From assembly GCA_016285645.1 (NCBI GenBank), contig JAEERC010000027.1:62001-126000 (forward strand): 64,000 nucleotides of DNA, written 5' to 3'. The notes beneath the pieces were generated by a model. The model made no database searches and was not told the origin of the DNA. It was given only the letters and a program-made list of their open reading frames with translations. The position numbers and the translations under genes are program-made. Position 1 is the first letter of the stretch. Each line of letters begins with the position of its first letter. This DNA is from Clostridiaceae bacterium (GTDB lineage Bacteria > Bacillota > Clostridia > Oscillospirales > Acutalibacteraceae). Positions 1-64,000 of this stretch are shown piece by piece.

Positions 1-1150
1 CTTCGGGAATGATTATCTCCTCAGTCGGGCAGTTATAAAACGCCGCGAAGCCGATGGATGTTACACAGCCGTCGTCGGGAATAACGCTGTTTTTGCAGCC
101 GGCAACAAGAGTTTTGCTCTGTGTTTCGATAAGGCAGTCGCCCTCCGAATGATAGACGGTATTGTCTTCGGACACGGCGATTGTTTCAAGTCCTGAACAG
201 GCGGCGAAAGCGTAACTGCCGATTTTTGTGACGCTCGCGGGAATATCGAGATAGGTAAGCCCTATGCAGTTTGAGAAAGCGCCGTTGCCGATAGTTGTAA
301 TGCCGTCGGGTATGGCGATGCCCGCAAGACCCGCGCACAGATAAAAGGCGTAATCGCCTATGGAGGTTACGCTGCCGTCGGTCGGGATAACGCTTTTTCT
401 GCAGCCCGCGACAAGCTTTTTGCTCTCTGTTTCTATAATGCAGTTTCCGTCCGAATGATAGACGGTGTTGTCTTCGGAGACGGTTATGCTTGTAAGGCCG
501 TCGCAGCCGCCGAACGCCGCGCTGCCGATGCTTGTAATGCAGTCGGGAATAACAACGCTTTTAATGTCGCTCAAACCGAGGAAGGCGTTCGCTCCTATGG
601 CGGTCACGCTGCCGTCGGTCGGGATAACGCTGCCCGTACAGCCCGCGACGATTTTCGCGCCCGCAGTTTCGATAATGCAGTTTCCGTCCGAATAATATGC
701 GGTGTTGTCCTCGGAAACGGTCATACTCTCAATGCCCGTGCAGTAAGCAAAAGCGGAATCGCCTATACTTTTCACGCCCGCGGGAATCAGGACCGCTTCA
801 AGCCCCGTGCAGCGGCAGAAGGCGGAATCGCCTATTTCGGTGACGCTGTCGGGTATTGTGACGCTCACAATATCGGCGCAGTTGTAAAACGCCTCTTTGC
901 CTATGGCGGTAACGGGGTATTTGTCGAGTGTGTCGGGTATTACGAGGTTTGCGGGAACCGCGCCGTCATAACCCGTTACGGTGGCTTTGCCGTGGCTCAA
1001 TGTGTAGGTGAAGGCCTCGTTTTCATCCGCGGAAGCCCTGACACTTACAGCGTTCAGCACCCGCGCAAGCGAACTGCCGCCCGCCGCGACGGTGCCCGCG
1101 ACAAGCACGGCGCACAAAATAAGCGATACGATTTTTTTGCTGAGTTTCAT
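1..1150 (-). CDS. BspA-type LRR surface protein, C-terminus cut by window edge
   Basis: The reading frame is open from an ATG at 1148-1150 to the window edge (about 383 residues seen). A GGGGA ribosome site lies 11 bases before the ATG. The N-terminus has a lysine start and a hydrophobic stretch (LILCAVLVAGTVAAGG), a likely signal peptide. The rest is tandem BspA/LRR_5 repeats of the type IGxxAFxxCxxLxSVxIPxxVT, interrupted by three copies of a 38-residue insert beginning SEDNTxYxSxGNCIIET. Family knowledge: such proteins are exported and linked to adhesion or surface sensing in gut Firmicutes and Bacteroidetes. It is the last visible gene of the run starting at 8330, 32 bases after the WYL regulator. 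Ligand and anchoring cannot be judged because the C-terminus is missing. Confidence 0.9.
   Translation of the reverse strand, partial: MKLSKKIVSLILCAVLVAGTVAAGGSSLARVLNAVSVRASADENEAFTYTLSHGKATVTGYDGAVPANLVIPDTLDKYPVTAIGKEAFYNCADIVSVTIPDSVTEIGDSAFCRCTGLEAVLIPAGVKSIGDSAFAYCTGIESMTVSEDNTAYYSDGNCIIETAGAKIVAGCTGSVIPTDGSVTAIGANAFLGLSDIKSVVIPDCITSIGSAAFGGCDGLTSITVSEDNTVYHSDGNCIIETESKKLVAGCRKSVIPTDGSVTSIGDYAFYLCAGLAGIAIPDGITTIGNGAFSNCIGLTYLDIPASVTKIGSYAFAACSGLETIAVSEDNTVYHSEGDCLIETQSKTLVAGCKNSVIPDDGCVTSIGFAAFYNCPTEEIIIPE
60..715 (-). repeat. Three copies of a 113-bp coding module inside the LRR gene
   Basis: Near-identical modules lie at 60-172, 366-478 and 603-715. Each holds a conserved block such as CCGTCCGAATGATAGACGG (447-465). 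Start-to-start spacing is 306 and 237 bases, so the modules are separated by different numbers of LRR units. They encode the recurring 38-residue insert. The DNA-level identity suggests recent internal duplication or gene conversion; the repeats stay in frame. Confidence 0.85.
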
Positions 1151-1182
1151 CTGTTTTGTCTCCCCAATCAAAATTTTTTAAT

Positions 1183-2175
1183 TTATTTGTATTGAGCAAG
1201 AATGCTCTCTATATGGGCTTTGTAGGCGTCGGCAACGCCGGAGGGCGCGGTGATTTTCATCTTGCTGCCGAAATTCGACACCCAGCCGAAGAACAAATCA
1301 CTCACGGCTACCTTGACCATAACGGTAAAGTACCCGTCCTCGGAAGGCGCCATAATGATATCCCTGCCGAAACGGTCGATTATAACGCCGGCGAGTGTGT
1401 TGTCACAGCGCAGTGTGACGGTTTCCTCCTCGCCGTGATACATTGAGAAAAGCCCGCGGGAATAGTAGCCGCTCTTTTCTTTTTCCTTATATATTTTTTC
1501 TCCCAGGCGTTTCACGCCTTCGAGAACCGTGACGCTCTGCATTTTATCAACGCGGAAATGCTTTATTATATCCGCTTCGGCGTCATAGGCGGCGAGATAG
1601 TAGTTCTCGTCGTCGCGGATAAGCGCCCAGGGGCTTACGCGGTAGAGCATACCGTTTTTGCGCTCAACCTTTTTTCGCTGCGGAGTCCATTCGTAGTATT
1701 TGAAAGTGATATCGCAGTTATTGTTAATCGCGGAGAAGATTCCGTCAACGGTGTAAAAGATGTTTTCATTTTCACTCTTTATACGGTTTAAAACCTTGAC
1801 ATCGCGGGTGAGTTCCTGCGCCTCAAAACCGCTCGCGAGGGCGGTTATTTTTTCAATAAGCCCCCTCGTCTTTTTCGCGGTTATGAATTTTGAAGACTGC
1901 ACCGCGTCAACGAGCAGTTTGAGCTCCGCCAGGTCAAACTCGCGCGAGAGAAGCTTGTATCTGCAACCGTTTTCACGGGTCATCTCAATATCCAGCCCGT
2001 AATCCTGAAGGGCTCTTATATCGCTGTAGATGCTTTTTCGCTCGGCGGTTATGTTGTTTTTCTCAAGCATACTTATAATATCGGGCACGGTCACGCCGTG
2101 GTTTTCGTCGGTTTCCTTTCGGAGCATATCCGCTATATAAAGCAGTTTGAGTTTCTGGTTTTCACTTTTCGGCAT
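1183..2175 (-). CDS. WYL-domain transcriptional regulator (HTH-WYL-WCX)
   Basis: A 330-residue protein. Residues 1-75 form a winged helix-turn-helix of the YafY/DeoR type (RKSIYSDIRALQDYG). The middle is a WYL domain with PWALIRDDENYYLAAYD followed by FRVDKM. The C-terminus (FFGWVSNFGSKMKI) fits the WCX extension. WYL domains of this class sense a ligand, often a nucleotide or nucleic acid, and control neighbouring genes. The start is the ATG at 2175 with a GGGGTAAC ribosome site. It sits 18 bases after the metallophosphoesterase at 2194 and 32 before the LRR gene, so it is probably co-transcribed with the phosphoesterase operon and is its candidate regulator. The ligand is unknown. Confidence 0.9.
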   Translation of the reverse strand: MPKSENQKLKLLYIADMLRKETDENHGVTVPDIISMLEKNNITAERKSIYSDIRALQDYGLDIEMTRENGCRYKLLSREFDLAELKLLVDAVQSSKFITAKKTRGLIEKITALASGFEAQELTRDVKVLNRIKSENENIFYTVDGIFSAINNNCDITFKYYEWTPQRKKVERKNGMLYRVSPWALIRDDENYYLAAYDAEADIIKHFRVDKMQSVTVLEGVKRLGEKIYKEKEKSGYYSRGLFSMYHGEEETVTLRCDNTLAGVIIDRFGRDIIMAPSEDGYFTVMVKVAVSDLFFGWVSNFGSKMKITAPSGVADAYKAHIESILAQYK

Positions 2176-2193
2176 ACTGTTACCCCGTGATTG

Positions 2194-3534
2194 TTATTTA
2201 AGCTGAATGGTCGCGTTGTTGTCGGAGAAGGGCTTTGTGCTTCCGATTGAATCGAAAATCATCCGTTTCAAATCGAGCGGCTTGTTTTTTGAAAGCTTCG
2301 GCTCGACTTTTTTAATGATGAAGTTTGCCCTGTTGACAACCTTTGAAACGGCTTCATATTCCTTTGTGCCCTCAACATACGGCTCATCGCCCTTGAAGAG
2401 GTTTATGCCTATTTCATTCGCGAAATCGAGGAATTTTTTCTTTTTTAAGGATTTGTCAATTCTCACGCAGGCAAGGCGCGCCACTCCCCCGAGAGTAAGG
2501 GAATTTACTACCTTTTTTGCGAGAGGCATATAGAGTTTCTGCGCCCCCTTCGGATTTTCAAGGGCGCGGTTTATGCGGTTTGTGATTCTGCGGCTGAACT
2601 GGCGGTCGAGGTATTCCTCCTTGGTAAGTCCTTCCAAATCCCATTCAAAATCGGGAATCTCAAACGACTCAATCCGGGCTGTCGCGCCGTCGAAGGCGAT
2701 TTTACGGTATCTGCCGGGGCTTCCCACAATCGAGCTTGTGCAGACATCCCAGAACTTGTTGCCTTTTTCCGTGGTGACAACATTTATGCTCTGGATATGC
2801 ATATGACCGGTGAGTATAAGATTTACGCCGCTGTCGGCGAGGAGATTTATGACCTCCTCCCTGTTTTCGAGGCGGGCGTCTTTTACTATCTCAAAGAAGG
2901 GAGAGGACGGAATGACGGGATAGTGGCAGATTGCGAACATCTCGTCGCCGCACGCCTTCGCGTCTTCAATCTGTTCCTTCGCCCAGGCGAGGATATCCGA
3001 GTTTATATAGCCCTTGTCGCCGCCCTGCGAGAGGTCTGTTTCGCCGTCGGAATCGAGGGCGAGCATACGGTAACCGGGTGCTATCTGCGCAACATAGGAC
3101 ATTGAGCCGGGGTGCCTTGAAAGAGCGGCGGAGTAACCGTAGTCCTTGTAAAGTTCTGCCAGTTCCTCTTTCTTTGTGCCCTCGACGGGGTTCCTCGCGC
3201 CGTTTATGAAGGCGGAGGCGTTTTCGTTGAAATCGTGGCGGGCGGTTATGACAAAAATCTTTTTGCCGCTGTCTCTGAGTTTATCGAGATATTTTATAAA
3301 CTCCAGGTGGCTCTCCTTTTCGCCGTTCTTTGAAAGATCGCCCGGGATGATGACAATATCCGTTTCCTTATCCCCGGCTATCTTTTCGAACAGGGCTTTG
3401 AGTATCGCCTCGTTTTCGGCGAGAGTCATCTGTTCGTATTTCATATATTCGCGGTAGTCCTCACAGTCCTCGCAAAGACGGTTCGGAATAAAATGAGTGT
3501 CGGTAATCAAATAAAAGTTTACAGGATTGTTCAT
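2194..3534 (-). CDS. Calcineurin-like metallophosphoesterase with altered GNHD motif
   Basis: 446 residues, no signal peptide. The N-terminal half carries metallophosphoesterase motifs: LITDTHF (DxH), IIPGDLSKNG (GD), ICHYPVIP and LTGHMHI (GHxH). The usual GNH[DE] motif reads ARHD (about residue 99), so the metal-binding Asn is replaced by Arg. The C-terminal third has no motif I recognise. The start ATG at 3534 has an AAGGGGAG ribosome site overlapping the stop codon of the upstream PHP gene, which argues for translational coupling. Family members act on cyclic nucleotides, phosphoproteins or nucleotides; the substrate cannot be told, and the motif change raises doubt about ordinary two-metal catalysis. 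Confidence 0.87.
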   Translation of the reverse strand: MNNPVNFYLITDTHFIPNRLCEDCEDYREYMKYEQMTLAENEAILKALFEKIAGDKETDIVIIPGDLSKNGEKESHLEFIKYLDKLRDSGKKIFVITARHDFNENASAFINGARNPVEGTKKEELAELYKDYGYSAALSRHPGSMSYVAQIAPGYRMLALDSDGETDLSQGGDKGYINSDILAWAKEQIEDAKACGDEMFAICHYPVIPSSPFFEIVKDARLENREEVINLLADSGVNLILTGHMHIQSINVVTTEKGNKFWDVCTSSIVGSPGRYRKIAFDGATARIESFEIPDFEWDLEGLTKEEYLDRQFSRRITNRINRALENPKGAQKLYMPLAKKVVNSLTLGGVARLACVRIDKSLKKKKFLDFANEIGINLFKGDEPYVEGTKEYEAVSKVVNRANFIIKKVEPKLSKNKPLDLKRMIFDSIGSTKPFSDNNATIQLK

Positions 3535-3544
3535 ACGGCTCCCC

Positions 3545-5092
3545 TTAAATGGTTTTGAAAAATCTGAATATCACGCCGAACCAGTTGTTGAATTCCGCTA
3601 CAAGGAAATCGAGAACGCCGAAATCGAAAAAGCCCGGATCAACGATTTTTACGGCGGAAGGCGTACCGCCCGAAATGATGAACGGCTGGGTGTAGATTAT
3701 GCCGCCCTCACCGAAGATTTCGGCGCGCACATAAGAGCCGGGTTTGCCCGAATAATCCGCGAGGCGGAAAGTCGCGTCATCGCTTCTTGTTGTGGCGATA
3801 AGCTCGCCGTCCGAAATCCAGCGCACAAGCAGGGAATCGGAGGAATCGATTGTAATTGTTCCCGCGGTACTGTCAACGGTAATATTGTCAATATACGGGA
3901 AGGTGTCGGCGCTGAAATAGCCCTCGTCGTCGAGGACTTTGTATGTAATGCCGATGTGGGTGTCGGAGTCAAGCTCGCCGCTGTCGATTTTCGCTACCTT
4001 TTCCGCCATCTGAGTCGCTGCGGATTTTACGGAATTGTAAAGCTCGGTTTCGCCGTAGAATTCCTTTAAGGAAGCGGCTATCTGCGTAAGCTCGTCGGGG
4101 TTGCCTATGCAGTGGCTCGCGCCGAAAAACTCGCCGTTGAGCAGAGCGTTTGAAAGCGCCTTTGACGACATTTCGGGCAGAAGCGCTATAACAAAGCCCG
4201 TGTCGATTTTATCAAGCTGGTGGGCGTCGCTCGAGCAGATGGCGAAAATGTTTTTGCCGTTCGGGGCGAAGCGTGTGAGAAGCCTGTCCCACAGAATGCG
4301 GTCAAAACGGGTTCTGTCGTCGCCCTTAGAGTTCATATCTATACCTATGCATCTGTCATACTGATTGAGGAGATTCGCGAATTTATTTACAAAATACCAA
4401 TAGTTGAAATTATCCGTATTGTAGGCGTCGGAGGAATGGATTTCGTAGCGCGCCTTTGTGTATTCGCCCGGGTGGTTTATTACGCACACGCCGCCCAGAG
4501 CGTTCACATTTTTAATCGCGTCCTTATATGTGGTGACAAAGTTGTTGTGATAATCGACAAACCAGCTGCACACATGGGCGTTTACGGACACGGCGTTCTG
4601 CTCAATACCGTAGGGCACGCGCATTATCTTTGTGTCACCGTCAACAACAAGGTAATCATCGCCGTTTTGTTCGGTAAGCTCATAGCTCATTCCGTTTTCG
4701 AATGTGCCTGATTTTCCGAGATATTCGAGTTCGCCTTTGGATTTGCCAACAAGGCTGAGCGCACCGTGAATGAGTTCGTTCGGGTGGGGCTCGTCCCAGC
4801 CGTAATCGACCGTACCGTGGTCGGAAACGGTTACAATGTCAAAGCCGCACTCAACATGGCGCTCGATTGACTGCTTCAATGTGGGGCTGCCGTCGGAGGC
4901 GTTTGTGTGGTTGTGAAGCCCGGTTTTGTACCTGCCGATTGAGTCAAAATCGACATTTTCATAGGGGTTTATAATTGTATAACCGGAGGATGCTTCGTTT
5001 TTACTCTTTTCGGCTGACACGCCCGGAAGCACCATACACATAATAAGCAGGGCGGCGAGGGCGAGAGCCGTGATTTTAAGAAGTTTTTTCAT
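3545..5092 (-). CDS. Exported PHP-domain phosphoesterase-like protein
   Basis: 515 residues. Residues 1-27 are a signal peptide (KKLLKITALALAALL, cleavage near VSA). A PHP domain follows: HNH at 60-62, an Asp at 67, SDHG at 90-93, VINHPGEY near 205 and SSDAHQ near 290, the set of His/Asp ligands for a trinuclear metal site. The C-terminal 100 residues resemble a beta-sandwich. The protein ends in an aromatic amphipathic tail (FNNWFGVIFRFFKTI). PHP proteins hydrolyse phosphoesters such as histidinol phosphate or short nucleic acids; an exported form with this tail is less usual. The start ATG is preceded by AAAAGAGGAATT. It lies 25 bases after the upstream phosphatase and 10 before the next gene. 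Confidence 0.87.
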   Translation of the reverse strand: MKKLLKITALALAALLIMCMVLPGVSAEKSKNEASSGYTIINPYENVDFDSIGRYKTGLHNHTNASDGSPTLKQSIERHVECGFDIVTVSDHGTVDYGWDEPHPNELIHGALSLVGKSKGELEYLGKSGTFENGMSYELTEQNGDDYLVVDGDTKIMRVPYGIEQNAVSVNAHVCSWFVDYHNNFVTTYKDAIKNVNALGGVCVINHPGEYTKARYEIHSSDAYNTDNFNYWYFVNKFANLLNQYDRCIGIDMNSKGDDRTRFDRILWDRLLTRFAPNGKNIFAICSSDAHQLDKIDTGFVIALLPEMSSKALSNALLNGEFFGASHCIGNPDELTQIAASLKEFYGETELYNSVKSAATQMAEKVAKIDSGELDSDTHIGITYKVLDDEGYFSADTFPYIDNITVDSTAGTITIDSSDSLLVRWISDGELIATTRSDDATFRLADYSGKPGSYVRAEIFGEGGIIYTQPFIISGGTPSAVKIVDPGFFDFGVLDFLVAEFNNWFGVIFRFFKTI

Positions 5093-5117
5093 AATTCCTC
5101 TTTTCAGCGGTCAATAA

Positions 5118-6614
5118 TCAGAATGTGTCCTGTGTGATAACAACATAGAGAATATACGGAAGGTCAATAAGGAATTTCGGCAGCCATTCGCCGAAGGCGT
5201 AAACTGTGAGGCAGAGGAAGGAGGGAACAAGACTGAGATAATACTCGAACTCGCTCGTTGTGTTGTCGCCCGAGAAGGTCGCCTTGTTTTTGCCCGTTTC
5301 CTTTGTGACGGAGAAAGAGTCAATTTCATTGACCTCGCCCGTTTCGTCACAGCGGATATAGGATTTAACCGTGAGAGTGCCGCCGTCAACGGTAACGGTG
5401 TTGAAGCAGCCGCCGATGTTGGTGTCCTTAGTGCTGTTCCAGTCCTCACCGTTCCAGTAGTTCGCGTAGCCGTTTTTCTGGATTGTGAGCGCGTCAATGA
5501 AACCGGTGTTGAGATAGAAGCCCGCGAGGAACTCCCTTATTTCATATCTCTTTGTGCCGGCCGTGCCCGAAAGAACATAGGTCACGCCGTTTTTCTCATC
5601 CACTCTGTTGTTTGTAAGGGGCTTTGTGCGAAGATACATATGGTCGTGCCCTGACATAACGAGGTCAACATCGCACATATCGAAAACCTTGGTGAGCGAT
5701 TTGCCGAGGTAGAGGGCGTCGGGCCATTTGCCGTCCTTGCCGAGGGTGTAGGGTGACTTGTGCATAAAGGCGATTTTCCAGTCCTTCGAGGTGGAGTTCA
5801 TATCGTTTTTGAGCCACTGCATCTGCGCGAGAGTCATGCACATCATATCGTTTGTGTTGAGCACGGCGATATGGGCGTTGCCGTAATCGAAGGAATAGTT
5901 TACGCCGTCGTTTACCTGCACGCTCTCGGAAGTGTCGAGGTTGAACATATTGTTAAACCAGTGCTCTACGCCGAAGCCGTCGTGGTTGCCGGCAACGGGC
6001 ACTGTTGTTGTGCTCTGATTGATTTTACCGAACGCGGTGTCGTAGCAGTTCCACTCCTCGTTGGTCGAGTCGTTTGTGAAGTCGCCGCAGTTTACAATGA
6101 ATTCCGCTTCGGGGAGAGTTTCAAACGCGGCGTCAACCGTGAGAGCCGCCTTCAGGAAATTTTCAAGCGGGGTTGCCTGAACATCGGCGATTTCAATAAA
6201 TGAAAACGAACTGTCGCCGTCGTCGGTTACAAAGGTGCCGTAATCGCTGAAGGTTTCGCCGTCGCCTACACGGTACTGATAAGTTTCGCCCGCGGAAAGT
6301 CCGCTGACGGTGACTTTATGGGCATAATAACCTTCCCATTCAAAAGAGGACGCTTCGCACTGGGCGTTGACCGCCGAGCCGGAGGCGTCGGTTATTTCCA
6401 CAACGGAATCGCAGTCCTCGGCAGTGTACCAGCAGAATCCCCTCTGAGTCTGAGAATCGCCGTTCATCGAAACGGAAATTCTGAAGGGAGTTTTGCCTTC
6501 GGGCTCAATGGGTTTTACTTCGCCGTCGTCGGCAAAGGTCGATGTGCCGGACACGGTAAACAGAAGTGTCAGGCAGAGAAGCACGGCGAGTACTGCGCGT
6601 ATTGTTTTTTTCAT
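5118..6614 (-). CDS. Exported purple-acid-phosphatase-like metallophosphoesterase
   Basis: 498 residues. Residues 1-28 are a signal peptide. Residues about 40-131 form the fibronectin-like N-terminal domain of purple acid phosphatases (ending TYQYRVGD). The catalytic domain has IADVQ (142-146), NCGD (175-178), AGNHD (208-212), MHKSPYT (His285) and SGHDHMYLRT (GHDH at 322-325), all intact. A strongly hydrophobic segment near residues 455-490 may anchor it to the membrane. Family reaction: hydrolysis of phosphomonoesters or diesters outside the cytoplasm. The start ATG has a CGGAGG ribosome site. It is the second gene of the left-end operon, 24 bases after the first, and looks like a diverged relative of that gene. 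Confidence 0.9.
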   Translation of the reverse strand: MKKTIRAVLAVLLCLTLLFTVSGTSTFADDGEVKPIEPEGKTPFRISVSMNGDSQTQRGFCWYTAEDCDSVVEITDASGSAVNAQCEASSFEWEGYYAHKVTVSGLSAGETYQYRVGDGETFSDYGTFVTDDGDSSFSFIEIADVQATPLENFLKAALTVDAAFETLPEAEFIVNCGDFTNDSTNEEWNCYDTAFGKINQSTTTVPVAGNHDGFGVEHWFNNMFNLDTSESVQVNDGVNYSFDYGNAHIAVLNTNDMMCMTLAQMQWLKNDMNSTSKDWKIAFMHKSPYTLGKDGKWPDALYLGKSLTKVFDMCDVDLVMSGHDHMYLRTKPLTNNRVDEKNGVTYVLSGTAGTKRYEIREFLAGFYLNTGFIDALTIQKNGYANYWNGEDWNSTKDTNIGGCFNTVTVDGGTLTVKSYIRCDETGEVNEIDSFSVTKETGKNKATFSGDNTTSEFEYYLSLVPSFLCLTVYAFGEWLPKFLIDLPYILYVVITQDTF

Positions 6615-6638
6615 TGTTTTTATCCTCCGTCGTTTTTA

Positions 6639-8267
6639 TTATTCGGGCTGCTTAGAAAGCGGTTTGTCCTCGGAAGGAGTATTCCAGTTGACAAAGCCGT
6701 TTTCCTTTGCGTAATACCAGCTCATTCCGAAAATCTTCGCGCTTTCCTCTGTCGGAATGTATAACTGGTGATTGTTCATATAAACTTTTCCGCTCATTTT
6801 CACATTGCCTTTGTCCGTACGGGCTGTGTCGCTGCCCTCCTCGAACACGGCTCTGTGACCGTACGCCTCAACCGTGACCCTGCCCTTTTCCTTGAGAACG
6901 GCCGCTCCGATTGACTGGCACACGACGGCGAAGGGAGCGTACCACACGCCGTCCTTTTCCTCGGGGGCGAGCCCTCTGGCGGAGAGCTCGAGCATTCTGC
7001 CCTTGAAGGTCATTTTTATTCTGTCGTATCTCGGCGCGAGAGCGTAAGGCGTTATCAGATCTTTTTCTTTATCTATGGTGAAGATGTCAACGATTCTGCC
7101 GTCGAGCATATACGCCGTGATGGTTGTTTTGCTTTTCTCAACCTCGGCTACGCAGTAGAGAGGCGTGCGCTCCTCCTGCGGGAAAAAGCAGGAGTGCCAT
7201 ACCTTCTGGGCGTTCGAGTGATAGATGTTGCCGCCCGCGTTGCCCGCTATATAGTGAACCGTACCCTGCGAGGGTCTGTCAAAAAGTTCGTCGCCCTTAA
7301 TGGGGAAGGTGCGTGCGAAGGAGTGCTCGTGCCCTTCAAACAGGATATCGAGTTCCTCAACCGCCTTGCGCAGCCAGGGATAGCCGTCGTCATTCTGCCC
7401 CTCGGGCATAACGGGATAAATCGGAAAATGATAGGAGCCGAACTTCCAGGTTTTGCCGCTGGATTTTATATCATCGCAGGCCCAGTCGGCAACCTGCTCC
7501 GGGGCGTTTATGCCCATAACCGTAAAATGGGCGTTGCCGTAATCGAAGGAGTAGTTTTCGGTTTCATAGTCCGCGGGGCCGTTTTTCGGGTAGGAATACT
7601 CGAACTGCGCGTCAAAGAAATCCGCGTGCTCAAGATAGAACTTGCCCGTCGGCTCGGGGAAGTATGTGAGAAAGCCGCGGTTGTCGTGGTTGCCCGTGGT
7701 CATCATATATGGGACGCTCTCGATCACGCCCTTGCCTCCGCTGAACATTCCGTTCCACTGCAGGTCGTTCTGACCGTTGTCGCAGTTGTCGCCCGCGGTG
7801 AAGATGAATCTGATGTCGGGATGCTCCGAGAGGGCTTTTTTCAAGACCTTGTTGAAAACGGAGTAGTCGGGCAGGTGAACGGGATCGCCCTTCTGATGGT
7901 CGGTGATTATGAGGAACTTGAATTTTTGCAGGCTTTCCGGCTCGGTCTCAAACGAGAATTCCCCGCTTCTGTTTTTTTCATCGCCGACGGTGTAGGTGTA
8001 TTTTGTGCCGGGAGTCAGATTCTTCATAACCGCCCAGTGGTAACAGCTTCTGTCAATGTCGGAGTAAATCACCTTGCTTATCGCGTCGGTTCTTTTTGTC
8101 TGACTGCCGTCGGAATACTCAATGTATCCCTCCGTTACCGCCTCATCCGTGCGCCAGGACACGCACATTGAGGTATGAGGGTCGCCGCAGAAGCTTAAAA
8201 ATATGTGGTCGGGAGCCGCCGTTGAGCCGCGTTCGGGCTTGTAAAAATTGCCGTTTTCGTCTGTCAA
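6639..8267 (-). CDS. Purple-acid-phosphatase-like protein with C-terminal stalk-like domain, TTG start
   Basis: I place the start at TTG 8265-8267, 8 bases after AAGGGGGA, giving 542 residues. The longer open frame begins at a TTG that is itself the -35 box of the promoter. Motifs: a fibronectin-like N-terminal part (TSMCVSWRTDEAV, TKYTYTVGD), IITDHQ, TAGDNCDN, TTGNHDNRG and FEGHEHSFART, so the metal site is complete. The last 120 residues (APFAVVCQSIGAAVLKEKG, YIPTEESAKIFG) resemble the copper-amine-oxidase N-terminal or stalk domain seen in secreted clostridial proteins. Unlike its neighbour it shows no clear signal peptide from the chosen start, which conflicts with that domain. It is the first gene of the operon. 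Confidence 0.88.
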   Translation of the reverse strand: MTDENGNFYKPERGSTAAPDHIFLSFCGDPHTSMCVSWRTDEAVTEGYIEYSDGSQTKRTDAISKVIYSDIDRSCYHWAVMKNLTPGTKYTYTVGDEKNRSGEFSFETEPESLQKFKFLIITDHQKGDPVHLPDYSVFNKVLKKALSEHPDIRFIFTAGDNCDNGQNDLQWNGMFSGGKGVIESVPYMMTTGNHDNRGFLTYFPEPTGKFYLEHADFFDAQFEYSYPKNGPADYETENYSFDYGNAHFTVMGINAPEQVADWACDDIKSSGKTWKFGSYHFPIYPVMPEGQNDDGYPWLRKAVEELDILFEGHEHSFARTFPIKGDELFDRPSQGTVHYIAGNAGGNIYHSNAQKVWHSCFFPQEERTPLYCVAEVEKSKTTITAYMLDGRIVDIFTIDKEKDLITPYALAPRYDRIKMTFKGRMLELSARGLAPEEKDGVWYAPFAVVCQSIGAAVLKEKGRVTVEAYGHRAVFEEGSDTARTDKGNVKMSGKVYMNNHQLYIPTEESAKIFGMSWYYAKENGFVNWNTPSEDKPLSKQPE

Positions 8268-8301
8268 GCCGATATTCCCCCTTATTATAAATAACAAATT
8301 A

Positions 8302-8330
8302 ATTTTAATCTTTTTTATATTTATTGTCAA
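8302..8330 (-). promoter_or_regulatory. Promoter of the phosphoesterase operon
   Basis: On the minus strand TTGACA (8330-8325), a 17-base spacer and TAAAAT (8307-8302), in AT-rich DNA 35 bases before the TTG start. The only strong promoter I see for the minus-strand run down to position 1. Confidence 0.85.
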
Positions 8331-8374
8331 TATTAATATATTATCAATTATTCATTAACAATATTTTAAACATC

Positions 8375-8404
8375 TTGACAATCAGACGGCGCAGTGTTTA
8401 TAAT
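8375..8404 (+). promoter_or_regulatory. Consensus promoter for the second LRR gene
   Basis: TTGACA (8375-8380), 18-base spacer, TATAAT (8399-8404), followed by a GGGGGA ribosome site and the ATG at 8430. Divergent from the promoter at 8302-8330; the two -35 boxes are 44 bases apart. Confidence 0.9.
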
Positions 8405-8429
8405 TTAAACAGAGATTGGGGGAATATCT

Positions 8430-10016
8430 ATGAAACTCGCGAAAAAAATCACTCCGCTGTTTCTTACACTTTTAGCGCTTTTGTTCGCCATCCCCGTAGG
8501 GGCATCGGCGGCTTCGAGCGAGGACCTTACGGTTGTAAACGGTAAAATAACCGCCTGCAATCCTTCGGCTGAAGGCAGCCTTGTGATTCCCGAAATCATA
8601 AACGGCACGACTGTTACGGCAATCGGCAAAGAGGCGTTCAAAAACTGCAGCGGTCTGCTTTCGGTCACAATTCCCGACACCGTTACGATAATCGACAGAA
8701 ACGCGTTTATCGGCTGCACAAACATCAAAAGCGTAAAATTCAACGGCACGGATGTCACTCTCGCGGATCGCGTCTTTTTTGAGTGCGTGTCGCTCACAAC
8801 CGTCACCCTGCCGTCGGAACTCAAAACAATAGGCGATTATGATTTTTCCGGCTGCTCCTCGCTTAATTCAATTGTTTTACCCGACACGCTGACAACAATC
8901 GGCAAAAACGCCTTTGAGGGCTGCGCCATGCAGAATGTGAACATTCCCGCTTCGGTCACATCAATAGGCGAGAACGCGTTCGCGGGTTGCGGCAATGTTA
9001 AGGCGTACAGCGTTGACGAGGCGAACACGAGTTATAAGAGCGACGCCGCCAAGGCGCTGTTCAACTATGAAATGACAAAGCTCATCTACTTCCCCGCCGC
9101 CTCAACTAAAACGGATTACACGCTCCCCGAAACCGTTGAGGAAATAGGCGAACTCGCCTTTTCGAAAAACGCTGAAATTCAGACGGTCACGGCGTCCTCC
9201 TCTCTTAAGAAAATCGACGCCTACGCCTTTTCGGAATGCTCGGGACTTTTAAGCGTAACGCTCAACGAGGGGCTTGAGGAAATAGGAAACCTCGCGTTCA
9301 ACAGATGCGACCAACTCTATGAAATCACCGTTCCCTCAACCGTAACATCATACAATTCCGCTTTTTACGCGAGCGGCATACAAAAGGCGGTTATCTCGCA
9401 GGGAGTTGAAGTGATAGACCGGGGCGCGTTTGACACTTGCAAGAAACTCGAAGAGGTGACGATCCCCTCATCGGTAACTAAAATAAAGCAGGGTGCTTTC
9501 GCCAACTGCGAATCGCTCACAATCCTGACCGTTCCCGCCACGGTGACAGAGATTGACAAGACCGCGTTTTTCGGAATAAAAGACAACATCACGCTCATTG
9601 TTGAGGCGGGTTCCCCCACCCTTACCTACGCGCGTGAAAACTCAATTAAATACACCGTTCCCGGCAGCACGAAGGCATCCATAGCCATAAAGAACTCGAC
9701 CGGGGCAAAGACTGTAAACTACGGTGAAACGCTCGTTATGGAAGCCGTTGTTACAAACGCGGGCGAGGGTGATTTGATTAAATGGACCGCCTCCGACGGC
9801 ACAAGCTCAACGGAAAAGGAGTTCTCCGTATCGCCCGTAAGCGGCAAAGTCACCGTGACCGTTTCGGTTGTTGACGAGGACGGCAATGTGAAAATCGACG
9901 AAAACGGAAATGAGGTTTCCGCGAAGATAGAGGTCTCGGTCAACTCGGGAATTTTCAAAAAGATTATCTCGTTTTTCAAAAATCTGTTCCGTATGGACAG
10001 AAGAGTATGGCTGTAA
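8430..10016 (+). CDS. BspA-type LRR surface protein
   Basis: 528 residues. Residues 1-26 form a signal peptide (LFLTLLALLFAIPVGASA). Residues about 40-390 are LRR_5 repeats (IGKEAFKNCSGLLSVTIPD and variants). Residues about 400-500 form a likely Ig-like or bacterial adhesion domain (NYGETLVMEAVVTN, GKVTVTVSVVDEDGN). The last 23 residues (GIFKKIISFFKNLF and a basic end) are an amphipathic aromatic tail. No sortase motif is seen. Family knowledge places such proteins outside the cell. It has its own consensus promoter and a strong terminator, so it is a single-gene unit divergent from the phosphoesterase operon. It lacks the 38-residue insert of the LRR protein at 1-1150. Confidence 0.9.
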   Translation: MKLAKKITPLFLTLLALLFAIPVGASAASSEDLTVVNGKITACNPSAEGSLVIPEIINGTTVTAIGKEAFKNCSGLLSVTIPDTVTIIDRNAFIGCTNIKSVKFNGTDVTLADRVFFECVSLTTVTLPSELKTIGDYDFSGCSSLNSIVLPDTLTTIGKNAFEGCAMQNVNIPASVTSIGENAFAGCGNVKAYSVDEANTSYKSDAAKALFNYEMTKLIYFPAASTKTDYTLPETVEEIGELAFSKNAEIQTVTASSSLKKIDAYAFSECSGLLSVTLNEGLEEIGNLAFNRCDQLYEITVPSTVTSYNSAFYASGIQKAVISQGVEVIDRGAFDTCKKLEEVTIPSSVTKIKQGAFANCESLTILTVPATVTEIDKTAFFGIKDNITLIVEAGSPTLTYARENSIKYTVPGSTKASIAIKNSTGAKTVNYGETLVMEAVVTNAGEGDLIKWTASDGTSSTEKEFSVSPVSGKVTVTVSVVDEDGNVKIDENGNEVSAKIEVSVNSGIFKKIISFFKNLFRMDRRVWL

Positions 10017-10022
10017 AAAATG

Positions 10023-10047
10023 CGGCTCCCGAAGATTTCGGGAGCCG
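10023..10047 (+). terminator. Bidirectional terminator
   Basis: An 11-bp stem (CGGCTCCCGAA / TTCGGGAGCCG) with loop GAT, followed by TTCTTTTTTA; an A run before it serves the minus strand. It separates the convergent LRR and rqcH genes. Confidence 0.93.
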
Positions 10048-10054
10048 TTCTTTT

Positions 10055-11806
10055 TTATTTTTTCTTGAGCCGTTCGCAGAGCGTTCTGTCGGGCACTGCC
10101 CACATAGTGTTGTAGGTGTGGTAAATGACCTTGCCCGGTTTCGCGCCCGCGGGCTTTTTTATCTGCCTTACCTCGGTGTAATCGACAGGCACGCGGGAAG
10201 AGTCCCTTGCGCTGCTGTGATAGGCGGCAATCGCCGCCGCCTGCCTCGCCGTCTGCTCGGGGATTATTTCGCCGTTGCCGCATACAACCACGTGCGAGCC
10301 GGGCGTTTTTGAGGCGTGGAACCAGGAGTCGTCCTTCCTCGCGGTTTTGAATGTGAGGCGGTCGTTCTGGAGGTTGTTGCGCCCGACGAGAATGGTGAAG
10401 CCGTCGTCGGAAACATATTCGAGCGGGGGCAGCGCCTTCTGCTGTTTTCCCTTATCCGCTCCGGAGCGTTTGAGATAGCCGGAAGCGTAGAGTTCCGCCC
10501 TTATTTCGTTGAGTTCGGCGTAGCCCTCGGCGCGGTTTACGCAGTCCGCCACGCTTTCGAGATAGGCAAGTTCCTGCTCGCCGTTTTCAATAAGTCCGCC
10601 GAGCATACCCTCCGCGGTTTTCAGTTTTCTGTATTCCTTGAAATATTTCTGCGCGTTCGCTCCCGGCGAGAGAGCGGGGTCGGCTTTTATGCGAACGGTC
10701 TCGCCCGTGTAATAGTCGAGAACATCATAGAAAGCCGCGCCCTTATCGAGCGTGTGTTGATTGGCGAGGATGAGTTCGCCTTTTTTACGAAGTTCGTCCT
10801 TTTCCTCACATTCTTTGAGTTTCGCCCTCTGCAGTTCGGTTTTGCGTGCCGTTCTCGCAATGGCGTTACCCAGCATTTTGAGTAGGGACGCTCCCCTCTG
10901 ACGGGTGCGCTCGGAGCGGTCCTTTTCATAATAGAACTCGTTGAGCATCTTTGAAAATGACGGCATTTTCACGCTTTCAACAGCGAAGCCGTACTGCGTT
11001 ATGTCGGTGAAGGTAAAATCAAAAAGTTTTCCGCCCTCTTTTTTAAGAATGTACGGAACAGCGGTGTTTTCGGAAAGCACGGTGCCGAGGTTTTTTAATT
11101 CCGCCACAAGTTTTTCCTTTGCCTTGTCCGAAAGGTTCTCAACGCTTTCGTCGCCGCCGCAGACACGCTGTGAAATCTCTCTCGCTATAAGAGGAGACAC
11201 GCCCTCGACAGTTTCGAGAACCGCGCCCGAAAGGAGTTTGCCGCGTTTGGAAAGTACGGCTTCGGCGGTTTCGTTTTCATTACGGTCAATAATGCTCATT
11301 TTGCCCTGCGCGGGCGGAAGTTTGTAAATTGTTCCCGGCAGAATCTGGCGCACGGAGGACTGGGTCATATCGATTCTCTTTACCGCGTCAACAACAGTAC
11401 CCTCGGAATTTATGAGAACTATGTTCGAGTGCTTAGCCATTATTTCAACAGCCAGCGTGAATGAGGTTTTGTCGCCTATTTCGTTTGTTCCCGAAAAATC
11501 GATGAACAGTATTCTGTCAAGCCCCTGCTGGCGGATATCCGTTATTACCGCGCCTGAAAGATTCTTTCTCAGGAGCATGCAGAGCATCGGGGGATTCGCT
11601 GGATTCTCGGGCGCGTAATCCGTAAGGTGAACTCTCGGGCAGTTTGCCGAGGCGCTCGCGAGCAGTTTCATCGAGCCCTCTCTTGAACGCAGAGAAAACA
11701 CCAGTTCCTCACGGGAGGGCTGGTGTATCTTTTCGACCTTCGCGCCGACTATACGGGCGGAAAGCTCGTTTTTGAGAAGATTCAGAGTAAGACCGTCGAG
11801 CGGCAT
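10055..11806 (-). CDS. rqcH: Rqc2/RqcH homologue, NFACT family ribosome quality control factor
   Basis: 583 residues, the usual length. The NFACT-N domain opens with MPLDGLTLNLLKNEL and keeps the Asp97-Arg98 pair (GLDRIL) needed for tRNA binding in the Bacillus protein. A central coiled-coil region (ELQRAKLKECEEKDELRKK) and the NFACT-R domain (ILVGRNNLQNDRLTF, DSWFHASKTPGSHVVV) follow. Known role: it binds stalled 50S subunits and recruits tRNA-Ala to add C-terminal alanine tails that mark the nascent chain for degradation. It was formerly called a fibronectin-binding protein. The start ATG at 11806 follows AAGGTGA. It is the last gene of the DUF1858-trmK-nif3-rqcH run, 13 bases after the nif3-like gene. 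Confidence 0.95.
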   Translation of the reverse strand: MPLDGLTLNLLKNELSARIVGAKVEKIHQPSREELVFSLRSREGSMKLLASASANCPRVHLTDYAPENPANPPMLCMLLRKNLSGAVITDIRQQGLDRILFIDFSGTNEIGDKTSFTLAVEIMAKHSNIVLINSEGTVVDAVKRIDMTQSSVRQILPGTIYKLPPAQGKMSIIDRNENETAEAVLSKRGKLLSGAVLETVEGVSPLIAREISQRVCGGDESVENLSDKAKEKLVAELKNLGTVLSENTAVPYILKKEGGKLFDFTFTDITQYGFAVESVKMPSFSKMLNEFYYEKDRSERTRQRGASLLKMLGNAIARTARKTELQRAKLKECEEKDELRKKGELILANQHTLDKGAAFYDVLDYYTGETVRIKADPALSPGANAQKYFKEYRKLKTAEGMLGGLIENGEQELAYLESVADCVNRAEGYAELNEIRAELYASGYLKRSGADKGKQQKALPPLEYVSDDGFTILVGRNNLQNDRLTFKTARKDDSWFHASKTPGSHVVVCGNGEIIPEQTARQAAAIAAYHSSARDSSRVPVDYTEVRQIKKPAGAKPGKVIYHTYNTMWAVPDRTLCERLKKK

Positions 11807-11819
11807 TCAATCACCTTTT

Positions 11820-12584
11820 TCAGATCCACACCACCGTCTGGCACGGAGACGATGAAGGGGCAATATATGTTTCAACATCAAATTTTTCTTTTATTTTAGC
11901 GGCGAGAACTTCCATTACGGGGTTCTCGGTTTCATAGTGACCGGCGGCTATAACGCACACACCGTCGTTCGCCGCGTCGAGAAAATCGTGGTGGGAGGCA
12001 TCGCCCGTGATGAGCATATCACAGCCCGCGGATATAACATCGGGCAGAAAATCGCAGCCCGCTCCGCCGCACAGGGCGACCTTTCTGACGGGCTTGCCGC
12101 AGTCGGAATACCTGACAGCGGCGCCGAGTTTTTCGGCAACAAAAGCGGCGACATCCTCGGGGGAGCGTTCCTCGCCGAATTCATAAACGCGCACCATTGA
12201 CGCCTCTCCCGAAGAGGTGAGAGGGGCGCATTTTCCGAAGCCGAGTTTTTCCGTCAGCGCGTCATTGACGCCGCCGTCCGCTATATCGAGGGATGTGTGG
12301 GCGCAGATTGCGCTTATTCCCGCGTTTACAAGCGCATAGACGGGGTCGTTTGACAAAACAGATTTACGGGCGCGGAAAATAACGGGATGGTGGCTGACTG
12401 CAAGTTCGGCGCCGACCTCGCGGGCATAATCGGCAACATCGTTTGTAATATCGAGAGCGAAGACGATTTTTGTAACCTCGCCTTCGGGATTGCCCGCGGC
12501 TATTCCGCTGTTATCCCATTCGCACTGGTTCGCGAAGGGCGCTAAGGAGTCAATATAATCGTAAATATCTTTAACTTTCGGCAT
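11820..12584 (-). CDS. Nif3-like dinuclear metal centre protein (GTP cyclohydrolase I type 2 family)
   Basis: 254 residues from the ATG at 12584, chosen because AAGGAA lies 8 bases before it and homology begins at KVKDIYDYIDSLAPF; the open frame extends further upstream inside trmK. Motifs: CEWDNSGIAAGNPEG, VSHHPVIF (metal-binding His pair), ICAHTSLD, ITGDASHHD and IAAGHYETE, the His/Glu ligands of the dinuclear site. It is the short form, like Escherichia coli YbgI, without the internal PII-like insertion found in Bacillus YqfO. The biochemical role of the family is uncertain. It overlaps trmK by 14 bases; trmK-nif3 adjacency is widespread in Firmicutes. Confidence 0.93.
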   Translation of the reverse strand: MPKVKDIYDYIDSLAPFANQCEWDNSGIAAGNPEGEVTKIVFALDITNDVADYAREVGAELAVSHHPVIFRARKSVLSNDPVYALVNAGISAICAHTSLDIADGGVNDALTEKLGFGKCAPLTSSGEASMVRVYEFGEERSPEDVAAFVAEKLGAAVRYSDCGKPVRKVALCGGAGCDFLPDVISAGCDMLITGDASHHDFLDAANDGVCVIAAGHYETENPVMEVLAAKIKEKFDVETYIAPSSSPCQTVVWI

Positions 12585-13263
12585 TTTCAAATTCCTTTTC
12601 AATATCATCCGCCGCAGCTTTGAGCGCGGTGTATTCTTCGAGAAAGGCGTCCTTCCCCTCAATTCCCGCAATACGCTTCTTTACGCGGGTGTAATGCTTT
12701 TCAAAATATTTTTTCGAAAGAGCGTCGCCGTTTTTAAGCAGAAGCCCGCGGTAGTAAAAACCGGGAGAGTATTCCTTTTTTTCGCCCGTATAATAAGCGG
12801 ACAGGGCGAGGTAGAGCCGCCCGTCATCCTCGCACACGCGCTCCTCCTCTATTTCAAAACCGTTTTCGCAAAGGAAGCGGCGCACATCCTCAGCGTGCGA
12901 CATCGGCTGGGCGATAATGTGTTTATCGGGGTTTCTGAGCCATTCGGCGCGGGAGAGGATATCGGCAATGAGGTTGCCGCCCATACCGCAGATTATTATT
13001 TCATCCGCCTCGTCCTCGCCGATATTGTCAAGCCCGTCCGACAGCCGCAGTTTTACGTTTTCCTCAACGCCGTAAATTTTCACGCTTTTTTCGGCGTTTT
13101 TCAGCGGACCCTCGCCTATATCGCCGGCGACGGCGCGGGGCGAAATACCGTTCAATATAAGATAAGACGGCAGATATGCGTGATCGGTGCCGACGTCACA
13201 AACCGTGCGCCCGCGCCGGACCATATCAGCCGCCATCTGAATTCTCGGTGAAAGCTTAAGCAT
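12571..13263 (-). CDS. trmK: tRNA (adenine(22)-N1)-methyltransferase TrmK
   Basis: 230 residues from ATG 13263; the longer open frame upstream runs through the DUF1858 gene and is not conserved. The SAM-binding Rossmann motif VCDVGTDHAYLP (22-32), then EIIICGMGGNLI (88-99) and QPMSHAEDVRRFL are typical of the TrmK/YqfN family. It methylates N1 of A22 in the tRNA D-loop using S-adenosylmethionine. It overlaps the DUF1858 gene by 8 bases and the nif3-like gene by 14, so the three are probably translated in a coupled way. Confidence 0.93.
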   Translation of the reverse strand: MLKLSPRIQMAADMVRRGRTVCDVGTDHAYLPSYLILNGISPRAVAGDIGEGPLKNAEKSVKIYGVEENVKLRLSDGLDNIGEDEADEIIICGMGGNLIADILSRAEWLRNPDKHIIAQPMSHAEDVRRFLCENGFEIEEERVCEDDGRLYLALSAYYTGEKKEYSPGFYYRGLLLKNGDALSKKYFEKHYTRVKKRIAGIEGKDAFLEEYTALKAAADDIEKEFENAES

Positions 13264-13459
13264 TTGCCGAAAGGAATTCGTTGATTCTGCCGATGAGCTC
13301 GTCGGCATCAACGCCGTGAACCTCACACGCCTGCTCAACGGATTCGCCTCTTGACATAGGGCAGCCGAGGCAGTGCATTCCCATTTCAAGGAAGAAGGGA
13401 GCGAGCTCGCCGTTCATATCAAGGACTTCGCCTACGGTCATATCTTTGTTGATTTCCAT
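13256..13459 (-). CDS. DUF1858 small cysteine protein
   Basis: 67 residues. The whole protein is one DUF1858 domain: KDMTVGEVLDMNGELAPFF, then a CLGCPMSRGES motif with a CxxC pair, and a C-terminal helix. Members are predicted disulfide oxidoreductase-like or cluster-binding proteins and often accompany redox or Fe-S genes; the function is not established. The start ATG at 13459 has AAAGGAG 9 bases before it. It is the first gene of the trmK-nif3-rqcH operon, which is not its commonest context. Confidence 0.92.
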   Translation of the reverse strand: MEINKDMTVGEVLDMNGELAPFFLEMGMHCLGCPMSRGESVEQACEVHGVDADELIGRINEFLSANA

Positions 13460-13489
13460 TGATTATTTCTCCTTTGTCTGTTTTTTGTA

Positions 13490-13518
13490 ATTATAGCATA
13501 ATAAAGGAAATATATCAA
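13490..13518 (-). promoter_or_regulatory. Promoter of the DUF1858-trmK-nif3-rqcH operon
   Basis: Minus strand TTGATA (13518-13513), 17-base spacer, TATAAT (13495-13490), 31 bases before the ATG. Confidence 0.85.
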
Positions 13519-13529
13519 TATTCAATAAG

Positions 13530-13558
13530 TTGACTTTTACTCAATTAAATAGTAAACT
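13530..13558 (+). promoter_or_regulatory. Promoter of the FAD oxidoreductase pair
   Basis: TTGACT (13530-13535), 17-base spacer, TAAACT (13553-13558), then GGAGGG and the ATG at 13589. Divergent from the promoter at 13490-13518. Confidence 0.78.
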
Positions 13559-13588
13559 TTTGTGTAATCCACTCAAACGGAGGGCGTT

Positions 13589-14812
13589 ATGAAAAAATAC
13601 GATGTAATAATAATCGGAGGCTGCGCCTCGGGACTTGCCGCCGCGATAAACGCGCACCGGATTTATCCCGAACTGAGTGTTGCCGTTATTGAAAAACTTC
13701 CGAGAGTGGGCAAAAAAATACTTGCCACGGGCAACGGCAGATGCAACCTTTCAAACGAACAAGCCGAAAAATTTGTTTATCACATATATACAAACGACGG
13801 CTTCGCGGCGAAGGTTCTGAAAAAGTGTTCCGTAAAGAATACCCTTGTTTTTTTCTCCTCGCTCGGGCTTAAAACATACACCGACGGCGAGGGAAGGATT
13901 TATCCCCTCTCCAACACCGCGGCAAGCGTGCTCGACGCCCTGCGCGCGCATCTTGACGGTATTGACATTATTACCGGCGTTGCGGTAAATGAGATAAAAA
14001 AGCAGAAAAGCGGTTTTGTTCTCAACGGCGAATACCGCTGTGAAAAACTGATTATGGCTGCAGGCGGAAAGGCATCGCCCTCCCAGGGCTCGGACGGCAG
14101 CGGCTACGCTCTCGCCGGAGGCCTCGGGCACACGGTTACAAAGCTTTACCCCGCCCTTGTTCCGCTCACGGCGGACCCGGCGGTCACTAAGCCGCTTAAA
14201 GGCGTTAGAATTCATAAGGCAAAAATAGGGCTTTATAAAAACGAAGAACTCATCGGTTCGTCCGACGGTGAAATACTGTTCACGGACGGCGGTATTTCGG
14301 GCATTGCCGCTATGGAGACCGCTTCGGCTTTTGAAAGGAACAAAGAAAAGGGCGCCGATATTTATGCCTCAATCGACCTTGTTCCCGATATTGACGATAT
14401 AGGCGTTTTCCTTGCCGCTCTCTGCCGCGAAAACAAGCGCGATTTTGACACGCTTCTTACGGGGCTTATGCCCAAGGCGGCGGGAATCGCTGTTCTGAAG
14501 GCATGCGGTCTTTACTCCGCTTCAAAGAGTATTGATGAACTTAAGAAAAAGGATATTGAAAATATTGTAAATACAATACACAATTTCAGAATAAAGGTCA
14601 CGGGCACAAAGGGCTTTGCAAACGCGCAGGTCACGAGCGGCGGAGTGAGCGTGAAGGAGATAAACCCCGCCACTATGGAATCGCGCATCTGCGAAAACCT
14701 GTTTTTCGCGGGCGAGATAATCGATGTTGACGGACCTTGCGGCGGCTTTAATCTGCAGTGGGCGTGGTCGTCCGGTCTTATAGCGGGCAGGCTCGGAGGA
14801 AACGGAAAATGA
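13589..14812 (+). CDS. HI0933/BaiN-family FAD-binding oxidoreductase
   Basis: 407 residues. The N-terminal dinucleotide-binding motif VIIIGGCASGLAAA (6-19) carries an unusual Cys in the GGxxSG loop. KKILATGNGRCNLSN is the hallmark of the HI0933 (aminoacetone oxidase/BaiN) family. TSGGVSVKEI and the C-terminal FAGEIIDVDGPCGGFNLQWA complete the FAD site. Length matches the family. Family members reduce steroid or other C=C bonds or have unknown substrates; bile-acid activity cannot be inferred from sequence alone. The last 4 bases overlap the next FAD gene, so the two are coupled. Confidence 0.92.
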   Translation: MKKYDVIIIGGCASGLAAAINAHRIYPELSVAVIEKLPRVGKKILATGNGRCNLSNEQAEKFVYHIYTNDGFAAKVLKKCSVKNTLVFFSSLGLKTYTDGEGRIYPLSNTAASVLDALRAHLDGIDIITGVAVNEIKKQKSGFVLNGEYRCEKLIMAAGGKASPSQGSDGSGYALAGGLGHTVTKLYPALVPLTADPAVTKPLKGVRIHKAKIGLYKNEELIGSSDGEILFTDGGISGIAAMETASAFERNKEKGADIYASIDLVPDIDDIGVFLAALCRENKRDFDTLLTGLMPKAAGIAVLKACGLYSASKSIDELKKKDIENIVNTIHNFRIKVTGTKGFANAQVTSGGVSVKEINPATMESRICENLFFAGEIIDVDGPCGGFNLQWAWSSGLIAGRLGGNGK

Positions 14813-16416
14813 TTAAAATAAACGAGATAAAACTGCCGCTTGAAAGCGACGAGGGCGCGCTTCTTCAGTCGGCTGCCAAAGCGCTTCGCTGTTCGCCGAA
14901 GAAAATAACGGGAATAGAGATAGCAAAAAAGGCGGTTGACTCGAGAAAAAAAGATAATATCTATTTCGTGTATAATGTCAATGTGACGGTTGACGGCGAC
15001 GAGGATTCGCTTATTGCCTCGTGCAGGAACCCGAAGGTTGAAAAGGGCGTGAAATATGAATATTCCGCTCCCGAATTGAGAAGGACGAGCAAACTGCGCC
15101 CCGTTATCGCGGGGTTCGGACCCGCGGGATTTTTCGCAGCCCTCATACTCGCGAGGGAGGGGCTCAGACCCGTAGTTTTTGAAAGAGGAAACGATGTTGA
15201 CACCCGCACAAAGGATGTTGAGAGTTTCTGGATTGACAAAAAACTCAACACCTCGTCAAATGTTCAGTTCGGCGAGGGCGGAGCGGGAACCTTCTCGGAC
15301 GGCAAACTCACAACGGGAATAAAGGACCCGCTTTGCAGAAAGGTAATTGACGAGCTTGTGCTCCACGGCGCGCCCGAGGAGATTAAATACTCATCACATC
15401 CGCACATAGGCACGGACCGTCTGGGCGAAGTTGTGAAGGCATTTCGCGAGGAGATAATCTCGCTCGGCGGCGAAATACATTTCGGGCAGCAGGTTACGGA
15501 TATTATAATCTCGAACGGAGTCGCCCAGGGCGTTACCGTAAAGCGCGCGGACGGCACTTTCTATGATTTCGAAACGGACACGGTCATAATGAGCATAGGC
15601 CACTCTGCCCGCGACACGGTCGAAATGCTCTATAAAAAAGGCGTTAAAATGATGCAGAAGCCGTTTTCCGTAGGCGTGAGGATAGAGCACCCGAGAGAGA
15701 TGATTGACAGAGCGCAGTACGGCTCTTTCGCAGGACATCCCGCCCTCGGAGCGGCGAACTACAAAATGGCGTGCCATCCCGAACACGGCAGAGGGGCTTA
15801 CACCTTCTGTATGTGCCCCGGCGGCACGGTTGTAGCGGCGGCATCGGAGGAGAACACTGTTGTTGTAAACGGTATGAGCCGCTACGCCCGCGACGGCGAA
15901 AACTCGAACGCCGCCCTGCTTGTGGGCATTGAGCCCGAAAGCTTTGAAAGCGAACACCCTCTCGCGGGAATCGAACTGCAAAGGAAAATCGAGAGAACGG
16001 CGTTTATTGAAAGCGGAGGCGATTATTCAGCCCCCTGCCAGACAGTAGGAGATTTTTTGAACAATGTGCCGTCAAAAAAACTCGGTAACATAAAGCCCAC
16101 CTGCCCCACGGGTGTTACCCCCGGCGACATAAGAAGAATACTGCCGCGGAAGGTCACCGACACAATGGCGGCGGCGCTTTATAAAATGGACAATATGCTC
16201 AAGGGCTTCGCCCTTCCCGACGCGCCTCTGACCGCGCCCGAAACAAGAAGCTCCTCCCCCGTGAGAATTTTGCGCGATGAGATTTTTCAGGCGAACATCC
16301 GCGGAATTTATCCCTGCGGCGAGGGAGCGGGTTACGCGGGCGGCATAGTATCGGCGGCGGTTGACGGAATACGCTGCGCCCACGCGGTGATGCTCGACGA
16401 GAACGACGAGTGGTAA
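14809..16416 (+). CDS. FAD-dependent oxidoreductase of the large uncharacterised NAD(P)/FAD family
   Basis: 535 residues from ATG 14809, which overlaps the upstream stop (ATGA) with GGAGG 9 bases before it; the open frame also extends upstream inside the previous gene. A 90-residue N-terminal domain with PKKITGIEIAKKAVDSR precedes the FAD Rossmann motif VIAGFGPAGFFAA (99-111). SSNVQFGEGGAGTFSDGK and the C-terminal YPCGEGAGYAGGIVSAAVDG are the family signatures. The family is common in anaerobes and has no firm function. Pairing with a second FAD enzyme suggests a shared redox pathway. Confidence 0.9.
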   Translation: MIKINEIKLPLESDEGALLQSAAKALRCSPKKITGIEIAKKAVDSRKKDNIYFVYNVNVTVDGDEDSLIASCRNPKVEKGVKYEYSAPELRRTSKLRPVIAGFGPAGFFAALILAREGLRPVVFERGNDVDTRTKDVESFWIDKKLNTSSNVQFGEGGAGTFSDGKLTTGIKDPLCRKVIDELVLHGAPEEIKYSSHPHIGTDRLGEVVKAFREEIISLGGEIHFGQQVTDIIISNGVAQGVTVKRADGTFYDFETDTVIMSIGHSARDTVEMLYKKGVKMMQKPFSVGVRIEHPREMIDRAQYGSFAGHPALGAANYKMACHPEHGRGAYTFCMCPGGTVVAAASEENTVVVNGMSRYARDGENSNAALLVGIEPESFESEHPLAGIELQRKIERTAFIESGGDYSAPCQTVGDFLNNVPSKKLGNIKPTCPTGVTPGDIRRILPRKVTDTMAAALYKMDNMLKGFALPDAPLTAPETRSSSPVRILRDEIFQANIRGIYPCGEGAGYAGGIVSAAVDGIRCAHAVMLDENDEW

Positions 16417-16425
16417 AAAGAATTA

Positions 16426-16455
16426 CGGCTTGCAGATTACAAAACCTGCAAGCCG
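16426..16455 (+). terminator. Bidirectional terminator
   Basis: A 10-bp stem (CGGCTTGCAG / CTGCAAGCCG) with a 10-base loop, followed by eight T. The same stem occurs at 30285-30310. Confidence 0.92.
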
Positions 16456-16460
16456 TTTTT

Positions 16461-16868
16461 TTATTTGTTTTTCATCAGATCCGCTATTGTGACGGAGTCG
16501 AGGTAGTTGTAAACGAGTTTGTTGAGTTCACTCCAGAGCGGCAAAGTACGGCAGTCGGCTGTTTTTGTGCAGTGACTTGCGCCGTGCTCGAGGCAGCGCA
16601 CGGGAGCGAGATCGCCCTCGGTGATTGAAAGAATATCGGAGATTTTATACTCGGAGGGCTTTTTTGTGAGTTTATATCCGCCGCCCTTGCCGTGAACGCC
16701 CTCAATAAGGCCCTCTTTAACGAGGCAGGGCAGGATTTTCTCAAGATATTTGAGTGATATTTCCTGCCTGTCGGCAATGGTTTTCATGGCTACATAACTG
16801 CCCTCGTCGTGCTCCGCGAGGTCAATCATCACCCTTAAGGCGTAGTTGCTTTTTGTTGATATCATCAT
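16461..16868 (-). CDS. Rrf2/IscR-type Fe-S regulator
   Basis: 135 residues. Winged helix with STKSNYALRVMIDLAEH and recognition region EISLKYLEKILPCLVKEG. HGKGGGYKL forms the wing. Three cysteines (92, 100, 106) sit where IscR binds its [2Fe-2S] cluster (92, 98, 104 in Escherichia coli), with slightly different spacing. Family role: represses Fe-S assembly genes when holding a cluster. It is the sixth and last gene of the run iscS-nifU-hydE-mnmA-tcdA-rrf2, 6 bases after tcdA, whereas iscR usually comes first. A dyad at the operon promoter (21376-21402) is its probable target, which would make the circuit autoregulatory. Confidence 0.92.
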   Translation of the reverse strand: MMISTKSNYALRVMIDLAEHDEGSYVAMKTIADRQEISLKYLEKILPCLVKEGLIEGVHGKGGGYKLTKKPSEYKISDILSITEGDLAPVRCLEHGASHCTKTADCRTLPLWSELNKLVYNYLDSVTIADLMKNK

Positions 16869-16874
16869 AGCGCG

Positions 16875-17597
16875 TCACCTGTTGATTCCGGTTAAATCTT
16901 TTATTACTTCGCCTGCGATTACAAGCCCCGCTACCGAGGGCACAAAGGCGACCGATGCGGGAGTGTCGCGGCGGACGGAGTGCTTTTCCTCCTCGGGAGT
17001 GAAAAATGGTTTTAACGGCGGTTCGTCCGAGCAGACGACCTTTAACGAGTCTATGTTTCTTTTACGCAGTTCGCTTCGCATAATTCTCGCGAGCGGGCAG
17101 ACGGAAGTTTCGTAGATATCGCACACTCTCAGGGCGAGAGGGTTCAGTTTGTTGCCCGTGCCCATGGCGCTTATTACGGGAGTGCCCGCCTTTTTCGCGT
17201 TTTCGATAATGGCGAGTTTGCCCGTGACGGTGTCAATGGCGTCAACAATATAATCATACTGCGTAAAATCAAACCGATCCGCCGTGTCGGGCAGATAAAA
17301 CAGTTTATAAACAGTCACCGAGCAATCGGGATTGATTGACTCAACCCTCTCTTTCGCGACATCCGCCTTATATCTGCCGACGGTATTTTGAAGTGCTAAA
17401 ATCTGCCTGTTTATATTTGAGGGGGCGATTTTATCGCTATCAATAAGATCGAGCGCGCCCACGCCCGAGCGGGCGAGCGCCTCAACCGTATAGCCCCCTA
17501 CACCGCCCAGACCGAACACGGCGACGCGGGAGCGGGCGAGTTTTTCCGCCGCTTCACTGCCTAAAAGCATTCCGGTTCTTATAAATTCTTCTTTCAT
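16875..17597 (-). CDS. tcdA: tRNA threonylcarbamoyladenosine dehydratase TcdA
   Basis: 240 residues, ThiF/MoeB/E1-like fold. The ATP-binding motif VAVFGLGGVGGYTVEAL (25-41), LIDSDKIAPSNINRQ and DAIDTVTGK are the E1-like hallmarks; the length fits TcdA/CsdL rather than ThiF or MoeB. It converts t6A37 of tRNA to the cyclic hydantoin form with ATP. Its start overlaps the mnmA stop by 4 bases (ATGA). Partner sulfur-transfer genes lie upstream in the same run. Confidence 0.93.
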   Translation of the reverse strand: MKEEFIRTGMLLGSEAAEKLARSRVAVFGLGGVGGYTVEALARSGVGALDLIDSDKIAPSNINRQILALQNTVGRYKADVAKERVESINPDCSVTVYKLFYLPDTADRFDFTQYDYIVDAIDTVTGKLAIIENAKKAGTPVISAMGTGNKLNPLALRVCDIYETSVCPLARIMRSELRKRNIDSLKVVCSDEPPLKPFFTPEEEKHSVRRDTPASVAFVPSVAGLVIAGEVIKDLTGINR

Positions 17598-18661
17598 ATC
17601 TTTTCAATTATTCCGCCGCCGAGTACCGTGTCGCCGTCATAGAGCACTGCCGACTGACCCGGTGTTACAGCCCTGAGCGGAGCGTCAAATTTTATTTTTA
17701 CCCTGTTGTTTTCGAGAGGAGTGACCGTGGCGGGCTGTTCCTTCTGGCGGTAGCGTATTTTCGCGCTGCACCTGAACTCCTCCGTCGGCGCTTCGCCCGA
17801 TATCCAGCTGAAGCTTCCGGCGTAGAGCTCGTCCGTGAAAAGGTCGTCGTTGCTGCCGAGAACCACGGTGTTGTTTTCGGGATTAATTGACAGCACATAG
17901 AGCGGTTCGGGAGCGGAGATGCCGAGACCTTTTCGCTGACCGATTGTGTAGTTGATAATGCCCTTGTGCTCGCCGTATATTCTGCCGTCCCTGCCGACAA
18001 AACTGCCCTTGGGATAAACCCTGCCCGTGCGCTCCACAATTACCTTGGCGTAATCGCCGTCCGGCACAAAGCAGATATCCTGGCTGTCGGGCTTGTTGAA
18101 GTTGACAAAGCCGTTTTTTTCGGCTGTTTCGCGGGTTTTATCCTTTGTGAGGGAGCCGAGCGGGAACATTGTGTGGGCAAGCTGTTCCTGATTCAAAAAG
18201 TAAAGCACATAGCTCTGATCCTTGTCGGGGTCGAGGGCTTTTTTGAGGAAAAACTTTCCGTTCTCCTCCTCAACGCGGGCGTAGTGCCCTGTGACAATAT
18301 AATCGCAGCCGAGCACCTTCGCGCGCTCATAGAGGCGGTCGAATTTCATATAGCGGTTGCAGTCTATGCAGGGGTTCGGCGTTACGCCGCGCTCATAGCA
18401 TTTTATAAAATTGTCAATTACATTCTTATTGAAGTCGCCCGTGAAGTTGAACACATAATAGGGTATTCCGAGGCGGAAGGCGACGCTTCTCGCGTCCTCC
18501 ACATCGTCGAGCGAGCAGCAGGTTCTGCCCTCGGGAATGCCGATGTCTTCATTTTCATAAAGTTTCATCGTGCAGCCGACGCAGTCAAAACCGCGCTCCT
18601 TCATAAGAAAAGCGGCAACACTCGAATCAACGCCGCCGCTCATGGCAATAAGTGCTTTCAT
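17594..18661 (-). CDS. mnmA: tRNA-specific 2-thiouridylase MnmA
   Basis: 355 residues. PP-loop ATPase motif MSGGVDSS (7-14). The catalytic cysteines are Cys101 (PNPCIDCN) and Cys197 (SQDICFVPDGDY). GQRKGLGI and the C-terminal beta-barrel follow. It thiolates U34 of tRNAs for Glu, Gln and Lys using sulfur from a cysteine desulfurase. The start ATG has AAAGGAAC before it and lies 3 bases after the hydE stop. Its place behind iscS and nifU points to IscS as sulfur donor. Confidence 0.96.
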   Translation of the reverse strand: MKALIAMSGGVDSSVAAFLMKERGFDCVGCTMKLYENEDIGIPEGRTCCSLDDVEDARSVAFRLGIPYYVFNFTGDFNKNVIDNFIKCYERGVTPNPCIDCNRYMKFDRLYERAKVLGCDYIVTGHYARVEEENGKFFLKKALDPDKDQSYVLYFLNQEQLAHTMFPLGSLTKDKTRETAEKNGFVNFNKPDSQDICFVPDGDYAKVIVERTGRVYPKGSFVGRDGRIYGEHKGIINYTIGQRKGLGISAPEPLYVLSINPENNTVVLGSNDDLFTDELYAGSFSWISGEAPTEEFRCSAKIRYRQKEQPATVTPLENNRVKIKFDAPLRAVTPGQSAVLYDGDTVLGGGIIEKI

Positions 18662-18664
18662 ATT

Positions 18665-19696
18665 TCAGTTCCTTTTAACGTTTCCTACCGAGTCAACTAT
18701 TGTGTAGCCCGCGCTTTTCACCCTCTGTTCAAGGCAGGTTTTACACTGCGCGGACTCCTCGCCCGTGCAGATTTTATTGTCATAGATAGAGTATTTATCG
18801 CGGTACTCAACCGGAGATAAATTAGGCATAACGACATTCGCGCCCGCTTTAAGACCGAGTTCCCTGCCCTGCGGGCTAAGAGTTCCGAGCGCCGTTGTGG
18901 AAGGAATAAGGGCGTAAGGGAACATAAGGCGTATTATCGAAATGAGCCTTAATGTGAGTTCCACGCTGCCCGCGGGAAAACTTTCAAACGGAGTGCCTTT
19001 AGCGGGTATGAACGGACCTATGCCTATCATATCGGGCGACACACTCTGCATAAAGCGGAGGTCCGATACAATGTTCGCGGGGGTCTGGAAGGGCGAGCCG
19101 ACCATAAAGCCCGCGCCTGTCTGATAGCCGATTTCCTTGAGTTCAAAAAGGCACTGCTTGCGCCTTTCGGCTGACATTTCTGCGGGATGGAGTTTGCCGT
19201 AGTGGGTTTCGTCAGCGGTTTCGTGCCTTAACAGATAGCGGTTTGCCCCGCACTCGAAAAAACGCCTGTAAGTGTCGTAACTCTTTTCGCCTATTGAGAG
19301 AGTCACGGCGTTTTCGGGGTAAAGCGAGCGGATTTCCGATATTATATCGCACATAAGATCGTCGGTATAATACGGGTCCTCCCCGCCCTGAAGCACAAAG
19401 GTACGGTAGCCGAGTTCAGCGCCCTGACGGCAGCAGCCCAGGATTTCCTCCTTCGACATACGGTATCTCTGCGAAGAGCGGCTGCTCCTTCTTATTCCGC
19501 AGTAAAAGCAGTCGTTTTTACAGTAATTTGTAAATTCGATAAGCCCTCTGAGATATACATCCGTGCCGTAAACGCTTCTGCGCACCTCGTCCGCCGCCCG
19601 CCTGAGTCCGGAATCGTATTCATCGGTGCAAATGAGAGTCAGCAGTTCCTCATCCGTCAGGTCGCGGTGCGAACGCAGTTTTTCAACAATGCTCAT
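18665..19696 (-). CDS. hydE: [FeFe]-hydrogenase H-cluster maturase HydE
   Basis: 343 residues, radical SAM. The CxxxCxxC motif is CKNDCFYC (59-66). FVLQGGEDPYY, LRHETADETHYGKLHP and GAGFMVGSPFQTP fit HydE rather than BioB. A second cluster motif near the C-terminus (Cys310, Cys318, Cys321) is present, as in many HydE proteins. HydE acts in making the dithiomethylamine ligand of the H-cluster. It overlaps nifU by 4 bases. HydF, HydG and the hydrogenase itself are not in the window, so this maturase has been placed with the Fe-S assembly genes. Confidence 0.94.
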   Translation of the reverse strand: MSIVEKLRSHRDLTDEELLTLICTDEYDSGLRRAADEVRRSVYGTDVYLRGLIEFTNYCKNDCFYCGIRRSSRSSQRYRMSKEEILGCCRQGAELGYRTFVLQGGEDPYYTDDLMCDIISEIRSLYPENAVTLSIGEKSYDTYRRFFECGANRYLLRHETADETHYGKLHPAEMSAERRKQCLFELKEIGYQTGAGFMVGSPFQTPANIVSDLRFMQSVSPDMIGIGPFIPAKGTPFESFPAGSVELTLRLISIIRLMFPYALIPSTTALGTLSPQGRELGLKAGANVVMPNLSPVEYRDKYSIYDNKICTGEESAQCKTCLEQRVKSAGYTIVDSVGNVKRN

Positions 19697-20127
19697 TGGT
19701 CGCAGCAGTGAGCGCAGCTGTCGCAGTCCGGGAAAAGGTTTTTGTCGTATTCAATGCCGTTTTTGTCGTAGTAATCCTTGAGCGCCTTTTTGATTGCCTC
19801 CTCGGCGAGCACGGAGCAGTGAAGCTTGTGCGCGGGAAGACCGTCCAGCGCCTCGACAACGGCTTTGTTTGTAAGCTGAAGCACCTCGGACACGGGCTTG
19901 CCCTTTATGAGTTCGGTAGCCATTGAGCTTGAGGCGATTGCGCTGCCGCAGCCGAAGGTTTCGAATTTTACATCGGTGACAATGTCATTGTCTATTTTGA
20001 GATAAATCTTCATAATATCGCCGCAGACGGGGTTGCCCACCTCGCCTACGCCGTCCGCGTTTTCAATCACGCCGACATTACGGGGATTGCGGAAATGGTC
20101 CATAACCTTTTCACTGTAAAGTGCCAT
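19693..20127 (-). CDS. nifU: Fe-S cluster scaffold NifU/IscU
   Basis: 144 residues, the N-terminal NifU domain only. Opens with ALYSEKVMDHFRNPRNVG. Scaffold ligands are Cys35 and Asp37 (PVCGD), Cys60 (FGCGSAIASSS) and Cys104 (LHCSVLAEEA). The last ten residues (CDSCAHCCDQ) add four cysteines beyond the core, a pattern seen in clostridial members. It assembles clusters with sulfur from the cysteine desulfurase encoded 14 bases upstream. Confidence 0.95.
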   Translation of the reverse strand: MALYSEKVMDHFRNPRNVGVIENADGVGEVGNPVCGDIMKIYLKIDNDIVTDVKFETFGCGSAIASSSMATELIKGKPVSEVLQLTNKAVVEALDGLPAHKLHCSVLAEEAIKKALKDYYDKNGIEYDKNLFPDCDSCAHCCDQ

Positions 20128-20141
20128 AGTAATCTCCTTTC

Positions 20142-21332
20142 TTATTTCGCAAAAACATGGGGGCGCACGCCGTTAACAAGGTCGCGCCAGAAGGGTGACA
20201 TATTGCGAAGATATGTTACAACATCCGTCACCGCTTCAATAATATAGTCTATATCCTCTTCGGTGAATTCCTCGTTTATAGTAAGACGGAGCGAACCGTG
20301 GGCTACCTCGTGGGGTCTGCCTATCGCGAGAAGAACGTGGCTCGGGTCAAGTGAGCCCGAGGTGCAGGCGGAACCCGACGAAGCGCAGATTCCTTTATCG
20401 TCAAGCAGGAGCAGGAGCGATTCGCCCTCAATGCCCTCAAAGCAGAAATTGACATTGCCGGGAAGGCGGCTTTCCCTGTCGCCGTTCAACTCGGAATACT
20501 CGATTTTGCTCAAACCGTCAATGAGACGCTCTCTCAAAGGAAGCATTTTGTTATAGTTTTCGTCAATTGAAGCGCACGCCTCTTCGAGAGCCGCGGTCAT
20601 ACCCGCTATGCCGGCTATGTTCTCGGTGCCCGCGCGCTTGCTTCTCTCCTGCGCGCCGCCGTGTATGATATTTGAAAGGACTATGCCCTTTCTCGCGTAA
20701 AGTAAACCCGTGCCCTTGGGACCGTGGAATTTGTGGGCGGAAATTGAGAGCATATCGATGTTCTGCTCTTTTACATCAACCTTTATATGACCCGCCGCCT
20801 GAACCGCGTCCGTGTGGAAAAGAACCTTCTTTTCACGGCAGACAGCGCCGATTTCCTTTATGGGCTGAATTGTGCCGATTTCGTTGTTCGCGAACATAAT
20901 CGTAACAAGGCAGGTGTCCTCTCTTATAGCGTCGGAAACCTGCTGAGGCGTTACGATGCCGTTTGAGTGAACATCGAGATAAGTCACCTCAAAGCCGTCC
21001 TTTTCGAGCGCCTTCAAAGTGTGAAGAACCGCGTGATGCTCGAAGGCGGTTGTGATTATATGCTTTTTGCCCTTTTTGGCGCCTGCTTTCGCCGCGGAGA
21101 CAATCGCCTGATTGTCCGCTTCGCTGCCGCCGGAGGTGAATGTGATTTCCCTCGGCTCGCAGTTGAGGCACGCCGCCGCTCTCTGCCTGCAGTCCTCAAG
21201 CGCCTCCTTTGCCTCCTGCCCGAAGGCGTAAAGGCTGGAGGGATTGCCGTAGATATTGTCAAAATAGGGAAGCATGGCGTTTATTGCCGTTTTGCTCATT
21301 TTTGTTGTTGATGCGTTGTCAGCGTAAATCAT
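20142..21332 (-). CDS. iscS: Cysteine desulfurase (NifS/IscS class I)
   Basis: 396 residues. The PLP lysine is Lys201 ([12 protein letters not shown]) and the active-site loop Cys323 (SSGSACTSG) is of the long mobile type of group I enzymes. HHAVLHTL and FANNEIG complete the cofactor pocket. It releases sulfur from L-cysteine for NifU, MnmA and possibly HydE-dependent steps. First gene of the six-gene run, with AAAGGAG before its ATG and a promoter plus dyad just upstream. Confidence 0.95.
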
Positions 21333-21375
21333 AAGTTCTCCTTTATAGTAATTGGAAATAATAAAACAAGGTTCT

Positions 21376-21402
21376 ATTTACCCGCCACCTTGGTCGGTAA
21401 AT
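21376..21402 (-). promoter_or_regulatory. Dyad operator candidate at the Fe-S operon start site
   Basis: A 27-base imperfect palindrome: outer arms ATTTACC / GGTAAAT, inner arms CCA / TGG, with a 3-base centre; 10 of 13 pairs match. It begins 2 bases after the -10 box, so it covers the transcription start. The CCGAC half-site resembles IscR-type operators. Inferred target of the Rrf2 protein at 16461-16868. Confidence 0.75.
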
Positions 21403-21404
21403 AA

Positions 21405-21432
21405 ATTATACCATTTTTACGGAGTTTGTCAA
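21405..21432 (-). promoter_or_regulatory. Promoter of the iscS-rrf2 operon
   Basis: Minus strand TTGACA (21432-21427), 16-base spacer, TATAAT (21410-21405), about 72 bases before the iscS ATG. Confidence 0.88.
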
Positions 21433-21450
21433 CTGTAAATAATACACAAA

Positions 21451-21472
21451 ACGCAGGTCCGGAGACCTGCGT
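21451..21472 (-). terminator. Terminator of the GH3-family gene
   Basis: A 9-bp stem (ACGCAGGTC / GACCTGCGT), extended by A-T pairs, 4-base loop, followed on the minus strand by TTTTGTGTATTATTT. Confidence 0.87.
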
Positions 21473-21487
21473 TTTATAACTGATTTA

Positions 21488-23230
21488 TTATTCTTTGTTC
21501 GCCTTTGCGAGAACATCCTTGACAACGGGAGCGTCGGTTGCGACCTGTGAGAAGAAGAACTGCTCCCTCTCCTCGTTGTTGATGACCGTTACGGGCTTTA
21601 TCTGGTTGAGAACAACGCCCTTGTCGGCGAGATACTTATTATAAGCGACATAGGCGCCTTCCTTGAGGAAGAGAACCTCGGGTCTGCCGAGCATACCCCA
21701 GCGGCGGTACTTATAATATTTCTCGTTAATGCCGTCCATGGCATTGTCGAGCGCCTGAATGAGCGCCTCTCTGTTTTCCTCGCTCGCCTCGCCCTTCTTG
21801 AGTTCTATGAGAAGAGTATATCTGGGCGGCTTGGTTGTGAAATCGGGATAGAAGCTGAAGCCCTGATACTCAACGCCGACTTCCTTGGTAATCTGGTCAA
21901 CGGCGGCGTCGGTCATATCGGTTGTGGTCTTCTCATTGGCAACGTTCATTGAAAGGTTCTGTCTGAAGCAGAGTTTGATACGCGGAGTGTTATTATACAT
22001 ACCGGTAACAACAATGACGTCTTCCATCTTGTATCTGTAAAGACCGGAGAAGTTTGAAACTATCATTTCATACATCTTGCCGACCTCGAGTTCGTTGAGA
22101 AGGAGAGGTCTTACGGAATCGTCCGCCTTCTCCTCGTCCTCCTCGATGGGAAGGAACTCGAAGAATACGGTGTAGGGAATGGCTACATAGTCCTCAACAT
22201 CAAGCTCCATGGGAGTTGCGAAGTAGCCTTCCGCCGCGGCATAGCCCATGCGGTGAATCGGAACATCGGGGCCGATTGCCTTGCGGAGTTTTTCGGCGTA
22301 AATGGCGAGGTTCGAACTCATCATACCGTATGCCCACTGAAGGTTGGGCCAGATGCGGGGAGCGATGGGATCGTCAAAGCCCTTTTCGAACTCTCTGCGC
22401 AGTTCGGCGGCTCTTTCGGGGTTGGGCTTGAACTTTTTGGCATATTTCTTGCGGAACTCTTCGGTGCAGTCGATATTGGGGTTGATAATACCCTTTTCTA
22501 TATCGTCGCAGAGCATTTCCCAGTTGTCCTCAAGATAGTCAAACATCTGGGTAAGAAGGGTTACGACTATTGAACCGAGATATGTGACCTTCTTGTTTTC
22601 AAGGCAGAAACGAAGGTGTAAATAGGATGTGTCGAATTTGTCGTCAAGGCTGGGGAAAAGCAGCGGGATGGGAGATGTGCAGAAAAACGGAAGAATGGGC
22701 TTTAACATACGAAGCGGAATCTGCGCCGCGCCGTTGCTCATTTTGCCGTCCGCTGTTTTGTGACCGGAAAGGTTGAGCGCGAGAGGTCCGAGCTGACCTT
22801 TAAGGCGCTTGCCCTGCTTTTTAAGGTGATGGTAAGCGGTTGTGACCGAAACGGAGAAACCGATGCACTGCATCTTCCACAGGTCGTTTAAGCCCTTGGG
22901 AAGCATTTTCGGCTTGCCTACCGAGCCCGAGGATGACGCGTAGCGGAGGTTTAAACCGTTGAACATAAGGCGCTTTTCGCCGTTGTTCATCATACGGTCA
23001 ACATAGGGCTCATAGTCCGCGTAGGTTGAAAGCGGAACCTTATCCTGATACTCCTTGATGGAGTGGATATCCTTGAGACCTAATTTTTTGCCGAGTTCAC
23101 AATTTTTGTTTCTTCTGACAATCTTTTTGAGTACATTGTTCTGTGCCTTGAGCGGGTTCTTGGTGGTGTGGATAATCTGCTGACGGGAGACCTCACCGAG
23201 AAGCACACCGAGGTCGGAAAATGATGCCAT
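21488..23230 (-). CDS. GH3-family acyl-adenylating enzyme
   Basis: 580 residues. The adenylate-forming signature is YASSSGSVGKPKMLP (about 96-110). WAYGMMSSNLAIYAEKL, GYAAAEGYFA, LELEVGKMYEMIVSNFSGL and YRYKMEDVIVVTG follow the order seen in the GH3 auxin-conjugating family of plants. Plant members join amino acids to acyl acids such as jasmonate or indole acetate through an acyl-adenylate; bacterial members are widespread but mostly uncharacterised. No membrane segment or signal peptide. The gene stands alone with its own terminator, so context gives no substrate. A clear sigma-A promoter is not visible in 23231-23277. Confidence 0.9.
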   Translation of the reverse strand: MASFSDLGVLLGEVSRQQIIHTTKNPLKAQNNVLKKIVRRNKNCELGKKLGLKDIHSIKEYQDKVPLSTYADYEPYVDRMMNNGEKRLMFNGLNLRYASSSGSVGKPKMLPKGLNDLWKMQCIGFSVSVTTAYHHLKKQGKRLKGQLGPLALNLSGHKTADGKMSNGAAQIPLRMLKPILPFFCTSPIPLLFPSLDDKFDTSYLHLRFCLENKKVTYLGSIVVTLLTQMFDYLEDNWEMLCDDIEKGIINPNIDCTEEFRKKYAKKFKPNPERAAELRREFEKGFDDPIAPRIWPNLQWAYGMMSSNLAIYAEKLRKAIGPDVPIHRMGYAAAEGYFATPMELDVEDYVAIPYTVFFEFLPIEEDEEKADDSVRPLLLNELEVGKMYEMIVSNFSGLYRYKMEDVIVVTGMYNNTPRIKLCFRQNLSMNVANEKTTTDMTDAAVDQITKEVGVEYQGFSFYPDFTTKPPRYTLLIELKKGEASEENREALIQALDNAMDGINEKYYKYRRWGMLGRPEVLFLKEGAYVAYNKYLADKGVVLNQIKPVTVINNEEREQFFFSQVATDAPVVKDVLAKANKE

Positions 23231-23277
23231 ATACTTTTCTCCTTTATTATAAGTCCGATATAATATAACAAAAAGAA

Positions 23278-23301
23278 GGCGTTTTGTAAATACAAAACGC
23301 C
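23278..23301 (-). terminator. Terminator of the sigma/anti-sigma operon
   Basis: Inverted repeat GGCGTTTTGTA / TACAAAACGCC with 2 central bases, followed on the minus strand by TTCTTTTTGTT. It lies 61 bases after the stop at 23363. Confidence 0.85.
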
Positions 23302-23362
23302 ATTCCTTAAAAAATTCTTAATAAATCATATTATTTCGGTAGGTGTAGAATAATTGTGTTCT

Positions 23363-24424
23363 TCACTGCGGATTATCCGAAGATTCATCGCCGAAGGGAC
23401 GAACCGAACGCCATCTGAAATACACATCTGAACCGTTCTGATAAACACTGTCATCCTTTAATTCGTGGGCGGAAGAGGATGACCTAAAGCCCGTTCTCTG
23501 CATACCGGTTGTAAAAAGATTCGCCATTGCGGAAGATTTGAAGGTGACGCGCGCCTGCATAATGAGTTCGGCGATTGGGGACGCGAATCTGTTGAGAGTG
23601 CCGTATTTAAATCCCGTACACCACCAGTATTTGGTGTAAGGTCTTGAAAGAATTTTATTGAATTCTCCGTTATTATCCTTATCCCAATAAATGTCCATGC
23701 TCATATTGAGCCAATCGGACTTATCGGCGCATTTGTATTTGCTCATTTCCATTGAACCAATCCCGGATGTCTTGAGCTCGTCGTTTGTGAAAACGCCGAT
23801 TTCGCCGCCGACAAACACCCAGCCGTACTGACCCTTCCAAAGCTGAATCATCCAGGCGACATCTTCATAGTCAAAACGGATTCGGAGTTTGTCGATATAC
23901 AGGGCTGAAAAGCCTGCCGCCCGGTCGTAGATTTCGTTGTAGCCGAGGCCGGACTGCCAGCAGTCCTTGTCGTCGGTGTAGAAACAGTCGCCTTCGCTGT
24001 CATAACTGTAGCCGAGAATCGCCTTCTGCTCCATCTCGTTGAGGCCTCTGCCGAGCATATCAACATACCATGCGCCGGTGCCGCTTTCGGCGGATTTTCC
24101 GGCTGCCCCGCTTTCCGAATTGTCATATTCCTCGTTCCGCGCGGCGTTGTATTCGTATAATTCGCCTTCCGCTTCGTCCTTCACATCATAGGCGTATTCG
24201 ACCGCGGCGGCGTCCTTTTTTAAGGCAGCCCTGTTGCGTGTTGCGGGAACAGCCACAAGAACGGCTGCAAGTATTACGACCGCGAAGGAGGCGGCAAGGG
24301 GAATTATCTTTTTGTAGGAGTTGTTTTGCGGCTTTTTATCCGCTTTTTCAAGTATCGCTTTTTTGAGGTCGTCACCCGCTTTGAGGGCTTCGACTTCGGC
24401 AATGTATTTATCCTTGTTATTCAT
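23363..24424 (-). CDS. Anti-sigma-factor-like single-pass membrane protein
   Basis: 353 residues from the ATG at 24424, which overlaps the sigma gene stop (ATGAATAA) and follows GGGGG; the open frame starts two codons earlier at a TTG. Residues 1-38 are cytoplasmic and charged, 40-60 are a transmembrane helix (IIPLAASFAVVILAAVLVAV), and about 290 residues lie outside. No zinc anti-sigma HxxxCxxC motif is seen. The ectodomain matches nothing I know. Position directly after an ECF sigma gene, with overlap, is the basis for the anti-sigma call. Confidence 0.75.
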   Translation of the reverse strand: MNNKDKYIAEVEALKAGDDLKKAILEKADKKPQNNSYKKIIPLAASFAVVILAAVLVAVPATRNRAALKKDAAAVEYAYDVKDEAEGELYEYNAARNEEYDNSESGAAGKSAESGTGAWYVDMLGRGLNEMEQKAILGYSYDSEGDCFYTDDKDCWQSGLGYNEIYDRAAGFSALYIDKLRIRFDYEDVAWMIQLWKGQYGWVFVGGEIGVFTNDELKTSGIGSMEMSKYKCADKSDWLNMSMDIYWDKDNNGEFNKILSRPYTKYWWCTGFKYGTLNRFASPIAELIMQARVTFKSSAMANLFTTGMQRTGFRSSSSAHELKDDSVYQNGSDVYFRWRSVRPFGDESSDNPQ

Positions 24425-24896
24425 CGTCAAAACCCCCTATCCGTTCTTTTAAAAGTTCCCTGCCCCGCTTAAGCCACGAGAGCACGGTGTTCTGATTTGA
24501 AGAGAGAATATCCGCAATCTCCTGCGCGGTGTATCCCTCGAAATAGTGCAGATAAATCGCGTTTCGATAGTTTTCGGGCAGCGCCTTAACATAATCGAGC
24601 ACGCTGAAATCCGGCATATCCGGAGCGGGCAGATTTTCGGGCAGTTCTTCCGTTTTGCCCGACTGCCTGTAATATGTGTGGCATATATTGATTGTAACGC
24701 GTATGAGCCACGCCTTGAGGTGCTCCTCATCCTTGAACGACCGTGTTTTTTCGAGCAGTTTTACAAAAACCTCCTGCACGGCGTCCTCGGCGTCGCTTTG
24801 TTCGCGCGTGTTGTGCACGGCGACGCGGTAAAGCGTGTCGGTATAATTCGAGTACGCGAAATCGAACGCGTCTCTTCCCGACAGTTTCTTTTTCAT
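24417..24896 (-). CDS. ECF-type RNA polymerase sigma factor
   Basis: 159 residues from the ATG at 24896, preceded by GGGAGGAATAGAG; the frame extends upstream without a ribosome site. Region 2 is DAEDAVQEVFVKLLEKTRSF with HLKAWLIRVTINICHTYYR. Region 4 is LPENYRNAIYLHYFEGYT followed by AQEIADILSSNQNTVLSWLKRGRE, a helix-turn-helix. Length and layout are those of an extracytoplasmic-function sigma factor. It overlaps the membrane protein after it by 8 bases, and the DUF4349 gene lies 69 bases upstream, so the three form a signalling set. Confidence 0.92.
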   Translation of the reverse strand: MKKKLSGRDAFDFAYSNYTDTLYRVAVHNTREQSDAEDAVQEVFVKLLEKTRSFKDEEHLKAWLIRVTINICHTYYRQSGKTEELPENLPAPDMPDFSVLDYVKALPENYRNAIYLHYFEGYTAQEIADILSSNQNTVLSWLKRGRELLKERIGGFDDE

Positions 24897-24926
24897 CTCT
24901 ATTCCTCCCGTTACGGGTATGAATAA

Positions 24927-24955
24927 AGAATAACACAATTTACCGCGCCGCTCAA
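24927..24955 (-). promoter_or_regulatory. Promoter of the sigma factor gene
   Basis: Minus strand TTGAGC (24955-24950), 17-base spacer, TATTCT (24932-24927). It lies between the DUF4349 stop and the sigma start, so the sigma gene can be transcribed on its own. Confidence 0.6.
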
Positions 24956-24965
24956 GAGTTATTAT

Positions 24966-26036
24966 TTATTTGTTGTTTTCTTCGGTTTTGCCGCTGTTTA
25001 CATATTTATCAAAGGTTTTCTGCTTTTTCGGCCTGCGCTTTTTGATAACGCGTCTGCCGATAAAGAACGCCGCCGTGCCGAAGAGGGCGAGCAGTATGAT
25101 ATCGGGAAGCGAGCTTATGAACCAGACCGCGAAGGCGCGTGCTGCGTCGGCTATGTCAATAAGATTGTCCTTCAGTTTGCCGAGAACCTCGCCGCCGAAG
25201 GTTTCGGGCTCGGGCGCGGTGACTCTCTCCACCTCGTAAACCTGCATTGTTACGGTTGAGTAGGCGATAAGATCGTCGTAATTCTTGAGGCGGGATTTGC
25301 AGCTTTCAAGCTCGGCGTTTACCTCCGTCAGGCGGTTCTGTACGGTTATGAGGTCGGCTACCGTGTCCGCTTTGGCGAGGATGGCGAGCAGGGCGTCGTA
25401 TTCCGTTTCAAGCGCCTTGATTCTGCCCTCGGTATCGATGTAGTCGCCGGTCACATCCCTGACGGAGACGGACTTTGCCGTAACGGTTGCTATTGACGAA
25501 ACACTGTTAATGAACGCGTCGAGATTGTCGGCGGGAATTCTCACCTTGAGATCCATACTGCGCGACTGCGAGTAATTATAATTGCTGCCGTGCTCGTTTG
25601 AGGACTGAACATAGCCGCCGTTTTCGGTTATCGCCTTGCCGAGAGCCGAATAAAACTCGTCGTATTTCTGGGTTTCAATATCCATTGAGGCATCTCTTAT
25701 AAGTTTGCGCAAGGCGGCGTCGGCAGTCTGCTTATAGTCGCTCTTCGGCATAGAATCGCTGTTCCGGGCGGCTGATTTTCCGCCGTCCTCTGTTGACTCA
25801 TACGCGGAGTCATCAAGGGCTTTTGCCGCGTAGCCGTAGTTTTCGCCCGTACTTTCCCTGCTCAGTTCGCTGACATACCGGGGTTCGCCGTCCTCCGCGG
25901 TCTCGGCGGTGTCATACGCCTTCATCTCGAGTACCCTTGTTCCGCACGAGCAGAAGCCGATGAGAAGTGTGGCAACAAGAACCGCGCAGATGATGATTAA
26001 TAATGTTCTTTTTGTTTTACCGTTTGTTTTTTTCAT
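24966..26036 (-). CDS. DUF4349 membrane protein
   Basis: 356 residues. The N-terminal hydrophobic segment LLIIICAVLVATLLIGFCSCG ends in a possible lipobox cysteine. Residues about 110-275 are a DUF4349 domain (IRDASMDIETQKYDEFYSAL, DLKVRIPADNLDAFI, a coiled coil DTEGRIKALETEYDALLAIL). A C-terminal transmembrane helix (FISSLPDIILLALFGTAAFF) is followed by a basic tail. DUF4349 proteins often accompany ECF sigma and anti-sigma genes and may take part in envelope stress signalling; the mechanism is unknown. The start ATG has AAAGGAG 9 bases before it. No clear promoter was found in 26037-26116. Confidence 0.87.
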   Translation of the reverse strand: MKKTNGKTKRTLLIIICAVLVATLLIGFCSCGTRVLEMKAYDTAETAEDGEPRYVSELSRESTGENYGYAAKALDDSAYESTEDGGKSAARNSDSMPKSDYKQTADAALRKLIRDASMDIETQKYDEFYSALGKAITENGGYVQSSNEHGSNYNYSQSRSMDLKVRIPADNLDAFINSVSSIATVTAKSVSVRDVTGDYIDTEGRIKALETEYDALLAILAKADTVADLITVQNRLTEVNAELESCKSRLKNYDDLIAYSTVTMQVYEVERVTAPEPETFGGEVLGKLKDNLIDIADAARAFAVWFISSLPDIILLALFGTAAFFIGRRVIKKRRPKKQKTFDKYVNSGKTEENNK

Positions 26037-26116
26037 TTTGAAACGCTCCTTTCAGATTGCTTTCACATATAAAACGCACAGAAGGGGCGGATTATTGCAC
26101 GGTTTTGAAAAAATTT

Positions 26117-26145
26117 TTGACTGTTGTGTTTTTTTATGTTATCTT
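26117..26145 (+). promoter_or_regulatory. Promoter of the sugar isomerase gene
   Basis: TTGACT (26117-26122), 17-base spacer, TATCTT (26140-26145); GGGAGGTGG and the ATG at 26170 follow. Confidence 0.65.
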
Positions 26146-26169
26146 TAATTGAAAACGGGAGGTGGCACA

Positions 26170-26961
26170 ATGAAAATCGGCATAAGCTGGGACGCCTACG
26201 GCAAAAACGAAATAAAGCCGGAGGAGCAGATTGAACTGCTTGAAAAATACGGCTTCGGGGCGACCTTTATTGACTCGGACAACGGGGATATCGACACAAT
26301 AGTACCTCTTCTCAAGGAGGCGGGCATAAGCGTTGATACCTGCCACGCGCCGTTTAAGGGTATAAACAGAATATGGTCGGATTTACCCGAGGGCGACGAC
26401 ACGCTTAAAATGCTGACGGAGAGTGTCGATGTTTGCGCGAGGCACTCAATACCCGTTGCGGTTGTGCACCTCTCATCGGGCGACAACGCGCCGAGAATAA
26501 GCGACGCGGGTTATTACCGCTTTAAAAAGCTCGTTGATTACGCCTGCGAAAACAGAGTTAAAATAGCGTTTGAGAATCAGCGCAAGCTCGCGAACCTCGC
26601 CTTCGCCATGGAGGAGTTTCCCGGGGCGGGCTTCTGCTGGGATGTGGGGCACGAGGCGTGCTTTGCCTACGGCAGAAGATTTATGCCTCTTTTCGGGAGC
26701 CGTCTTGTCGCTCTTCATATACACGACAATTTCGGTAAACACGAGGGTGATATGCATATGATTCCGTTTGATGCGGGGCTCGATTTTGACACAGCCGCTC
26801 AGTACATAGCGGAATCGGGCTTTGAGGGCACGGTTATGCTTGAGCTTATGCGGCACACAAGCGGATATTATGAAAATGTGAGCGCGGATGAGTATTATTC
26901 AAGAGCCGCCGCGGCGGCAAAGAGAATCAGGGATAAAATCATCGAAAAAAGGAACAGGTAA
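26170..26961 (+). CDS. Sugar phosphate isomerase/epimerase, TIM-barrel
   Basis: 263 residues from ATG 26170, preceded by GGGAGGTGG. The xylose-isomerase-like TIM-barrel family: CHAPFKGIN, VAVVHLSSG, IAFENQRKL (metal Glu), GFCWDVGHEACF (metal Asp and His), LHIHDNFGKHEGDMH (His cluster) and TVMLELMRH (last metal Glu). The family includes inosose, tagaturonate and hydroxypyruvate isomerases and AP endonuclease-like proteins; the substrate cannot be fixed. It is a single-gene unit with its own promoter and terminator, though an inositol dehydrogenase-like gene exists at 62784-63797. Confidence 0.87.
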   Translation: MKIGISWDAYGKNEIKPEEQIELLEKYGFGATFIDSDNGDIDTIVPLLKEAGISVDTCHAPFKGINRIWSDLPEGDDTLKMLTESVDVCARHSIPVAVVHLSSGDNAPRISDAGYYRFKKLVDYACENRVKIAFENQRKLANLAFAMEEFPGAGFCWDVGHEACFAYGRRFMPLFGSRLVALHIHDNFGKHEGDMHMIPFDAGLDFDTAAQYIAESGFEGTVMLELMRHTSGYYENVSADEYYSRAAAAAKRIRDKIIEKRNR

Positions 26962-26976
26962 AGCGCAAAAAAATAC

Positions 26977-26999
26977 GGGACTGTCCGGAAGACAGTCCC
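26977..26999 (+). terminator. Bidirectional terminator
   Basis: A 9-bp stem (GGGACTGTC / GACAGTCCC), loop CGGAA, followed by CTTTTTATTTTA, with an A run on the other side serving the convergent lipoprotein gene. Confidence 0.9.
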
Positions 27000-27023
27000 T
27001 TTTTATTTTATTTTATTTATGTG

Positions 27024-28064
27024 TCACTGAGCAGCTGTCGTTGTTTCGCCTTCGGCGGATTTTGACGTAACCGTCTTGCCGTGAGTTTCGGCGTACTCCT
27101 CTTTTTCCTTTACATAGTAGCCGTTGTAATCCTCTTCATTATCGCAGAAATTGACATAGTAGATATCATATTCGGGATCTTTGTCGATGTGCCTTGAAAT
27201 GCCGTAGTTTCTGTCAAGAGTCTGCCAGGAGACATACTGCTTGCCGTTTATGGTCATAATCGACCTTGAATCGATATCAGCGCCCAGCGATGTGAAGGTT
27301 TTGCCCGTGAGTTTTTCAAACGCCGCCTTGTCAAGCGCTTCGATAACAAGCAGGTCGTTCGCGACATTGTCATCATAGGCAAAATCATTTTCCGGAGTCA
27401 ACTGTTTGCCGTTATAGTAAAACAGGAATTTGGCGGTGACGAACATTGACGGGTCTATCTCGGAATCCTTGCCGGAGATGTCGTTATAATTGCTCATCTG
27501 AAGAATTTCGCCGTTTGTTGAAATCACGCCGTAATCCTTTTCGCCTTCAAAGACGTGAACGCCGTCGCTCTTTTCGGCGAATGTAAGGTGCTTTTCACCC
27601 GGAATCTGAACATACGCAACAACGGTCATAAGCGGTTTGTCGCCCTGAACGGCGGGCAGCATACTGTTGACATAGTCAAACAGCGCGACAACAGTTACGT
27701 CGGAATTGGAGTTGTATCCTGTGGCGTAAACCTCCTCGTAGCCGTCGTTATCTATATCCTTGTACAAAACGGTTTCTATAACGAAATTAACGGTTGCGGC
27801 TTCGCCCTTTTCCTTATTTACAATAAAGCCGCGGGTTTCACTGCCGTCAACATAGTTGTAAACGGAGTTGTCGCTGTCCTCATCCGAGCCCGCGACCGAT
27901 ACCTCCTCAAGTTTATTTTCATCAAGTGTTCCGCCTATGGAAACGCCCGTGAACGCCTCTTCTATCGCCTGAATTTCCTTGTTCTTTTTGCCGCAGGATG
28001 AAAACGCAATAACAACGCCCGCGCAAAGCGAGAGAGCGAGGATAACGGATATTATTCTTTTCAT
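27024..28064 (-). CDS. Lipoprotein of unknown function
   Basis: 346 residues. Lipoprotein signal peptide with lipobox AFSSC (Cys24) after ISVILALSLCAGVVI. The mature part contains DIDNDGYEEVYATGYN, which resembles a calcium-binding or VCBS-like acidic loop. The C-terminus is low-complexity (SAEGETTTAAQ). I recognise no family. It follows the metallophosphoesterase by 12 bases with AAGGAGG before its ATG, so the two are co-transcribed. Confidence 0.8.
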   Translation of the reverse strand: MKRIISVILALSLCAGVVIAFSSCGKKNKEIQAIEEAFTGVSIGGTLDENKLEEVSVAGSDEDSDNSVYNYVDGSETRGFIVNKEKGEAATVNFVIETVLYKDIDNDGYEEVYATGYNSNSDVTVVALFDYVNSMLPAVQGDKPLMTVVAYVQIPGEKHLTFAEKSDGVHVFEGEKDYGVISTNGEILQMSNYNDISGKDSEIDPSMFVTAKFLFYYNGKQLTPENDFAYDDNVANDLLVIEALDKAAFEKLTGKTFTSLGADIDSRSIMTINGKQYVSWQTLDRNYGISRHIDKDPEYDIYYVNFCDNEEDYNGYYVKEKEEYAETHGKTVTSKSAEGETTTAAQ

Positions 28065-28076
28065 TATTATTCCTCC

Positions 28077-28769
28077 TTAATACTGTATTTCGCCCGTAAT
28101 GGGATTTATCAGTTTTCTGAACACGCACACGTGCGCGCTTGAAACGAACCTGTCAAGATGCATTGAGCCGAAAAACCAGCGCTTGAATTCGCAGGTCTGC
28201 GAAAGCTCCTCAAAATAGGTGTTGAGACCGTTTATTACCGCCTCTTCGCCGTCCTTGAGAGCGAGAAACGATTTGATTTTTACAGGCGGCTCGTGGGTTA
28301 TGACATAGTCTATTTTGCAGTTTCTCGTTTCGAGATTTTCGGCGCCCTCAAGCAGTTCCTCCCTTGTGGGGAACTCATCCTTGGACCAGCGGTTGTTTTC
28401 GAATCTTATGTCGATATCGGGGCTTTCGCCGCCGCCCATTGTGAAGAAGGACATACCCTCAATGTCGAAAATCTGGCCTCTCATAAGGTGGTAGAGGTTG
28501 CCGCTGATGTTGTGCACCTTGCCGCCGTGCCATTTTGTGACCTCGTAGGAATTGAGTTTTTCAAAATTCTCATGAGTTCCGTCAACAAAGCAGATGTTGT
28601 ATTTCTTTTTGCCGAGGCGGCGCAGCGCCTTTGTCTCCTGCCTGCCGCCGTTCCAGATAAAGCCGAAATCGCCGCAGATTATCAAAGTATCGCCTTTTTT
28701 CAGTTTGTTTACCGGCGCCGATTCAAAACGGTTCATATCGCCGTGGACATCGCCTGTTATATATACCAT
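28077..28769 (-). CDS. Metallophosphoesterase with substituted active-site motifs
   Basis: 230 residues from ATG 28769 (AAAGGTG 8 bases upstream); a GTG three codons earlier lies inside that ribosome site. Motifs: YITGDVHGD (DxH), IICGDFG (GD), FVDGTHENFEKL where GNHE is expected (Asn to Thr), VITHEPP, and FFGSMHLD where GHxH is expected (first His to Ser). The fold is therefore that of a cytoplasmic calcineurin-like phosphoesterase, with two metal-site residues changed. It may be inactive, use one metal, or have another substrate. First gene of a pair with the lipoprotein at 27024-28064. Confidence 0.85.
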   Translation of the reverse strand: MVYITGDVHGDMNRFESAPVNKLKKGDTLIICGDFGFIWNGGRQETKALRRLGKKKYNICFVDGTHENFEKLNSYEVTKWHGGKVHNISGNLYHLMRGQIFDIEGMSFFTMGGGESPDIDIRFENNRWSKDEFPTREELLEGAENLETRNCKIDYVITHEPPVKIKSFLALKDGEEAVINGLNTYFEELSQTCEFKRWFFGSMHLDRFVSSAHVCVFRKLINPITGEIQY

Positions 28770-28802
28770 GCGGATCACCTTTAAAAAAGTTTGATTTCTC
28801 TA

Positions 28803-28830
28803 TTGTTTTTTTAAAAATACATGTTATAAT
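28803..28830 (+). promoter_or_regulatory. Promoter of the D,D-carboxypeptidase gene
   Basis: TTGTTT (28803-28808), 16-base spacer, TATAAT (28825-28830), about 62 bases before the ATG. Confidence 0.65.
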
Positions 28831-28892
28831 CTATTGCACGTTTATTTTTCATTATTTCACAACAATAATACTACATTTAAGGTATAAAGTCT

Positions 28893-30260
28893 ATGAAAAA
28901 ATTTTTAATTTTTATTATATCATCAATTATTTTTCTGTCGTCGGTTTTCTGTGTTACGGCAGGCGCTTCGTACAATTCGCTTACGGAGACGCTGTCGCTT
29001 CACAGCGAGAACTATTTTTTCATGAGTCTTGACAACGACACGGTTATTTTTGAAAAGAACGCGGACAAACAGCTTCTGCCCGCCTCGCTCACAAAAATCG
29101 TGACGGCGACCGTGGTGCTCGAAAACTGCGGCGATTTATCCGCCGTTGTTACCGCGCCCGCTTACTGTATTGAAATGCTCAACGGAACGGGCAGCTCGAC
29201 AGCGGGTATAAAGGACGGCGAGCAGCTGAGCGTTGACGACCTTCTTCACTACCTGCTTATTGAGAGCGCGAACGACGCTGCGCTCATTCTTGCCGACTAT
29301 GTCTGCAACGGCGATATTGACGCCTTTATAAAACTTATGAACGAGGTTGTTGAGAAGGCGGGCTGCACAAACACGAATTTCGTGAACCCCCACGGACTTG
29401 ATGACGAATATCAGTTCAGCACACCGCGCGATATGGCGAAACTTATGAAATACGCGGTGCAGAACTCGCATTTCAAAAACATCATCTCGCTCAAAAGTTA
29501 CACAATTCCCGCCTCCAACCTGCGCAAGGCGCAGACAATTCTCAACACGAACAAGACTCTCAACGCCACCTACACCGACTATTACAGCAAATATATCGTG
29601 GGCGGAAAAACGGGTTCAACCTCGAAGGCGGGCAAGTGCCTTGCGACTATCTCCTCAAATAACGGCTACAATTATGTATGCGTTATTATGAACGCCCCGC
29701 AGTACAACATTGATGACGACAGGGCGGAGGAAAACTGCGCCTTTGTCGATACCAGAATAATGACCGACTGGGCTATGAAAAATCTCGAACTTGTGAAGAT
29801 TGCCGACACGGCGAATGTCGCCGCGGAGGTGCCCGTACACCTCTCCTTTACGGCGGACTATGTTACCCTCTGCCCGTCGGAGGACAAATACGAACTTGTG
29901 CCCACAGGCACGAACGAGGGAAATGTTGAAATAAAGCCCGTTGAGGGAACCGTTCCCGAGGTGCTGACCGCGCCCGTCAAAAAGGGAGATGTAATCTGCA
30001 AGGCGAATGTTCTCTACGGCGGCGAGCCGATAGCGGAGATTGAACTTGTGGCGTCAAACGATATGAGAAGAAGCGTTATTCTCTCGGTTCTCGATGTGCT
30101 CTCAAGAGTTTTCTCAAGTCTGCCGATGAAACTCCTCGGCGCGGCGGTTCTCATCTTTATTGTTGTGCTTGTGTGTCTCAGAATAAGATCGATAATGAGA
30201 AAGCGTAAAAGAGACAGCCTTCACATTGTAAGCGACAACACGCATCAGAATATGAGATAA
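28893..30260 (+). CDS. D-alanyl-D-alanine carboxypeptidase (S11, PBP5/DacF type)
   Basis: 455 residues. Signal peptide to about residue 25. Active-site motifs: SLTK (Ser65, Lys68), SAN (125-127) and KTG (239-241), with TNFVNPHGLDDEYQFS between them as is usual. A C-terminal beta domain and a transmembrane helix near 405-425 (LLGAAVLIFIVVLVCL) with a basic tail follow; most PBP5-type enzymes use an amphipathic helix instead. It trims the terminal D-Ala of peptidoglycan stem peptides outside the membrane. The ribosome site (AAGG) is weak. Single-gene unit ending in a strong terminator. Confidence 0.94.
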   Translation: MKKFLIFIISSIIFLSSVFCVTAGASYNSLTETLSLHSENYFFMSLDNDTVIFEKNADKQLLPASLTKIVTATVVLENCGDLSAVVTAPAYCIEMLNGTGSSTAGIKDGEQLSVDDLLHYLLIESANDAALILADYVCNGDIDAFIKLMNEVVEKAGCTNTNFVNPHGLDDEYQFSTPRDMAKLMKYAVQNSHFKNIISLKSYTIPASNLRKAQTILNTNKTLNATYTDYYSKYIVGGKTGSTSKAGKCLATISSNNGYNYVCVIMNAPQYNIDDDRAEENCAFVDTRIMTDWAMKNLELVKIADTANVAAEVPVHLSFTADYVTLCPSEDKYELVPTGTNEGNVEIKPVEGTVPEVLTAPVKKGDVICKANVLYGGEPIAEIELVASNDMRRSVILSVLDVLSRVFSSLPMKLLGAAVLIFIVVLVCLRIRSIMRKRKRDSLHIVSDNTHQNMR

Positions 30261-30284
30261 TATAATAAGTATAAAAAAGATAAA

Positions 30285-30310
30285 CGGCTTGCAGTATGTT
30301 CTGCAAGCCG
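30285..30310 (+). terminator. Bidirectional terminator
   Basis: A 10-bp stem (CGGCTTGCAG / CTGCAAGCCG), loop TATGTT, then TGTTTTTA. The stem is identical to that at 16426-16455. It also serves clpX, whose stop is at 30327. Confidence 0.92.
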
Positions 30311-30326
30311 TGTTTTTATCTGTCTT

Positions 30327-31613
30327 TTAACCCGCGTTCTTTGCCGAAAGTTTCGGCGGAGCGGCGGGCTTTTTGCGGTTGGGGTTTCTTTCAATTATAG
30401 GTTCCGCGCCCTCGAGCACGCATTTGCCCGTAATGCAGACATGCTCAATGGTCGGGTCGGAGGGAACCTCATACATAATTTTGAGAAGCACATCCTCCAT
30501 AATTGAGCGCAGACCTCTCGCGCCTGTTTTTTCCTCAAGCGTTTTGTCGGCTATGGCGTTGAGAGCGGACTCGTCAAACTCGAGTTCGACACTGTCAACA
30601 TTGAAGAGTGCCTGATACTGCTTTACAAGGGCGTTTCTCGGCTCCGTCATAATGCGGATGAGGGCGTCTCTGTCAAGCTCGCTGAGGGTTGTGATAACGG
30701 GCAGTCTGCCGACGAGTTCGGGAATGATGCCGAATTTGACAAGATCCTGATGAATCGTCTTTGAAATAAGATTTTCGCTTTCAACTTCCGCCTTTGTGCG
30801 GATTGTTGTTTCAAAGCCGAGGGCTGAACCGCCTATGCGCTTTTCGATTATCTTGTCTATGCCGTCAAACGCGCCGCCGCAGATAAAGAGGATGTTCGCG
30901 GTGTTTACCTGAATGAACTCCTGCTGCGGATGCTTTCTGCCGCCCTGAGGGGGAACATTCGCGACCGTGCCTTCAATTATTTTGAGCAGCGCCTGCTGAA
31001 CGCCTTCGCCGCTGACATCCCTGGTGATTGAGGGGTTTTCGCTCTTGCGGGCAATCTTGTCAATTTCATCAACATAGATAATGCCGCGCTCGGCTCTTTC
31101 AATGTCGTAATCCGCCGCCTGAATAAGGCGCAGAAGGATATTCTCGACATCCTCGCCGACATATCCCGCCTCCGTGAGAGTTGTGGCATCCGCTATGGCG
31201 AAGGGCACATCGAGTATTCTGGCGAGAGTCTGGGCGAGCATTGTTTTGCCGACACCCGTGGGCCCCAGAAGAAGAATGTTGCTCTTCTGGACTTCGACAT
31301 CGCCGGAATTTATCATTCCGATACGCTTGTAGTGGTTGTAAACCGCAACGCTCAGCGCGGTTTTAGCCGCCTCCTGACCGATTACGTACTCGTCAAGCTG
31401 CTCCTTTATTTCCGCGGGTTTGGGAAGAAGGACACTCTTTGAGACCGATTTGCGCGATTTTCTGGGCTCCTCGTCAAGAATGGACTGGCAAAGCTCAATA
31501 CATTCGTTGCAGATATATACGCCCGGACCCGCAATCAGTTTTTCAACCTGATCCTGAGTTTTGTGGCAGAAGGAGCAGGATACCCTGTCTCTTCTTTCGT
31601 CATCTCTGGGCAT
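30327..31613 (-). CDS. clpX: ATP-dependent Clp protease ATPase subunit ClpX
   Basis: 428 residues. N-terminal zinc finger Cys13, Cys16, Cys35, Cys38. Walker A GPTGVGKT (117-124), Walker [12 protein letters not shown] (178-188), pore loop with [10 protein letters not shown], and an LGF form of the ClpP-docking loop (SALGFET; IGF is usual). AAA+ unfoldase that feeds tagged proteins to ClpP. Third gene of tig-clpP-clpX, 15 bases after clpP. Confidence 0.97.
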
Positions 31614-31628
31614 TATAAGCCTCCTGTG

Positions 31629-32210
31629 TTATCTTGAAACGATGACCTTGTCAACAAGGCCGTAATCGCAGGCTTCCTGGGCGGTGAGGTAATTGTCGCG
31701 CTCGGTGTCCCTTGCGATTTCTTCAATGCTCTTGCCTGTGTTCTCGGCAAGAATGCGGTTGAGTTTTTCCCTTGTGCGAAGGATGTGGTCGGCAACGATT
31801 TTGATTTCGGTCGCCTGACCCTGCGCTCCGCCGAGGGGCTGATGAATCATAATCTCGCTGTTGGGAAGAGCGTATCTCTTGCCCTTGGCGCCGGCTGAGA
31901 GCAGGAACGCGCCCATTGAGGCAGCCATGCCGATACAGATTGTTGAAACATCGCACTTGATGTAATTCATTGTGTCATAGATAGCCATACCCGCGGTAAC
32001 CGAGCCGCCGGGGCTGTTGATGTAAAGACTGATATCCTTGTCGGGATCCTGCCCCTCGAGGAAAAGCAGCTGAGCCACTACGAGGGACGCGGTGGTGTCG
32101 TTGACCTCATCGGAGAGGACAACTATTCTGTCGCTTAAAAGTCTGGAGAAAATGTCGTATGAGCGTTCGCCTCTGTTGGTCTGCTCAATAACATAAGGTA
32201 CAAGTGCCAT
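31629..32210 (-). CDS. clpP: ATP-dependent Clp protease proteolytic subunit ClpP
   Basis: 193 residues. Catalytic triad Ser98 (GMAASMGAF), His123 (MIHQPLGG) and Asp172 (TERDNY). N-terminal processing region [18 protein letters not shown] is standard. Forms the tetradecameric protease chamber with ClpX. Located between tig and clpX, the classic order. Confidence 0.97.
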
Positions 32211-32236
32211 AATAACTCCTTTCGTTCAAAAACAAA

Positions 32237-33616
32237 TTATTCTGCGGAGTCTTCCTTTGTCTCCTCAGCGGCATCTGCGGGCTCTTCAGCCGCCTCCGCC
32301 TTCTTCTTGGGAGCCGCCTTCTTCTTGGGAGCGGGTTTCTTCGCCTTGGCGTTGTCAACAACGAATTTGACCGCCGCTTCTCTCTTGAGGGAATCCTCAA
32401 CAGTGCCCGCGGGGATGATTTCCTTGAGTTTTTCAACTTCAAGCTGATACATATCGGCCATCTTCTTGAACTCTTCCTCGACTCTGTCGGGGTCGGCTTC
32501 GAGATTCTCAAGCTTGATTATGGCGTCGATTGCGAGATCGAGCTTGACCTGATCGACCGCCTGCTCCTTCATTCTCGCCTCGAAGTCCTCTTTCTTCATG
32601 CCCATATACATAAGATAGGTGTCGAGGTCGATGCCCTGCTGGCTGATTCTGCCGGCGAAATTGTCGATATTCTCTTTTGCCTTGTTGTCAAACATGCACT
32701 CGGGAATTTCCGCCTCAACCTTTTCGGTAAGCTGAGAGAGAACTGCTTCCTCAAAAGCTCTGTCCGCTTCGCTGTTCTTTCTTGTGCGGATTTCGTCCTC
32801 AACGCCCTTTCTGAGTTCCTCAACGGTGTCATACTCGCCGAGGTCCTTGGCGAAATCGTCGTCAAGAGCGGGAACCTCCTTGAACTTGATGCCGTTTAAT
32901 TTGATTTTGAAAACGGCGTCCTTGCCCGCGAGATCCTCGTGATATTCCTCGGGGAATTTAACATTGATGTCGAACTCCTCGCCGAGGGAGTGGCCGATAA
33001 TCTGCTCCTCAAAGCCGGGGATGAACTGACCCGAGCCGATTGTGAGGTCGAATTTTTCCGCCTTGCCGCCTTCAAACGCCTCGCCGCCGGTGAAGCCCTC
33101 ATAGTCGATATTGACTATGTCGCCGTCCTTTACGGGGCGGTCGTCAACGTCAACCATTCTCGCGTTTCTCTCGCGCATGGAGTTGATTTCTTCCTCAATC
33201 ATCGCCTTGGTGACCCTGACGGTTTCCTTTTCGGCTTCGATGCCTTTATAATCCTTCATTGTGACTTCGGGCTTAACGGTTACCTTGAACTCGAGGTCAA
33301 CGCCCTCTTCGGTGTTCATGGTGATGATGTTGAAATCATAGGGTGAGTCAACGGCTTCTATGCCCGCTTCCTTGAAAGCGTCATAGACCGTGTCGGAATA
33401 AACGGCGTCAAGAGCGTCCTCATAGAAAACGTTTTTGCCGTACATATTCTCAATAAGATGCTGGGGCGCCTTGCCCTTGCGGAAACCGGGAACCGTGATT
33501 TTTTCTCTCTGCTTGAGATAGACATTGTGAACAGCCGTTTTGAAAGTTTCGGCGTCCACGGTGATTTCCACGGTGTAGGTGTTGGTATCGGTTTTGTTTG
33601 CGGATTTTAAGCTCAT
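32237..33616 (-). CDS. tig: Trigger factor
   Basis: 459 residues from ATG 33616, preceded by TGGAGGAATT; the open frame begins five codons earlier without a ribosome site. Ribosome-binding loop GFRKGKAP, then the FKBP-type prolyl isomerase domain (VKDGDIVNIDYEGF, FDLTIGSGQFIPGFEEQI) and the helical chaperone domain. The end is an unusual tail of about 40 residues made of Lys-Pro-Ala repeats then an Ala-Glu-rich acidic stretch. It binds nascent chains at the ribosome exit. First gene of the tig-clpP-clpX operon. Confidence 0.96.
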   Translation of the reverse strand: MSLKSANKTDTNTYTVEITVDAETFKTAVHNVYLKQREKITVPGFRKGKAPQHLIENMYGKNVFYEDALDAVYSDTVYDAFKEAGIEAVDSPYDFNIITMNTEEGVDLEFKVTVKPEVTMKDYKGIEAEKETVRVTKAMIEEEINSMRERNARMVDVDDRPVKDGDIVNIDYEGFTGGEAFEGGKAEKFDLTIGSGQFIPGFEEQIIGHSLGEEFDINVKFPEEYHEDLAGKDAVFKIKLNGIKFKEVPALDDDFAKDLGEYDTVEELRKGVEDEIRTRKNSEADRAFEEAVLSQLTEKVEAEIPECMFDNKAKENIDNFAGRISQQGIDLDTYLMYMGMKKEDFEARMKEQAVDQVKLDLAIDAIIKLENLEADPDRVEEEFKKMADMYQLEVEKLKEIIPAGTVEDSLKREAAVKFVVDNAKAKKPAPKKKAAPKKKAEAAEEPADAAEETKEDSAE

Positions 33617-33654
33617 TTTGAATTCCTCCAATGAATTGATAAATCAACTATGAG

Positions 33655-33683
33655 ATTATATCAAATAAATTTTAAAATTTCTA
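33655..33683 (-). promoter_or_regulatory. Probable promoter of tig-clpP-clpX
   Basis: Minus strand TATAAT at 33660-33655 with a weak TAGAAA (33683-33678) 17 bases upstream. No CIRCE or CtsR-like site was recognised. Confidence 0.55.
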
Positions 33684-33736
33684 CATTTAAAATAATTATT
33701 ATATAAATTTATTATTTTCTACAAGAAAGCGCGGGT

Positions 33737-34444
33737 TTATTCTTTTGTTTTGGGCAAATCATAAACAGGAACGGGTCTGAACAGCGTGTAATCGGCGGAA
33801 ACCAGCGAAAACCGTATGCCGTCGCTCTCCCCCGTGAAAGCCGTTTTGTGCGAATAGGAATGCAGATGACCGTAATAACAGAGCTTTATATTCTCCTCAA
33901 CGAGCACATTGTAAATCTCGTCGCATTTCTGCAGAAGAGTGAGCGGCGGATAGTGAAGGAACACCACGGGTTCAAGCCCCGTCTCCTTCGCGGCTGCTAT
34001 GCTTGTTCTGAGCCGCCCGACCTCGCGCAGGAGCACCTTTTTGTCGGAATCGCTCTCGGCGTCAAAAAACCAGCCGCGTGTGCCCGCAACGGCGTATTTG
34101 CCTTCCGTGTAGGTGTTGTTGTGCAGAATGTTGAGTGTGGTGAGGGAGTGCTTTTCAAAAAACTCGTCCGCCTTTTTCTTTGTTGACCACCAGTAGTCGT
34201 GATTGCCCTTCATTATTATTTTTCTGCCGGGGAGGGAATCGAGAAAGCGGAAATCCTCGAGCGCCTCTTCAAGCCCCATAGCCCACGAAATATCGCCCGC
34301 TATAACTACGGTATCCTCCGGATTCACAATCGCTTCCCAGTTGTTTTTAAGCCGCGTCTCATAGTCGCTCCAGCCGTCAAAAACGCTCATCGTTTTGCCG
34401 GTTGAAAGGGAGAGATGCGTGTCTGCAATTGCGAAAAGAGCCAT
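33737..34444 (-). CDS. Cytoplasmic metallophosphoesterase
   Basis: 235 residues. All five motifs are intact: IADTHL (DxH), VIAGDISWAMG (GD), MKGNHDYWW (GNHD), VVFLHYPPL and YYGHLHSYSH (GHxH). No signal peptide. It belongs to the small bacterial calcineurin-like phosphatase group often called serine/threonine phosphatase-like; substrate unknown. It follows thrC by 18 bases with AAAGGAAAT before its ATG. No hairpin terminator is visible after it. Confidence 0.9.
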   Translation of the reverse strand: MALFAIADTHLSLSTGKTMSVFDGWSDYETRLKNNWEAIVNPEDTVVIAGDISWAMGLEEALEDFRFLDSLPGRKIIMKGNHDYWWSTKKKADEFFEKHSLTTLNILHNNTYTEGKYAVAGTRGWFFDAESDSDKKVLLREVGRLRTSIAAAKETGLEPVVFLHYPPLTLLQKCDEIYNVLVEENIKLCYYGHLHSYSHKTAFTGESDGIRFSLVSADYTLFRPVPVYDLPKTKE

Positions 34445-34462
34445 AGAGATTTCCTTTCAGAA

Positions 34463-35956
34463 TCAGATGCCGAGCATATCGAAAATAACCTTTTCCATTG
34501 ACGGTATATCCTTTTTGCAAACGGAGGTGAACCTGACCTCTTTGTTGCGCAGGTTGGCGAGAGGAGCGGGACATTCCTTGCCCGTGACCTCAGCGAGGCG
34601 CTCAACCATCGCGAACTCGTCGAGATTACCCGTATCGCCCTGAACCGCCTCAAGCACCGCCTTGCTGAACTTGAAGGGGTTGGCTGTTGAAGCGATGACC
34701 GTGGGGGTGGTGTCGCCCGTCTGCTCGCGGTAGTCATAATAGACTTTCACGCCGACCGCCGTGTGAGTGTCGCAGAGATAATTCTGCTCCTTGAAAAGCT
34801 TATTGATTGTTGCCTTTGTCATATCGTCGTCGCAGAAGCCCGCGGCGAAAGCGGATGAGATATAACCGAATGTGTCCGCGTCAACCGTGTATCTGCCGGT
34901 CTCCTTGAGCGATTTCATCCACTCATTGACCTTTTCACTCGACGAAGCGCTGTAGAGAAGGCGCTCAAGATTGGACGAAATGAGGATGTCCATTGAGGGT
35001 GAAATGGTGGTGTAGAAATCGCGGTTGCGGTCGTAGGTTCCGGTTGTGAGGAAATCGGTGAGAACGGAGTTTTTGTTTGAAGCGCAGATGAGTTTATTCA
35101 CCGGCACGCCCATTTCCTTCGCGTAGTAAGCCGCGAGAATGTTACCGAAATTGCCCGTGGGCACAACGAAATTGACTTTATCGCCGAGGGCGATTTTGCC
35201 CGATCTGAACATATCGCAGTAGGCGGAGATGTAATAGACAATCTGCGGAACAAGTCTGCCCCAGTTAATGGAGTTGGCGGATGAAAACGCCATATTGTTT
35301 TCGGCGAGTTTTTCGGCCGCCTGTTTGCTTGTAAAGATATTTTTTACGCCGTTCTGGGCGTCGTCGAAATTGCCCTCAATGGCGCACACGCCGACATTCG
35401 CGCCCTCCTGCGTGCACATCTGAAGTTTCTGCATGGGGCTTACGCCGTCGTTGGGATAGAACACGAGAATACCCGTGTTTTCAACATCCTTGAAGCCCTC
35501 GAGCGCCGCCTTGCCGGTATCGCCCGATGTGGCGACGAGGATGATTATTTTTGTGCCCTTCGCGGTTTTAGCGGCGGAGACCGTCATAAATCTCGGAAGA
35601 ATCTGAAGCGCCATATCCTTGAAAGCGCAGGTGGGACCTCTCCAGAGTTCGAGAATGTTTATTCCGTCGTCAAGATTCACAAGAGGGGCTACATCCTTAC
35701 TTGAAAAGCTGCCCGTTGCGTAGGCACCCTCAACGCAGGAGTCAATCTCCTCCTTTGTAAAATCCGTCAGGAAAAGCGAAAGAACGCTCTTCGCCCTGCC
35801 GACATAGTCGAGAGCGGAAAGCTTTTCAATATCGTTGAGTGATAGGGAAGGAATTGTTTCGGGCACGAAAAGGCCGCCCTCATCGGATATTCCCTTGGTA
35901 ATCGCCTGCGATGCGGATATTTTTATTGAATCGCATCTTGTGCTGACATAGTTCAT
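34463..35956 (-). CDS. thrC: Threonine synthase
   Basis: 497 residues from ATG 35956; a TTG two codons upstream is the nominal frame start, but AGAGG precedes the ATG at a better distance. Opens with NYVSTRCDSIKISASQA as long-form ThrC proteins do. The PLP lysine is in GPTCAFKDMALQ; VATSGDTGKAALEGF and VPTGNFGNILAAYYAK bind the cofactor phosphate. It makes L-threonine from O-phospho-L-homoserine. It has its own promoter and no other threonine genes beside it. Confidence 0.95.
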   Translation of the reverse strand: MNYVSTRCDSIKISASQAITKGISDEGGLFVPETIPSLSLNDIEKLSALDYVGRAKSVLSLFLTDFTKEEIDSCVEGAYATGSFSSKDVAPLVNLDDGINILELWRGPTCAFKDMALQILPRFMTVSAAKTAKGTKIIILVATSGDTGKAALEGFKDVENTGILVFYPNDGVSPMQKLQMCTQEGANVGVCAIEGNFDDAQNGVKNIFTSKQAAEKLAENNMAFSSANSINWGRLVPQIVYYISAYCDMFRSGKIALGDKVNFVVPTGNFGNILAAYYAKEMGVPVNKLICASNKNSVLTDFLTTGTYDRNRDFYTTISPSMDILISSNLERLLYSASSSEKVNEWMKSLKETGRYTVDADTFGYISSAFAAGFCDDDMTKATINKLFKEQNYLCDTHTAVGVKVYYDYREQTGDTTPTVIASTANPFKFSKAVLEAVQGDTGNLDEFAMVERLAEVTGKECPAPLANLRNKEVRFTSVCKKDIPSMEKVIFDMLGI

Positions 35957-35996
35957 AAACAATACCTCTTTTTTATAAAATGCCGCCTGAATTGTT

Positions 35997-36025
35997 ATTA
36001 TAACACATAATATATATTTTGTAAA
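35997..36025 (-). promoter_or_regulatory. Promoter of thrC
   Basis: Minus strand TTTACA (36025-36020), 17-base spacer, TATAAT (36002-35997), about 41 bases before the thrC ATG. No T-box leader fits in this space. Confidence 0.8.
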
Positions 36026-36033
36026 ACATTAAA

Positions 36034-36399
36034 TTATGTTTCAAAAGCGTTTTCGATATAATTGATTTTCGCGGGCTTGTAATCCGCGCCGAGCCATACC
36101 TCGCAGACATCGAACCTCGGCTGGAGGGAGTCGATCCCCGCCGCCTTCATAAACACCTCGGCGGTTTTGATGAGCCGCTCCTTCTTGCCCTGATCCACCG
36201 CCTCCATAGGGCGGATATCCGTGTTCTCATCGCGGGTTTTGACCTCAACCACAAGCATTCTGCCGTCAACGGAGGCGACAAGATCCGCTTCGCCGAACCT
36301 GCTTCTGAAGTTTGAAGCTAAAATCTCGCAGCCCATATCCCTGAGGTAACGCGCGGCGTAGATTTCGCCCCATATACCCGATTTGTTCCTGATTATCAT
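36034..36399 (-). CDS. YraN family (UPF0102) endonuclease-like protein
   Basis: 121 residues. The family motifs GEIYAARYLRDMG, ILASNFRSRFGEADLVA and LVVEVKTRD form a restriction-endonuclease-like fold with the E-D-ExK catalytic pattern. Function is unproven; the gene almost always follows rnhB, as here with a 4-base gap. It is the last gene of the rplS-lepB-lepB-rbgA-capA-rnhB-yraN run. Confidence 0.94.
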   Translation of the reverse strand: MIIRNKSGIWGEIYAARYLRDMGCEILASNFRSRFGEADLVASVDGRMLVVEVKTRDENTDIRPMEAVDQGKKERLIKTAEVFMKAAGIDSLQPRFDVCEVWLGADYKPAKINYIENAFET

Positions 36400-36403
36400 A
36401 GTT

Positions 36404-37003
36404 TCACCACTTCATCGTTTTGAGAAAACTCGGGCGGTGGTACTCGCTCACGCCGTATTCACGGATTTTCTCATAGTGGAGTTTTGTTCCGTAGCCCTTG
36501 TGCTGAGCGAAACAGTATTGCGGAACAAGTTTGTCGATTTCCAGCATATAGCGGTCACGGCTGACCTTCGCGAGAATCGAGGCGGCGGCTATACTCGCGC
36601 TTTTTGCGTCGCCCTTGATAACGGTCAGCGTGTCGCAGAAAAGTTTCGGGTCTCTGTTGCCGTCAACCAGCGCGTAATCGGGCTTGATTTCAAGCCCCTC
36701 AACCGCCCTGCGCATCGCGATAAACGTGGCGTTGAGAATATTGAACTGCTCAATCTCTTCCACGCTCGCGCTTGCCACACAGTAAGCGAGCGCCTTTTCC
36801 TTTATGACATCAAAGAGCGCCTCGCGCTTTTTTTCGCTTATCTTTTTAGAGTCGTTGAGGCCGTCTATCACACAGCCCTCCGGCAGTATTACCGCCGCGG
36901 CGTAAACCGGACCCGCGAGAGGTCCCCTGCCCGCCTCGTCAACTCCGCATATCGCTTTGTATCCCTGCGCTTTCGCGCTGTTTTCGTACTCAAACCAATC
37001 CAT
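36404..37003 (-). CDS. rnhB: Ribonuclease HII
   Basis: 199 residues from the ATG at 37003 (GGAG 6 bases upstream); an ATG four codons earlier lacks a ribosome site. Catalytic motifs CGVDEAGRGPLAGPV (Asp and Glu), ALVDGNRDP and ASILAKVSRDR. It cuts the RNA strand in RNA-DNA hybrids and single ribonucleotides in DNA. It sits between capA and yraN; in relatives rbgA is directly before it. Confidence 0.96.
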   Translation of the reverse strand: MDWFEYENSAKAQGYKAICGVDEAGRGPLAGPVYAAAVILPEGCVIDGLNDSKKISEKKREALFDVIKEKALAYCVASASVEEIEQFNILNATFIAMRRAVEGLEIKPDYALVDGNRDPKLFCDTLTVIKGDAKSASIAAASILAKVSRDRYMLEIDKLVPQYCFAQHKGYGTKLHYEKIREYGVSEYHRPSFLKTMKW

Positions 37004-37051
37004 ATTGCTCTCCATATTAAATATGACGGAGTAAAAACCCCGTCATAGAAT

Positions 37052-38242
37052 TCACTCAAGGAACTGCTTGTCGATAACCTCTTCAAGCAGGTTTCTGAGA
37101 TAGTCGAGTGTGAAGCTCATATTGACATTTCTGCCGTGAGAAGCGGCGAGTTCCTCGGTGTAATCGTCAAGGCAGTAAACGCGCACATTTGACATACCGC
37201 TGCCGTAGTGGGTCACAGTGCCCCTGAAGCGCACATTCTCAATATTGATAACGCCTGTGCTGTTGTTTTTGACAACATTGAAGCTGAGCATACCGCCGAG
37301 CATTGTGGGACCTTTGTTCTGCGCGGAGATGAAGTTGCCCAGCGAATAGGCGCAGAGCATCTGATGGGAGCCGTCTGTGGAGGTTATGAACTCCACGGGC
37401 TGGATGACGTGGGGATGAGTGCCGAGCACAATATCGACTCCCCAGTCGCAGAGTTTCTGAGCCATGGACTTCTCTGACGCCGTCGGGGTGTGGGTGTATT
37501 CCTCGCCCCAGTGCGCGTTGACTATTACAACATCGGCGATTTTCTTTGCCTCTTCGACCTTTGATTTGATTAAATCCTCATCCGACTCCATAACGAGAAT
37601 AACATCGGAATCGGCGGGAAGGCTCAGACCGTTGGTGTTCTCGGTAAAGCCGAGATAGGCGAATTTTACGCCGTTTACGGTGTTTACGGGAATTTTGAAA
37701 TCTTCCTCATTGAGGTAGGCGCCCGTTGTGATAACGCCCTTTTCCTTCCAGTAATTGATAGCCGAAATCAGACCGCTTTCGCCCTTGTCGAGCGAGTGGT
37801 TTGTGCAGATATTGAACACATCAAAACCGAGGTCAATCATCTGCTGACCGAGTTCCGGAGGCGAGTTGAACATGGGATAACTCGAAACGCCGTGTTCGGT
37901 GGAAATGAGCGTTTCCTGGTTGAGAACGGCGATATCGGGCTCGGCGATATAGGGGGCGATTTTTTCGTAGGCGTATGAAAAATCATAACTGCCGTCGGTC
38001 GTTCTCGCCTTCGCCTGCTCGTATATTGTATTGTGAATGAGATTGTCGCCCACGGCTACGAAGCTCACCGTTGAGATGAGTTCGCCGGAGGCAAGCCCGG
38101 TTTCGCCCTCGCCCGATTCTGTATCGGTAACCTGAGCCACGGGGCTTTTGCGGTTTACGAACTTGTCAACGGCAACTATGCCGAGAGCGATAATATCAAA
38201 AATTACAACAATAATAAGAATGATGCCGAGTTTTTTTCTCAC
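37052..38242 (-). CDS. CapA-family membrane-anchored phosphoesterase-like protein
   Basis: 396 residues, GTG start at 38242 with GGGAG before it. Residues 5-25 are a membrane anchor. The CapA/PgsA domain has FVAVGDNLIHN (Asp66, His70), DIAVLNQETL, ICTNHSLDKGESGL and LGTHPHVIQP, a calcineurin-like metal site facing outwards. The family is tied to poly-gamma-glutamate capsule synthesis in Bacillus, but most clostridial members lack the capB/C partners, as here. It stands between rbgA and rnhB, which are usually adjacent. Confidence 0.92.
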   Translation of the reverse strand: MRKKLGIILIIVVIFDIIALGIVAVDKFVNRKSPVAQVTDTESGEGETGLASGELISTVSFVAVGDNLIHNTIYEQAKARTTDGSYDFSYAYEKIAPYIAEPDIAVLNQETLISTEHGVSSYPMFNSPPELGQQMIDLGFDVFNICTNHSLDKGESGLISAINYWKEKGVITTGAYLNEEDFKIPVNTVNGVKFAYLGFTENTNGLSLPADSDVILVMESDEDLIKSKVEEAKKIADVVIVNAHWGEEYTHTPTASEKSMAQKLCDWGVDIVLGTHPHVIQPVEFITSTDGSHQMLCAYSLGNFISAQNKGPTMLGGMLSFNVVKNNSTGVINIENVRFRGTVTHYGSGMSNVRVYCLDDYTEELAASHGRNVNMSFTLDYLRNLLEEVIDKQFLE

Positions 38243-38253
38243 GGTAATTCTCC

Positions 38254-39105
38254 CTATTCAAGTGTTATTCTGCCGAGTTTTCCGCCCCTGTATTCATCGA
38301 GGAGCATAACCGACGCCCTGAGGGTGTCCGCCTCGCCCTTGCTGACGAGCATACCCCTTTTTCGGGCGATGAGTTCGAGTATCTCGTACGGCTCGAGCTG
38401 TTCGAAATCCTCGATTTTATAGCGCTCCGTAAGTCTGTCGGGGTAGCCGTCGCGCAATACTTTTATAAGCCGCACGGCAATCTCCTCCGTGTCGAGTATC
38501 TCATCCTTGACGGAGCCGGTGAACGCGAGTCTGAAGCCGACTTCGGGGTCCTCGAATTTGGGCCAGAGCACGCCGGGCGTGTCGAGCAGTTCTATGCCCG
38601 AGCCGATGGCGAACCACTGGCTGACGGTGGTGACGCCGGGTCTGTCGGCGACCTTGGCGCGGTATTTGCCCGCCATTCTGTTTATAAACGAGGACTTGCC
38701 CGTGTTGGGTATGCCTACTACCATTACGCGAAGCGCCTTGCCCGCCATACCTCGCTGCTCGTTCTGCTTTATCTTTTCGCCGAGGGCTTCGCGCACCGCC
38801 GCGGGGAATTTGTCAAGCCCCCTGCCGCTTCGGCAGTCAACCGCGAGAGCGGTAACGCCTTTGGCTTTGAGTTCCTTTATTTTTCTCGCGGTGGCGTTTT
38901 CGTCCGCCAGATCCGCCTTGTTGAGGAGCACTATCCTCGGCTTTCTCTCAATGAGCGAGTCAAGCTCGGGGTTTCTGCTGCTCTCGGGCACTCTGGCGTC
39001 CACTATTTCGCACACGCCGTCAACGAGTTTTAAATTCTCTTTTATTATTCTGCGGGTTTTCGCCATATGGCCGGGAAACCACTGAACCGTTACATTGTCA
39101 TTCAT
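38254..39105 (-). CDS. rbgA: Ribosome biogenesis GTPase RbgA (YlqF)
   Basis: 283 residues from ATG 39105, placed by homology at VQWFPGHMAKTRR; it begins 1 base after the lepB stop, so translation is probably coupled since the ribosome site is weak. Circularly permuted GTPase: NKAD (62-65) precedes GIPNTGKS (131-138) and DTPGVLWP (175-182). It acts in late 50S assembly. The usual neighbour of rplS and rnhB in Firmicutes. Confidence 0.96.
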   Translation of the reverse strand: MNDNVTVQWFPGHMAKTRRIIKENLKLVDGVCEIVDARVPESSRNPELDSLIERKPRIVLLNKADLADENATARKIKELKAKGVTALAVDCRSGRGLDKFPAAVREALGEKIKQNEQRGMAGKALRVMVVGIPNTGKSSFINRMAGKYRAKVADRPGVTTVSQWFAIGSGIELLDTPGVLWPKFEDPEVGFRLAFTGSVKDEILDTEEIAVRLIKVLRDGYPDRLTERYKIEDFEQLEPYEILELIARKRGMLVSKGEADTLRASVMLLDEYRGGKLGRITLE

Positions 39106-39106
39106 T

Positions 39107-39661
39107 TTAAAAATCCGCCACGTGCATATCAAACTGCGGTGAGAGTCTGAACAGCACCCTGCCCATAATATAGTTCGTGTCGATAAAGCCGACCATGGGC
39201 GAGCGGCTGTCGGTTGAGTTGTTGCGGTTGTCGCCCATTACGAAAACGCAGCCCTCGGGAACCACGGTGTTGTTGAAGGCGATGCCCTCTTCACGGTAGG
39301 TCTTTTCGGCGATATACGGCTCATCGAGTTCAACGCCGTCCACTTTGACAACGCCGTTTACGAAATCGATTGTAACCTTCTGCCCCTCGGTGGCGATAAC
39401 TCTTTTGATAAGGGTCTTTTCCATCGGATTGGGCTGGCTGCATACGACTATGTCGCCGTATTTGTAATCCTTCGCCATAGCGGTAATGATAAGACGGTCG
39501 CCGTGAGTGAGCGTGGGATTCATCGAGCTGCCGTCAACCACAACGGTTCTGAAAAAGAAGGTGAAGCATATCGCTATAGCAAGAGCCGCCGTAGCGAATA
39601 TTGAAACCATATCGAAGCAAAAGGTTGCTATTTTCAACTGTGTTTTACTGCCTTTGAACAT
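39107..39661 (-). CDS. lepB: Signal peptidase I (second copy)
   Basis: 184 residues. One N-terminal membrane segment (VSIFATAALAIAICFTFFF). Catalytic Ser46 (DGSSMNPT) and Lys86 (LIKRVIA); FVMGDNRNNSTDSR is the box E motif. It cleaves signal peptides on the outer face of the membrane. Lies 10 bases after a second signal peptidase gene; the two differ enough in the N-terminal region to be old paralogues. Confidence 0.95.
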   Translation of the reverse strand: MFKGSKTQLKIATFCFDMVSIFATAALAIAICFTFFFRTVVVDGSSMNPTLTHGDRLIITAMAKDYKYGDIVVCSQPNPMEKTLIKRVIATEGQKVTIDFVNGVVKVDGVELDEPYIAEKTYREEGIAFNNTVVPEGCVFVMGDNRNNSTDSRSPMVGFIDTNYIMGRVLFRLSPQFDMHVADF

Positions 39662-39671
39662 TTTGCGCCTC

Positions 39672-40268
39672 CTAATCGTCTATGCGCCAATCGGTGCCGA
39701 ATCTGAAAAGTGTTTTTCCGAGAATGTAGTTGCGGTTCACAAAACCGACCTCGCCCGAGCGGCTGTCAAGGGAATTGTTGCGGTTGTCGCCCATTACGAA
39801 AACACAGTTTTCGGGAACCGTTACGGGGAAAACAACATCGTATTTGAGATGGGTTTTCTGAAGAATGTATTTTTCCTCGAGGATAACTCCGTTCACGGCG
39901 ACAACGCCGGAAACGAAATCTATGTCTATTCTGTCGCCCTCAACGCCGATGACTCTTTTTATAATCGGCACGTGGCGCCTCCACGGCTGGGTTATCACGA
40001 CTATGTCGCCGTGGTTTATTCCGCCGTAGTCAATAGCCGTTACCGCGAGCCAGTCGCCGTCGTTCAGCGTGGGATTCATCGAAGTACCCTCAACGCCCAC
40101 AGCGCGGAAAACGAAGGTGAACAGCAGTAATACAACGATTATTGCTGTTTTGGCGGAATCTGTTATTTCAAGTAAAAAATCGCCTATCGAGTCCCTGACG
40201 GCGCTTTCGCTCTCCTGCGGGGTTTCCTCACGCTCGTAGGGGACGAAAGATTCTTCCACACGCACCAT
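39672..40268 (-). CDS. lepB: Signal peptidase I (first copy)
   Basis: 198 residues. A 35-residue acidic cytoplasmic leader precedes the membrane segment (TAIIVVLLLFTFVF). Catalytic Ser63 (EGTSMNPT) and Lys104 (IIKRVIG), then FVMGDNRNNSLDSR. The ribosome site is poor (GTGGTG). It starts 35 bases after the rplS terminator and no separate promoter is visible, so expression may depend on read-through from rplS. Confidence 0.94.
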   Translation of the reverse strand: MVRVEESFVPYEREETPQESESAVRDSIGDFLLEITDSAKTAIIVVLLLFTFVFRAVGVEGTSMNPTLNDGDWLAVTAIDYGGINHGDIVVITQPWRRHVPIIKRVIGVEGDRIDIDFVSGVVAVNGVILEEKYILQKTHLKYDVVFPVTVPENCVFVMGDNRNNSLDSRSGEVGFVNRNYILGKTLFRFGTDWRIDD

Positions 40269-40305
40269 AATTTCACCACACCGTTACGGCTGAATTTTGA
40301 AAAAA

Positions 40306-40331
40306 GGGTGTAACAAAAGAATGTTACACCC
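40306..40331 (-). terminator. Terminator between rplS and lepB
   Basis: A 10-bp stem (GGGTGTAACA / TGTTACACCC) with a 6-base loop, followed on the minus strand by six T (40305-40300). It should end most rplS transcripts. Confidence 0.88.
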
Positions 40332-40341
40332 TCACTCATAA

Positions 40342-40704
40342 TTATTTTTCTTTAACAATGAGTTCCTTGACCTTGGCAGCTTTGCCTACTCTGTCTCTCA
40401 GATAGTAGAGTTTGCCTCTGCGTACGCGGCCGTATCTTACAAGCTCAACCTTTACAACGTTGGGAGAATGAACGGGGAATACCCTTTCAACGCCTACGCC
40501 GTAGGAAATTCTGCGGACTGTGAATGTTTCGGACACGCCTGAGCCGCGGCGCGCGATAACTATGCCCTCAAAAACCTGGATTCTTTCTTTGTTGCCTTCA
40601 CGGATTTTAACGTGAACCTTGACTGTTGAACCGATTGAGATTTTGGGAGCTTCTTCCTTGACTGAGTCCTGCGCAATCAATTTGAGTGCTTCTGTTGAAT
40701 TCAT
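40342..40704 (-). CDS. rplS: Ribosomal protein L19
   Basis: 120 residues from ATG 40704 with CGGAGGAAAATT before it; the frame stays open through the leader by chance. Motifs [40 protein letters not shown] and [20 protein letters not shown] are L19. Part of the 50S subunit at the 30S interface. Here trmD and rimM do not precede it; a divergent DNA polymerase gene does, and rplS has its own promoter and leader. Confidence 0.97.
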
Positions 40705-40819
40705 AATTTTCCTCCGATTGTTTTTCAGATGTTCGTAACAAATTGATTGAAAGAGGAACATCAGCTTTAATGTTATTGGCATTAAACCCCGTCTATCGAG
40801 ACGACGGACCTGAAATGCG
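40705..40819 (-). ncRNA. Structured 5' leader of rplS, candidate L19 r-protein leader
   Basis: About 115 bases between the promoter and the rplS ATG can form three hairpins: 40789-40807 (CCGTC / GACGG), 40766-40786 (TTTAATG / CATTAAA) and 40728-40762 (GATGTTC / GAACATC). Position and size agree with the known Firmicutes L19 leader, which lets L19 control its own synthesis. I cannot compare it with the covariance model. Confidence 0.6.
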
Positions 40820-40825
40820 AAAGAT

Positions 40826-40854
40826 ATATTATCACAGGATTTCGGAATTTGCAA
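40826..40854 (-). promoter_or_regulatory. Promoter of rplS
   Basis: Minus strand TTGCAA (40854-40849), 17-base spacer, TAATAT (40831-40826). Confidence 0.8.
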
Positions 40855-40906
40855 GCATTTTTTTGAAAAATTTTTCTTTTATTTAAAATAATTAAACAAT
40901 TATATA

Positions 40907-40935
40907 TTGAGTTCGGCGCTTTTTGTTGCTATAAT
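40907..40935 (+). promoter_or_regulatory. Promoter of the Y-family polymerase gene
   Basis: TTGAGT (40907-40912), 17-base spacer, TATAAT (40930-40935), 22 bases before the ATG. The TTG of the -35 box is in frame with the gene but is not its start. No LexA-type GAAC-GTTC palindrome was found nearby. Confidence 0.85.
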
Positions 40936-40957
40936 CACAGCAAAGGGCGGTGAGAAG

Positions 40958-42481
40958 ATGCAGAACAGAACATATATCGCGATAGACCTGAAATCATTTT
41001 ACGCTTCGGCGGAGTGCGCCGAGAGAGGGCTTGACCCGCTCAACACGCACCTCGTTGTAGCCGACATTTCGAGAACCGAAAAAACAATCTGCCTCGCCGT
41101 TTCGCCCTCGCTCAAGGAATACGGTATTCCCGGCCGCGCCCGACTGTTTGAAGTTAACGAAAAAGTCGCCGAAATAAACTCCTTCCGCAGGGATTGCGCC
41201 GCGGGCAGAAAATTCAGCGGAAAATCTTATGACAAAAGGGTTCTCGCCGATAATCCCGACCTTGAACTCGACTTTATCGCCGCTCCCCCGCAGATGGGAA
41301 AATACATGCAGATATCCACGCAGATTTTTTCAATTTATATGCGGTATTTCTCGCCCGAGGACATACACGTTTACTCGATTGACGAGGTTTTCATAGACAT
41401 TACGAATTACCTTGACACATACAAAATGAGTGCCCGCGAACTGACAATGAAAATGATTAAAGAGGTGCTCGGCGAAACGGGAATCACCGCGACGGCGGGC
41501 ATCGGCACGAATCTGTATCTGTGCAAAGTCGCCATGGATATAGTGGCAAAGCACATTGAGCCGGACAGCGACGGCGTGAGAATAGCCGAGCTTGACGAAA
41601 TGTCATACCGCCGCCTGCTGTGGGACCACACGCCGCTTACGGATTTCTGGCGCATAGGAAAGGGCTACGCCAAGCGGCTGGCGGAATACGGAATGTTCAC
41701 CATGGGCGATGTCGCCCGCTGTTCCGTGGGAAGCAGGGATTCGAGGTTCAACGAGGACCTGCTTTACAAGATTTTCGGAGTAAACGCCGAGCTGCTCATT
41801 GACCACGCCTGGGGGCGCGAGCCCTGCACCATTGCGGACATAAAGGCATATGTGCCCGAAAACAGCAGTTTAAGCTCGGGGCAGGTGCTCAAATGCGGCT
41901 ATACAAACGAAAAGGCGGGAATTGTCATACGCGAGATGGCTTCCGCCCTGGCGCTCGAGATATTTGAAAAAGGGCTTACCACCGACAGAATTCAGGTGGC
42001 GGTGAGTTATGACAGGGAAAACCTTACAAACGAGGAAATAAAAAGTCAGTATAAAGGTCCCGTCGCCTCCGATTATTACGGCAGACCCGCACCTAAGGGA
42101 GTTCACGGTTTTGAGAATCTTCCTAAGCCGACATCCTCTGAAAAACTCATTACCGAAGCAGCTTTCCGCGTATTCACGAAAATCACCGACAGCGCCCTGC
42201 TTATAAGGCGTATGAACATTTCGGCGGAGCACGTTGTGCCCGAAAAGATGATTGAAGCCGAACCCGAATACGAGCAGCTCGACCTCTTCACCGACTATGA
42301 GGAAAAGAAAAAGAGAGACGAGGAGGAAAACGCCGCAATCGAAAAGGAAAAACGCCGCCTCAAAGCCGTTTCGGACATAAAGAAAAAATACGGCAAAAAC
42401 GCCATTCTCAGGGGCTTGAGCTACAAGGAGGGCGCAACCGCCATTGAGCGCAACGGGCAGATAGGCGGACACAAAAAATAA
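40958..42481 (+). CDS. Y-family DNA polymerase (UvrX/UmuC type)
   Basis: 507 residues from ATG 40958 (AAAGGGCGGTGAG before it). Catalytic motifs IAIDLKSFYAS (Asp10) and YSIDEVFIDIT (Asp142, Glu143). TAGIGTNLYLCKVAMD is the helix-hairpin region. A beta-clamp-binding motif QLDLF lies at 440-444. The tail KKKYGKNAILRGLSYKEGAT is characteristic of the Firmicutes UvrX/YqjW group. A translesion polymerase. A YolD-like gene follows by 10 bases, the usual partner. Confidence 0.93.
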   Translation: MQNRTYIAIDLKSFYASAECAERGLDPLNTHLVVADISRTEKTICLAVSPSLKEYGIPGRARLFEVNEKVAEINSFRRDCAAGRKFSGKSYDKRVLADNPDLELDFIAAPPQMGKYMQISTQIFSIYMRYFSPEDIHVYSIDEVFIDITNYLDTYKMSARELTMKMIKEVLGETGITATAGIGTNLYLCKVAMDIVAKHIEPDSDGVRIAELDEMSYRRLLWDHTPLTDFWRIGKGYAKRLAEYGMFTMGDVARCSVGSRDSRFNEDLLYKIFGVNAELLIDHAWGREPCTIADIKAYVPENSSLSSGQVLKCGYTNEKAGIVIREMASALALEIFEKGLTTDRIQVAVSYDRENLTNEEIKSQYKGPVASDYYGRPAPKGVHGFENLPKPTSSEKLITEAAFRVFTKITDSALLIRRMNISAEHVVPEKMIEAEPEYEQLDLFTDYEEKKKRDEEENAAIEKEKRRLKAVSDIKKKYGKNAILRGLSYKEGATAIERNGQIGGHKK

Positions 42482-42491
42482 GGAGAAAGCA

Positions 42492-42908
42492 ATGGGAAAC
42501 TATGACGATATAATCAACCTGCCCGCCCCCGTTTCCGACAGGCACCCGCATATGAGTATGGTAAACCGCGGAGCGCAGTTCGCCCCCTTCGCGGCTCTTT
42601 CGGGCTATGAGGAGGCGGTCGATGAAACCGCGCGGCTGACCGCGAGAAAAATCGAAAGCGACGATGAGGAAATACGGAAAATCAACCGCTGTCTTGTGAT
42701 AATCAGGGAAAAACTCAGGGAGAAGCCGGAAATTAAAATCGACTACTTCGTGTTTGACGAGTACAAGGAGGGCGGAAGATACGAAAGCGTGACGGGCACG
42801 GTCAGAAAAATAGACGAATACGCGATGATTCTGTATCTCGACGACGGCACGGCTGTTCCGATAGACGACATACTGGAAATATCGGGCAGGATCTTCGAAC
42901 AGCCGTAA
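42492..42908 (+). CDS. YolD-like protein, partner of the Y-family polymerase
   Basis: 138 residues. RGAQFAPFAALSGYEEAVDE is the N-terminal YolD-like motif; the C-terminal beta-rich part (YESVTGTVRKIDEY, LDDGTAVPIDDILEISG) also fits. Small YolD-like genes accompany UvrX-type polymerases on chromosomes, plasmids and phages, and are thought to play a UmuD-like accessory part; this is unproven. Ribosome site AAGGAGAAAG. No terminator is evident after it. Confidence 0.82.
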   Translation: MGNYDDIINLPAPVSDRHPHMSMVNRGAQFAPFAALSGYEEAVDETARLTARKIESDDEEIRKINRCLVIIREKLREKPEIKIDYFVFDEYKEGGRYESVTGTVRKIDEYAMILYLDDGTAVPIDDILEISGRIFEQP

Positions 42909-43032
42909 AATTTCAATTAAAATAAAAAGCGAGAAAAAGCGGGCAAAAACGAGCATACGGGAGAAAAACGGAGTTTTTTAAATTCGCCGTCCGGCTGTGC
43001 TTCGGTTTTGCTCTGTTTTTATCAATTATCTG

Positions 43033-43061
43033 TTGACATTCACGGGATTATGCTTTATATT
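43033..43061 (+). promoter_or_regulatory. Promoter of potABCD
   Basis: TTGACA (43033-43038), 17-base spacer, TATATT (43056-43061). A direct repeat TTATGCTTTA lies over the -10 region (43049-43069). The rest of the 213-base gap 42909-43121 is purine-rich with nothing recognisable. Confidence 0.82.
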
Positions 43062-43121
43062 ATGCTTTAAACGCACGTTATATTATTTTATATTAAACTG
43101 TGCAAAGAAAGGGGCTGCTAA

Positions 43122-44270
43122 TTGGAAAACAATATCATTATCGACCTCAGAAACATCACCGTTGCTTACGGCGACAATACCGTGCTTAAAAATCTCAATC
43201 TTTCCATTCATGACCGCGAGTTTATAACTTTGCTGGGTCCTTCGGGGTGCGGCAAAACAACTACCCTGCGCATAATCGGCGGCTTCATTGAACCGGACGA
43301 GGGTGAGATTTTTTTTGAAGGCAAAAAGACAAACGGTGTGCCTCCTCACAAAAGGCAGGTAAACACCATTTTTCAGCGTTATGCCCTTTTCCCCCATCTG
43401 AATGTATATGAAAATGTCGCCTTCGGTTTGAGACTCAGGCACCTTCCCGAAAAGGAAATCAAGGAAACCGTGAGGGAAATGCTCGAGCTTGTAAACCTCA
43501 AGGGCTTTGAGAGGCGTCACATAAGCTCGCTTTCGGGCGGTCAGCAGCAGAGGGTGGCAATCGCCCGAGCCCTCGCGGTCAAGCCGCGCGTGCTTCTGCT
43601 TGACGAGCCCCTCGGCGCGCTCGACTTAAAGCTTCGCAAGGATATGCAGATTGAGCTTAAAAACATTCAGCAGCGTCTGGGCATCACGTTCATATATGTA
43701 ACACACGACCAGGAGGAAGCCCTCTCGATGTCGGACACAATAGTTGTTATGGACAACGGCTTAATTCAGCAGATAGGCTCCCCCCAGGATATATACAACG
43801 AACCCAGCAACGCCTTTGTGGCGGATTTCATAGGCGAGAGCAACATTGTTGACGGCGTTATGCTCAGGGATTACTGCTGCCGTTTTTCGGGGCAGACCTT
43901 TGAATGCCTTGACACGGGCTTTGCAGAAAACGAGCAGGTTGACGTTGTTGTAAGACCCGAGGACGTGGATGTTGTTCCCGTTGAAAAGGGTATGCTCAGA
44001 GGCGAGGTCACCTCGGTCACCTTCAAGGGCGTGCACTTTGAAATCATTGTTGACATCGGCGGCTTCAAGTGGATGATTCAGTCCACCGACTATCAGGCGG
44101 TAGGCGATAAGATAGGTCTTTACATCGAGCCCGACGCCATTCACATTATGAAAAAATCCGAGTACTCGGGTATGTTCGGCGACTACAGCTCATTCAGCGA
44201 GGAATACGAGGAACTTTCAATCGCCGAGGAGCCCGAAGAGGAAGATGAAGAGCAGGAGGAGGATCTGTAA
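43122..44270 (+). CDS. potA: Spermidine/putrescine ABC transporter ATPase PotA
   Basis: 382 residues, TTG start at 43122 with AAAGGGG 8 bases before it. Walker [10 protein letters not shown] (39-47), signature LSGGQQQR (137-144), Walker [13 protein letters not shown] (157-168). The C-terminal TOBE-like domain ([13 protein letters not shown]) is followed by a very acidic tail ending in about ten Glu/Asp residues. It powers polyamine import through PotB and PotC. Its stop overlaps the potB ATG by one base. Confidence 0.94.
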
Positions 44271-45091
44271 TGAACAAACGCACCTCCGCGGGCTCGAAGC
44301 TTGTCGCTTCGCCCTATATCGTGTGGGCGGCTCTGTTCATTATCGCGCCTCTGTTTTTCGTGGTGTATTACTCCTTTACCGACAAGGGCGGGGCTTTTAC
44401 GCTCGAAAATGTGCAGATGCTCTCAAAATATCTGCCCACCTTCTTAAGGTCGATATGGTTCGGTATTGTCGCAACTATCATCTGCCTTGTAATCGCGTTC
44501 CCGATGGCTTATATCATTTCGCAGAAAACCGACAAAGTTCAGCGCACAATGGTTATGCTCGTAATGCTTCCTATGTGGATGAGCTTTCTTATACGCACAT
44601 ATTCCTGGATGGCGATTCTTCAGGACACCGGCATAATCAATTCCTTCTTTTCGAAAATCGGAATCGGACAGGTTCATATGATAAACACGGGCGGAGCCGT
44701 TATTCTCGGTATGGTTTACAATTTCCTGCCCTATATGATTCTGCCGATTTACTCGGTTATGGCTAAACTTGACTACTCGATGGTCGAGGCGTGTCAGGAC
44801 CTCGGCGGCAACCGTCTGACGGTAATACGCAGGTGCATTATGCCCATGAGCATACCCGGCGTTGTCAGCGGAATAACGATGGTGTTCGTGCCGTCCGTCA
44901 GCACATTCTATATTTCGCAGAAACTCGGCGGCGGCTCGTTTGACCTTATAGGCGATGTAATTGAAAGGCAGTTCCAACAGTCCTACAACTACAATCTCGG
45001 CGCCTCCCTCTCGCTTGTGCTTATGATTCTCATTCTTATAAGCATGGCGGTTATGAACAAGTTTTCGGATGAGGGGGAAATGGTGATATGA
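44270..45091 (+). CDS. potB: Spermidine/putrescine ABC transporter permease PotB
   Basis: 273 residues, six membrane helices. The EAA loop is MVEACQDLGGNRLTVIRRCIMP. First helix FIIAPLFFVVYYSFTD. Forms the membrane pore with PotC. Overlaps potA by one base and potC by four. Confidence 0.94.
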   Translation: MNKRTSAGSKLVASPYIVWAALFIIAPLFFVVYYSFTDKGGAFTLENVQMLSKYLPTFLRSIWFGIVATIICLVIAFPMAYIISQKTDKVQRTMVMLVMLPMWMSFLIRTYSWMAILQDTGIINSFFSKIGIGQVHMINTGGAVILGMVYNFLPYMILPIYSVMAKLDYSMVEACQDLGGNRLTVIRRCIMPMSIPGVVSGITMVFVPSVSTFYISQKLGGGSFDLIGDVIERQFQQSYNYNLGASLSLVLMILILISMAVMNKFSDEGEMVI

Positions 45092-45894
45092 AAGGACTTT
45101 CACGCGTTTACACAGCCCTCGTTTTCATTTTCCTCTATGCGCCGATTGCCGTGCTGCTGCTCTATTCGTTCAACTCCTCAACGAGCACTATAGTTTTCCA
45201 CGGCTTTTCGCTCCACTGGTACAAGACTCTTTTCGCCGACAGGGCGACGCTCCGCGCTCTTTACAACACGCTTCTGCTCGCCGTGTGCTCATCCGTAATT
45301 GCAACGGTGCTCGGCACGGCGGCGTCTGTGGGAATTGAAAAATTCCGCAAAAGCGCCCTGCGCACCTCGATTATGGCGACTACAAACATACCGATGATGA
45401 ACCCGGAAATAGTCACCGGCGTTTCGATGATGCTTCTGTTCGTTTTCATCGGCAGGGCGCTGAGTATTGACTCCGTGCTGGGCTTCGGCACCCTTCTCAT
45501 AGCCCATGTCACCTTCAACCTGCCCTATGTTATTTTAACCGTTCTGCCAAAGCTCAGACAAACGGACAAAAACCTCGCGGAGGCGGCGATGGACCTCGGC
45601 TGCAGGCCGGTTTCGGCGTTTTTCAAGGTTGTTTTCCCCGCTATTACTCCCGGCATCATTACGGGTATGATTATGGCGTTCACCCTCTCGCTTGACGATT
45701 TCATCATAAGTTATTTCACAAGCGGACCGGGCTTCCAGACTCTTCCGATAGCGATTTTCTCAATGACCAAAAAGAGAGTTAAGCCCGATATGTACGCCCT
45801 TTCGGCTCTTATTTTTGTCAGCATTCTCATTCTTCTGATTCTCTACAACATCGCTCAGCAGAAGAGCGAGGAAAAGTCAAACAAAAAAATCTGA
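45088..45894 (+). CDS. potC: Spermidine/putrescine ABC transporter permease PotC
   Basis: 268 residues, six membrane helices. The EAA loop is LAEAAMDLGCRPVSAFFKV; SLDDFIISYFTSGPGFQTLP is a PotC hallmark. Starts within the potB stop (ATGA). Partner of PotB in the polyamine importer. Confidence 0.95.
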   Translation: MKGLSRVYTALVFIFLYAPIAVLLLYSFNSSTSTIVFHGFSLHWYKTLFADRATLRALYNTLLLAVCSSVIATVLGTAASVGIEKFRKSALRTSIMATTNIPMMNPEIVTGVSMMLLFVFIGRALSIDSVLGFGTLLIAHVTFNLPYVILTVLPKLRQTDKNLAEAAMDLGCRPVSAFFKVVFPAITPGIITGMIMAFTLSLDDFIISYFTSGPGFQTLPIAIFSMTKKRVKPDMYALSALIFVSILILLILYNIAQQKSEEKSNKKI

Positions 45895-45913
45895 TTCTGA
45901 CGGAGTGATGAAA

Positions 45914-47179
45914 ATGAAAAAAGTTCTGTGCGCGGTCACCGCGCTGCTTATAACGCTTCTGCCGCTGACCGTAGCGTATTCCGCCCCGGACGGTGATATT
46001 GAAGCGCTCAGGGGCTCGACCCTGTATGTTTACAACTGGGGCGAATACATCTCCGACGGCGCGGACGGCACCGTTGACGTAAACGCCGAATTCACGAAAA
46101 AATACGGCATAAAGGTTGTATATGACACATACGACAATAACGAGGTTATGTATTCAAAGCTCAAGGGCGGCGGAGTTTCCTACGACATAGTAATACCCTC
46201 GGACTATATGATTGAGCGTATGATAAACGAGGATATGCTCGAAAAAATCAATTTCGACAACATCCCGAATTTCAAATATATCCCCGAAAAATACCGCAAT
46301 CTTGATTACGACCCGACGGGCGAGTATTCCGTGCCCTACACCGTAAGTTATGTGGGTCTGATTTATAATACCAAAATGGTTGAGGAAGCCCCCGACAGCT
46401 GGAAGGTGCTGTGGGACGAAAGATACACCAACAATATTCTGATGTTCAACAATCCGCGCGATGCCTTCGCTATAGCGCAGAGCATTTTAGGCCAGGATTA
46501 CAATATGGACACCGAGGAAGGCTGGCGTGTCGCCGCCGCTCTCTTAAAGGAGCAGAAAAGTGTCAATCCCGTTTATGTAAACGACGAGGTGTTCCTCAAA
46601 ATGGAAGCGGGTGAAGCCGCTCTCGCGCCCTACTATGTGGGTGACTACTTCCTTATGAAGGAAAACAACGATGACCTCGCTTTCGTTTATCCGAAGGAAG
46701 GCGTAAACTATTTTGTTGACGCCGCCTGCATATTGAAAGGCGCCAAGAACAAGCGCGCCGCCGAACTCTATCTTGATTTTATCAACGAGCCGGAAATCGC
46801 CCTCGCGAACGCGGAATACATCGCTTACGGCAGCCCGAACAGCGCTGTATATGACAACCCGGATTATGAATACTATGAGAATGAACTTCTCTATCCCGAG
46901 GAGGGTGCGTTCAAAACCCAGCTTTTCAAAAACCTTCCTCCGAACATTCTCGCGTTGCAGAGTTCACTCTGGGACGATGTGAAAAACTACAACGCAACCG
47001 CCGCCTCTTCCGAAAGGGCGCTCTTCTTCGGCGACAGCACCCAGAACAACATTGACAACGGCGAGGCGATGACTCCCGTTACAATCAAATACGGAATCTG
47101 CATCGGCGTTTTCCTGCTTCTCTGCCTCGCTTATGTTATTTTCAGAACAATAAGGAAGAAGCACAGGGAACAGTATTAA
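45914..47179 (+). CDS. potD: Polyamine-binding protein PotD with C-terminal membrane anchor
   Basis: 421 residues from ATG 45914, chosen because CGGAG lies 8 bases before it; earlier in-frame GTG and ATG are too close. Signal peptide to about residue 22. LYVYNWGEYIS opens the periplasmic-binding fold, with FNNPRDAFAIAQ and EAALAPYYVGDYF in the ligand cleft. A transmembrane helix near the C-terminus (GICIGVFLLLCLAYVIF) and the basic tail RKKHREQY would hold the protein on the membrane. Gram-positive PotD is usually a lipoprotein; here no lipobox is seen. Confidence 0.93.
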   Translation: MKKVLCAVTALLITLLPLTVAYSAPDGDIEALRGSTLYVYNWGEYISDGADGTVDVNAEFTKKYGIKVVYDTYDNNEVMYSKLKGGGVSYDIVIPSDYMIERMINEDMLEKINFDNIPNFKYIPEKYRNLDYDPTGEYSVPYTVSYVGLIYNTKMVEEAPDSWKVLWDERYTNNILMFNNPRDAFAIAQSILGQDYNMDTEEGWRVAAALLKEQKSVNPVYVNDEVFLKMEAGEAALAPYYVGDYFLMKENNDDLAFVYPKEGVNYFVDAACILKGAKNKRAAELYLDFINEPEIALANAEYIAYGSPNSAVYDNPDYEYYENELLYPEEGAFKTQLFKNLPPNILALQSSLWDDVKNYNATAASSERALFFGDSTQNNIDNGEAMTPVTIKYGICIGVFLLLCLAYVIFRTIRKKHREQY

Positions 47180-47187
47180 AAGAACAG

Positions 47188-47216
47188 CGGGTCTGCCGCG
47201 TAAAGCGGCAGACCCG
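47188..47216 (+). terminator. Bidirectional terminator
   Basis: A 12-bp stem (CGGGTCTGCCGC / GCGGCAGACCCG), loop GTAAA, then TTTATTATTT. Shared by the convergent potD and kinase genes. Confidence 0.93.
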
Positions 47217-47238
47217 TTTATTATTTGCTGTTTTTATA

Positions 47239-49944
47239 TCAGTGCCTTCCGCCGCAGACGCGGAACGAATAACTGTTGCGCAGGGCGTAGGAGCTTACCT
47301 TTGAAACCGTTTTGTCGCAGCATATCTGCGCGCTTGTGTTCTCAATTATATCGTCGCCTATATTCGAAACAGTTGAGGGAATGTGAACATATTTGAGCGA
47401 CGCGCAGGATGAAAACGCGTAGGAGCCGATTGTTGAAACGGACGAGGGAAGAATTACCGCCGCAAGCGATGTGCAGCCGCCGAAAGCTCCCTGACCGATA
47501 ACCGTTACGGAATTGGGAATATTCACGCTCTTGAGAGCCGAACAGCCGCTGAACGCGCCCTCACCCACGGAGCCGACGCTCGACGGAATGTCGAATGTTT
47601 CAAGCCCGCTTCCTGCGAACGCGCCCTTGGGAATGGATTTTACACCGTAGGGCAGAAGCAGGGATTTGAGCGAGAAGCAGTTTTTGAAGCAGTAATCGCC
47701 GATTGAAGTGAGCGTGGGCGGAAGTGTGAACTGGGATATTGTTTCACAGTCCGCGAAGGCGTAGTTGCCGATTGAGGTGAGGTTGACCGGCAGTGCTATG
47801 GCGGCGAGCGATTTACAGCCGCTGAAGGTGTACTGACCTATCTGCGTAACGGCGCTGTTCAGATTTACATTTATAAGCGCGGAGCAGTCCTTGAAAGCGC
47901 CGTCGCCGAGAATCGATACGGACACGGGAATGTTTATGCCCCTGAGAGTTGTGCAGCCCATAAAGGCGTTGCTGCCTATTGCCATAAGTGATTCGGGAAG
48001 CGAGACGGACTGAACGGATGTGAAGCCCGCGAAGGCGCTGTTGCCTATATCGGTAACGCCGTCCTCAACGGTGATGACTCTGACATCCTTTGCGATTGAT
48101 TCCCATTCGGGAACATTGTCGGCGGACCAGGTGCCTGTTTTTTCGTCGATTATCCAGCCCTTCATCCTGCCCGAGCCCCTGATTATGAGCTCGCCCGTGC
48201 CGGTATATGCCCAGGTAAGGGTGTCGCCGCAGCTGCCCTGTGACAGCGCGTCTTCAACAAGAGTGGTTGACTCTGAGGCGGGCGCCTGATCACCGCCCGA
48301 TTCGGCGGCGGAGCTGTGGTCGGAGTTGCAGACCTTGAAATCCACCAGCCAGTTCGCGGCGTTCTGCCTTGCGGGGGAATCCGCCGAGTCACTGCACACA
48401 TACGCGTGCGGACAGTTTTTGATAACATCCGCTCCGAAATGGGACACGCTCGAAGGAATGTGCAGGTATTCGAGAGCAAGGCAGTTTTCAAACGCGCTCA
48501 TTCCGACGGTTGTTACGGAGGACGGCAGAATGCAGTTTTCAAGTTTCGAACAGCCGTAAAACGCGTAAGAACCGATGGTTTTGAGGGTGGAGGGAAGTTC
48601 CGCCTTCGCGAGAGCCGTGCAGCCGTAGAAAGCCCTGCTTCCGATGCTCTCGACACCCTCATCTATGCTGATTATATTTATTTTGCTGTATTCGGAATGC
48701 CAGGGCGTGTCAACATAATTGCCGTAGTCATCCATATGCCCTTTGCCGCTTATTGAAAGCACGCCTTCGGAGTTGAGCGACCATACGAGATTTTCACCGC
48801 ATTGTCCGTTGTCAACAACTCTTCCCTTTGTCAGAACATAGAATACCGCGCCCACAATTCCCGCTATGAGCAGCGCCGCTGTAACAAGAGTGACAATGAG
48901 GGGCTTTTTGCTCTTTTTCGTTGCCGGGGAAGGAACCGGAGCCGGCTCGGGTTCCTCTTCCGGCTCGGGCTCGAACGGAACATCGCATTCGGGGTCTGTG
49001 AGCTGGCGGAAGAAATCGTCCGTGTTCTGGGTTCTGTGCTCGGGATTTACGACCAGGGCGCGCATAATGGCGTGCTCCGCGTATTCGGGCAGGTCAACAC
49101 CCAACTCCGACGGAGGGGCGAGGGCGTCCTGTACCTCTCGCTCAAGACTCTCCTGCGGAACAACACCCGTGAGCATTCTGTAGAGAGTGGCAGCGCAGGC
49201 GTAAACATCCGTCCACGGGCCCTGAGCGGCGTTTGTGAAATACTGCTCCTTGGGGGCGTAACCCCTTTTGAGTATAACCGAAAGACTCTTGCGGTCGTCA
49301 TTGAAAGCGGTCACACGCGCGGCGCCGAAATCTATGAGGCGCACAGTGCCGTCGGTGCATATGAATATATTGTCGGGGGAAATATCGCGGTGGATGATTT
49401 TGCTGTCGTGTATCTGGTAAAGCGCGTTTAAAATGGGCGACATTATGCCGAGCGCCTCGTCAAACGAATAACTGCCGTGCTCTTTCAGTTCCTCCTTGAG
49501 CGTTCTTCCCTCGAGGTATTCCATTATTATATATACGGTTCCGTTTGCCTCAACGCAGTTATATACATCCACAACACCTTCAAGACTGTTGAACCTTGCT
49601 AAAGTGTTGCTCTCGTCAACGGTTTTCTGCATGCCGGCGCGGAATTTTTCGCCGCTTTCTTTATTATATGCGGCGACATTGTCCTGACCGGGCACGCGAT
49701 AGGCGAAAACTCCGGGAAGGTATTCCTTTATGGCGACAGTTCTGCCTATAAGACTGTCCCACGCGATATAGGTTATTCCGAAGCCGCCGCTGCCCAGTGC
49801 CTTGCCTATAAGATATCTGCCGGCTACCATTGTGCCGGGCTTTAAATAGTTGCTGTGCGTTACGGGGGTGTCTTTGACATATCCGCAGTGCGGGCAGGTG
49901 TCGGTGTCGGGAGTGTACTCCCTCATGCATCCCATACATCTCAT
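47239..49944 (-). CDS. Transmembrane Ser/Thr protein kinase with LRR ectodomain
   Basis: 901 residues. Zinc ribbon at the N-terminus (Cys3, Cys6, Cys17, Cys20). Kinase domain 43-315: glycine loop LGSGGFG (50-56), Lys73 in VAIKEY, HRDISPDN (185-192) where Hanks kinases usually have HRDLKPEN, DFG (205-207), GYAPKEQY activation segment. A Pro/Glu-rich linker (323-340) leads to one transmembrane helix (349-371). Residues about 377-901 are exported BspA-type LRR units in two blocks around a Ser/Ala linker. A receptor-kinase plan with the kinase inside and repeats outside. Starts within the stop of the PP2C gene (ATGA overlap). Confidence 0.93.
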   Translation of the reverse strand: MRCMGCMREYTPDTDTCPHCGYVKDTPVTHSNYLKPGTMVAGRYLIGKALGSGGFGITYIAWDSLIGRTVAIKEYLPGVFAYRVPGQDNVAAYNKESGEKFRAGMQKTVDESNTLARFNSLEGVVDVYNCVEANGTVYIIMEYLEGRTLKEELKEHGSYSFDEALGIMSPILNALYQIHDSKIIHRDISPDNIFICTDGTVRLIDFGAARVTAFNDDRKSLSVILKRGYAPKEQYFTNAAQGPWTDVYACAATLYRMLTGVVPQESLEREVQDALAPPSELGVDLPEYAEHAIMRALVVNPEHRTQNTDDFFRQLTDPECDVPFEPEPEEEPEPAPVPSPATKKSKKPLIVTLVTAALLIAGIVGAVFYVLTKGRVVDNGQCGENLVWSLNSEGVLSISGKGHMDDYGNYVDTPWHSEYSKINIISIDEGVESIGSRAFYGCTALAKAELPSTLKTIGSYAFYGCSKLENCILPSSVTTVGMSAFENCLALEYLHIPSSVSHFGADVIKNCPHAYVCSDSADSPARQNAANWLVDFKVCNSDHSSAAESGGDQAPASESTTLVEDALSQGSCGDTLTWAYTGTGELIIRGSGRMKGWIIDEKTGTWSADNVPEWESIAKDVRVITVEDGVTDIGNSAFAGFTSVQSVSLPESLMAIGSNAFMGCTTLRGINIPVSVSILGDGAFKDCSALINVNLNSAVTQIGQYTFSGCKSLAAIALPVNLTSIGNYAFADCETISQFTLPPTLTSIGDYCFKNCFSLKSLLLPYGVKSIPKGAFAGSGLETFDIPSSVGSVGEGAFSGCSALKSVNIPNSVTVIGQGAFGGCTSLAAVILPSSVSTIGSYAFSSCASLKYVHIPSTVSNIGDDIIENTSAQICCDKTVSKVSSYALRNSYSFRVCGGRH

Positions 49945-50684
49945 TTAAGCGTTACCCCCTTTCCCGTGAATACGGCGATTGCCGTGTAATTGTCCGTCTG
50001 TCTGCCTCTGCCCGCCCTTTCAACACGGCGGGTCATAAGTTCGAGCCACTGCTCCGCGTTTTTGCTCCACTTAAGGCACCGGAGCATTGTTTTTTCATCT
50101 ATAAGTTCCCAGAAGCCGTCCGTGCATAGAAGAAAGGCGGAATAGTTCTTTACGGTTTTCTCCCTGACCGGATCGTAATCCGCCGGCTCATCCGAAACAG
50201 CCAGGCACCGCAGAAGTTTGTTGCGGTCGGGATGGTTTCTTATTTCGTCTTTTGTTATTTCGCCTGTTTTTACAAGCATTTCTGGCACGGAGTGGTCGTC
50301 CGTGAAAAGCTCGGCTTTTTCGGGAGTGAAACCGTACAGTCTCGAGTCGCCGATATGGGTGAAACTGATTTTCTTTGAATCCGCTACAGCCGAAACAACG
50401 GTTGTTTTCATAAGTTCCAGCACGGAGCTTTCACCCGCGAGGCGTCTGAACTCCTCAGCGCATTTTTTGAACGCGCTCTCAAAAAAGGCGGAGGGCTTGC
50501 CGTCGTAATCTTCGAATGTATCTTTGAACACCTCCGAAGCGGTTTGGGAAGCGACCTCGCCCTTGGCGTGACCGCCCAGGCCGTCGCAGACGGTGAAGCA
50601 GTACGAGCCGCCTTTTTTACTTATACTGTAACTGTCCTCATTGAGCGGTCTGCCGCCCTGACGCGAAATAACAGCGTAGTCCAT
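49941..50684 (-). CDS. PP2C-family protein phosphatase
   Basis: 247 residues. Metal-binding Asp residues: Asp17 (LNEDSY), Asp35 (VCDGLGGHAKGE), Asp190 (LLCTDGFWEL) and Asp232 (TDNYTAIAVF). GDSRLYGF (113-120) is the usual central motif. Predicted to remove phosphate from Ser/Thr and to oppose the kinase encoded next, with which it overlaps by 4 bases. Cytoplasmic, no membrane segment. Its 74-base upstream gap is shared with the divergent small gene at 50759. Confidence 0.95.
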   Translation of the reverse strand: MDYAVISRQGGRPLNEDSYSISKKGGSYCFTVCDGLGGHAKGEVASQTASEVFKDTFEDYDGKPSAFFESAFKKCAEEFRRLAGESSVLELMKTTVVSAVADSKKISFTHIGDSRLYGFTPEKAELFTDDHSVPEMLVKTGEITKDEIRNHPDRNKLLRCLAVSDEPADYDPVREKTVKNYSAFLLCTDGFWELIDEKTMLRCLKWSKNAEQWLELMTRRVERAGRGRQTDNYTAIAVFTGKGVTLK

Positions 50685-50708
50685 TGTGAAAACCTTTCGT
50701 GATTGTAT

Positions 50709-50737
50709 TTGACAAAAGCGCGAATAGATAATAATAT
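50709..50737 (+). promoter_or_regulatory. Promoter of the small LRR-like membrane protein gene
   Basis: TTGACA (50709-50714), 17-base spacer, TAATAT (50732-50737), then GGAAAGGA and the ATG at 50759. Confidence 0.82.
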
Positions 50738-50758
50738 GTTACGGAAAGGAAAAGTGCC

Positions 50759-51163
50759 ATGAAAAAAAGAGTGATTATTATAATTGCCGTGTGCGTTGCG
50801 GTCATAGCCGTAATTGCCGTTTTCGCCGCCGTGCGCCCGCGGACAGATAAGAATACCGTTATACACTGCTACGAATTTTCCGCCGCCTACGATTACGCGG
50901 TTGAAAACGGATATGAGCCGTTCATAATATACGGGGCGAAGGAGCCGGAGTTCGACTCGCAGAAAAACTCGTTCACTTTTGAAAAAAGGGAGAACGGGCT
51001 GTATCTGACATCATACACGGGTAAAAGCGATGTTGTTTATGTTCCGCTTAAATTCAACGGCGAAACGGTGACCGGCATAGCCGAAGGGGCGTTTGACGGC
51101 AGATATATAAAGGAAATATACATACCGCAGAACATAAGATTTATAGAATGCGGTTTTGATTAA
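50759..51163 (+). CDS. Small membrane-anchored protein with one LRR-like unit
   Basis: 134 residues. A lysine start and one hydrophobic helix (VIIIIAVCVAVIAVIAVFAA, about 5-24) anchor it with the rest outside. The C-terminal 35 residues (VTGIAEGAFDGRYIKEIYIP) are a single BspA-type repeat; the middle is unlike anything I know. It could be a stub of a longer LRR protein or a genuine small partner of the LRR-kinase encoded divergently at 47239-49944. Its stop codon overlaps the end of the convergent alcohol dehydrogenase gene by 4 bases. Confidence 0.8.
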   Translation: MKKRVIIIIAVCVAVIAVIAVFAAVRPRTDKNTVIHCYEFSAAYDYAVENGYEPFIIYGAKEPEFDSQKNSFTFEKRENGLYLTSYTGKSDVVYVPLKFNGETVTGIAEGAFDGRYIKEIYIPQNIRFIECGFD

Positions 51164-52266
51164 AGAGAGGCGAGGATTTTCTCCGCCTCTTCTTTTGTTA
51201 ATGAGCCGGGTGAAGAGAGGAAGTTCTTCGGAACCGCCTGCTCCCAGCGTTCGGCATAAACGGCTGCCTCGTCGGCGGTTATTTTTATTTTTACATCCGC
51301 GAGAGCCGAAATGACTTCGGTTACCTCGTCGGGTTCGGCGCCGCAGAGTTCGCAGAGTTTTTTCGCTTTTACGGGTGAGAATTTCTGCGCCCTTTCGAAA
51401 AACGCGGGGAAGAAAGCCGCGCACGCCGCTCCGTGGGGCACGCCGTAGTTTTCGGTAAGCACATAGCCGAGAGGATGCGGGAACGCCGTGCCGCAGGTGT
51501 TGATGACAACGCCCGCGTAAATCGAGCCCCTGTAGAGCGAATCCCTGAGCCCTTCATCGGGGAGCGACTTTGTTTCGTAAATTGTGCAAAGAGCGTTGTA
51601 GATATCGGGAATGCATTTTTCCGCCACAATGTCAATAAAGCCCGTTGATTTCGGAGTGAAATAGCCCTCAACCGCGTGAGCGAAGGCGTCAAGTGCGGTG
51701 GATACGGTTACGCCGTAGGGCATTGAGCAGGTGTATAACGGGTCGCAGAACGAAACCTTAGCGTAGCAGTCGGGACCCGAAATGCTTTTTTTACGCCCCG
51801 TTTCATCGTTTGTGAGAACGCTTACACCGGTGACCTCACTGCCCGTGCCCGCTGTGGTGCCCGCGAGGGCAACGGGAAGAGGAGCGTTTTCGTAAACCCT
51901 TTTGTAGATGTCAAAGGGCTCAAGTTCCGGGTTGGACGCGAATATGGCTATCGCCTTGGCGGAATCGAGCACTGAGCCGCCGCCTGCGCCGAAGATGAAA
52001 TCCGCCCCGCATTCCCTCGCCGCTTCGCCCGCCTCGCGGCAGGATGAAAGCAAGGGGTTTGCCGTGATTTTATCAAAAATTCCAAAGTTTATGCCCTGTT
52101 CCTCAAGGGCTTTGACGGCATCGTCAAGGGCGCCGCTTTTTTTCGCGCTCGTTCCGCCCGTTACTATCAGGCAGGTTTTTCCGAGCCCCGCGAGAAGAGC
52201 GGAATTATCCCTGAGAGCGCCTTTGCCGTAAATGACCCTCGCGGGCATAAAAATATTTTCAGCCAT
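51160..52266 (-). CDS. Iron-containing alcohol dehydrogenase
   Basis: 368 residues, Fe-ADH family III. NAD-binding loop FGAGGGSVLDSAKAIA, then TTAGTGSEVTG. Metal ligands lie in ALDAFAHAVEGYF and HPLGYVLTENYGVPHGAA. It reduces an aldehyde or ketone with NAD(P)H; the substrate (butanal, propanediol, others) is not clear from sequence. CGGGAG precedes the ATG at 52266. Single gene; its end overlaps the end of 50759-51163 on the other strand and no hairpin terminator is visible there. Confidence 0.93.
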   Translation of the reverse strand: MAENIFMPARVIYGKGALRDNSALLAGLGKTCLIVTGGTSAKKSGALDDAVKALEEQGINFGIFDKITANPLLSSCREAGEAARECGADFIFGAGGGSVLDSAKAIAIFASNPELEPFDIYKRVYENAPLPVALAGTTAGTGSEVTGVSVLTNDETGRKKSISGPDCYAKVSFCDPLYTCSMPYGVTVSTALDAFAHAVEGYFTPKSTGFIDIVAEKCIPDIYNALCTIYETKSLPDEGLRDSLYRGSIYAGVVINTCGTAFPHPLGYVLTENYGVPHGAACAAFFPAFFERAQKFSPVKAKKLCELCGAEPDEVTEVISALADVKIKITADEAAVYAERWEQAVPKNFLSSPGSLTKEEAEKILASL

Positions 52267-52296
52267 TGTAATTCTCCCGAAAAATCATATTAATTT

Positions 52297-52325
52297 ATTA
52301 TAACATATTATATGAAATTTTCTAC
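52297..52325 (-). promoter_or_regulatory. Probable promoter of the alcohol dehydrogenase gene
   Basis: Minus strand TATAAT at 52302-52297, 31 bases before the ATG, with only a weak TAGAAA 16 bases further upstream. Confidence 0.55.
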
Positions 52326-52347
52326 TGTTTTTTATGAATAAAAATAA

Positions 52348-52376
52348 TTGAAAATTATTGTATATTCCATTATAAT
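52348..52376 (+). promoter_or_regulatory. Promoter of the apbE-rnf operon
   Basis: TTGAAA (52348-52353), 17-base spacer, TATAAT (52371-52376). The only good promoter seen before the whole apbE-nusGII-Gx-rnfCDGEAB run. Confidence 0.85.
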
Positions 52377-52416
52377 GTATGATGTGTGATTATGCGGCTG
52401 AAAAGAGGTGTCCCGC

Positions 52417-53433
52417 GTGAAAAAGAAAAAACTGATTATCGCGGGCGCGGTTATCCTTATTGTTGCCGTAATCGCGGGTTTCTGCGTAAAACCCGTAAAA
52501 CAATTCTTTGCCGACAGAAAAGCCGCTCAAAAAACCGGATTTTATATGGACACGGTAGTCACAGCCGACATAACGGGTGAAAACTGCGGCGAGACAGCGG
52601 ACGCCGTGTTCAACGCCATACAGGTTCTTGAGGAGTTCTGCCTTTCAAAGACGGCTGAGGGTTCGGATATTTACGAGCTCAACGAAAAGGGAAAATACGA
52701 GGTTACGGACTCCACCCTCGGCATTCTTGAAAAATCACTAGAGGTGTGCAAAAAGAGCGGCGGCGCTCTCGATATAGGAATCGGCAAGCTTGTCGATTTA
52801 TGGAATGTAAAAAACAGGCAGACTCCCCCTTCGCAGGAGGAAACCAACGCTCTCAGAGGCAGCCGCTATGAAGGAATAAGCGTTGAAGCAAATGATGTCA
52901 CGCTCAAAGACGGCGTGAAAATCGACCTCGGCGCCGTGGGTAAAGGCGCCGCCTGCGACAGTGCGAGGGATATATGCGCTCTCTCGGGTGTAAAAAGAGC
53001 CGTTATAAGCGTGGGCGGAAGCATACTGCTTTACGGCGATGGCGAATTCACCGTGGGCATAGCGAGCCCCGAAACCGGCAGCGCCGATTATATAGCCGTG
53101 CTGACAACGGGCGCGGGCTTTGTTTCCACTTCGGGCACATACGAAAGATTCTTTGATTACGAAGGAAAAAGATACCACCATATTCTCGACCCCGAAACAG
53201 GTTATCCGGTTGATAACGGACTTTGCAGCGTGACCGTTGTTTCTGACAGCGGCATTTTAAGCGACGCTCTTTCGACCTCCTGCTTTGTTCTGGGGCTTGA
53301 GGACGGTATGAAACTTTGTGAGGAATACGGCTGTCAGGCGGTGTTCATCACCGATGACGGAAAAATATACACAACGGACGGAATAAGAGATTCGCTCGAA
53401 ATCTCGGACGATTCATTCTCGTTCGCGGATTGA
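52417..53433 (+). CDS. apbE: FAD:protein FMN transferase ApbE
   Basis: 338 residues from GTG 52417, with GAGGTG 6 bases before it; an earlier in-frame GTG lies within that ribosome site. An N-terminal membrane segment (LIIAGAVILIVAVIAGF) places the enzyme outside. Motifs: KIDLGAVGKGAACD, AVISVGGSILLYG and VSTSGTYERFF with YHHILDPETGYPV (Mg and FAD site). It attaches FMN through a phosphoester to a Thr in SGAT-type motifs. RnfD and RnfG, encoded downstream in the same run, are the obvious targets. Confidence 0.94.
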   Translation: MKKKKLIIAGAVILIVAVIAGFCVKPVKQFFADRKAAQKTGFYMDTVVTADITGENCGETADAVFNAIQVLEEFCLSKTAEGSDIYELNEKGKYEVTDSTLGILEKSLEVCKKSGGALDIGIGKLVDLWNVKNRQTPPSQEETNALRGSRYEGISVEANDVTLKDGVKIDLGAVGKGAACDSARDICALSGVKRAVISVGGSILLYGDGEFTVGIASPETGSADYIAVLTTGAGFVSTSGTYERFFDYEGKRYHHILDPETGYPVDNGLCSVTVVSDSGILSDALSTSCFVLGLEDGMKLCEEYGCQAVFITDDGKIYTTDGIRDSLEISDDSFSFAD

Positions 53434-53436
53434 AAT

Positions 53437-53814
53437 ATGAAAATCGGACTTATAAAAAAAGCGGATATATTCATAATCGCGGGTGTTGTTTTAATCTGCG
53501 TTCTCGGCATAATTCTTCTGCGCTCGGGAGACAGCGGAAAACTGACCGCCGTGATTACCGTTGACGGCGAGGTGTATGAGAGCGTTGACCTTTCGAAGGT
53601 TGACTCCCCCTACGAGATAACAACGCCTACGGTACCGCGCACGGTGATAGCCGTTGAGAAAAACGCCGTTTATTTCCGCTCGTCTGAGTGTGAGAATCAA
53701 CTGTGCGTAAAAAGCGGAAAACTCGACAGAGGCGGCGAGACCGCGGTATGCCTGCCCGCGAAGGTGGTTGTGACCGTAAGGGCGCAGCGGAATGTTGACG
53801 CGGTGACTTATTGA
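53437..53814 (+). CDS. NusG-domain-II membrane protein
   Basis: 125 residues. One N-terminal membrane helix (IFIIAGVVLICVLGIILL), then a NusG-domain-II fold ending in a Cys-containing loop (CENQLCVKSGKLDRGG) and AVCLPAKVVVTV. Found beside Rnf, Gx-transporter or ApbE genes in Clostridia; function unknown. Three bases after apbE and one before the Gx gene. Confidence 0.9.
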   Translation: MKIGLIKKADIFIIAGVVLICVLGIILLRSGDSGKLTAVITVDGEVYESVDLSKVDSPYEITTPTVPRTVIAVEKNAVYFRSSECENQLCVKSGKLDRGGETAVCLPAKVVVTVRAQRNVDAVTY

Positions 53815-53815
53815 T

Positions 53816-54355
53816 ATGAACAAGAAAGACAACAACAGTTTTGCATACAAGGCGGCGCTCGGCGGTATTCTCTGCGCTCAGGCGCTCGCGATATCCTGGC
53901 TTGAAAGCCTGCTGCCCGCCTTTCCGTTTATGCCTCCCGGGGCAAAGCCGGGGCTTTCGAACATAATCACAATGTTCGCCGCGGGCGAGCTCGGGCTCGG
54001 TTACGCCGTGACGATAACCGTTCTCAAGGCGCTTTTCGCCCTTGTAACAAGGGGCGCGACGGCGGGAGCGATGAGTTTCGCGGGCGGTATTCTGAGCACC
54101 CTTGTTATGTGGCTTCTGCTCAGATACTGCAGGGAAAAAATCGGGCTTACGGGCATTTCGGTTTTATGCGCTCTTTCGCATAACGCGGGTCAGCTCGCAG
54201 TTGCGATGTTCATAACGGGCACGAAATCCGTAATATACTACGCCCCGTTTATGGGGCTTTACGCGGCAGCCGCCGGCGCGGTTACGGGCGTTATTCTCAA
54301 AGCGGTTTTGCCCGCTCTTCAAAAACAGGAAAAATTTTTTATCAGACATAGATAA
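53816..54355 (+). CDS. Gx transporter family membrane protein
   Basis: 179 residues, about five membrane helices. PFMPPGAKPGLSNIITMFA is the Gx family motif; the family is also annotated as heptaprenyl diphosphate synthase component I. The transported compound is unknown. Its constant place between a NusG-domain-II gene and rnfC suggests a link to flavin or quinone supply for redox membrane proteins. This is inference. Confidence 0.9.
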   Translation: MNKKDNNSFAYKAALGGILCAQALAISWLESLLPAFPFMPPGAKPGLSNIITMFAAGELGLGYAVTITVLKALFALVTRGATAGAMSFAGGILSTLVMWLLLRYCREKIGLTGISVLCALSHNAGQLAVAMFITGTKSVIYYAPFMGLYAAAAGAVTGVILKAVLPALQKQEKFFIRHR

Positions 54356-54367
54356 GGAGTTGAATGC

Positions 54368-55714
54368 ATGGCTTCTGAAAAAAACAAGGTTATCAAAGCC
54401 GTGAAACAGGTCAAAGGCGGAGTCATCGTAAACCATCACAAGACCACCGCGAACTGTGAGGTTGTAAGGATTCCCACACCGCAGACCGTTATGCTGCCAA
54501 TGCAGCAGCATATCGGCGCGCCCTGCACACCTACGGTGCAGGTAGGCGACCATGTGGACATCGGTCAGGTTGTAGGCGACAGCGACAAATTCGTAAGCGC
54601 GCCTATTCACGCCTCTGTTTCCGGCACGGTAAAATCAATCCAGAACATCAAGCTCCCCACGGGCAATATGACTCAGGCGGTCACGATTGAGTCGGACGGC
54701 GAAAACAGATACTGGGAGGGCATAAAGCGCCCCGACATAAGATCGAAAGAGGACTTCATCAAGGCGGTTCGCGCCTCGGGTCTTGTCGGTCTCGGCGGAG
54801 CGGGCTTTCCCTCGTTTATCAAGCTGTCGTTCAAGGAAGAACAGCATATTGACACGCTTGTTGTAAACGCGGCGGAGTGCGAGCCGTACATCACGGTTGA
54901 CTACCGCGAGTGCCTCGACAATTCGTGGGATATAGTTTCGAGCATCGACATTCTCTGCAGTCTGTTTGAGTTCAAGAACGTCATTATAGCCGTTGAGGAC
55001 AACAAGCCCGATGTTTTCGGAGTGCTCAGGGATGTGGCGAGCGCTCACGACATTAATCACAGCAACGTAAAACTTATGACGCTCAAATCAAAATATCCGC
55101 AGGGCGCTGAAAAGATGATTGTTCAGTCCGCCACGGGCAGAAAGGTTCCGCCCGGAAAACTCCCCGCCGATGTCGGCTGCGTGGTTATGAATGTTGGCTC
55201 TGTCGCCTTCCTTTCACGCTACCTCAAAACGGGCAAGCCGCTTGTAAGCCGCTCGCTCACCATAGACGGCTCGGCAATAGCGAACCCGATGAATGTGCGC
55301 GCCCCGATAGGCACGAATATAGGCGAGCTTATAGATTTCTGCGGCGGATTCAAAGAGGAGCCCTGCAAAATCATACTCGGCGGACCTATGATGGGTCACG
55401 CGATTGTTTCAACCAATCACCCGACCTGCAAGCAGAACAACGCCATACTCGCGTTCGCGAAGGATGACACCATCTTAAAGCCCGAACGCGACTGCATACG
55501 CTGCGGACGCTGCGCGCAGGTGTGCCCGATAAATCTTATGCCCACCCTCATAACAAGATACACAAAGGCAAAGGATGTCGCCGCGCTCAAGGCGGCGGGA
55601 GTTAATGTCTGTATGGAATGCGGCTCCTGCTCCTTCGCCTGCCCGGCGGGCAAACCCCTTGTTCAACATATGAGACTCGCCAAAGCTATGGTAAAGGAGG
55701 CGGATGCGAAATGA
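54368..55714 (+). CDS. rnfC: Rnf complex subunit RnfC
   Basis: 448 residues, RBS AAGGAG. NADH/FMN-binding motif GLGGAGFPSF (141-150). Two [4Fe-4S] motifs: CIRCGRCAQVCP (376-387) and CMECGSCSFACP (415-426). It is the cytoplasmic NADH-binding subunit of the Rnf ferredoxin:NAD+ oxidoreductase. Length is that of clostridial RnfC without the long alanine-rich tail of Proteobacteria. Overlaps rnfD by 4 bases. Confidence 0.96.
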   Translation: MASEKNKVIKAVKQVKGGVIVNHHKTTANCEVVRIPTPQTVMLPMQQHIGAPCTPTVQVGDHVDIGQVVGDSDKFVSAPIHASVSGTVKSIQNIKLPTGNMTQAVTIESDGENRYWEGIKRPDIRSKEDFIKAVRASGLVGLGGAGFPSFIKLSFKEEQHIDTLVVNAAECEPYITVDYRECLDNSWDIVSSIDILCSLFEFKNVIIAVEDNKPDVFGVLRDVASAHDINHSNVKLMTLKSKYPQGAEKMIVQSATGRKVPPGKLPADVGCVVMNVGSVAFLSRYLKTGKPLVSRSLTIDGSAIANPMNVRAPIGTNIGELIDFCGGFKEEPCKIILGGPMMGHAIVSTNHPTCKQNNAILAFAKDDTILKPERDCIRCGRCAQVCPINLMPTLITRYTKAKDVAALKAAGVNVCMECGSCSFACPAGKPLVQHMRLAKAMVKEADAK

Positions 55715-56718
55715 TTTCGGCAAAAGCGGCAGATGAAAAATTACTCACCGTAAGCGCCTCACCTCACGTGCGCTCGGCAACAACCTCGAGAATGATTATG
55801 CTCGATGTGATTATCTCGCTGTGCCCCGCGCTCATAGCCTCGGTTCTCATTTTCGGCCTGCGCGCCCTCGCTGTTACCGCAGTTACGGTGGCGTCGTGTA
55901 TGCTCAGCGAATATGTAAGCCGTAAAATTATGAAGCGCTCAAACACTCTGGGCGATTTAAGCGCAATTGTAACGGGTATGCTTCTCGCTTTCAACCTCCC
56001 CTCCTCCATACCGTTCTGGATGGCGGCTCTCGGCGGAGCTATAGCGATTGTCATTGTCAAGCAGTTCTTCGGCGGAATAGGCGAAAACTTCGTGAACCCC
56101 GCCATAACCGCGAGAATCATTCTTCTGCTCTCGTTCTCATCGGCGATGAGTTCGTGGCCCGTACCCCGTCAGGGACTCATGGTCAAGGCGGTTGACGCCG
56201 TTACGGGCGCTACTCCCCTGGCTGTTATTTCGGAGGGGTCGGGCAGTCTTCCCTCCCTGACGGATATGTTCATCGGGCTTCGCGGCGGCTGCCTCGGCGA
56301 AACCTGCGCTCTGGCGCTTATAATCGGCGGGCTTTACCTCATAATCCGCAAGGTTATCTCCCCCGCCATACCGCTCTCGTTTATCGGCACGGTCGCAGTG
56401 ATAATGCTCATAGCGAAGAAAGGCGATTTCACCGCGCTTTCATATCAGATTTTAAGCGGCGGTCTTCTGCTCGGCGCGATATTCATGGCGACGGACTACT
56501 CGACATCGCCCATAAGCTTCAAGGGCAAAATCATTTTCGGTATCGGCTGCGGTGTCATCACCTGCCTTATCAGAATATTCGGCAGTTATCCCGAGGGCGT
56601 TTCGTTCTCGATTATCATTATGAACATACTTGTTCCGCACATTGAAAAACTCACAACTCCCAAGCCGTTCGGCACACCCAAAAAGGAGAAAAAGGCAAAG
56701 GAGGAGGCAAAGGCATGA
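55711..56718 (+). CDS. rnfD: Rnf complex subunit RnfD
   Basis: 335 residues from ATG 55711 (AAAGGAGG upstream, ATGA overlap with rnfC). Integral membrane protein with about ten helices. The covalent FMN site is Thr168 in TGATPLAV. NFVNPAITARI and the C-terminal MATDYSTSPI follow. Carries electrons within the ion-pumping core. C-terminal Lys-rich tail (KKEKKAKEEAKA). Confidence 0.96.
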   Translation: MISAKAADEKLLTVSASPHVRSATTSRMIMLDVIISLCPALIASVLIFGLRALAVTAVTVASCMLSEYVSRKIMKRSNTLGDLSAIVTGMLLAFNLPSSIPFWMAALGGAIAIVIVKQFFGGIGENFVNPAITARIILLLSFSSAMSSWPVPRQGLMVKAVDAVTGATPLAVISEGSGSLPSLTDMFIGLRGGCLGETCALALIIGGLYLIIRKVISPAIPLSFIGTVAVIMLIAKKGDFTALSYQILSGGLLLGAIFMATDYSTSPISFKGKIIFGIGCGVITCLIRIFGSYPEGVSFSIIIMNILVPHIEKLTTPKPFGTPKKEKKAKEEAKA

Positions 56719-57281
56719 ATAAGATAAAAGAATTCATCGTTCCGACCGCCACTCTTTTCATAATCTGCCTTGTGGCTTCCGTTCTGCTCGGGCTTACAAA
56801 CAAGGTGACCGCTCCTAAAATCGAGCAGATTGCCTATGAGAATCAGCAGAACGCGATGAAAGAGGTTCTGCCGGACGCCGAAAAATTCGGCGAAACAAAA
56901 AGCGCCTCCGGCTGTGATTACAGTGAGGCGTACGCGCCGGACGGAAGCGTTATCGGCTATGCCATTACAGCCGTCGGAAAAGGCGGCTACGGCGGCGACA
57001 TCAAACTTATGGTCGGCGTAGGTAAGGACGGCAAGGTGACATCCGTCAGCGTGCTCGAGCAGGAGGAGACCGCGAGCATAGGCGGAAAGCTTATGAATCA
57101 GGACGCTTTTCTGAACAGATTCATCGGCGTTTCGGGCAAGGCGGCACTCACCAAAAACGGCGGCACGATAGACGCCGTGTCGGGCGCCACGAAATCTTCC
57201 ACGGGTCTTACGGACGCCGTCAACAACGCGCTTATCTGTTTTGAAGCAATAAACGGAGAGGAGGGTAACGGCAATGGCTGA
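56715..57281 (+). CDS. rnfG: Rnf complex subunit RnfG
   Basis: 188 residues. One N-terminal membrane helix, then an outside FMN-binding domain. The flavinylation motif is SGATKSS (156-162), Thr159 being the expected FMN attachment site. EQEETASIGGKLMNQDAF is conserved. Probably modified by the ApbE of this run. Overlaps rnfD by 4 and rnfE by 8 bases. Confidence 0.96.
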   Translation: MNKIKEFIVPTATLFIICLVASVLLGLTNKVTAPKIEQIAYENQQNAMKEVLPDAEKFGETKSASGCDYSEAYAPDGSVIGYAITAVGKGGYGGDIKLMVGVGKDGKVTSVSVLEQEETASIGGKLMNQDAFLNRFIGVSGKAALTKNGGTIDAVSGATKSSTGLTDAVNNALICFEAINGEEGNGNG

Positions 57282-58035
57282 AAAGAAATCGCTCGGTAAA
57301 GAATTCACCAAGGGTCTTATAGCGGAAAACCCGGTTCTCCGCCTTGTACTCGGCACCTGCCCCACCCTCGCCGTATCGGTCGCGGTAACGAACGCTATAG
57401 GTATGGGAATCGCGGCTACAATAGTTCTTATCTGCTCGAACATCGTTATATCCGCCCTTCGCAAGGTAATACCCTCGAAGGTCAGAATACCCGCCTACAT
57501 AGTTGTTATCGCCTCGTTCGTAACAATAGTTCAGTTGTTCGTAAAGGCGTTTGTTCCCGCGCTTGACAGCGCGCTGGGCGTGTATCTTCCGCTGATAGTC
57601 GTCAACTGCATTATCCTCGGCAGGGCTGAGGCGTTCGCGGGCAAAAACTCCGTTGCCGCCTCGTTCTTCGACGGGCTCGGAATGGGTCTCGGCTTCACCC
57701 TCGCGCTTATAGTGATGGCTTCAATAAGGGAAATACTCGGCGCGGGCTCCTTCCTTGACGGAATCAGTTCGCTCACCGTTCTTTTCGGCTATTCGGGCTT
57801 TGACGGCTTCAAGAACATTCTGAGTCAGCCGATGGGAATACTCACACTCGCCCCCGGCGGATTCTTCGTGTTCGGCGTTGTTATGGCGCTTGCCAACAAA
57901 CTTGCCGAGAAAAAGGGCAAAACTCCCGCGGAGCTCAAAGGCTGCGCGAACTGCCCGATGGCTCACAGCTGCACGCTTATTGACAGAGAGGACGCCTGTG
58001 ACAATAAAGAAGAGAAGGAGGGCGCTGCCGTATGA
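57274..58035 (+). CDS. rnfE: Rnf complex subunit RnfE
   Basis: 253 residues, six membrane helices related to RnfA. GLIAENPVLRLVLGTCPTLA and VVNCIILGRAEAFA contain the conserved membrane cysteines that hold a transmembrane Fe-S centre with RnfA. The C-terminal tail (CANCPMAHSC, then CDNKEEKEGAAV) adds four cysteines, as in several clostridial RnfE proteins. Overlaps rnfA by 4 bases. Confidence 0.96.
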   Translation: MAEKKSLGKEFTKGLIAENPVLRLVLGTCPTLAVSVAVTNAIGMGIAATIVLICSNIVISALRKVIPSKVRIPAYIVVIASFVTIVQLFVKAFVPALDSALGVYLPLIVVNCIILGRAEAFAGKNSVAASFFDGLGMGLGFTLALIVMASIREILGAGSFLDGISSLTVLFGYSGFDGFKNILSQPMGILTLAPGGFFVFGVVMALANKLAEKKGKTPAELKGCANCPMAHSCTLIDREDACDNKEEKEGAAV

Positions 58036-58622
58036 AAGCACTCGCCATGATTTTTATGACGGCAATACTTACCGAGAATTTCATTCTCTGCAAATTCCTC
58101 GGTATATGCCCGTTCCTCGGCGTTTCGAAGAAACTCAACACGGCGGTCGGCATGAGCGTTGCGGTCATATTCGTTATGGGCATCGCAACAGCCGTCACCT
58201 ACCCCATAAACACGGGGCTTCTCGTAAAATACAATCTCGAGTATCTGCAGACCATAGTTTTCATCCTCGTTATAGCGGCTCTTGTTCAGTTTGTTGAAAT
58301 CATACTCAAGAAGTTCATACCCTCGCTCTATCAGGCGCTCGGCATTTACCTGCCGCTGATTACCACAAACTGCGCCGTGCTCGGCGTTGTGCTTCTGAAC
58401 ATTGACAACGGCTACGGCTTCGCGCAGTCGATGATAAACTCAATCGGCGCGGGCGTGGGCTTTATGGTTGCGATGATTATGTTCGCGGGCGTGCGCGAGC
58501 GGCTTGAGGGCTGCAACATTCCCAAGGCGCTCAACGGTCTGCCCATCACTCTTATTGCCGCGTCACTCGTCTCGGTTTCCTTCCAGGGCTTCACGGGCGT
58601 AGTGGAAGGCATATTCGGTTAA
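58032..58622 (+). CDS. rnfA: Rnf complex subunit RnfA
   Basis: 196 residues, six membrane helices. ILTENFILCKFLGICPFLGVS and LITTNCAVLGVVLLN hold the conserved Cys residues facing those of RnfE. Forms the membrane core with RnfE and RnfD. Followed by rnfB after 18 bases. Confidence 0.96.
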   Translation: MKALAMIFMTAILTENFILCKFLGICPFLGVSKKLNTAVGMSVAVIFVMGIATAVTYPINTGLLVKYNLEYLQTIVFILVIAALVQFVEIILKKFIPSLYQALGIYLPLITTNCAVLGVVLLNIDNGYGFAQSMINSIGAGVGFMVAMIMFAGVRERLEGCNIPKALNGLPITLIAASLVSVSFQGFTGVVEGIFG

Positions 58623-58640
58623 GAAAGGCGGTATTGAATT

Positions 58641-59447
58641 ATGAATCCTATTGTTACCGCTGTTATAGTGCTCGCGGTTCTGGGCGCCGTCTGCGGACTC
58701 GCGCTCGCAATCGCTTCAAAGGTTTTTGCCGTGCCCGTTGACGAAAAGGCGGAGAAAATACGCGAGTGCCTGCCGGGCGCTAACTGCGGCGCCTGCGGCT
58801 TCTCGGGCTGTGACGGCTACGCCGCCGCCCTTTCAAAGGGCGAAACAACAAACACCGCGCTGTGCAACCCCGGCGGCAATGAGGCGTCCAAAGCCATAGC
58901 CGAAATCACGGGCCTCGCAGCGGAGGATGTAAAGCCGATGGCGGCTGTTGTGCTCTGCCAGGGCAACAACATAAACGCCTCGAGAAAACTCGAGTATCAG
59001 GGCGTGCAGAGCTGTAAAATGGCGAGCCAGCTTTTCGGCGGACCGAAGGACTGCATCTACGGCTGTGTAGGTATGGGCGACTGCGTAAACGTCTGTCAGT
59101 ATGAAGCGATTCAGCTCTGTGACGGCGTTGCGAGAATCAATCCCGCTCTCTGCAAAGCGTGCAAAATGTGCGTAAACACCTGCCCCAAGGGTATAATAAA
59201 ACTTATGCCGCTCAACGAGACAAAAGCCGCCGTGCTCTGCAACAACCACGACAAGGGCAACCTTACGATGAAGGAGTGCAAGGCGGGCTGCATCGGCTGT
59301 ATGAAGTGCGTCAAGGTGTGCGAATTTGACGCTGTAAAGGTTGAAAACTTCTGTGCCGTTGTTGACTATGAAAAATGCGTCGGCTGCGGAAAATGCCACG
59401 AGGCGTGCCCGAAAGGCGCAATCGACCTAATCACGCTTCACGCTTAA
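58641..59447 (+). CDS. rnfB: Rnf complex subunit RnfB, multi-cluster ferredoxin-like
   Basis: 268 residues. An N-terminal membrane helix is followed by ECLPGANCGACGFSGC (42-57), the proximal [4Fe-4S] motif, then ferredoxin-type motifs CVGMGDCVNVC, CKACKMCVNTCP, CIGCMKCVKVC and CVGCGKCHEACP. It accepts electrons from reduced ferredoxin and passes them to the membrane core. The order rnfCDGEAB is the clostridial one. RBS AGAAAGGCGG. Confidence 0.96.
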   Translation: MNPIVTAVIVLAVLGAVCGLALAIASKVFAVPVDEKAEKIRECLPGANCGACGFSGCDGYAAALSKGETTNTALCNPGGNEASKAIAEITGLAAEDVKPMAAVVLCQGNNINASRKLEYQGVQSCKMASQLFGGPKDCIYGCVGMGDCVNVCQYEAIQLCDGVARINPALCKACKMCVNTCPKGIIKLMPLNETKAAVLCNNHDKGNLTMKECKAGCIGCMKCVKVCEFDAVKVENFCAVVDYEKCVGCGKCHEACPKGAIDLITLHA

Positions 59448-59460
59448 TGACAACAAAAAA

Positions 59461-59480
59461 CCGGGGTTGTGATACCCCGG
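59461..59480 (+). terminator. Bidirectional terminator after rnfB
   Basis: A 7-bp stem (CCGGGGT / ACCCCGG), 6-base loop, then seven T; six A before it serve the convergent lipoprotein gene. Confidence 0.92.
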
Positions 59481-59499
59481 TTTTTTTATTTACCTGTTT

Positions 59500-59946
59500 T
59501 TATCTGAAATAGGCGATTACGCTTATTTCGGATTTTTCTTTTGAGTAGGAGACATAAACCTCGGCGTTTTTGCTGTTTACGGCGTCGAACAGGAACGGGT
59601 CCTTGCCGGTGTCAAGGCGGTCTGTAAAGCCCGCCTCCTCACATTTCGCCACATAATCCTTAAATTCCGCTTCGGAGCAGTTCGCCAGAAGATTGTATTC
59701 GTTTTTGTAATCGAAATAATCCTCTTCGATAATCTCCTTGAATTTGTAATCGGGAAGATAATAGATTATATTGAGGGCTCCCTGGGATTCAAGGCCCGTA
59801 GCCCCCTCCTTCGCGGTGGGAACGGGTTTTTCGGTAACCTGAGAAGTTTCCGTAAGTTCTTTGCTGCCGTCCTCCTTCGCGCCGCAGGCGCACAGTGAAA
59901 GAAGAACAGCGGCGGTTAAAAAGATCGCAGATAGTTTCTTTATCAT
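59500..59946 (-). CDS. Small lipoprotein of unknown function
   Basis: 148 residues. Lipoprotein signal peptide ending LSLCAC (lipobox Cys21). The mature part starts with a Thr/Glu-rich linker, then a compact domain with YYLPDYKFKEIIEEDYFDY, CSEAEFKDYVAKCEEAGF (a Cys pair that could form a disulfide) and SISVIAYF-type strands. No family recognised. AGAGGTG precedes the ATG. Last gene of metG-tatD-lipoprotein, 10 bases after tatD. Confidence 0.82.
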   Translation of the reverse strand: MIKKLSAIFLTAAVLLSLCACGAKEDGSKELTETSQVTEKPVPTAKEGATGLESQGALNIIYYLPDYKFKEIIEEDYFDYKNEYNLLANCSEAEFKDYVAKCEEAGFTDRLDTGKDPFLFDAVNSKNAEVYVSYSKEKSEISVIAYFR

Positions 59947-59956
59947 ATAACACCTC

Positions 59957-60727
59957 TCAGAGATTGATTGAGAAAAGCCGCTTTGCGTTTTCGCGAGTCA
60001 TATCGATTATTTCCTGCGCGGTGACTCCCCTTATTTCCGCAAGTTTCTGCGCGGTCAGAGGAATATATGACGAGTCGTTTCTCGTTCCCCTGTGCGGCAC
60101 GGGAGTCATATAGGGGCAATCCGTTTCAATCAGCAGTCTGTCACCGGGCACACAGGCGGCAACCTCGCAGGGCTTTTTGGCGTTTTTGAAGGTGACCGCT
60201 CCGCCCAGACCTATATACATACCGAGTTTAACGATTTCCTTCGCCGATTCGGCACTGCCCGAAAAACAGTGAACAACGCCCTTCGGTCTGTATTTTTTAA
60301 GAAGATTGAAAGTGTCCTCGTGCGCTTCCCTGTCGTGAACAATAACGGGCATATCCGTTTCCTTCGCGAGGGCGAGCTGCTTTTCGAAAACCTCAATCTG
60401 CTTTTCGCGCGGTGAAAAATCATAGTGATAGTCGAGACCGATTTCGCCTATTGCGACGCATCTTTCGTCTTTCAGAAGTTCTTTCAGCGCGGTTATGAAA
60501 TTTTCATTCGCTCCCTGCGCCTCGTGCGGATGCACACCGCAGGCGGCGTAGATACAGCCGTATTTGTGCGCGAGTTCGAGCGAGGTGAGCGACGATTTCA
60601 TATCGCTCGCGCAGTTTACAACGCAGACAACACCCTTTGAGGGCAGTTCGTCCAGCAGAGCGCTTCTGTCCTCATCAAAGGCGGCGTCGTCATAGTGGGC
60701 GTGGCTGTCAAAAATACCGTTTGTCAT
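59957..60727 (-). CDS. tatD: TatD-family metal-dependent hydrolase
   Basis: 256 residues. Metal ligands: FDSHAHYDD (His9, His11), IGEIGLDYHYD (Glu), VIVHDREAHED (His), VVHCFSG (His) and ETDCPYMTP (Asp). TIM-barrel amidohydrolase fold; family members are 3'-5' exonucleases active on DNA and RNA. It overlaps metG by 4 bases (ATGA); metG-tatD adjacency is common in bacteria. Confidence 0.95.
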   Translation of the reverse strand: MTNGIFDSHAHYDDAAFDEDRSALLDELPSKGVVCVVNCASDMKSSLTSLELAHKYGCIYAACGVHPHEAQGANENFITALKELLKDERCVAIGEIGLDYHYDFSPREKQIEVFEKQLALAKETDMPVIVHDREAHEDTFNLLKKYRPKGVVHCFSGSAESAKEIVKLGMYIGLGGAVTFKNAKKPCEVAACVPGDRLLIETDCPYMTPVPHRGTRNDSSYIPLTAQKLAEIRGVTAQEIIDMTRENAKRLFSINL

Positions 60728-62652
60728 CTGACCTTTGAGCCCTCGGGAACGCCGTCAACGAATATAACTTTAACATCGTCCTCGCCCGCGTCGGCGGCTA
60801 AAATCATACCGTTGCTCTCAACGCCGCAGAGAACGGCGGGCTTGAGATTTGAAACAACTATAACGTTCTTGCCGGTGAGATCCTCGGGCTTATACCATTT
60901 CGCAATGCCGGACGCTACGGTGCGCGGAGTGCCCGTGCCGTCATCGAGAGTGAGTTTGAGAAGTTTCTTCGCCTTGGGAATCGGCTCGCAGGCGGTGACT
61001 TTGGCAACTCTCAAATCAACTTTAGCGAAGTCGTCTATGCCGATTTTCGCAATACCTTCGATTTCCGCTTTTACGGGATTCTGATTCTCCGCCTTCTTCT
61101 TTTCAAGTTCGGCGAGTTCCTTTTCCATATCGATTCTCGGGAAAATGATGTCGCCCTTGCAGACGGTGTATGACGCCTCCTTGCCGAACACCTTGGAGTC
61201 GTCCCATACGGTTGAGGCGGGCAGGCCGAGCTGCCTTCTGATTTCGGGCGAGGTCTGCGGCAGGAAGGGATAAATCAGCACGCTGATTATGCGGATTGAC
61301 TCGCAGAGATTGTACATAACCTCGGCGAGACGGGCCTTTTTGCTCTCATCCTTGATGAGGAGCCAGGGCTGTGTTTCGTCGATGTATTTGTTCGTTCTTG
61401 AAATGAATTTCCAGATATCCGAAAGAGCGACCGAGAAGTTGAGGGTGTCGAGTGATTTTTCCGCCTTCTCAACGGTTTCGGCGGCGAGGGCTTTGAGTTC
61501 GGAATCGAACTCGCCCGCTTCGCGTTCGGCGGGAATTGTGCCGTCAAAATATTTCTGAACCATAGCGACCGTGCGTGAGACGAGGTTGCCGAGGTCGTTC
61601 GCGAGGTCTGAGTTTATTCTGTTGATGAGATTTTCATTTGAGAACTCGCCGTCCGAGCCGAAGGCGATTTCCCTGAGAAGATAGTAGCGAAGGGCGTCCA
61701 CGCCGTATCTTTCCGCGAGGAAGACGGGATCAACGACATTGCCCTTGGATTTGCTCATTTTGCCGTCCTTGAGAAGCACCCAGCCGTGGCCGTATACCTT
61801 TTCGGGCAGGGGCTCGTCTATACTCATAAGAAAAGCGGGCCAGTAAATCGTGTGGAATCTGATTATATCCTTGCCGATGAGGTGAACATCGGCGGGCCAG
61901 AACTTTTTATAGTTCGAGTCGTCCTCGCTGCCGTAGCCGAGGGCGGTTATGTAGTTGGTGAGCGCGTCAAGCCAGACATAGATGACGTGGTTCTCATCAA
62001 CCGGCACGGGAATGCCCCATTTGAAGGACGAGCGTGAAACGCAGAGATCCTGAAGACCGGGCTTGATGAAGTTGTTTATCATCTCGTTCTGTCTGCTCTC
62101 GGGCTCTATAAAGCCGGGGTGTGAATTGTAATAATCAACAAGTTTGTCGGCGTAATTTGAAAGTTTGAAGAAATACGCTTCCTCCCTCGCCTTGTAAACG
62201 GGTCTGCCGCAGTCCGGGCATTTGCCGTCCACCGCCTGGGTTTCTGTCCAGAAGGACTCGCAGGGCTTGCAGTAAAGCCCCTCGTAATAGCCCTTGTAGA
62301 TGTCGCCCTTGTCGTACATCTTCTGAAAGATTTTCTGAACGGCTTTTTCGTGGTAGCCGTCGGTTGTGCGGATGAACTTGTCGTAGCTTATGTTCATAAG
62401 CTTCCAGAGTTCCTTTATTCCGGCAACGATTTTATCGACATACTCCTTCGGGGTCACGCCCGCCGCCTTTGCGATATCCTCAATTTTCTGACCGTGCTCG
62501 TCGGTGCCCGTAAGGAAAAACACGTCAAAACCGCGCGAGCGCTTGTAGCGCGCCATTGTGTCGGCGGCTACGGTGGAGTAGGTGTGACCTATATGAAGTT
62601 TGTCGGAAGGGTAATAAATCGGTGTTGTGATATAAAATGTTTTCTTATCCAT
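60724..62652 (-). CDS. metG: Methionyl-tRNA synthetase
   Basis: 642 residues. HIGH motif at 20-23, KMSKS at 298-302. Zinc knuckle Cys128, Cys131, Cys145, Cys148. The C-terminal 100 residues (DDFAKVDLRVAKVTACEPIP) are a Trbp111-type tRNA-binding domain. It charges tRNA-Met. CGGAGG precedes the ATG. First gene of metG-tatD-lipoprotein. Confidence 0.97.
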   Translation of the reverse strand: MDKKTFYITTPIYYPSDKLHIGHTYSTVAADTMARYKRSRGFDVFFLTGTDEHGQKIEDIAKAAGVTPKEYVDKIVAGIKELWKLMNISYDKFIRTTDGYHEKAVQKIFQKMYDKGDIYKGYYEGLYCKPCESFWTETQAVDGKCPDCGRPVYKAREEAYFFKLSNYADKLVDYYNSHPGFIEPESRQNEMINNFIKPGLQDLCVSRSSFKWGIPVPVDENHVIYVWLDALTNYITALGYGSEDDSNYKKFWPADVHLIGKDIIRFHTIYWPAFLMSIDEPLPEKVYGHGWVLLKDGKMSKSKGNVVDPVFLAERYGVDALRYYLLREIAFGSDGEFSNENLINRINSDLANDLGNLVSRTVAMVQKYFDGTIPAEREAGEFDSELKALAAETVEKAEKSLDTLNFSVALSDIWKFISRTNKYIDETQPWLLIKDESKKARLAEVMYNLCESIRIISVLIYPFLPQTSPEIRRQLGLPASTVWDDSKVFGKEASYTVCKGDIIFPRIDMEKELAELEKKKAENQNPVKAEIEGIAKIGIDDFAKVDLRVAKVTACEPIPKAKKLLKLTLDDGTGTPRTVASGIAKWYKPEDLTGKNVIVVSNLKPAVLCGVESNGMILAADAGEDDVKVIFVDGVPEGSKVR

Positions 62653-62683
62653 AAAAACCTCCGTTTAAATCGCATATAAAATT

Positions 62684-62711
62684 ATTATAACACTATTTTT
62701 ATAAAATACAA
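62684..62711 (-). promoter_or_regulatory. Promoter of metG
   Basis: Minus strand TTGTAT (62711-62706), 16-base spacer, TATAAT (62689-62684), 31 bases before the ATG. No room for a T-box or SAM riboswitch. Confidence 0.75.
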
Positions 62712-62740
62712 GAAGAAAGAATTATGTATAAAAACAAAAG

Positions 62741-62769
62741 CGGCAGAACCTCTTTGTGAGATTCTGCCG
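62741..62769 (-). terminator. Terminator of the inositol dehydrogenase-like gene
   Basis: A 12-bp stem (CGGCAGAATCTC / GAGGTTCTGCCG on the minus strand, one G-T pair), 5-base loop, then CTTTTGTTTTTA. Confidence 0.88.
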
Positions 62770-62783
62770 TGAAAAATCCGGAC

Positions 62784-63797
62784 TCAGCCGATTTCGCTGA
62801 TAAGAACGGGTCTGCCTTCCGCCACGGATTTCTTCGCCGCGAGAGCGATGAGAATGGCGTTGAGGCCGTCAACTCCTGTTGCGGGAACGGGCTTGTCCTC
62901 AAGCACCGCGTCAACAAACTGAAGCATCTCGTCTCTGAAGGACTGCATATATCTTTCAAGGAAGAAGTAAAGAGGTTTGTCTGAAACAACTCCGTCGGCT
63001 CCCATATAGACAACATTCGTGGGTGTGTCGTTTGACGCCACAGCGGCGCCCTTGCTGCCGAAAACCTCGACTCTCTGGTCGTAACCGTAAGCCGCGCGGC
63101 GGGAATTGTCAATAACGCCGATGGCGCCGTTTGCGAATTTAAGGCTGATAATAGCCGTGTCAACATCGCCCGCTTCGCCGATTGCCGGGTCAACAAGGCA
63201 GGTGGCGTTTGCGTAAACTTCGGTAACTTCGCTGCCCGCCATAAAGCAAGCCATATCGAAATCGTGAATGGTCATATCGATAAACATGCCGCCGCTGACC
63301 GCCGCGTACTGCGCTGAAGGCGGTTCGGGGTCTCTCGATGTGATTTTTACAATGTGAACATCGCCGATTTTGCCGTCGTTGACCATTTTGCGGATATTGG
63401 CGAAGTTGTGGTCGAAACGGCGGTTGAAACCGACCTGAAGTTTTACGCCCGCCTCTTTGACGGCGGCTATAACCGCCTCAACCTTTGAGGGGGTGAGGTC
63501 AACGGGTTTTTCGCAGAAGATGTGCTTGCCGGCCTTTGCCGCCTCAATGGCGATATCGGCGTGAGTATCGGTTGAAGAGCAGACGAGAACCGCCTCAACC
63601 TCGGGATCCGCGAGCATTTCCTTATAATCGGCATAAACCTTTTCAATGCCGAGTTCGGCGGCGACTTTCTTCGCGTTCTCGGCAAAAACGTCCGTAATAC
63701 CCACTACCTTGGCGGTGGGAACATTGTAGCAGATTGATTTGGCGTGGAGAGAACCGATTCTGCCCGCGCCGATGATTCCGACTTTAAGCTGTTTCAT
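62784..63797 (-). CDS. iolG: Inositol 2-dehydrogenase-like oxidoreductase (Gfo/Idh/MocA)
   Basis: 337 residues. Rossmann motif GIIGAGRIGSLHA (7-19). CEKPVDL (Lys97), VGFNRRFDHNF and FIDMTIHDFDMA (Asp174, His178) are the catalytic set and match the inositol 2-dehydrogenase group best. It would oxidise myo-inositol to scyllo-inosose with NAD+. No other iol genes lie beside it within the window. AAAGGAG precedes the ATG. Other sugar dehydrogenase activities in the family cannot be excluded. Confidence 0.88.
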   Translation of the reverse strand: MKQLKVGIIGAGRIGSLHAKSICYNVPTAKVVGITDVFAENAKKVAAELGIEKVYADYKEMLADPEVEAVLVCSSTDTHADIAIEAAKAGKHIFCEKPVDLTPSKVEAVIAAVKEAGVKLQVGFNRRFDHNFANIRKMVNDGKIGDVHIVKITSRDPEPPSAQYAAVSGGMFIDMTIHDFDMACFMAGSEVTEVYANATCLVDPAIGEAGDVDTAIISLKFANGAIGVIDNSRRAAYGYDQRVEVFGSKGAAVASNDTPTNVVYMGADGVVSDKPLYFFLERYMQSFRDEMLQFVDAVLEDKPVPATGVDGLNAILIALAAKKSVAEGRPVLISEIG

Positions 63798-63836
63798 TAA
63801 TTTTCTCCTTTATTTTATAAAAAGATTACGCTCAAT

Positions 63837-63865
63837 ATATTATCACACGGAAAAACGAATTTCAA
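63837..63865 (-). promoter_or_regulatory. Promoter of the inositol dehydrogenase-like gene
   Basis: Minus strand TTGAAA (63865-63860), 17-base spacer, TAATAT (63842-63837), 39 bases before the ATG. Confidence 0.75.
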
Positions 63866-63875
63866 TAATATTTAA

Positions 63876-64000
63876 TCATTCGCCGAAAAAATATTCCTCG
63901 GCGGCAGCGCATAGAGCGTGATAGACGGGAACGGTAAGTTCCTGAACCCTGTATGTTTCGCCCGCGGGAAGATTAATGCAGACATCGGCTTCGTTTAAAA
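63876..64000 (-). CDS. C-terminal fragment of an unidentified protein
   Basis: An open frame enters from beyond the right edge and ends at TGA 63878-63876, giving 40 residues that include EADVCINLPAGETYRV and YHALCAAAEEYFFGE. No family recognised. It runs in the same direction as the gene at 62784. Two hydrophobic patches and an acidic end are all that can be said. Confidence 0.55.
   Translation of the reverse strand, partial: LNEADVCINLPAGETYRVQELTVPVYHALCAAAEEYFFGE

Follow-up and report, generated by a model that had tools for sequence, protein, structure and literature searches.

A clade-restricted cluster of four predicted metallophosphoesterases, two apparently exported and two apparently cytosolic, in a genus of Clostridia

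The 64,000-nucleotide stretch of DNA analysed here (the window) corresponds to C41:62001-126000 of a 2.63-Mb draft genome. Six minus-strand open reading frames run from position 8267 downward and encode, in this order, the phosphoesterase-like proteins PAP1, PAP2, PHP and MPP4, a WYL regulator and the BspA-type leucine-rich repeat (LRR) protein LRR6; they are separated by 24, 25, 10, 18 and 11 bases, respectively. The initial annotation described six same-strand genes of these families behind one promoter, the first beginning at 8330. The families are supported by Pfam, NCBIfam and fold comparison, with all intergenic gaps at 10-25 bases. The TTG at 8330 is instead the -35 hexamer of a promoter-like site (TTGACA-17-TAAAAT, 8302..8330, minus strand) and orthologues begin at the same residues as a PAP1 read from 8267, so the TTG at 8267 is most likely its start. 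A loose promoter pattern of the same type lies upstream of 24 of the 26 PAP1 orthologues. This site could be shared by the whole gene row, but further promoter-like sites lie within PHP (~3876-3849) and within WYL (~1406-1379), so that a single transcript for the six genes remains a proposal. A search of six loci with Rfam at gathering scores gave no riboswitch, and a single tRNA in each of two of them.

PAP1 (6639..8267, minus strand, 542 amino acids) and PAP2 (5118..6614, minus strand, 498 amino acids) both have a PAP N-domain (PF16656) and a calcineurin-like phosphoesterase domain (PF00149) over cut-off, and PAP1 has in addition a C-terminal domain like that of the copper amine oxidase N-terminus (PF07833). 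The D, GD, GNHD, H and GHxH motifs are kept in both proteins, the first D being missing in one aligned PAP1 sequence. Purple acid phosphatases have a tyrosine metal ligand in a GDxxY motif, and a DxG motif; that tyrosine is present in none of 29 aligned PAP1 and 30 aligned PAP2 sequences, which have D or N in its place. PAP2-like matches also lie within longer proteins in 38 of the 45 genus genomes sampled (the window's own, G000, included), 36 of them in frames of 1124-1237 amino acids, and 18 of those frames hold an MPP4-like match as well; the one such frame that was scanned has both MPP and PAP domains in a single polypeptide. The two domains are joined in one polypeptide at L113:7820-11266, and a gene of family c60 lies alongside the fusion in each of the four such loci fetched, its copy in L113 being a GH3 gene.

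PHP (3545..5092, minus strand, 515 amino acids) resembles CehA-like metallohydrolases and carries a beta domain and a C-terminal helix. Its Pfam match is below cut-off, as is that to the NCBIfam CehA/McbA PHP metallohydrolase model NF038032 (46.2 of 80 bits), but NCBIfam and fold comparison agree on the PHP family: the closest matches of an AlphaFold model (mean pLDDT 82) are the PHP structures 3e38, 7rty and 2anu, and the motifs HxH, DH, NHP and DAH are conserved in nearly all of 55 aligned sequences. MPP4 (2194..3534, minus strand, 446 amino acids) aligns with Lmo2642 (PDB 2xmo) over 297 residues (E 4.2e-32). The motif of Class III, or Lmo2642-like, phosphodiesterases is given in PMC4320098 as D-x-H, GD, GNHD, H and GHxH. 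MPP4 keeps every element except GNHD, which is ARHD or AGHD (five each) in 10 of 10 close members; the asparagine is thus Arg in the five genomes that carry the cluster described below, Gly in five others, and either Gly or Thr in three members that are further removed. Because this asparagine is absent from all ten close members, MPP4 may be inactive or of other chemistry.

Among the four enzymes only PAP2 and PHP have a signal-peptide-like start. Over 15-residue stretches of the N-terminal part, the highest Kyte-Doolittle mean is 2.86 for PAP2 and 2.75 for PHP, against 0.93 for PAP1 and 0.38 for MPP4, neither of which has a hydrophobic N-terminus. PAP2 and PHP also have hydrophobic C-terminal tails, that of PAP2 being highly conserved. 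By these features PAP2 and PHP look to be outside the cell and PAP1 and MPP4 cytosolic. With no hydrophobic N-terminus on the other two enzymes, the locus would not be wholly the surface system first proposed for it.

The WYL regulator (1183..2175, minus strand, 330 amino acids) matches PF13280 (WYL, 41.3 bits) and PF25583 (WCX, 29.8 bits) over cut-off, and its N-terminus matches HTH_11 at 16.2 bits, under the cut-off of 25. It adjoins the phosphoesterases in all four clade genomes with an assembled flank, but is oriented with them in the window genome only and reversed in the other three, so it stands as a neighbour and less well as the operon member it was taken for. In these three (G007, G015 and G037) an ECF S-component gene lies 9-14 bases behind MPP4, and WYL comes next, facing the opposite way; in the window genome MPP4 is followed by WYL and LRR6, and the ECF gene faces them and points away from the cluster. 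In G039 the contig stops after MPP4. A 47-48% identical WYL homologue lies ~4 kb from PAP1 in a further genome, G019. The WYL protein may regulate the locus from next door, as a sensor; proposed WYL ligands are discussed in PMC4012209.

Only the N-terminal part of LRR6 lies in the window (1..1171, minus strand). The whole gene, L002:8100-11171 (G000:C41:60100-63171), has most of its length beyond the window and encodes an exported protein of 1023 amino acids with an N-terminal hydrophobic segment, LRR_5 repeats (3.2e-76) and Flg_new repeats. Behind the repeats is a region in which Cys, His and Asp-Asn are unchanged across all four aligned relatives, a pattern which we take to resemble a putative papain-like peptidase; the region has no Pfam match, and a weak PDB match (E 0.29) falls over the Ig-like part. 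The C-terminus has an Ig-like domain and an FFxxLF-type tail. LRR6 is not behind the cluster in G007, G015 or G037; at other sites, G007, G008, G014 and G037 contain sequences that match its second half over a long stretch, and its own genome has a second copy. At this place LRR6 is limited to the window lineage. About 3 kb beyond LRR6 is an operon of xpt and a Bmp-type ABC transporter (L002:1-5239), which is also found near the cluster flank in G007. A subtilase joined to BspA LRR repeats (L073:4714-8274) lies two genes from a PHP relative; as with LRR6, this may be a protease fused to LRRs.

A second LRR gene, LRRup (8430..10016, plus strand, 528 amino acids, LRR_5 6.5e-97), diverges from PAP1 behind its own promoter-like site (TTGACA-18-TATAAT, 8375-8404, plus strand). 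Its product would be exported: it has a hydrophobic N-terminus and an FFKNLF-type C-terminal tail, and both it and LRR6 have the LRR_5 repeats and N-terminal hydrophobic segment of BspA-type LRR proteins. A BspA-LRR gene lies directly upstream and divergent in 24 of 26 PAP1 orthologues, and we conclude from this comparison of loci that the divergent gene is the conserved surface partner of PAP1. The LRR gene that had been thought to close the operon is of the family named, but it is the one on the other side that accompanies PAP1. The C-terminal module of LRR6 (L002:8100-8430), an Ig-like domain plus tail, is common to loci L185-L200, for which 16 of 17 further places in the same genome were fetched. 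In all 16 stretches its end coincides with the stop codon or lies close to it; the module has tails such as V..GFFxxLIAFFxxLF or GFFDRLKAFF...TSIC and gives a weak PKD_3 match only; LRRup ends in a similar tail. The module may serve in C-terminal anchoring or sorting. Elsewhere in the window, a Ser/Thr kinase with a BspA-LRR part (47239-49944, minus strand) adjoins a PP2C-like phosphatase (49941-50684, minus strand), and the product of 21488-23230 (minus strand) is similar to the GH3 auxin-responsive (acyl-adenylating) family, all judged by eye.

At the E-values set, and with paralogues included, matches to PAP1 were found in 40 of the 45 genus genomes, to PAP2 in 44, to PHP and MPP4 in 43 each and to WYL in 39. 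Closer copies are present in 26 genomes for PAP1 (at least 60% identity), 41 for PAP2 (at least 56%), 38 for PHP (at least 43%) and 19 for MPP4 (at least 48%). The four phosphoesterase genes stand together in five of the 45 (G000, G007, G015, G037 and G039), in the same order and 9-39 bases apart; the G007 copy of MPP4 is divided between two contigs. The relatives are 81-84% identical to the window in PAP1 and 66-68% in PHP. Trees of PAP1 (29 sequences), PAP2 (30) and PHP (33) place the five genomes on one branch with support of 99-100, G000 branching outside the other four, and because the five are related the cluster goes back to one event. The full set of six genes proposed as a unit occurs in the window's own genome alone among the 45 (the G039 flank is unassembled). 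Rarity of co-occurrence in relatives, named in the initial annotation as what would refute its system, thus largely applies to the six-gene set; the six genes with WYL and terminal LRR were rejected as a conserved unit, since WYL is reversed and LRR6 absent in three sister genomes.

In the other loci fetched, the four genes lie apart or in other pairs, each with recurrent partners of its own. Loci were fetched for all 26 genomes with PAP1 at 60% or above, for 29 of the 41 with PAP2 at 56% or above plus L102 of another genus, for the five of 14 MPP4 homologues at 48-52% that have a PHP nearby, and for 20 of 24 genomes with PHP outside the genus; L081-L084 were excluded from the neighbour counts, and one member of each partner family was scanned. 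PAP1 (21 non-cluster loci) is followed by a GH106-like gene in 17 and by a cut copy of one in another; of the remaining three, G008 and G036 have other genes there and G030 meets a contig end. PAP2 (25 non-cluster loci) has a c3 gene directly upstream in 16 and a GDPD-type gene within two genes in six; the scanned c3 member is an exported phosphoesterase with, by eye, an N-terminal hydrophobic stretch. For PHP (33 genus loci) the partners are an alpha/beta hydrolase (c4 or c40) in 18, c6 within three genes in 13, a GH43-like c11 gene two places off in 10 and c30 in six; c6, "propeller-like" by eye, and c30 are without a Pfam match.

The joining of these phosphoesterase families nevertheless recurs in other arrangements. 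In G008, PHP directly follows PAP2. Of the 14 other genomes with a 48-52% MPP4 homologue, five have a PHP-family match (E up to 1e-20) within 6 kb of it, and at four of these five loci GH38-type genes stand one or two positions away from MPP4. In four contigs PHP has a 28-30% MPP4 homologue on the opposite strand, three to five genes away. Across the wider family, 27 of 200 genomes have a close PHP, three of them of the same genus; the 20 fetched out-of-genus genomes contain no four-gene cluster, and among their loci there is one PAP2 two genes from PHP and one 28% MPP4 homologue four genes away. Glycosidases make up six of 48 gene families adjacent to the phosphoesterases (c0 and c1 among these 48 being assigned by BLAST) and none of 16 distant ones scanned of 20 sampled, an enrichment that is not significant (one-sided P = 0.16), and the window's own cluster contains none.

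Profile searches suggest that the genus has no Pst phosphate transporter. At 1e-10, all six genus genomes searched gave no match to PstS (TIGR02136), the same search being positive in 13 of 14 control genomes (eight over cut-off), and PstB (TIGR00972) is over cut-off in none of the 45 genus genomes versus 13 of 14 controls. Weaker PstB matches are present, up to 270 of 343 bits, but the best of them sits, by eye, between an amino-acid-type permease and a binding protein and so is not Pst. With neither component found, phosphate hunger is unlikely as the driver of this locus. The promoter before PAP1 does contain four hexamers spaced 11 bases apart, an array that resembles a PhoP box and would point to phosphate control; it scores 21 of 24 (P 0.001 at spacing 11, 0.005 over spacings 8-14), scored post hoc, after it had been seen by eye, against a Bacillus consensus. 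Sister promoters score 17-20 (P 0.01-0.47), and 19 non-cluster PAP1 promoters are no different from shuffles. The best spacing shifts to 12 when three hexamers replace four, and the array, strong in the window promoter only, was rejected as a phosphate-control signal.

Our tentative preference, which may well prove wrong, is that the cluster is a clade-specific two-compartment operon of four metallophosphoesterases which exploits the organic part of phosphorylated compounds. PAP2 and PHP would be exported, probably membrane-held by their hydrophobic C-terminal tails, and would remove or cleave the phosphate groups of phosphorylated organic compounds, among which glycans or glycoconjugates are the most likely; the glycan reading is suggested by the fixed glycosidase partners in relatives. 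The phosphorylated polymer put forward as substrate in the initial annotation thus has a place in this reading. The trimmed product would then be imported and the cytosolic PAP1 and MPP4 would complete the work; where an ECF gene stands behind MPP4, as in three sister genomes, its transporter may bring in a product. The two-compartment layout together with the missing Pst suggests that the purpose would be use of the organic part and not relief of phosphate hunger. The genus has these phosphoesterase genes in any case, and the cluster looks like their assembly within one lineage. A broader proposal, which we consider doubtful, is that this Pst-less genus of gut Clostridia repeatedly joins phosphoesterases of several families and glycosidases in changing modules, in which food glycans or cofactors would lose their phosphate first outside and then inside the cell, the window holding the most complete module and MPP4 being a phosphoesterase with a remodelled metal site.

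The exported enzymes might instead release a vitamin, cofactor or nucleoside from the phosphorylated form, with the ECF S-component or the nearby nucleoside ABC transporter importing it. The close spacing of the ECF gene behind MPP4 in three of three sisters with an assembled flank favours this salvage, as does the confinement of ECF matches of at least 67% to four of the 45 genomes, all cluster-bearing (others reach at most 39%); the xpt and Bmp-type operon near the cluster in the window genome and G007 points the same way, and nucleotides are the substrates of several proteins among the closest characterised relatives of PHP and MPP4 (RNase AM, SpdA, Lmo2642). We nevertheless think it unlikely, since in the window genome the ECF gene is directed away from the cluster, no substrate is stated for the ECF family TIGR04002 (itself matched below cut-off) and co-inheritance within one clade is little proof. 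Profiles also found no phosphoesterase in 20 other ECF neighbourhoods (19 of 63 places plus one, some contig-cut), and an ECF-phosphoesterase link as a general rule was rejected on this 0 of 20. The open-licence literature yielded no paper on these gene sets or on the ECF family.

It is rather unlikely that the four genes, although of related function, were simply united by rearrangement without a common pathway. Their separate partners in other genomes and the single origin of the cluster would fit such a loose gathering, but order and close spacing are kept in five diverged genomes and there are further links among the same families. Least probable is phosphate scavenging under phosphate limitation, to which the clustering of phosphoesterases, the box-like array in the window promoter and the analogous Flavobacterium loci described in PMC8115612 would lend themselves, but against which stand PstS not found in six genomes, PstB over cut-off in none of 45, the 19 non-cluster PAP1 promoters without an array and the two cytosolic-looking enzymes.

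The two-compartment use of organic phosphorylated compounds, if true, would show how rumen and gut Clostridia handle phosphorylated food molecules. These bacteria are without the outer-membrane glycan machines of Bacteroidetes. It would also offer the PAP-like, PHP and Lmo2642-like families, which are uncharacterised, a shared substrate that can be tested. The divergent LRR gene is the first LRR to test, and the WYL gene is not to be taken as a fixed part of the system.

The individual enzymes each depart somewhat from their known relatives. PAP1 and PAP2 are like purple acid phosphatases (PDB 3zk4, 6git, 1xzw and others) in their PAP N-domain and phosphoesterase domain, but besides lacking the GDxxY tyrosine they have DxQ where those enzymes have DxG, and PAP1 is by sequence without an export signal. 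PHP has its motifs in common with CehA/McbA-type proteins (BVU_3505, 3e38; TM0559, 2anu; RNase AM, 7ug9), its best fold match 3e38 being a two-domain PHP protein, but it scores under the NCBIfam cut-off and has the additional C-terminal helix. MPP4 differs from the Listeria cyclic-nucleotide phosphodiesterase Lmo2642 by ARHD for GNHD and in that no signal peptide is seen. Some relatives resemble polysaccharide utilisation loci in having glycosidases close to their phosphoesterases and surface proteins, but the window's own cluster, without a glycosidase, differs. The phosphate utilisation system (PUS) loci of Flavobacterium johnsoniae, as described in PMC8115612, combine a SusCD-like pair with phosphoesterases and are induced by low phosphate. 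As in the window, several phosphoesterases, one with PF00149, are clustered there with surface components. The window cluster differs in having two enzymes without an export signal, no Pst found and a weak box as the sole sign of phosphate control; it also has no SusCD pair, its proteins having other Pfam domains and no such pair being seen by eye among the flanking reading frames. Clustered phosphoesterase loci are already known as a kind, and the four-gene set described here is a variant of it.
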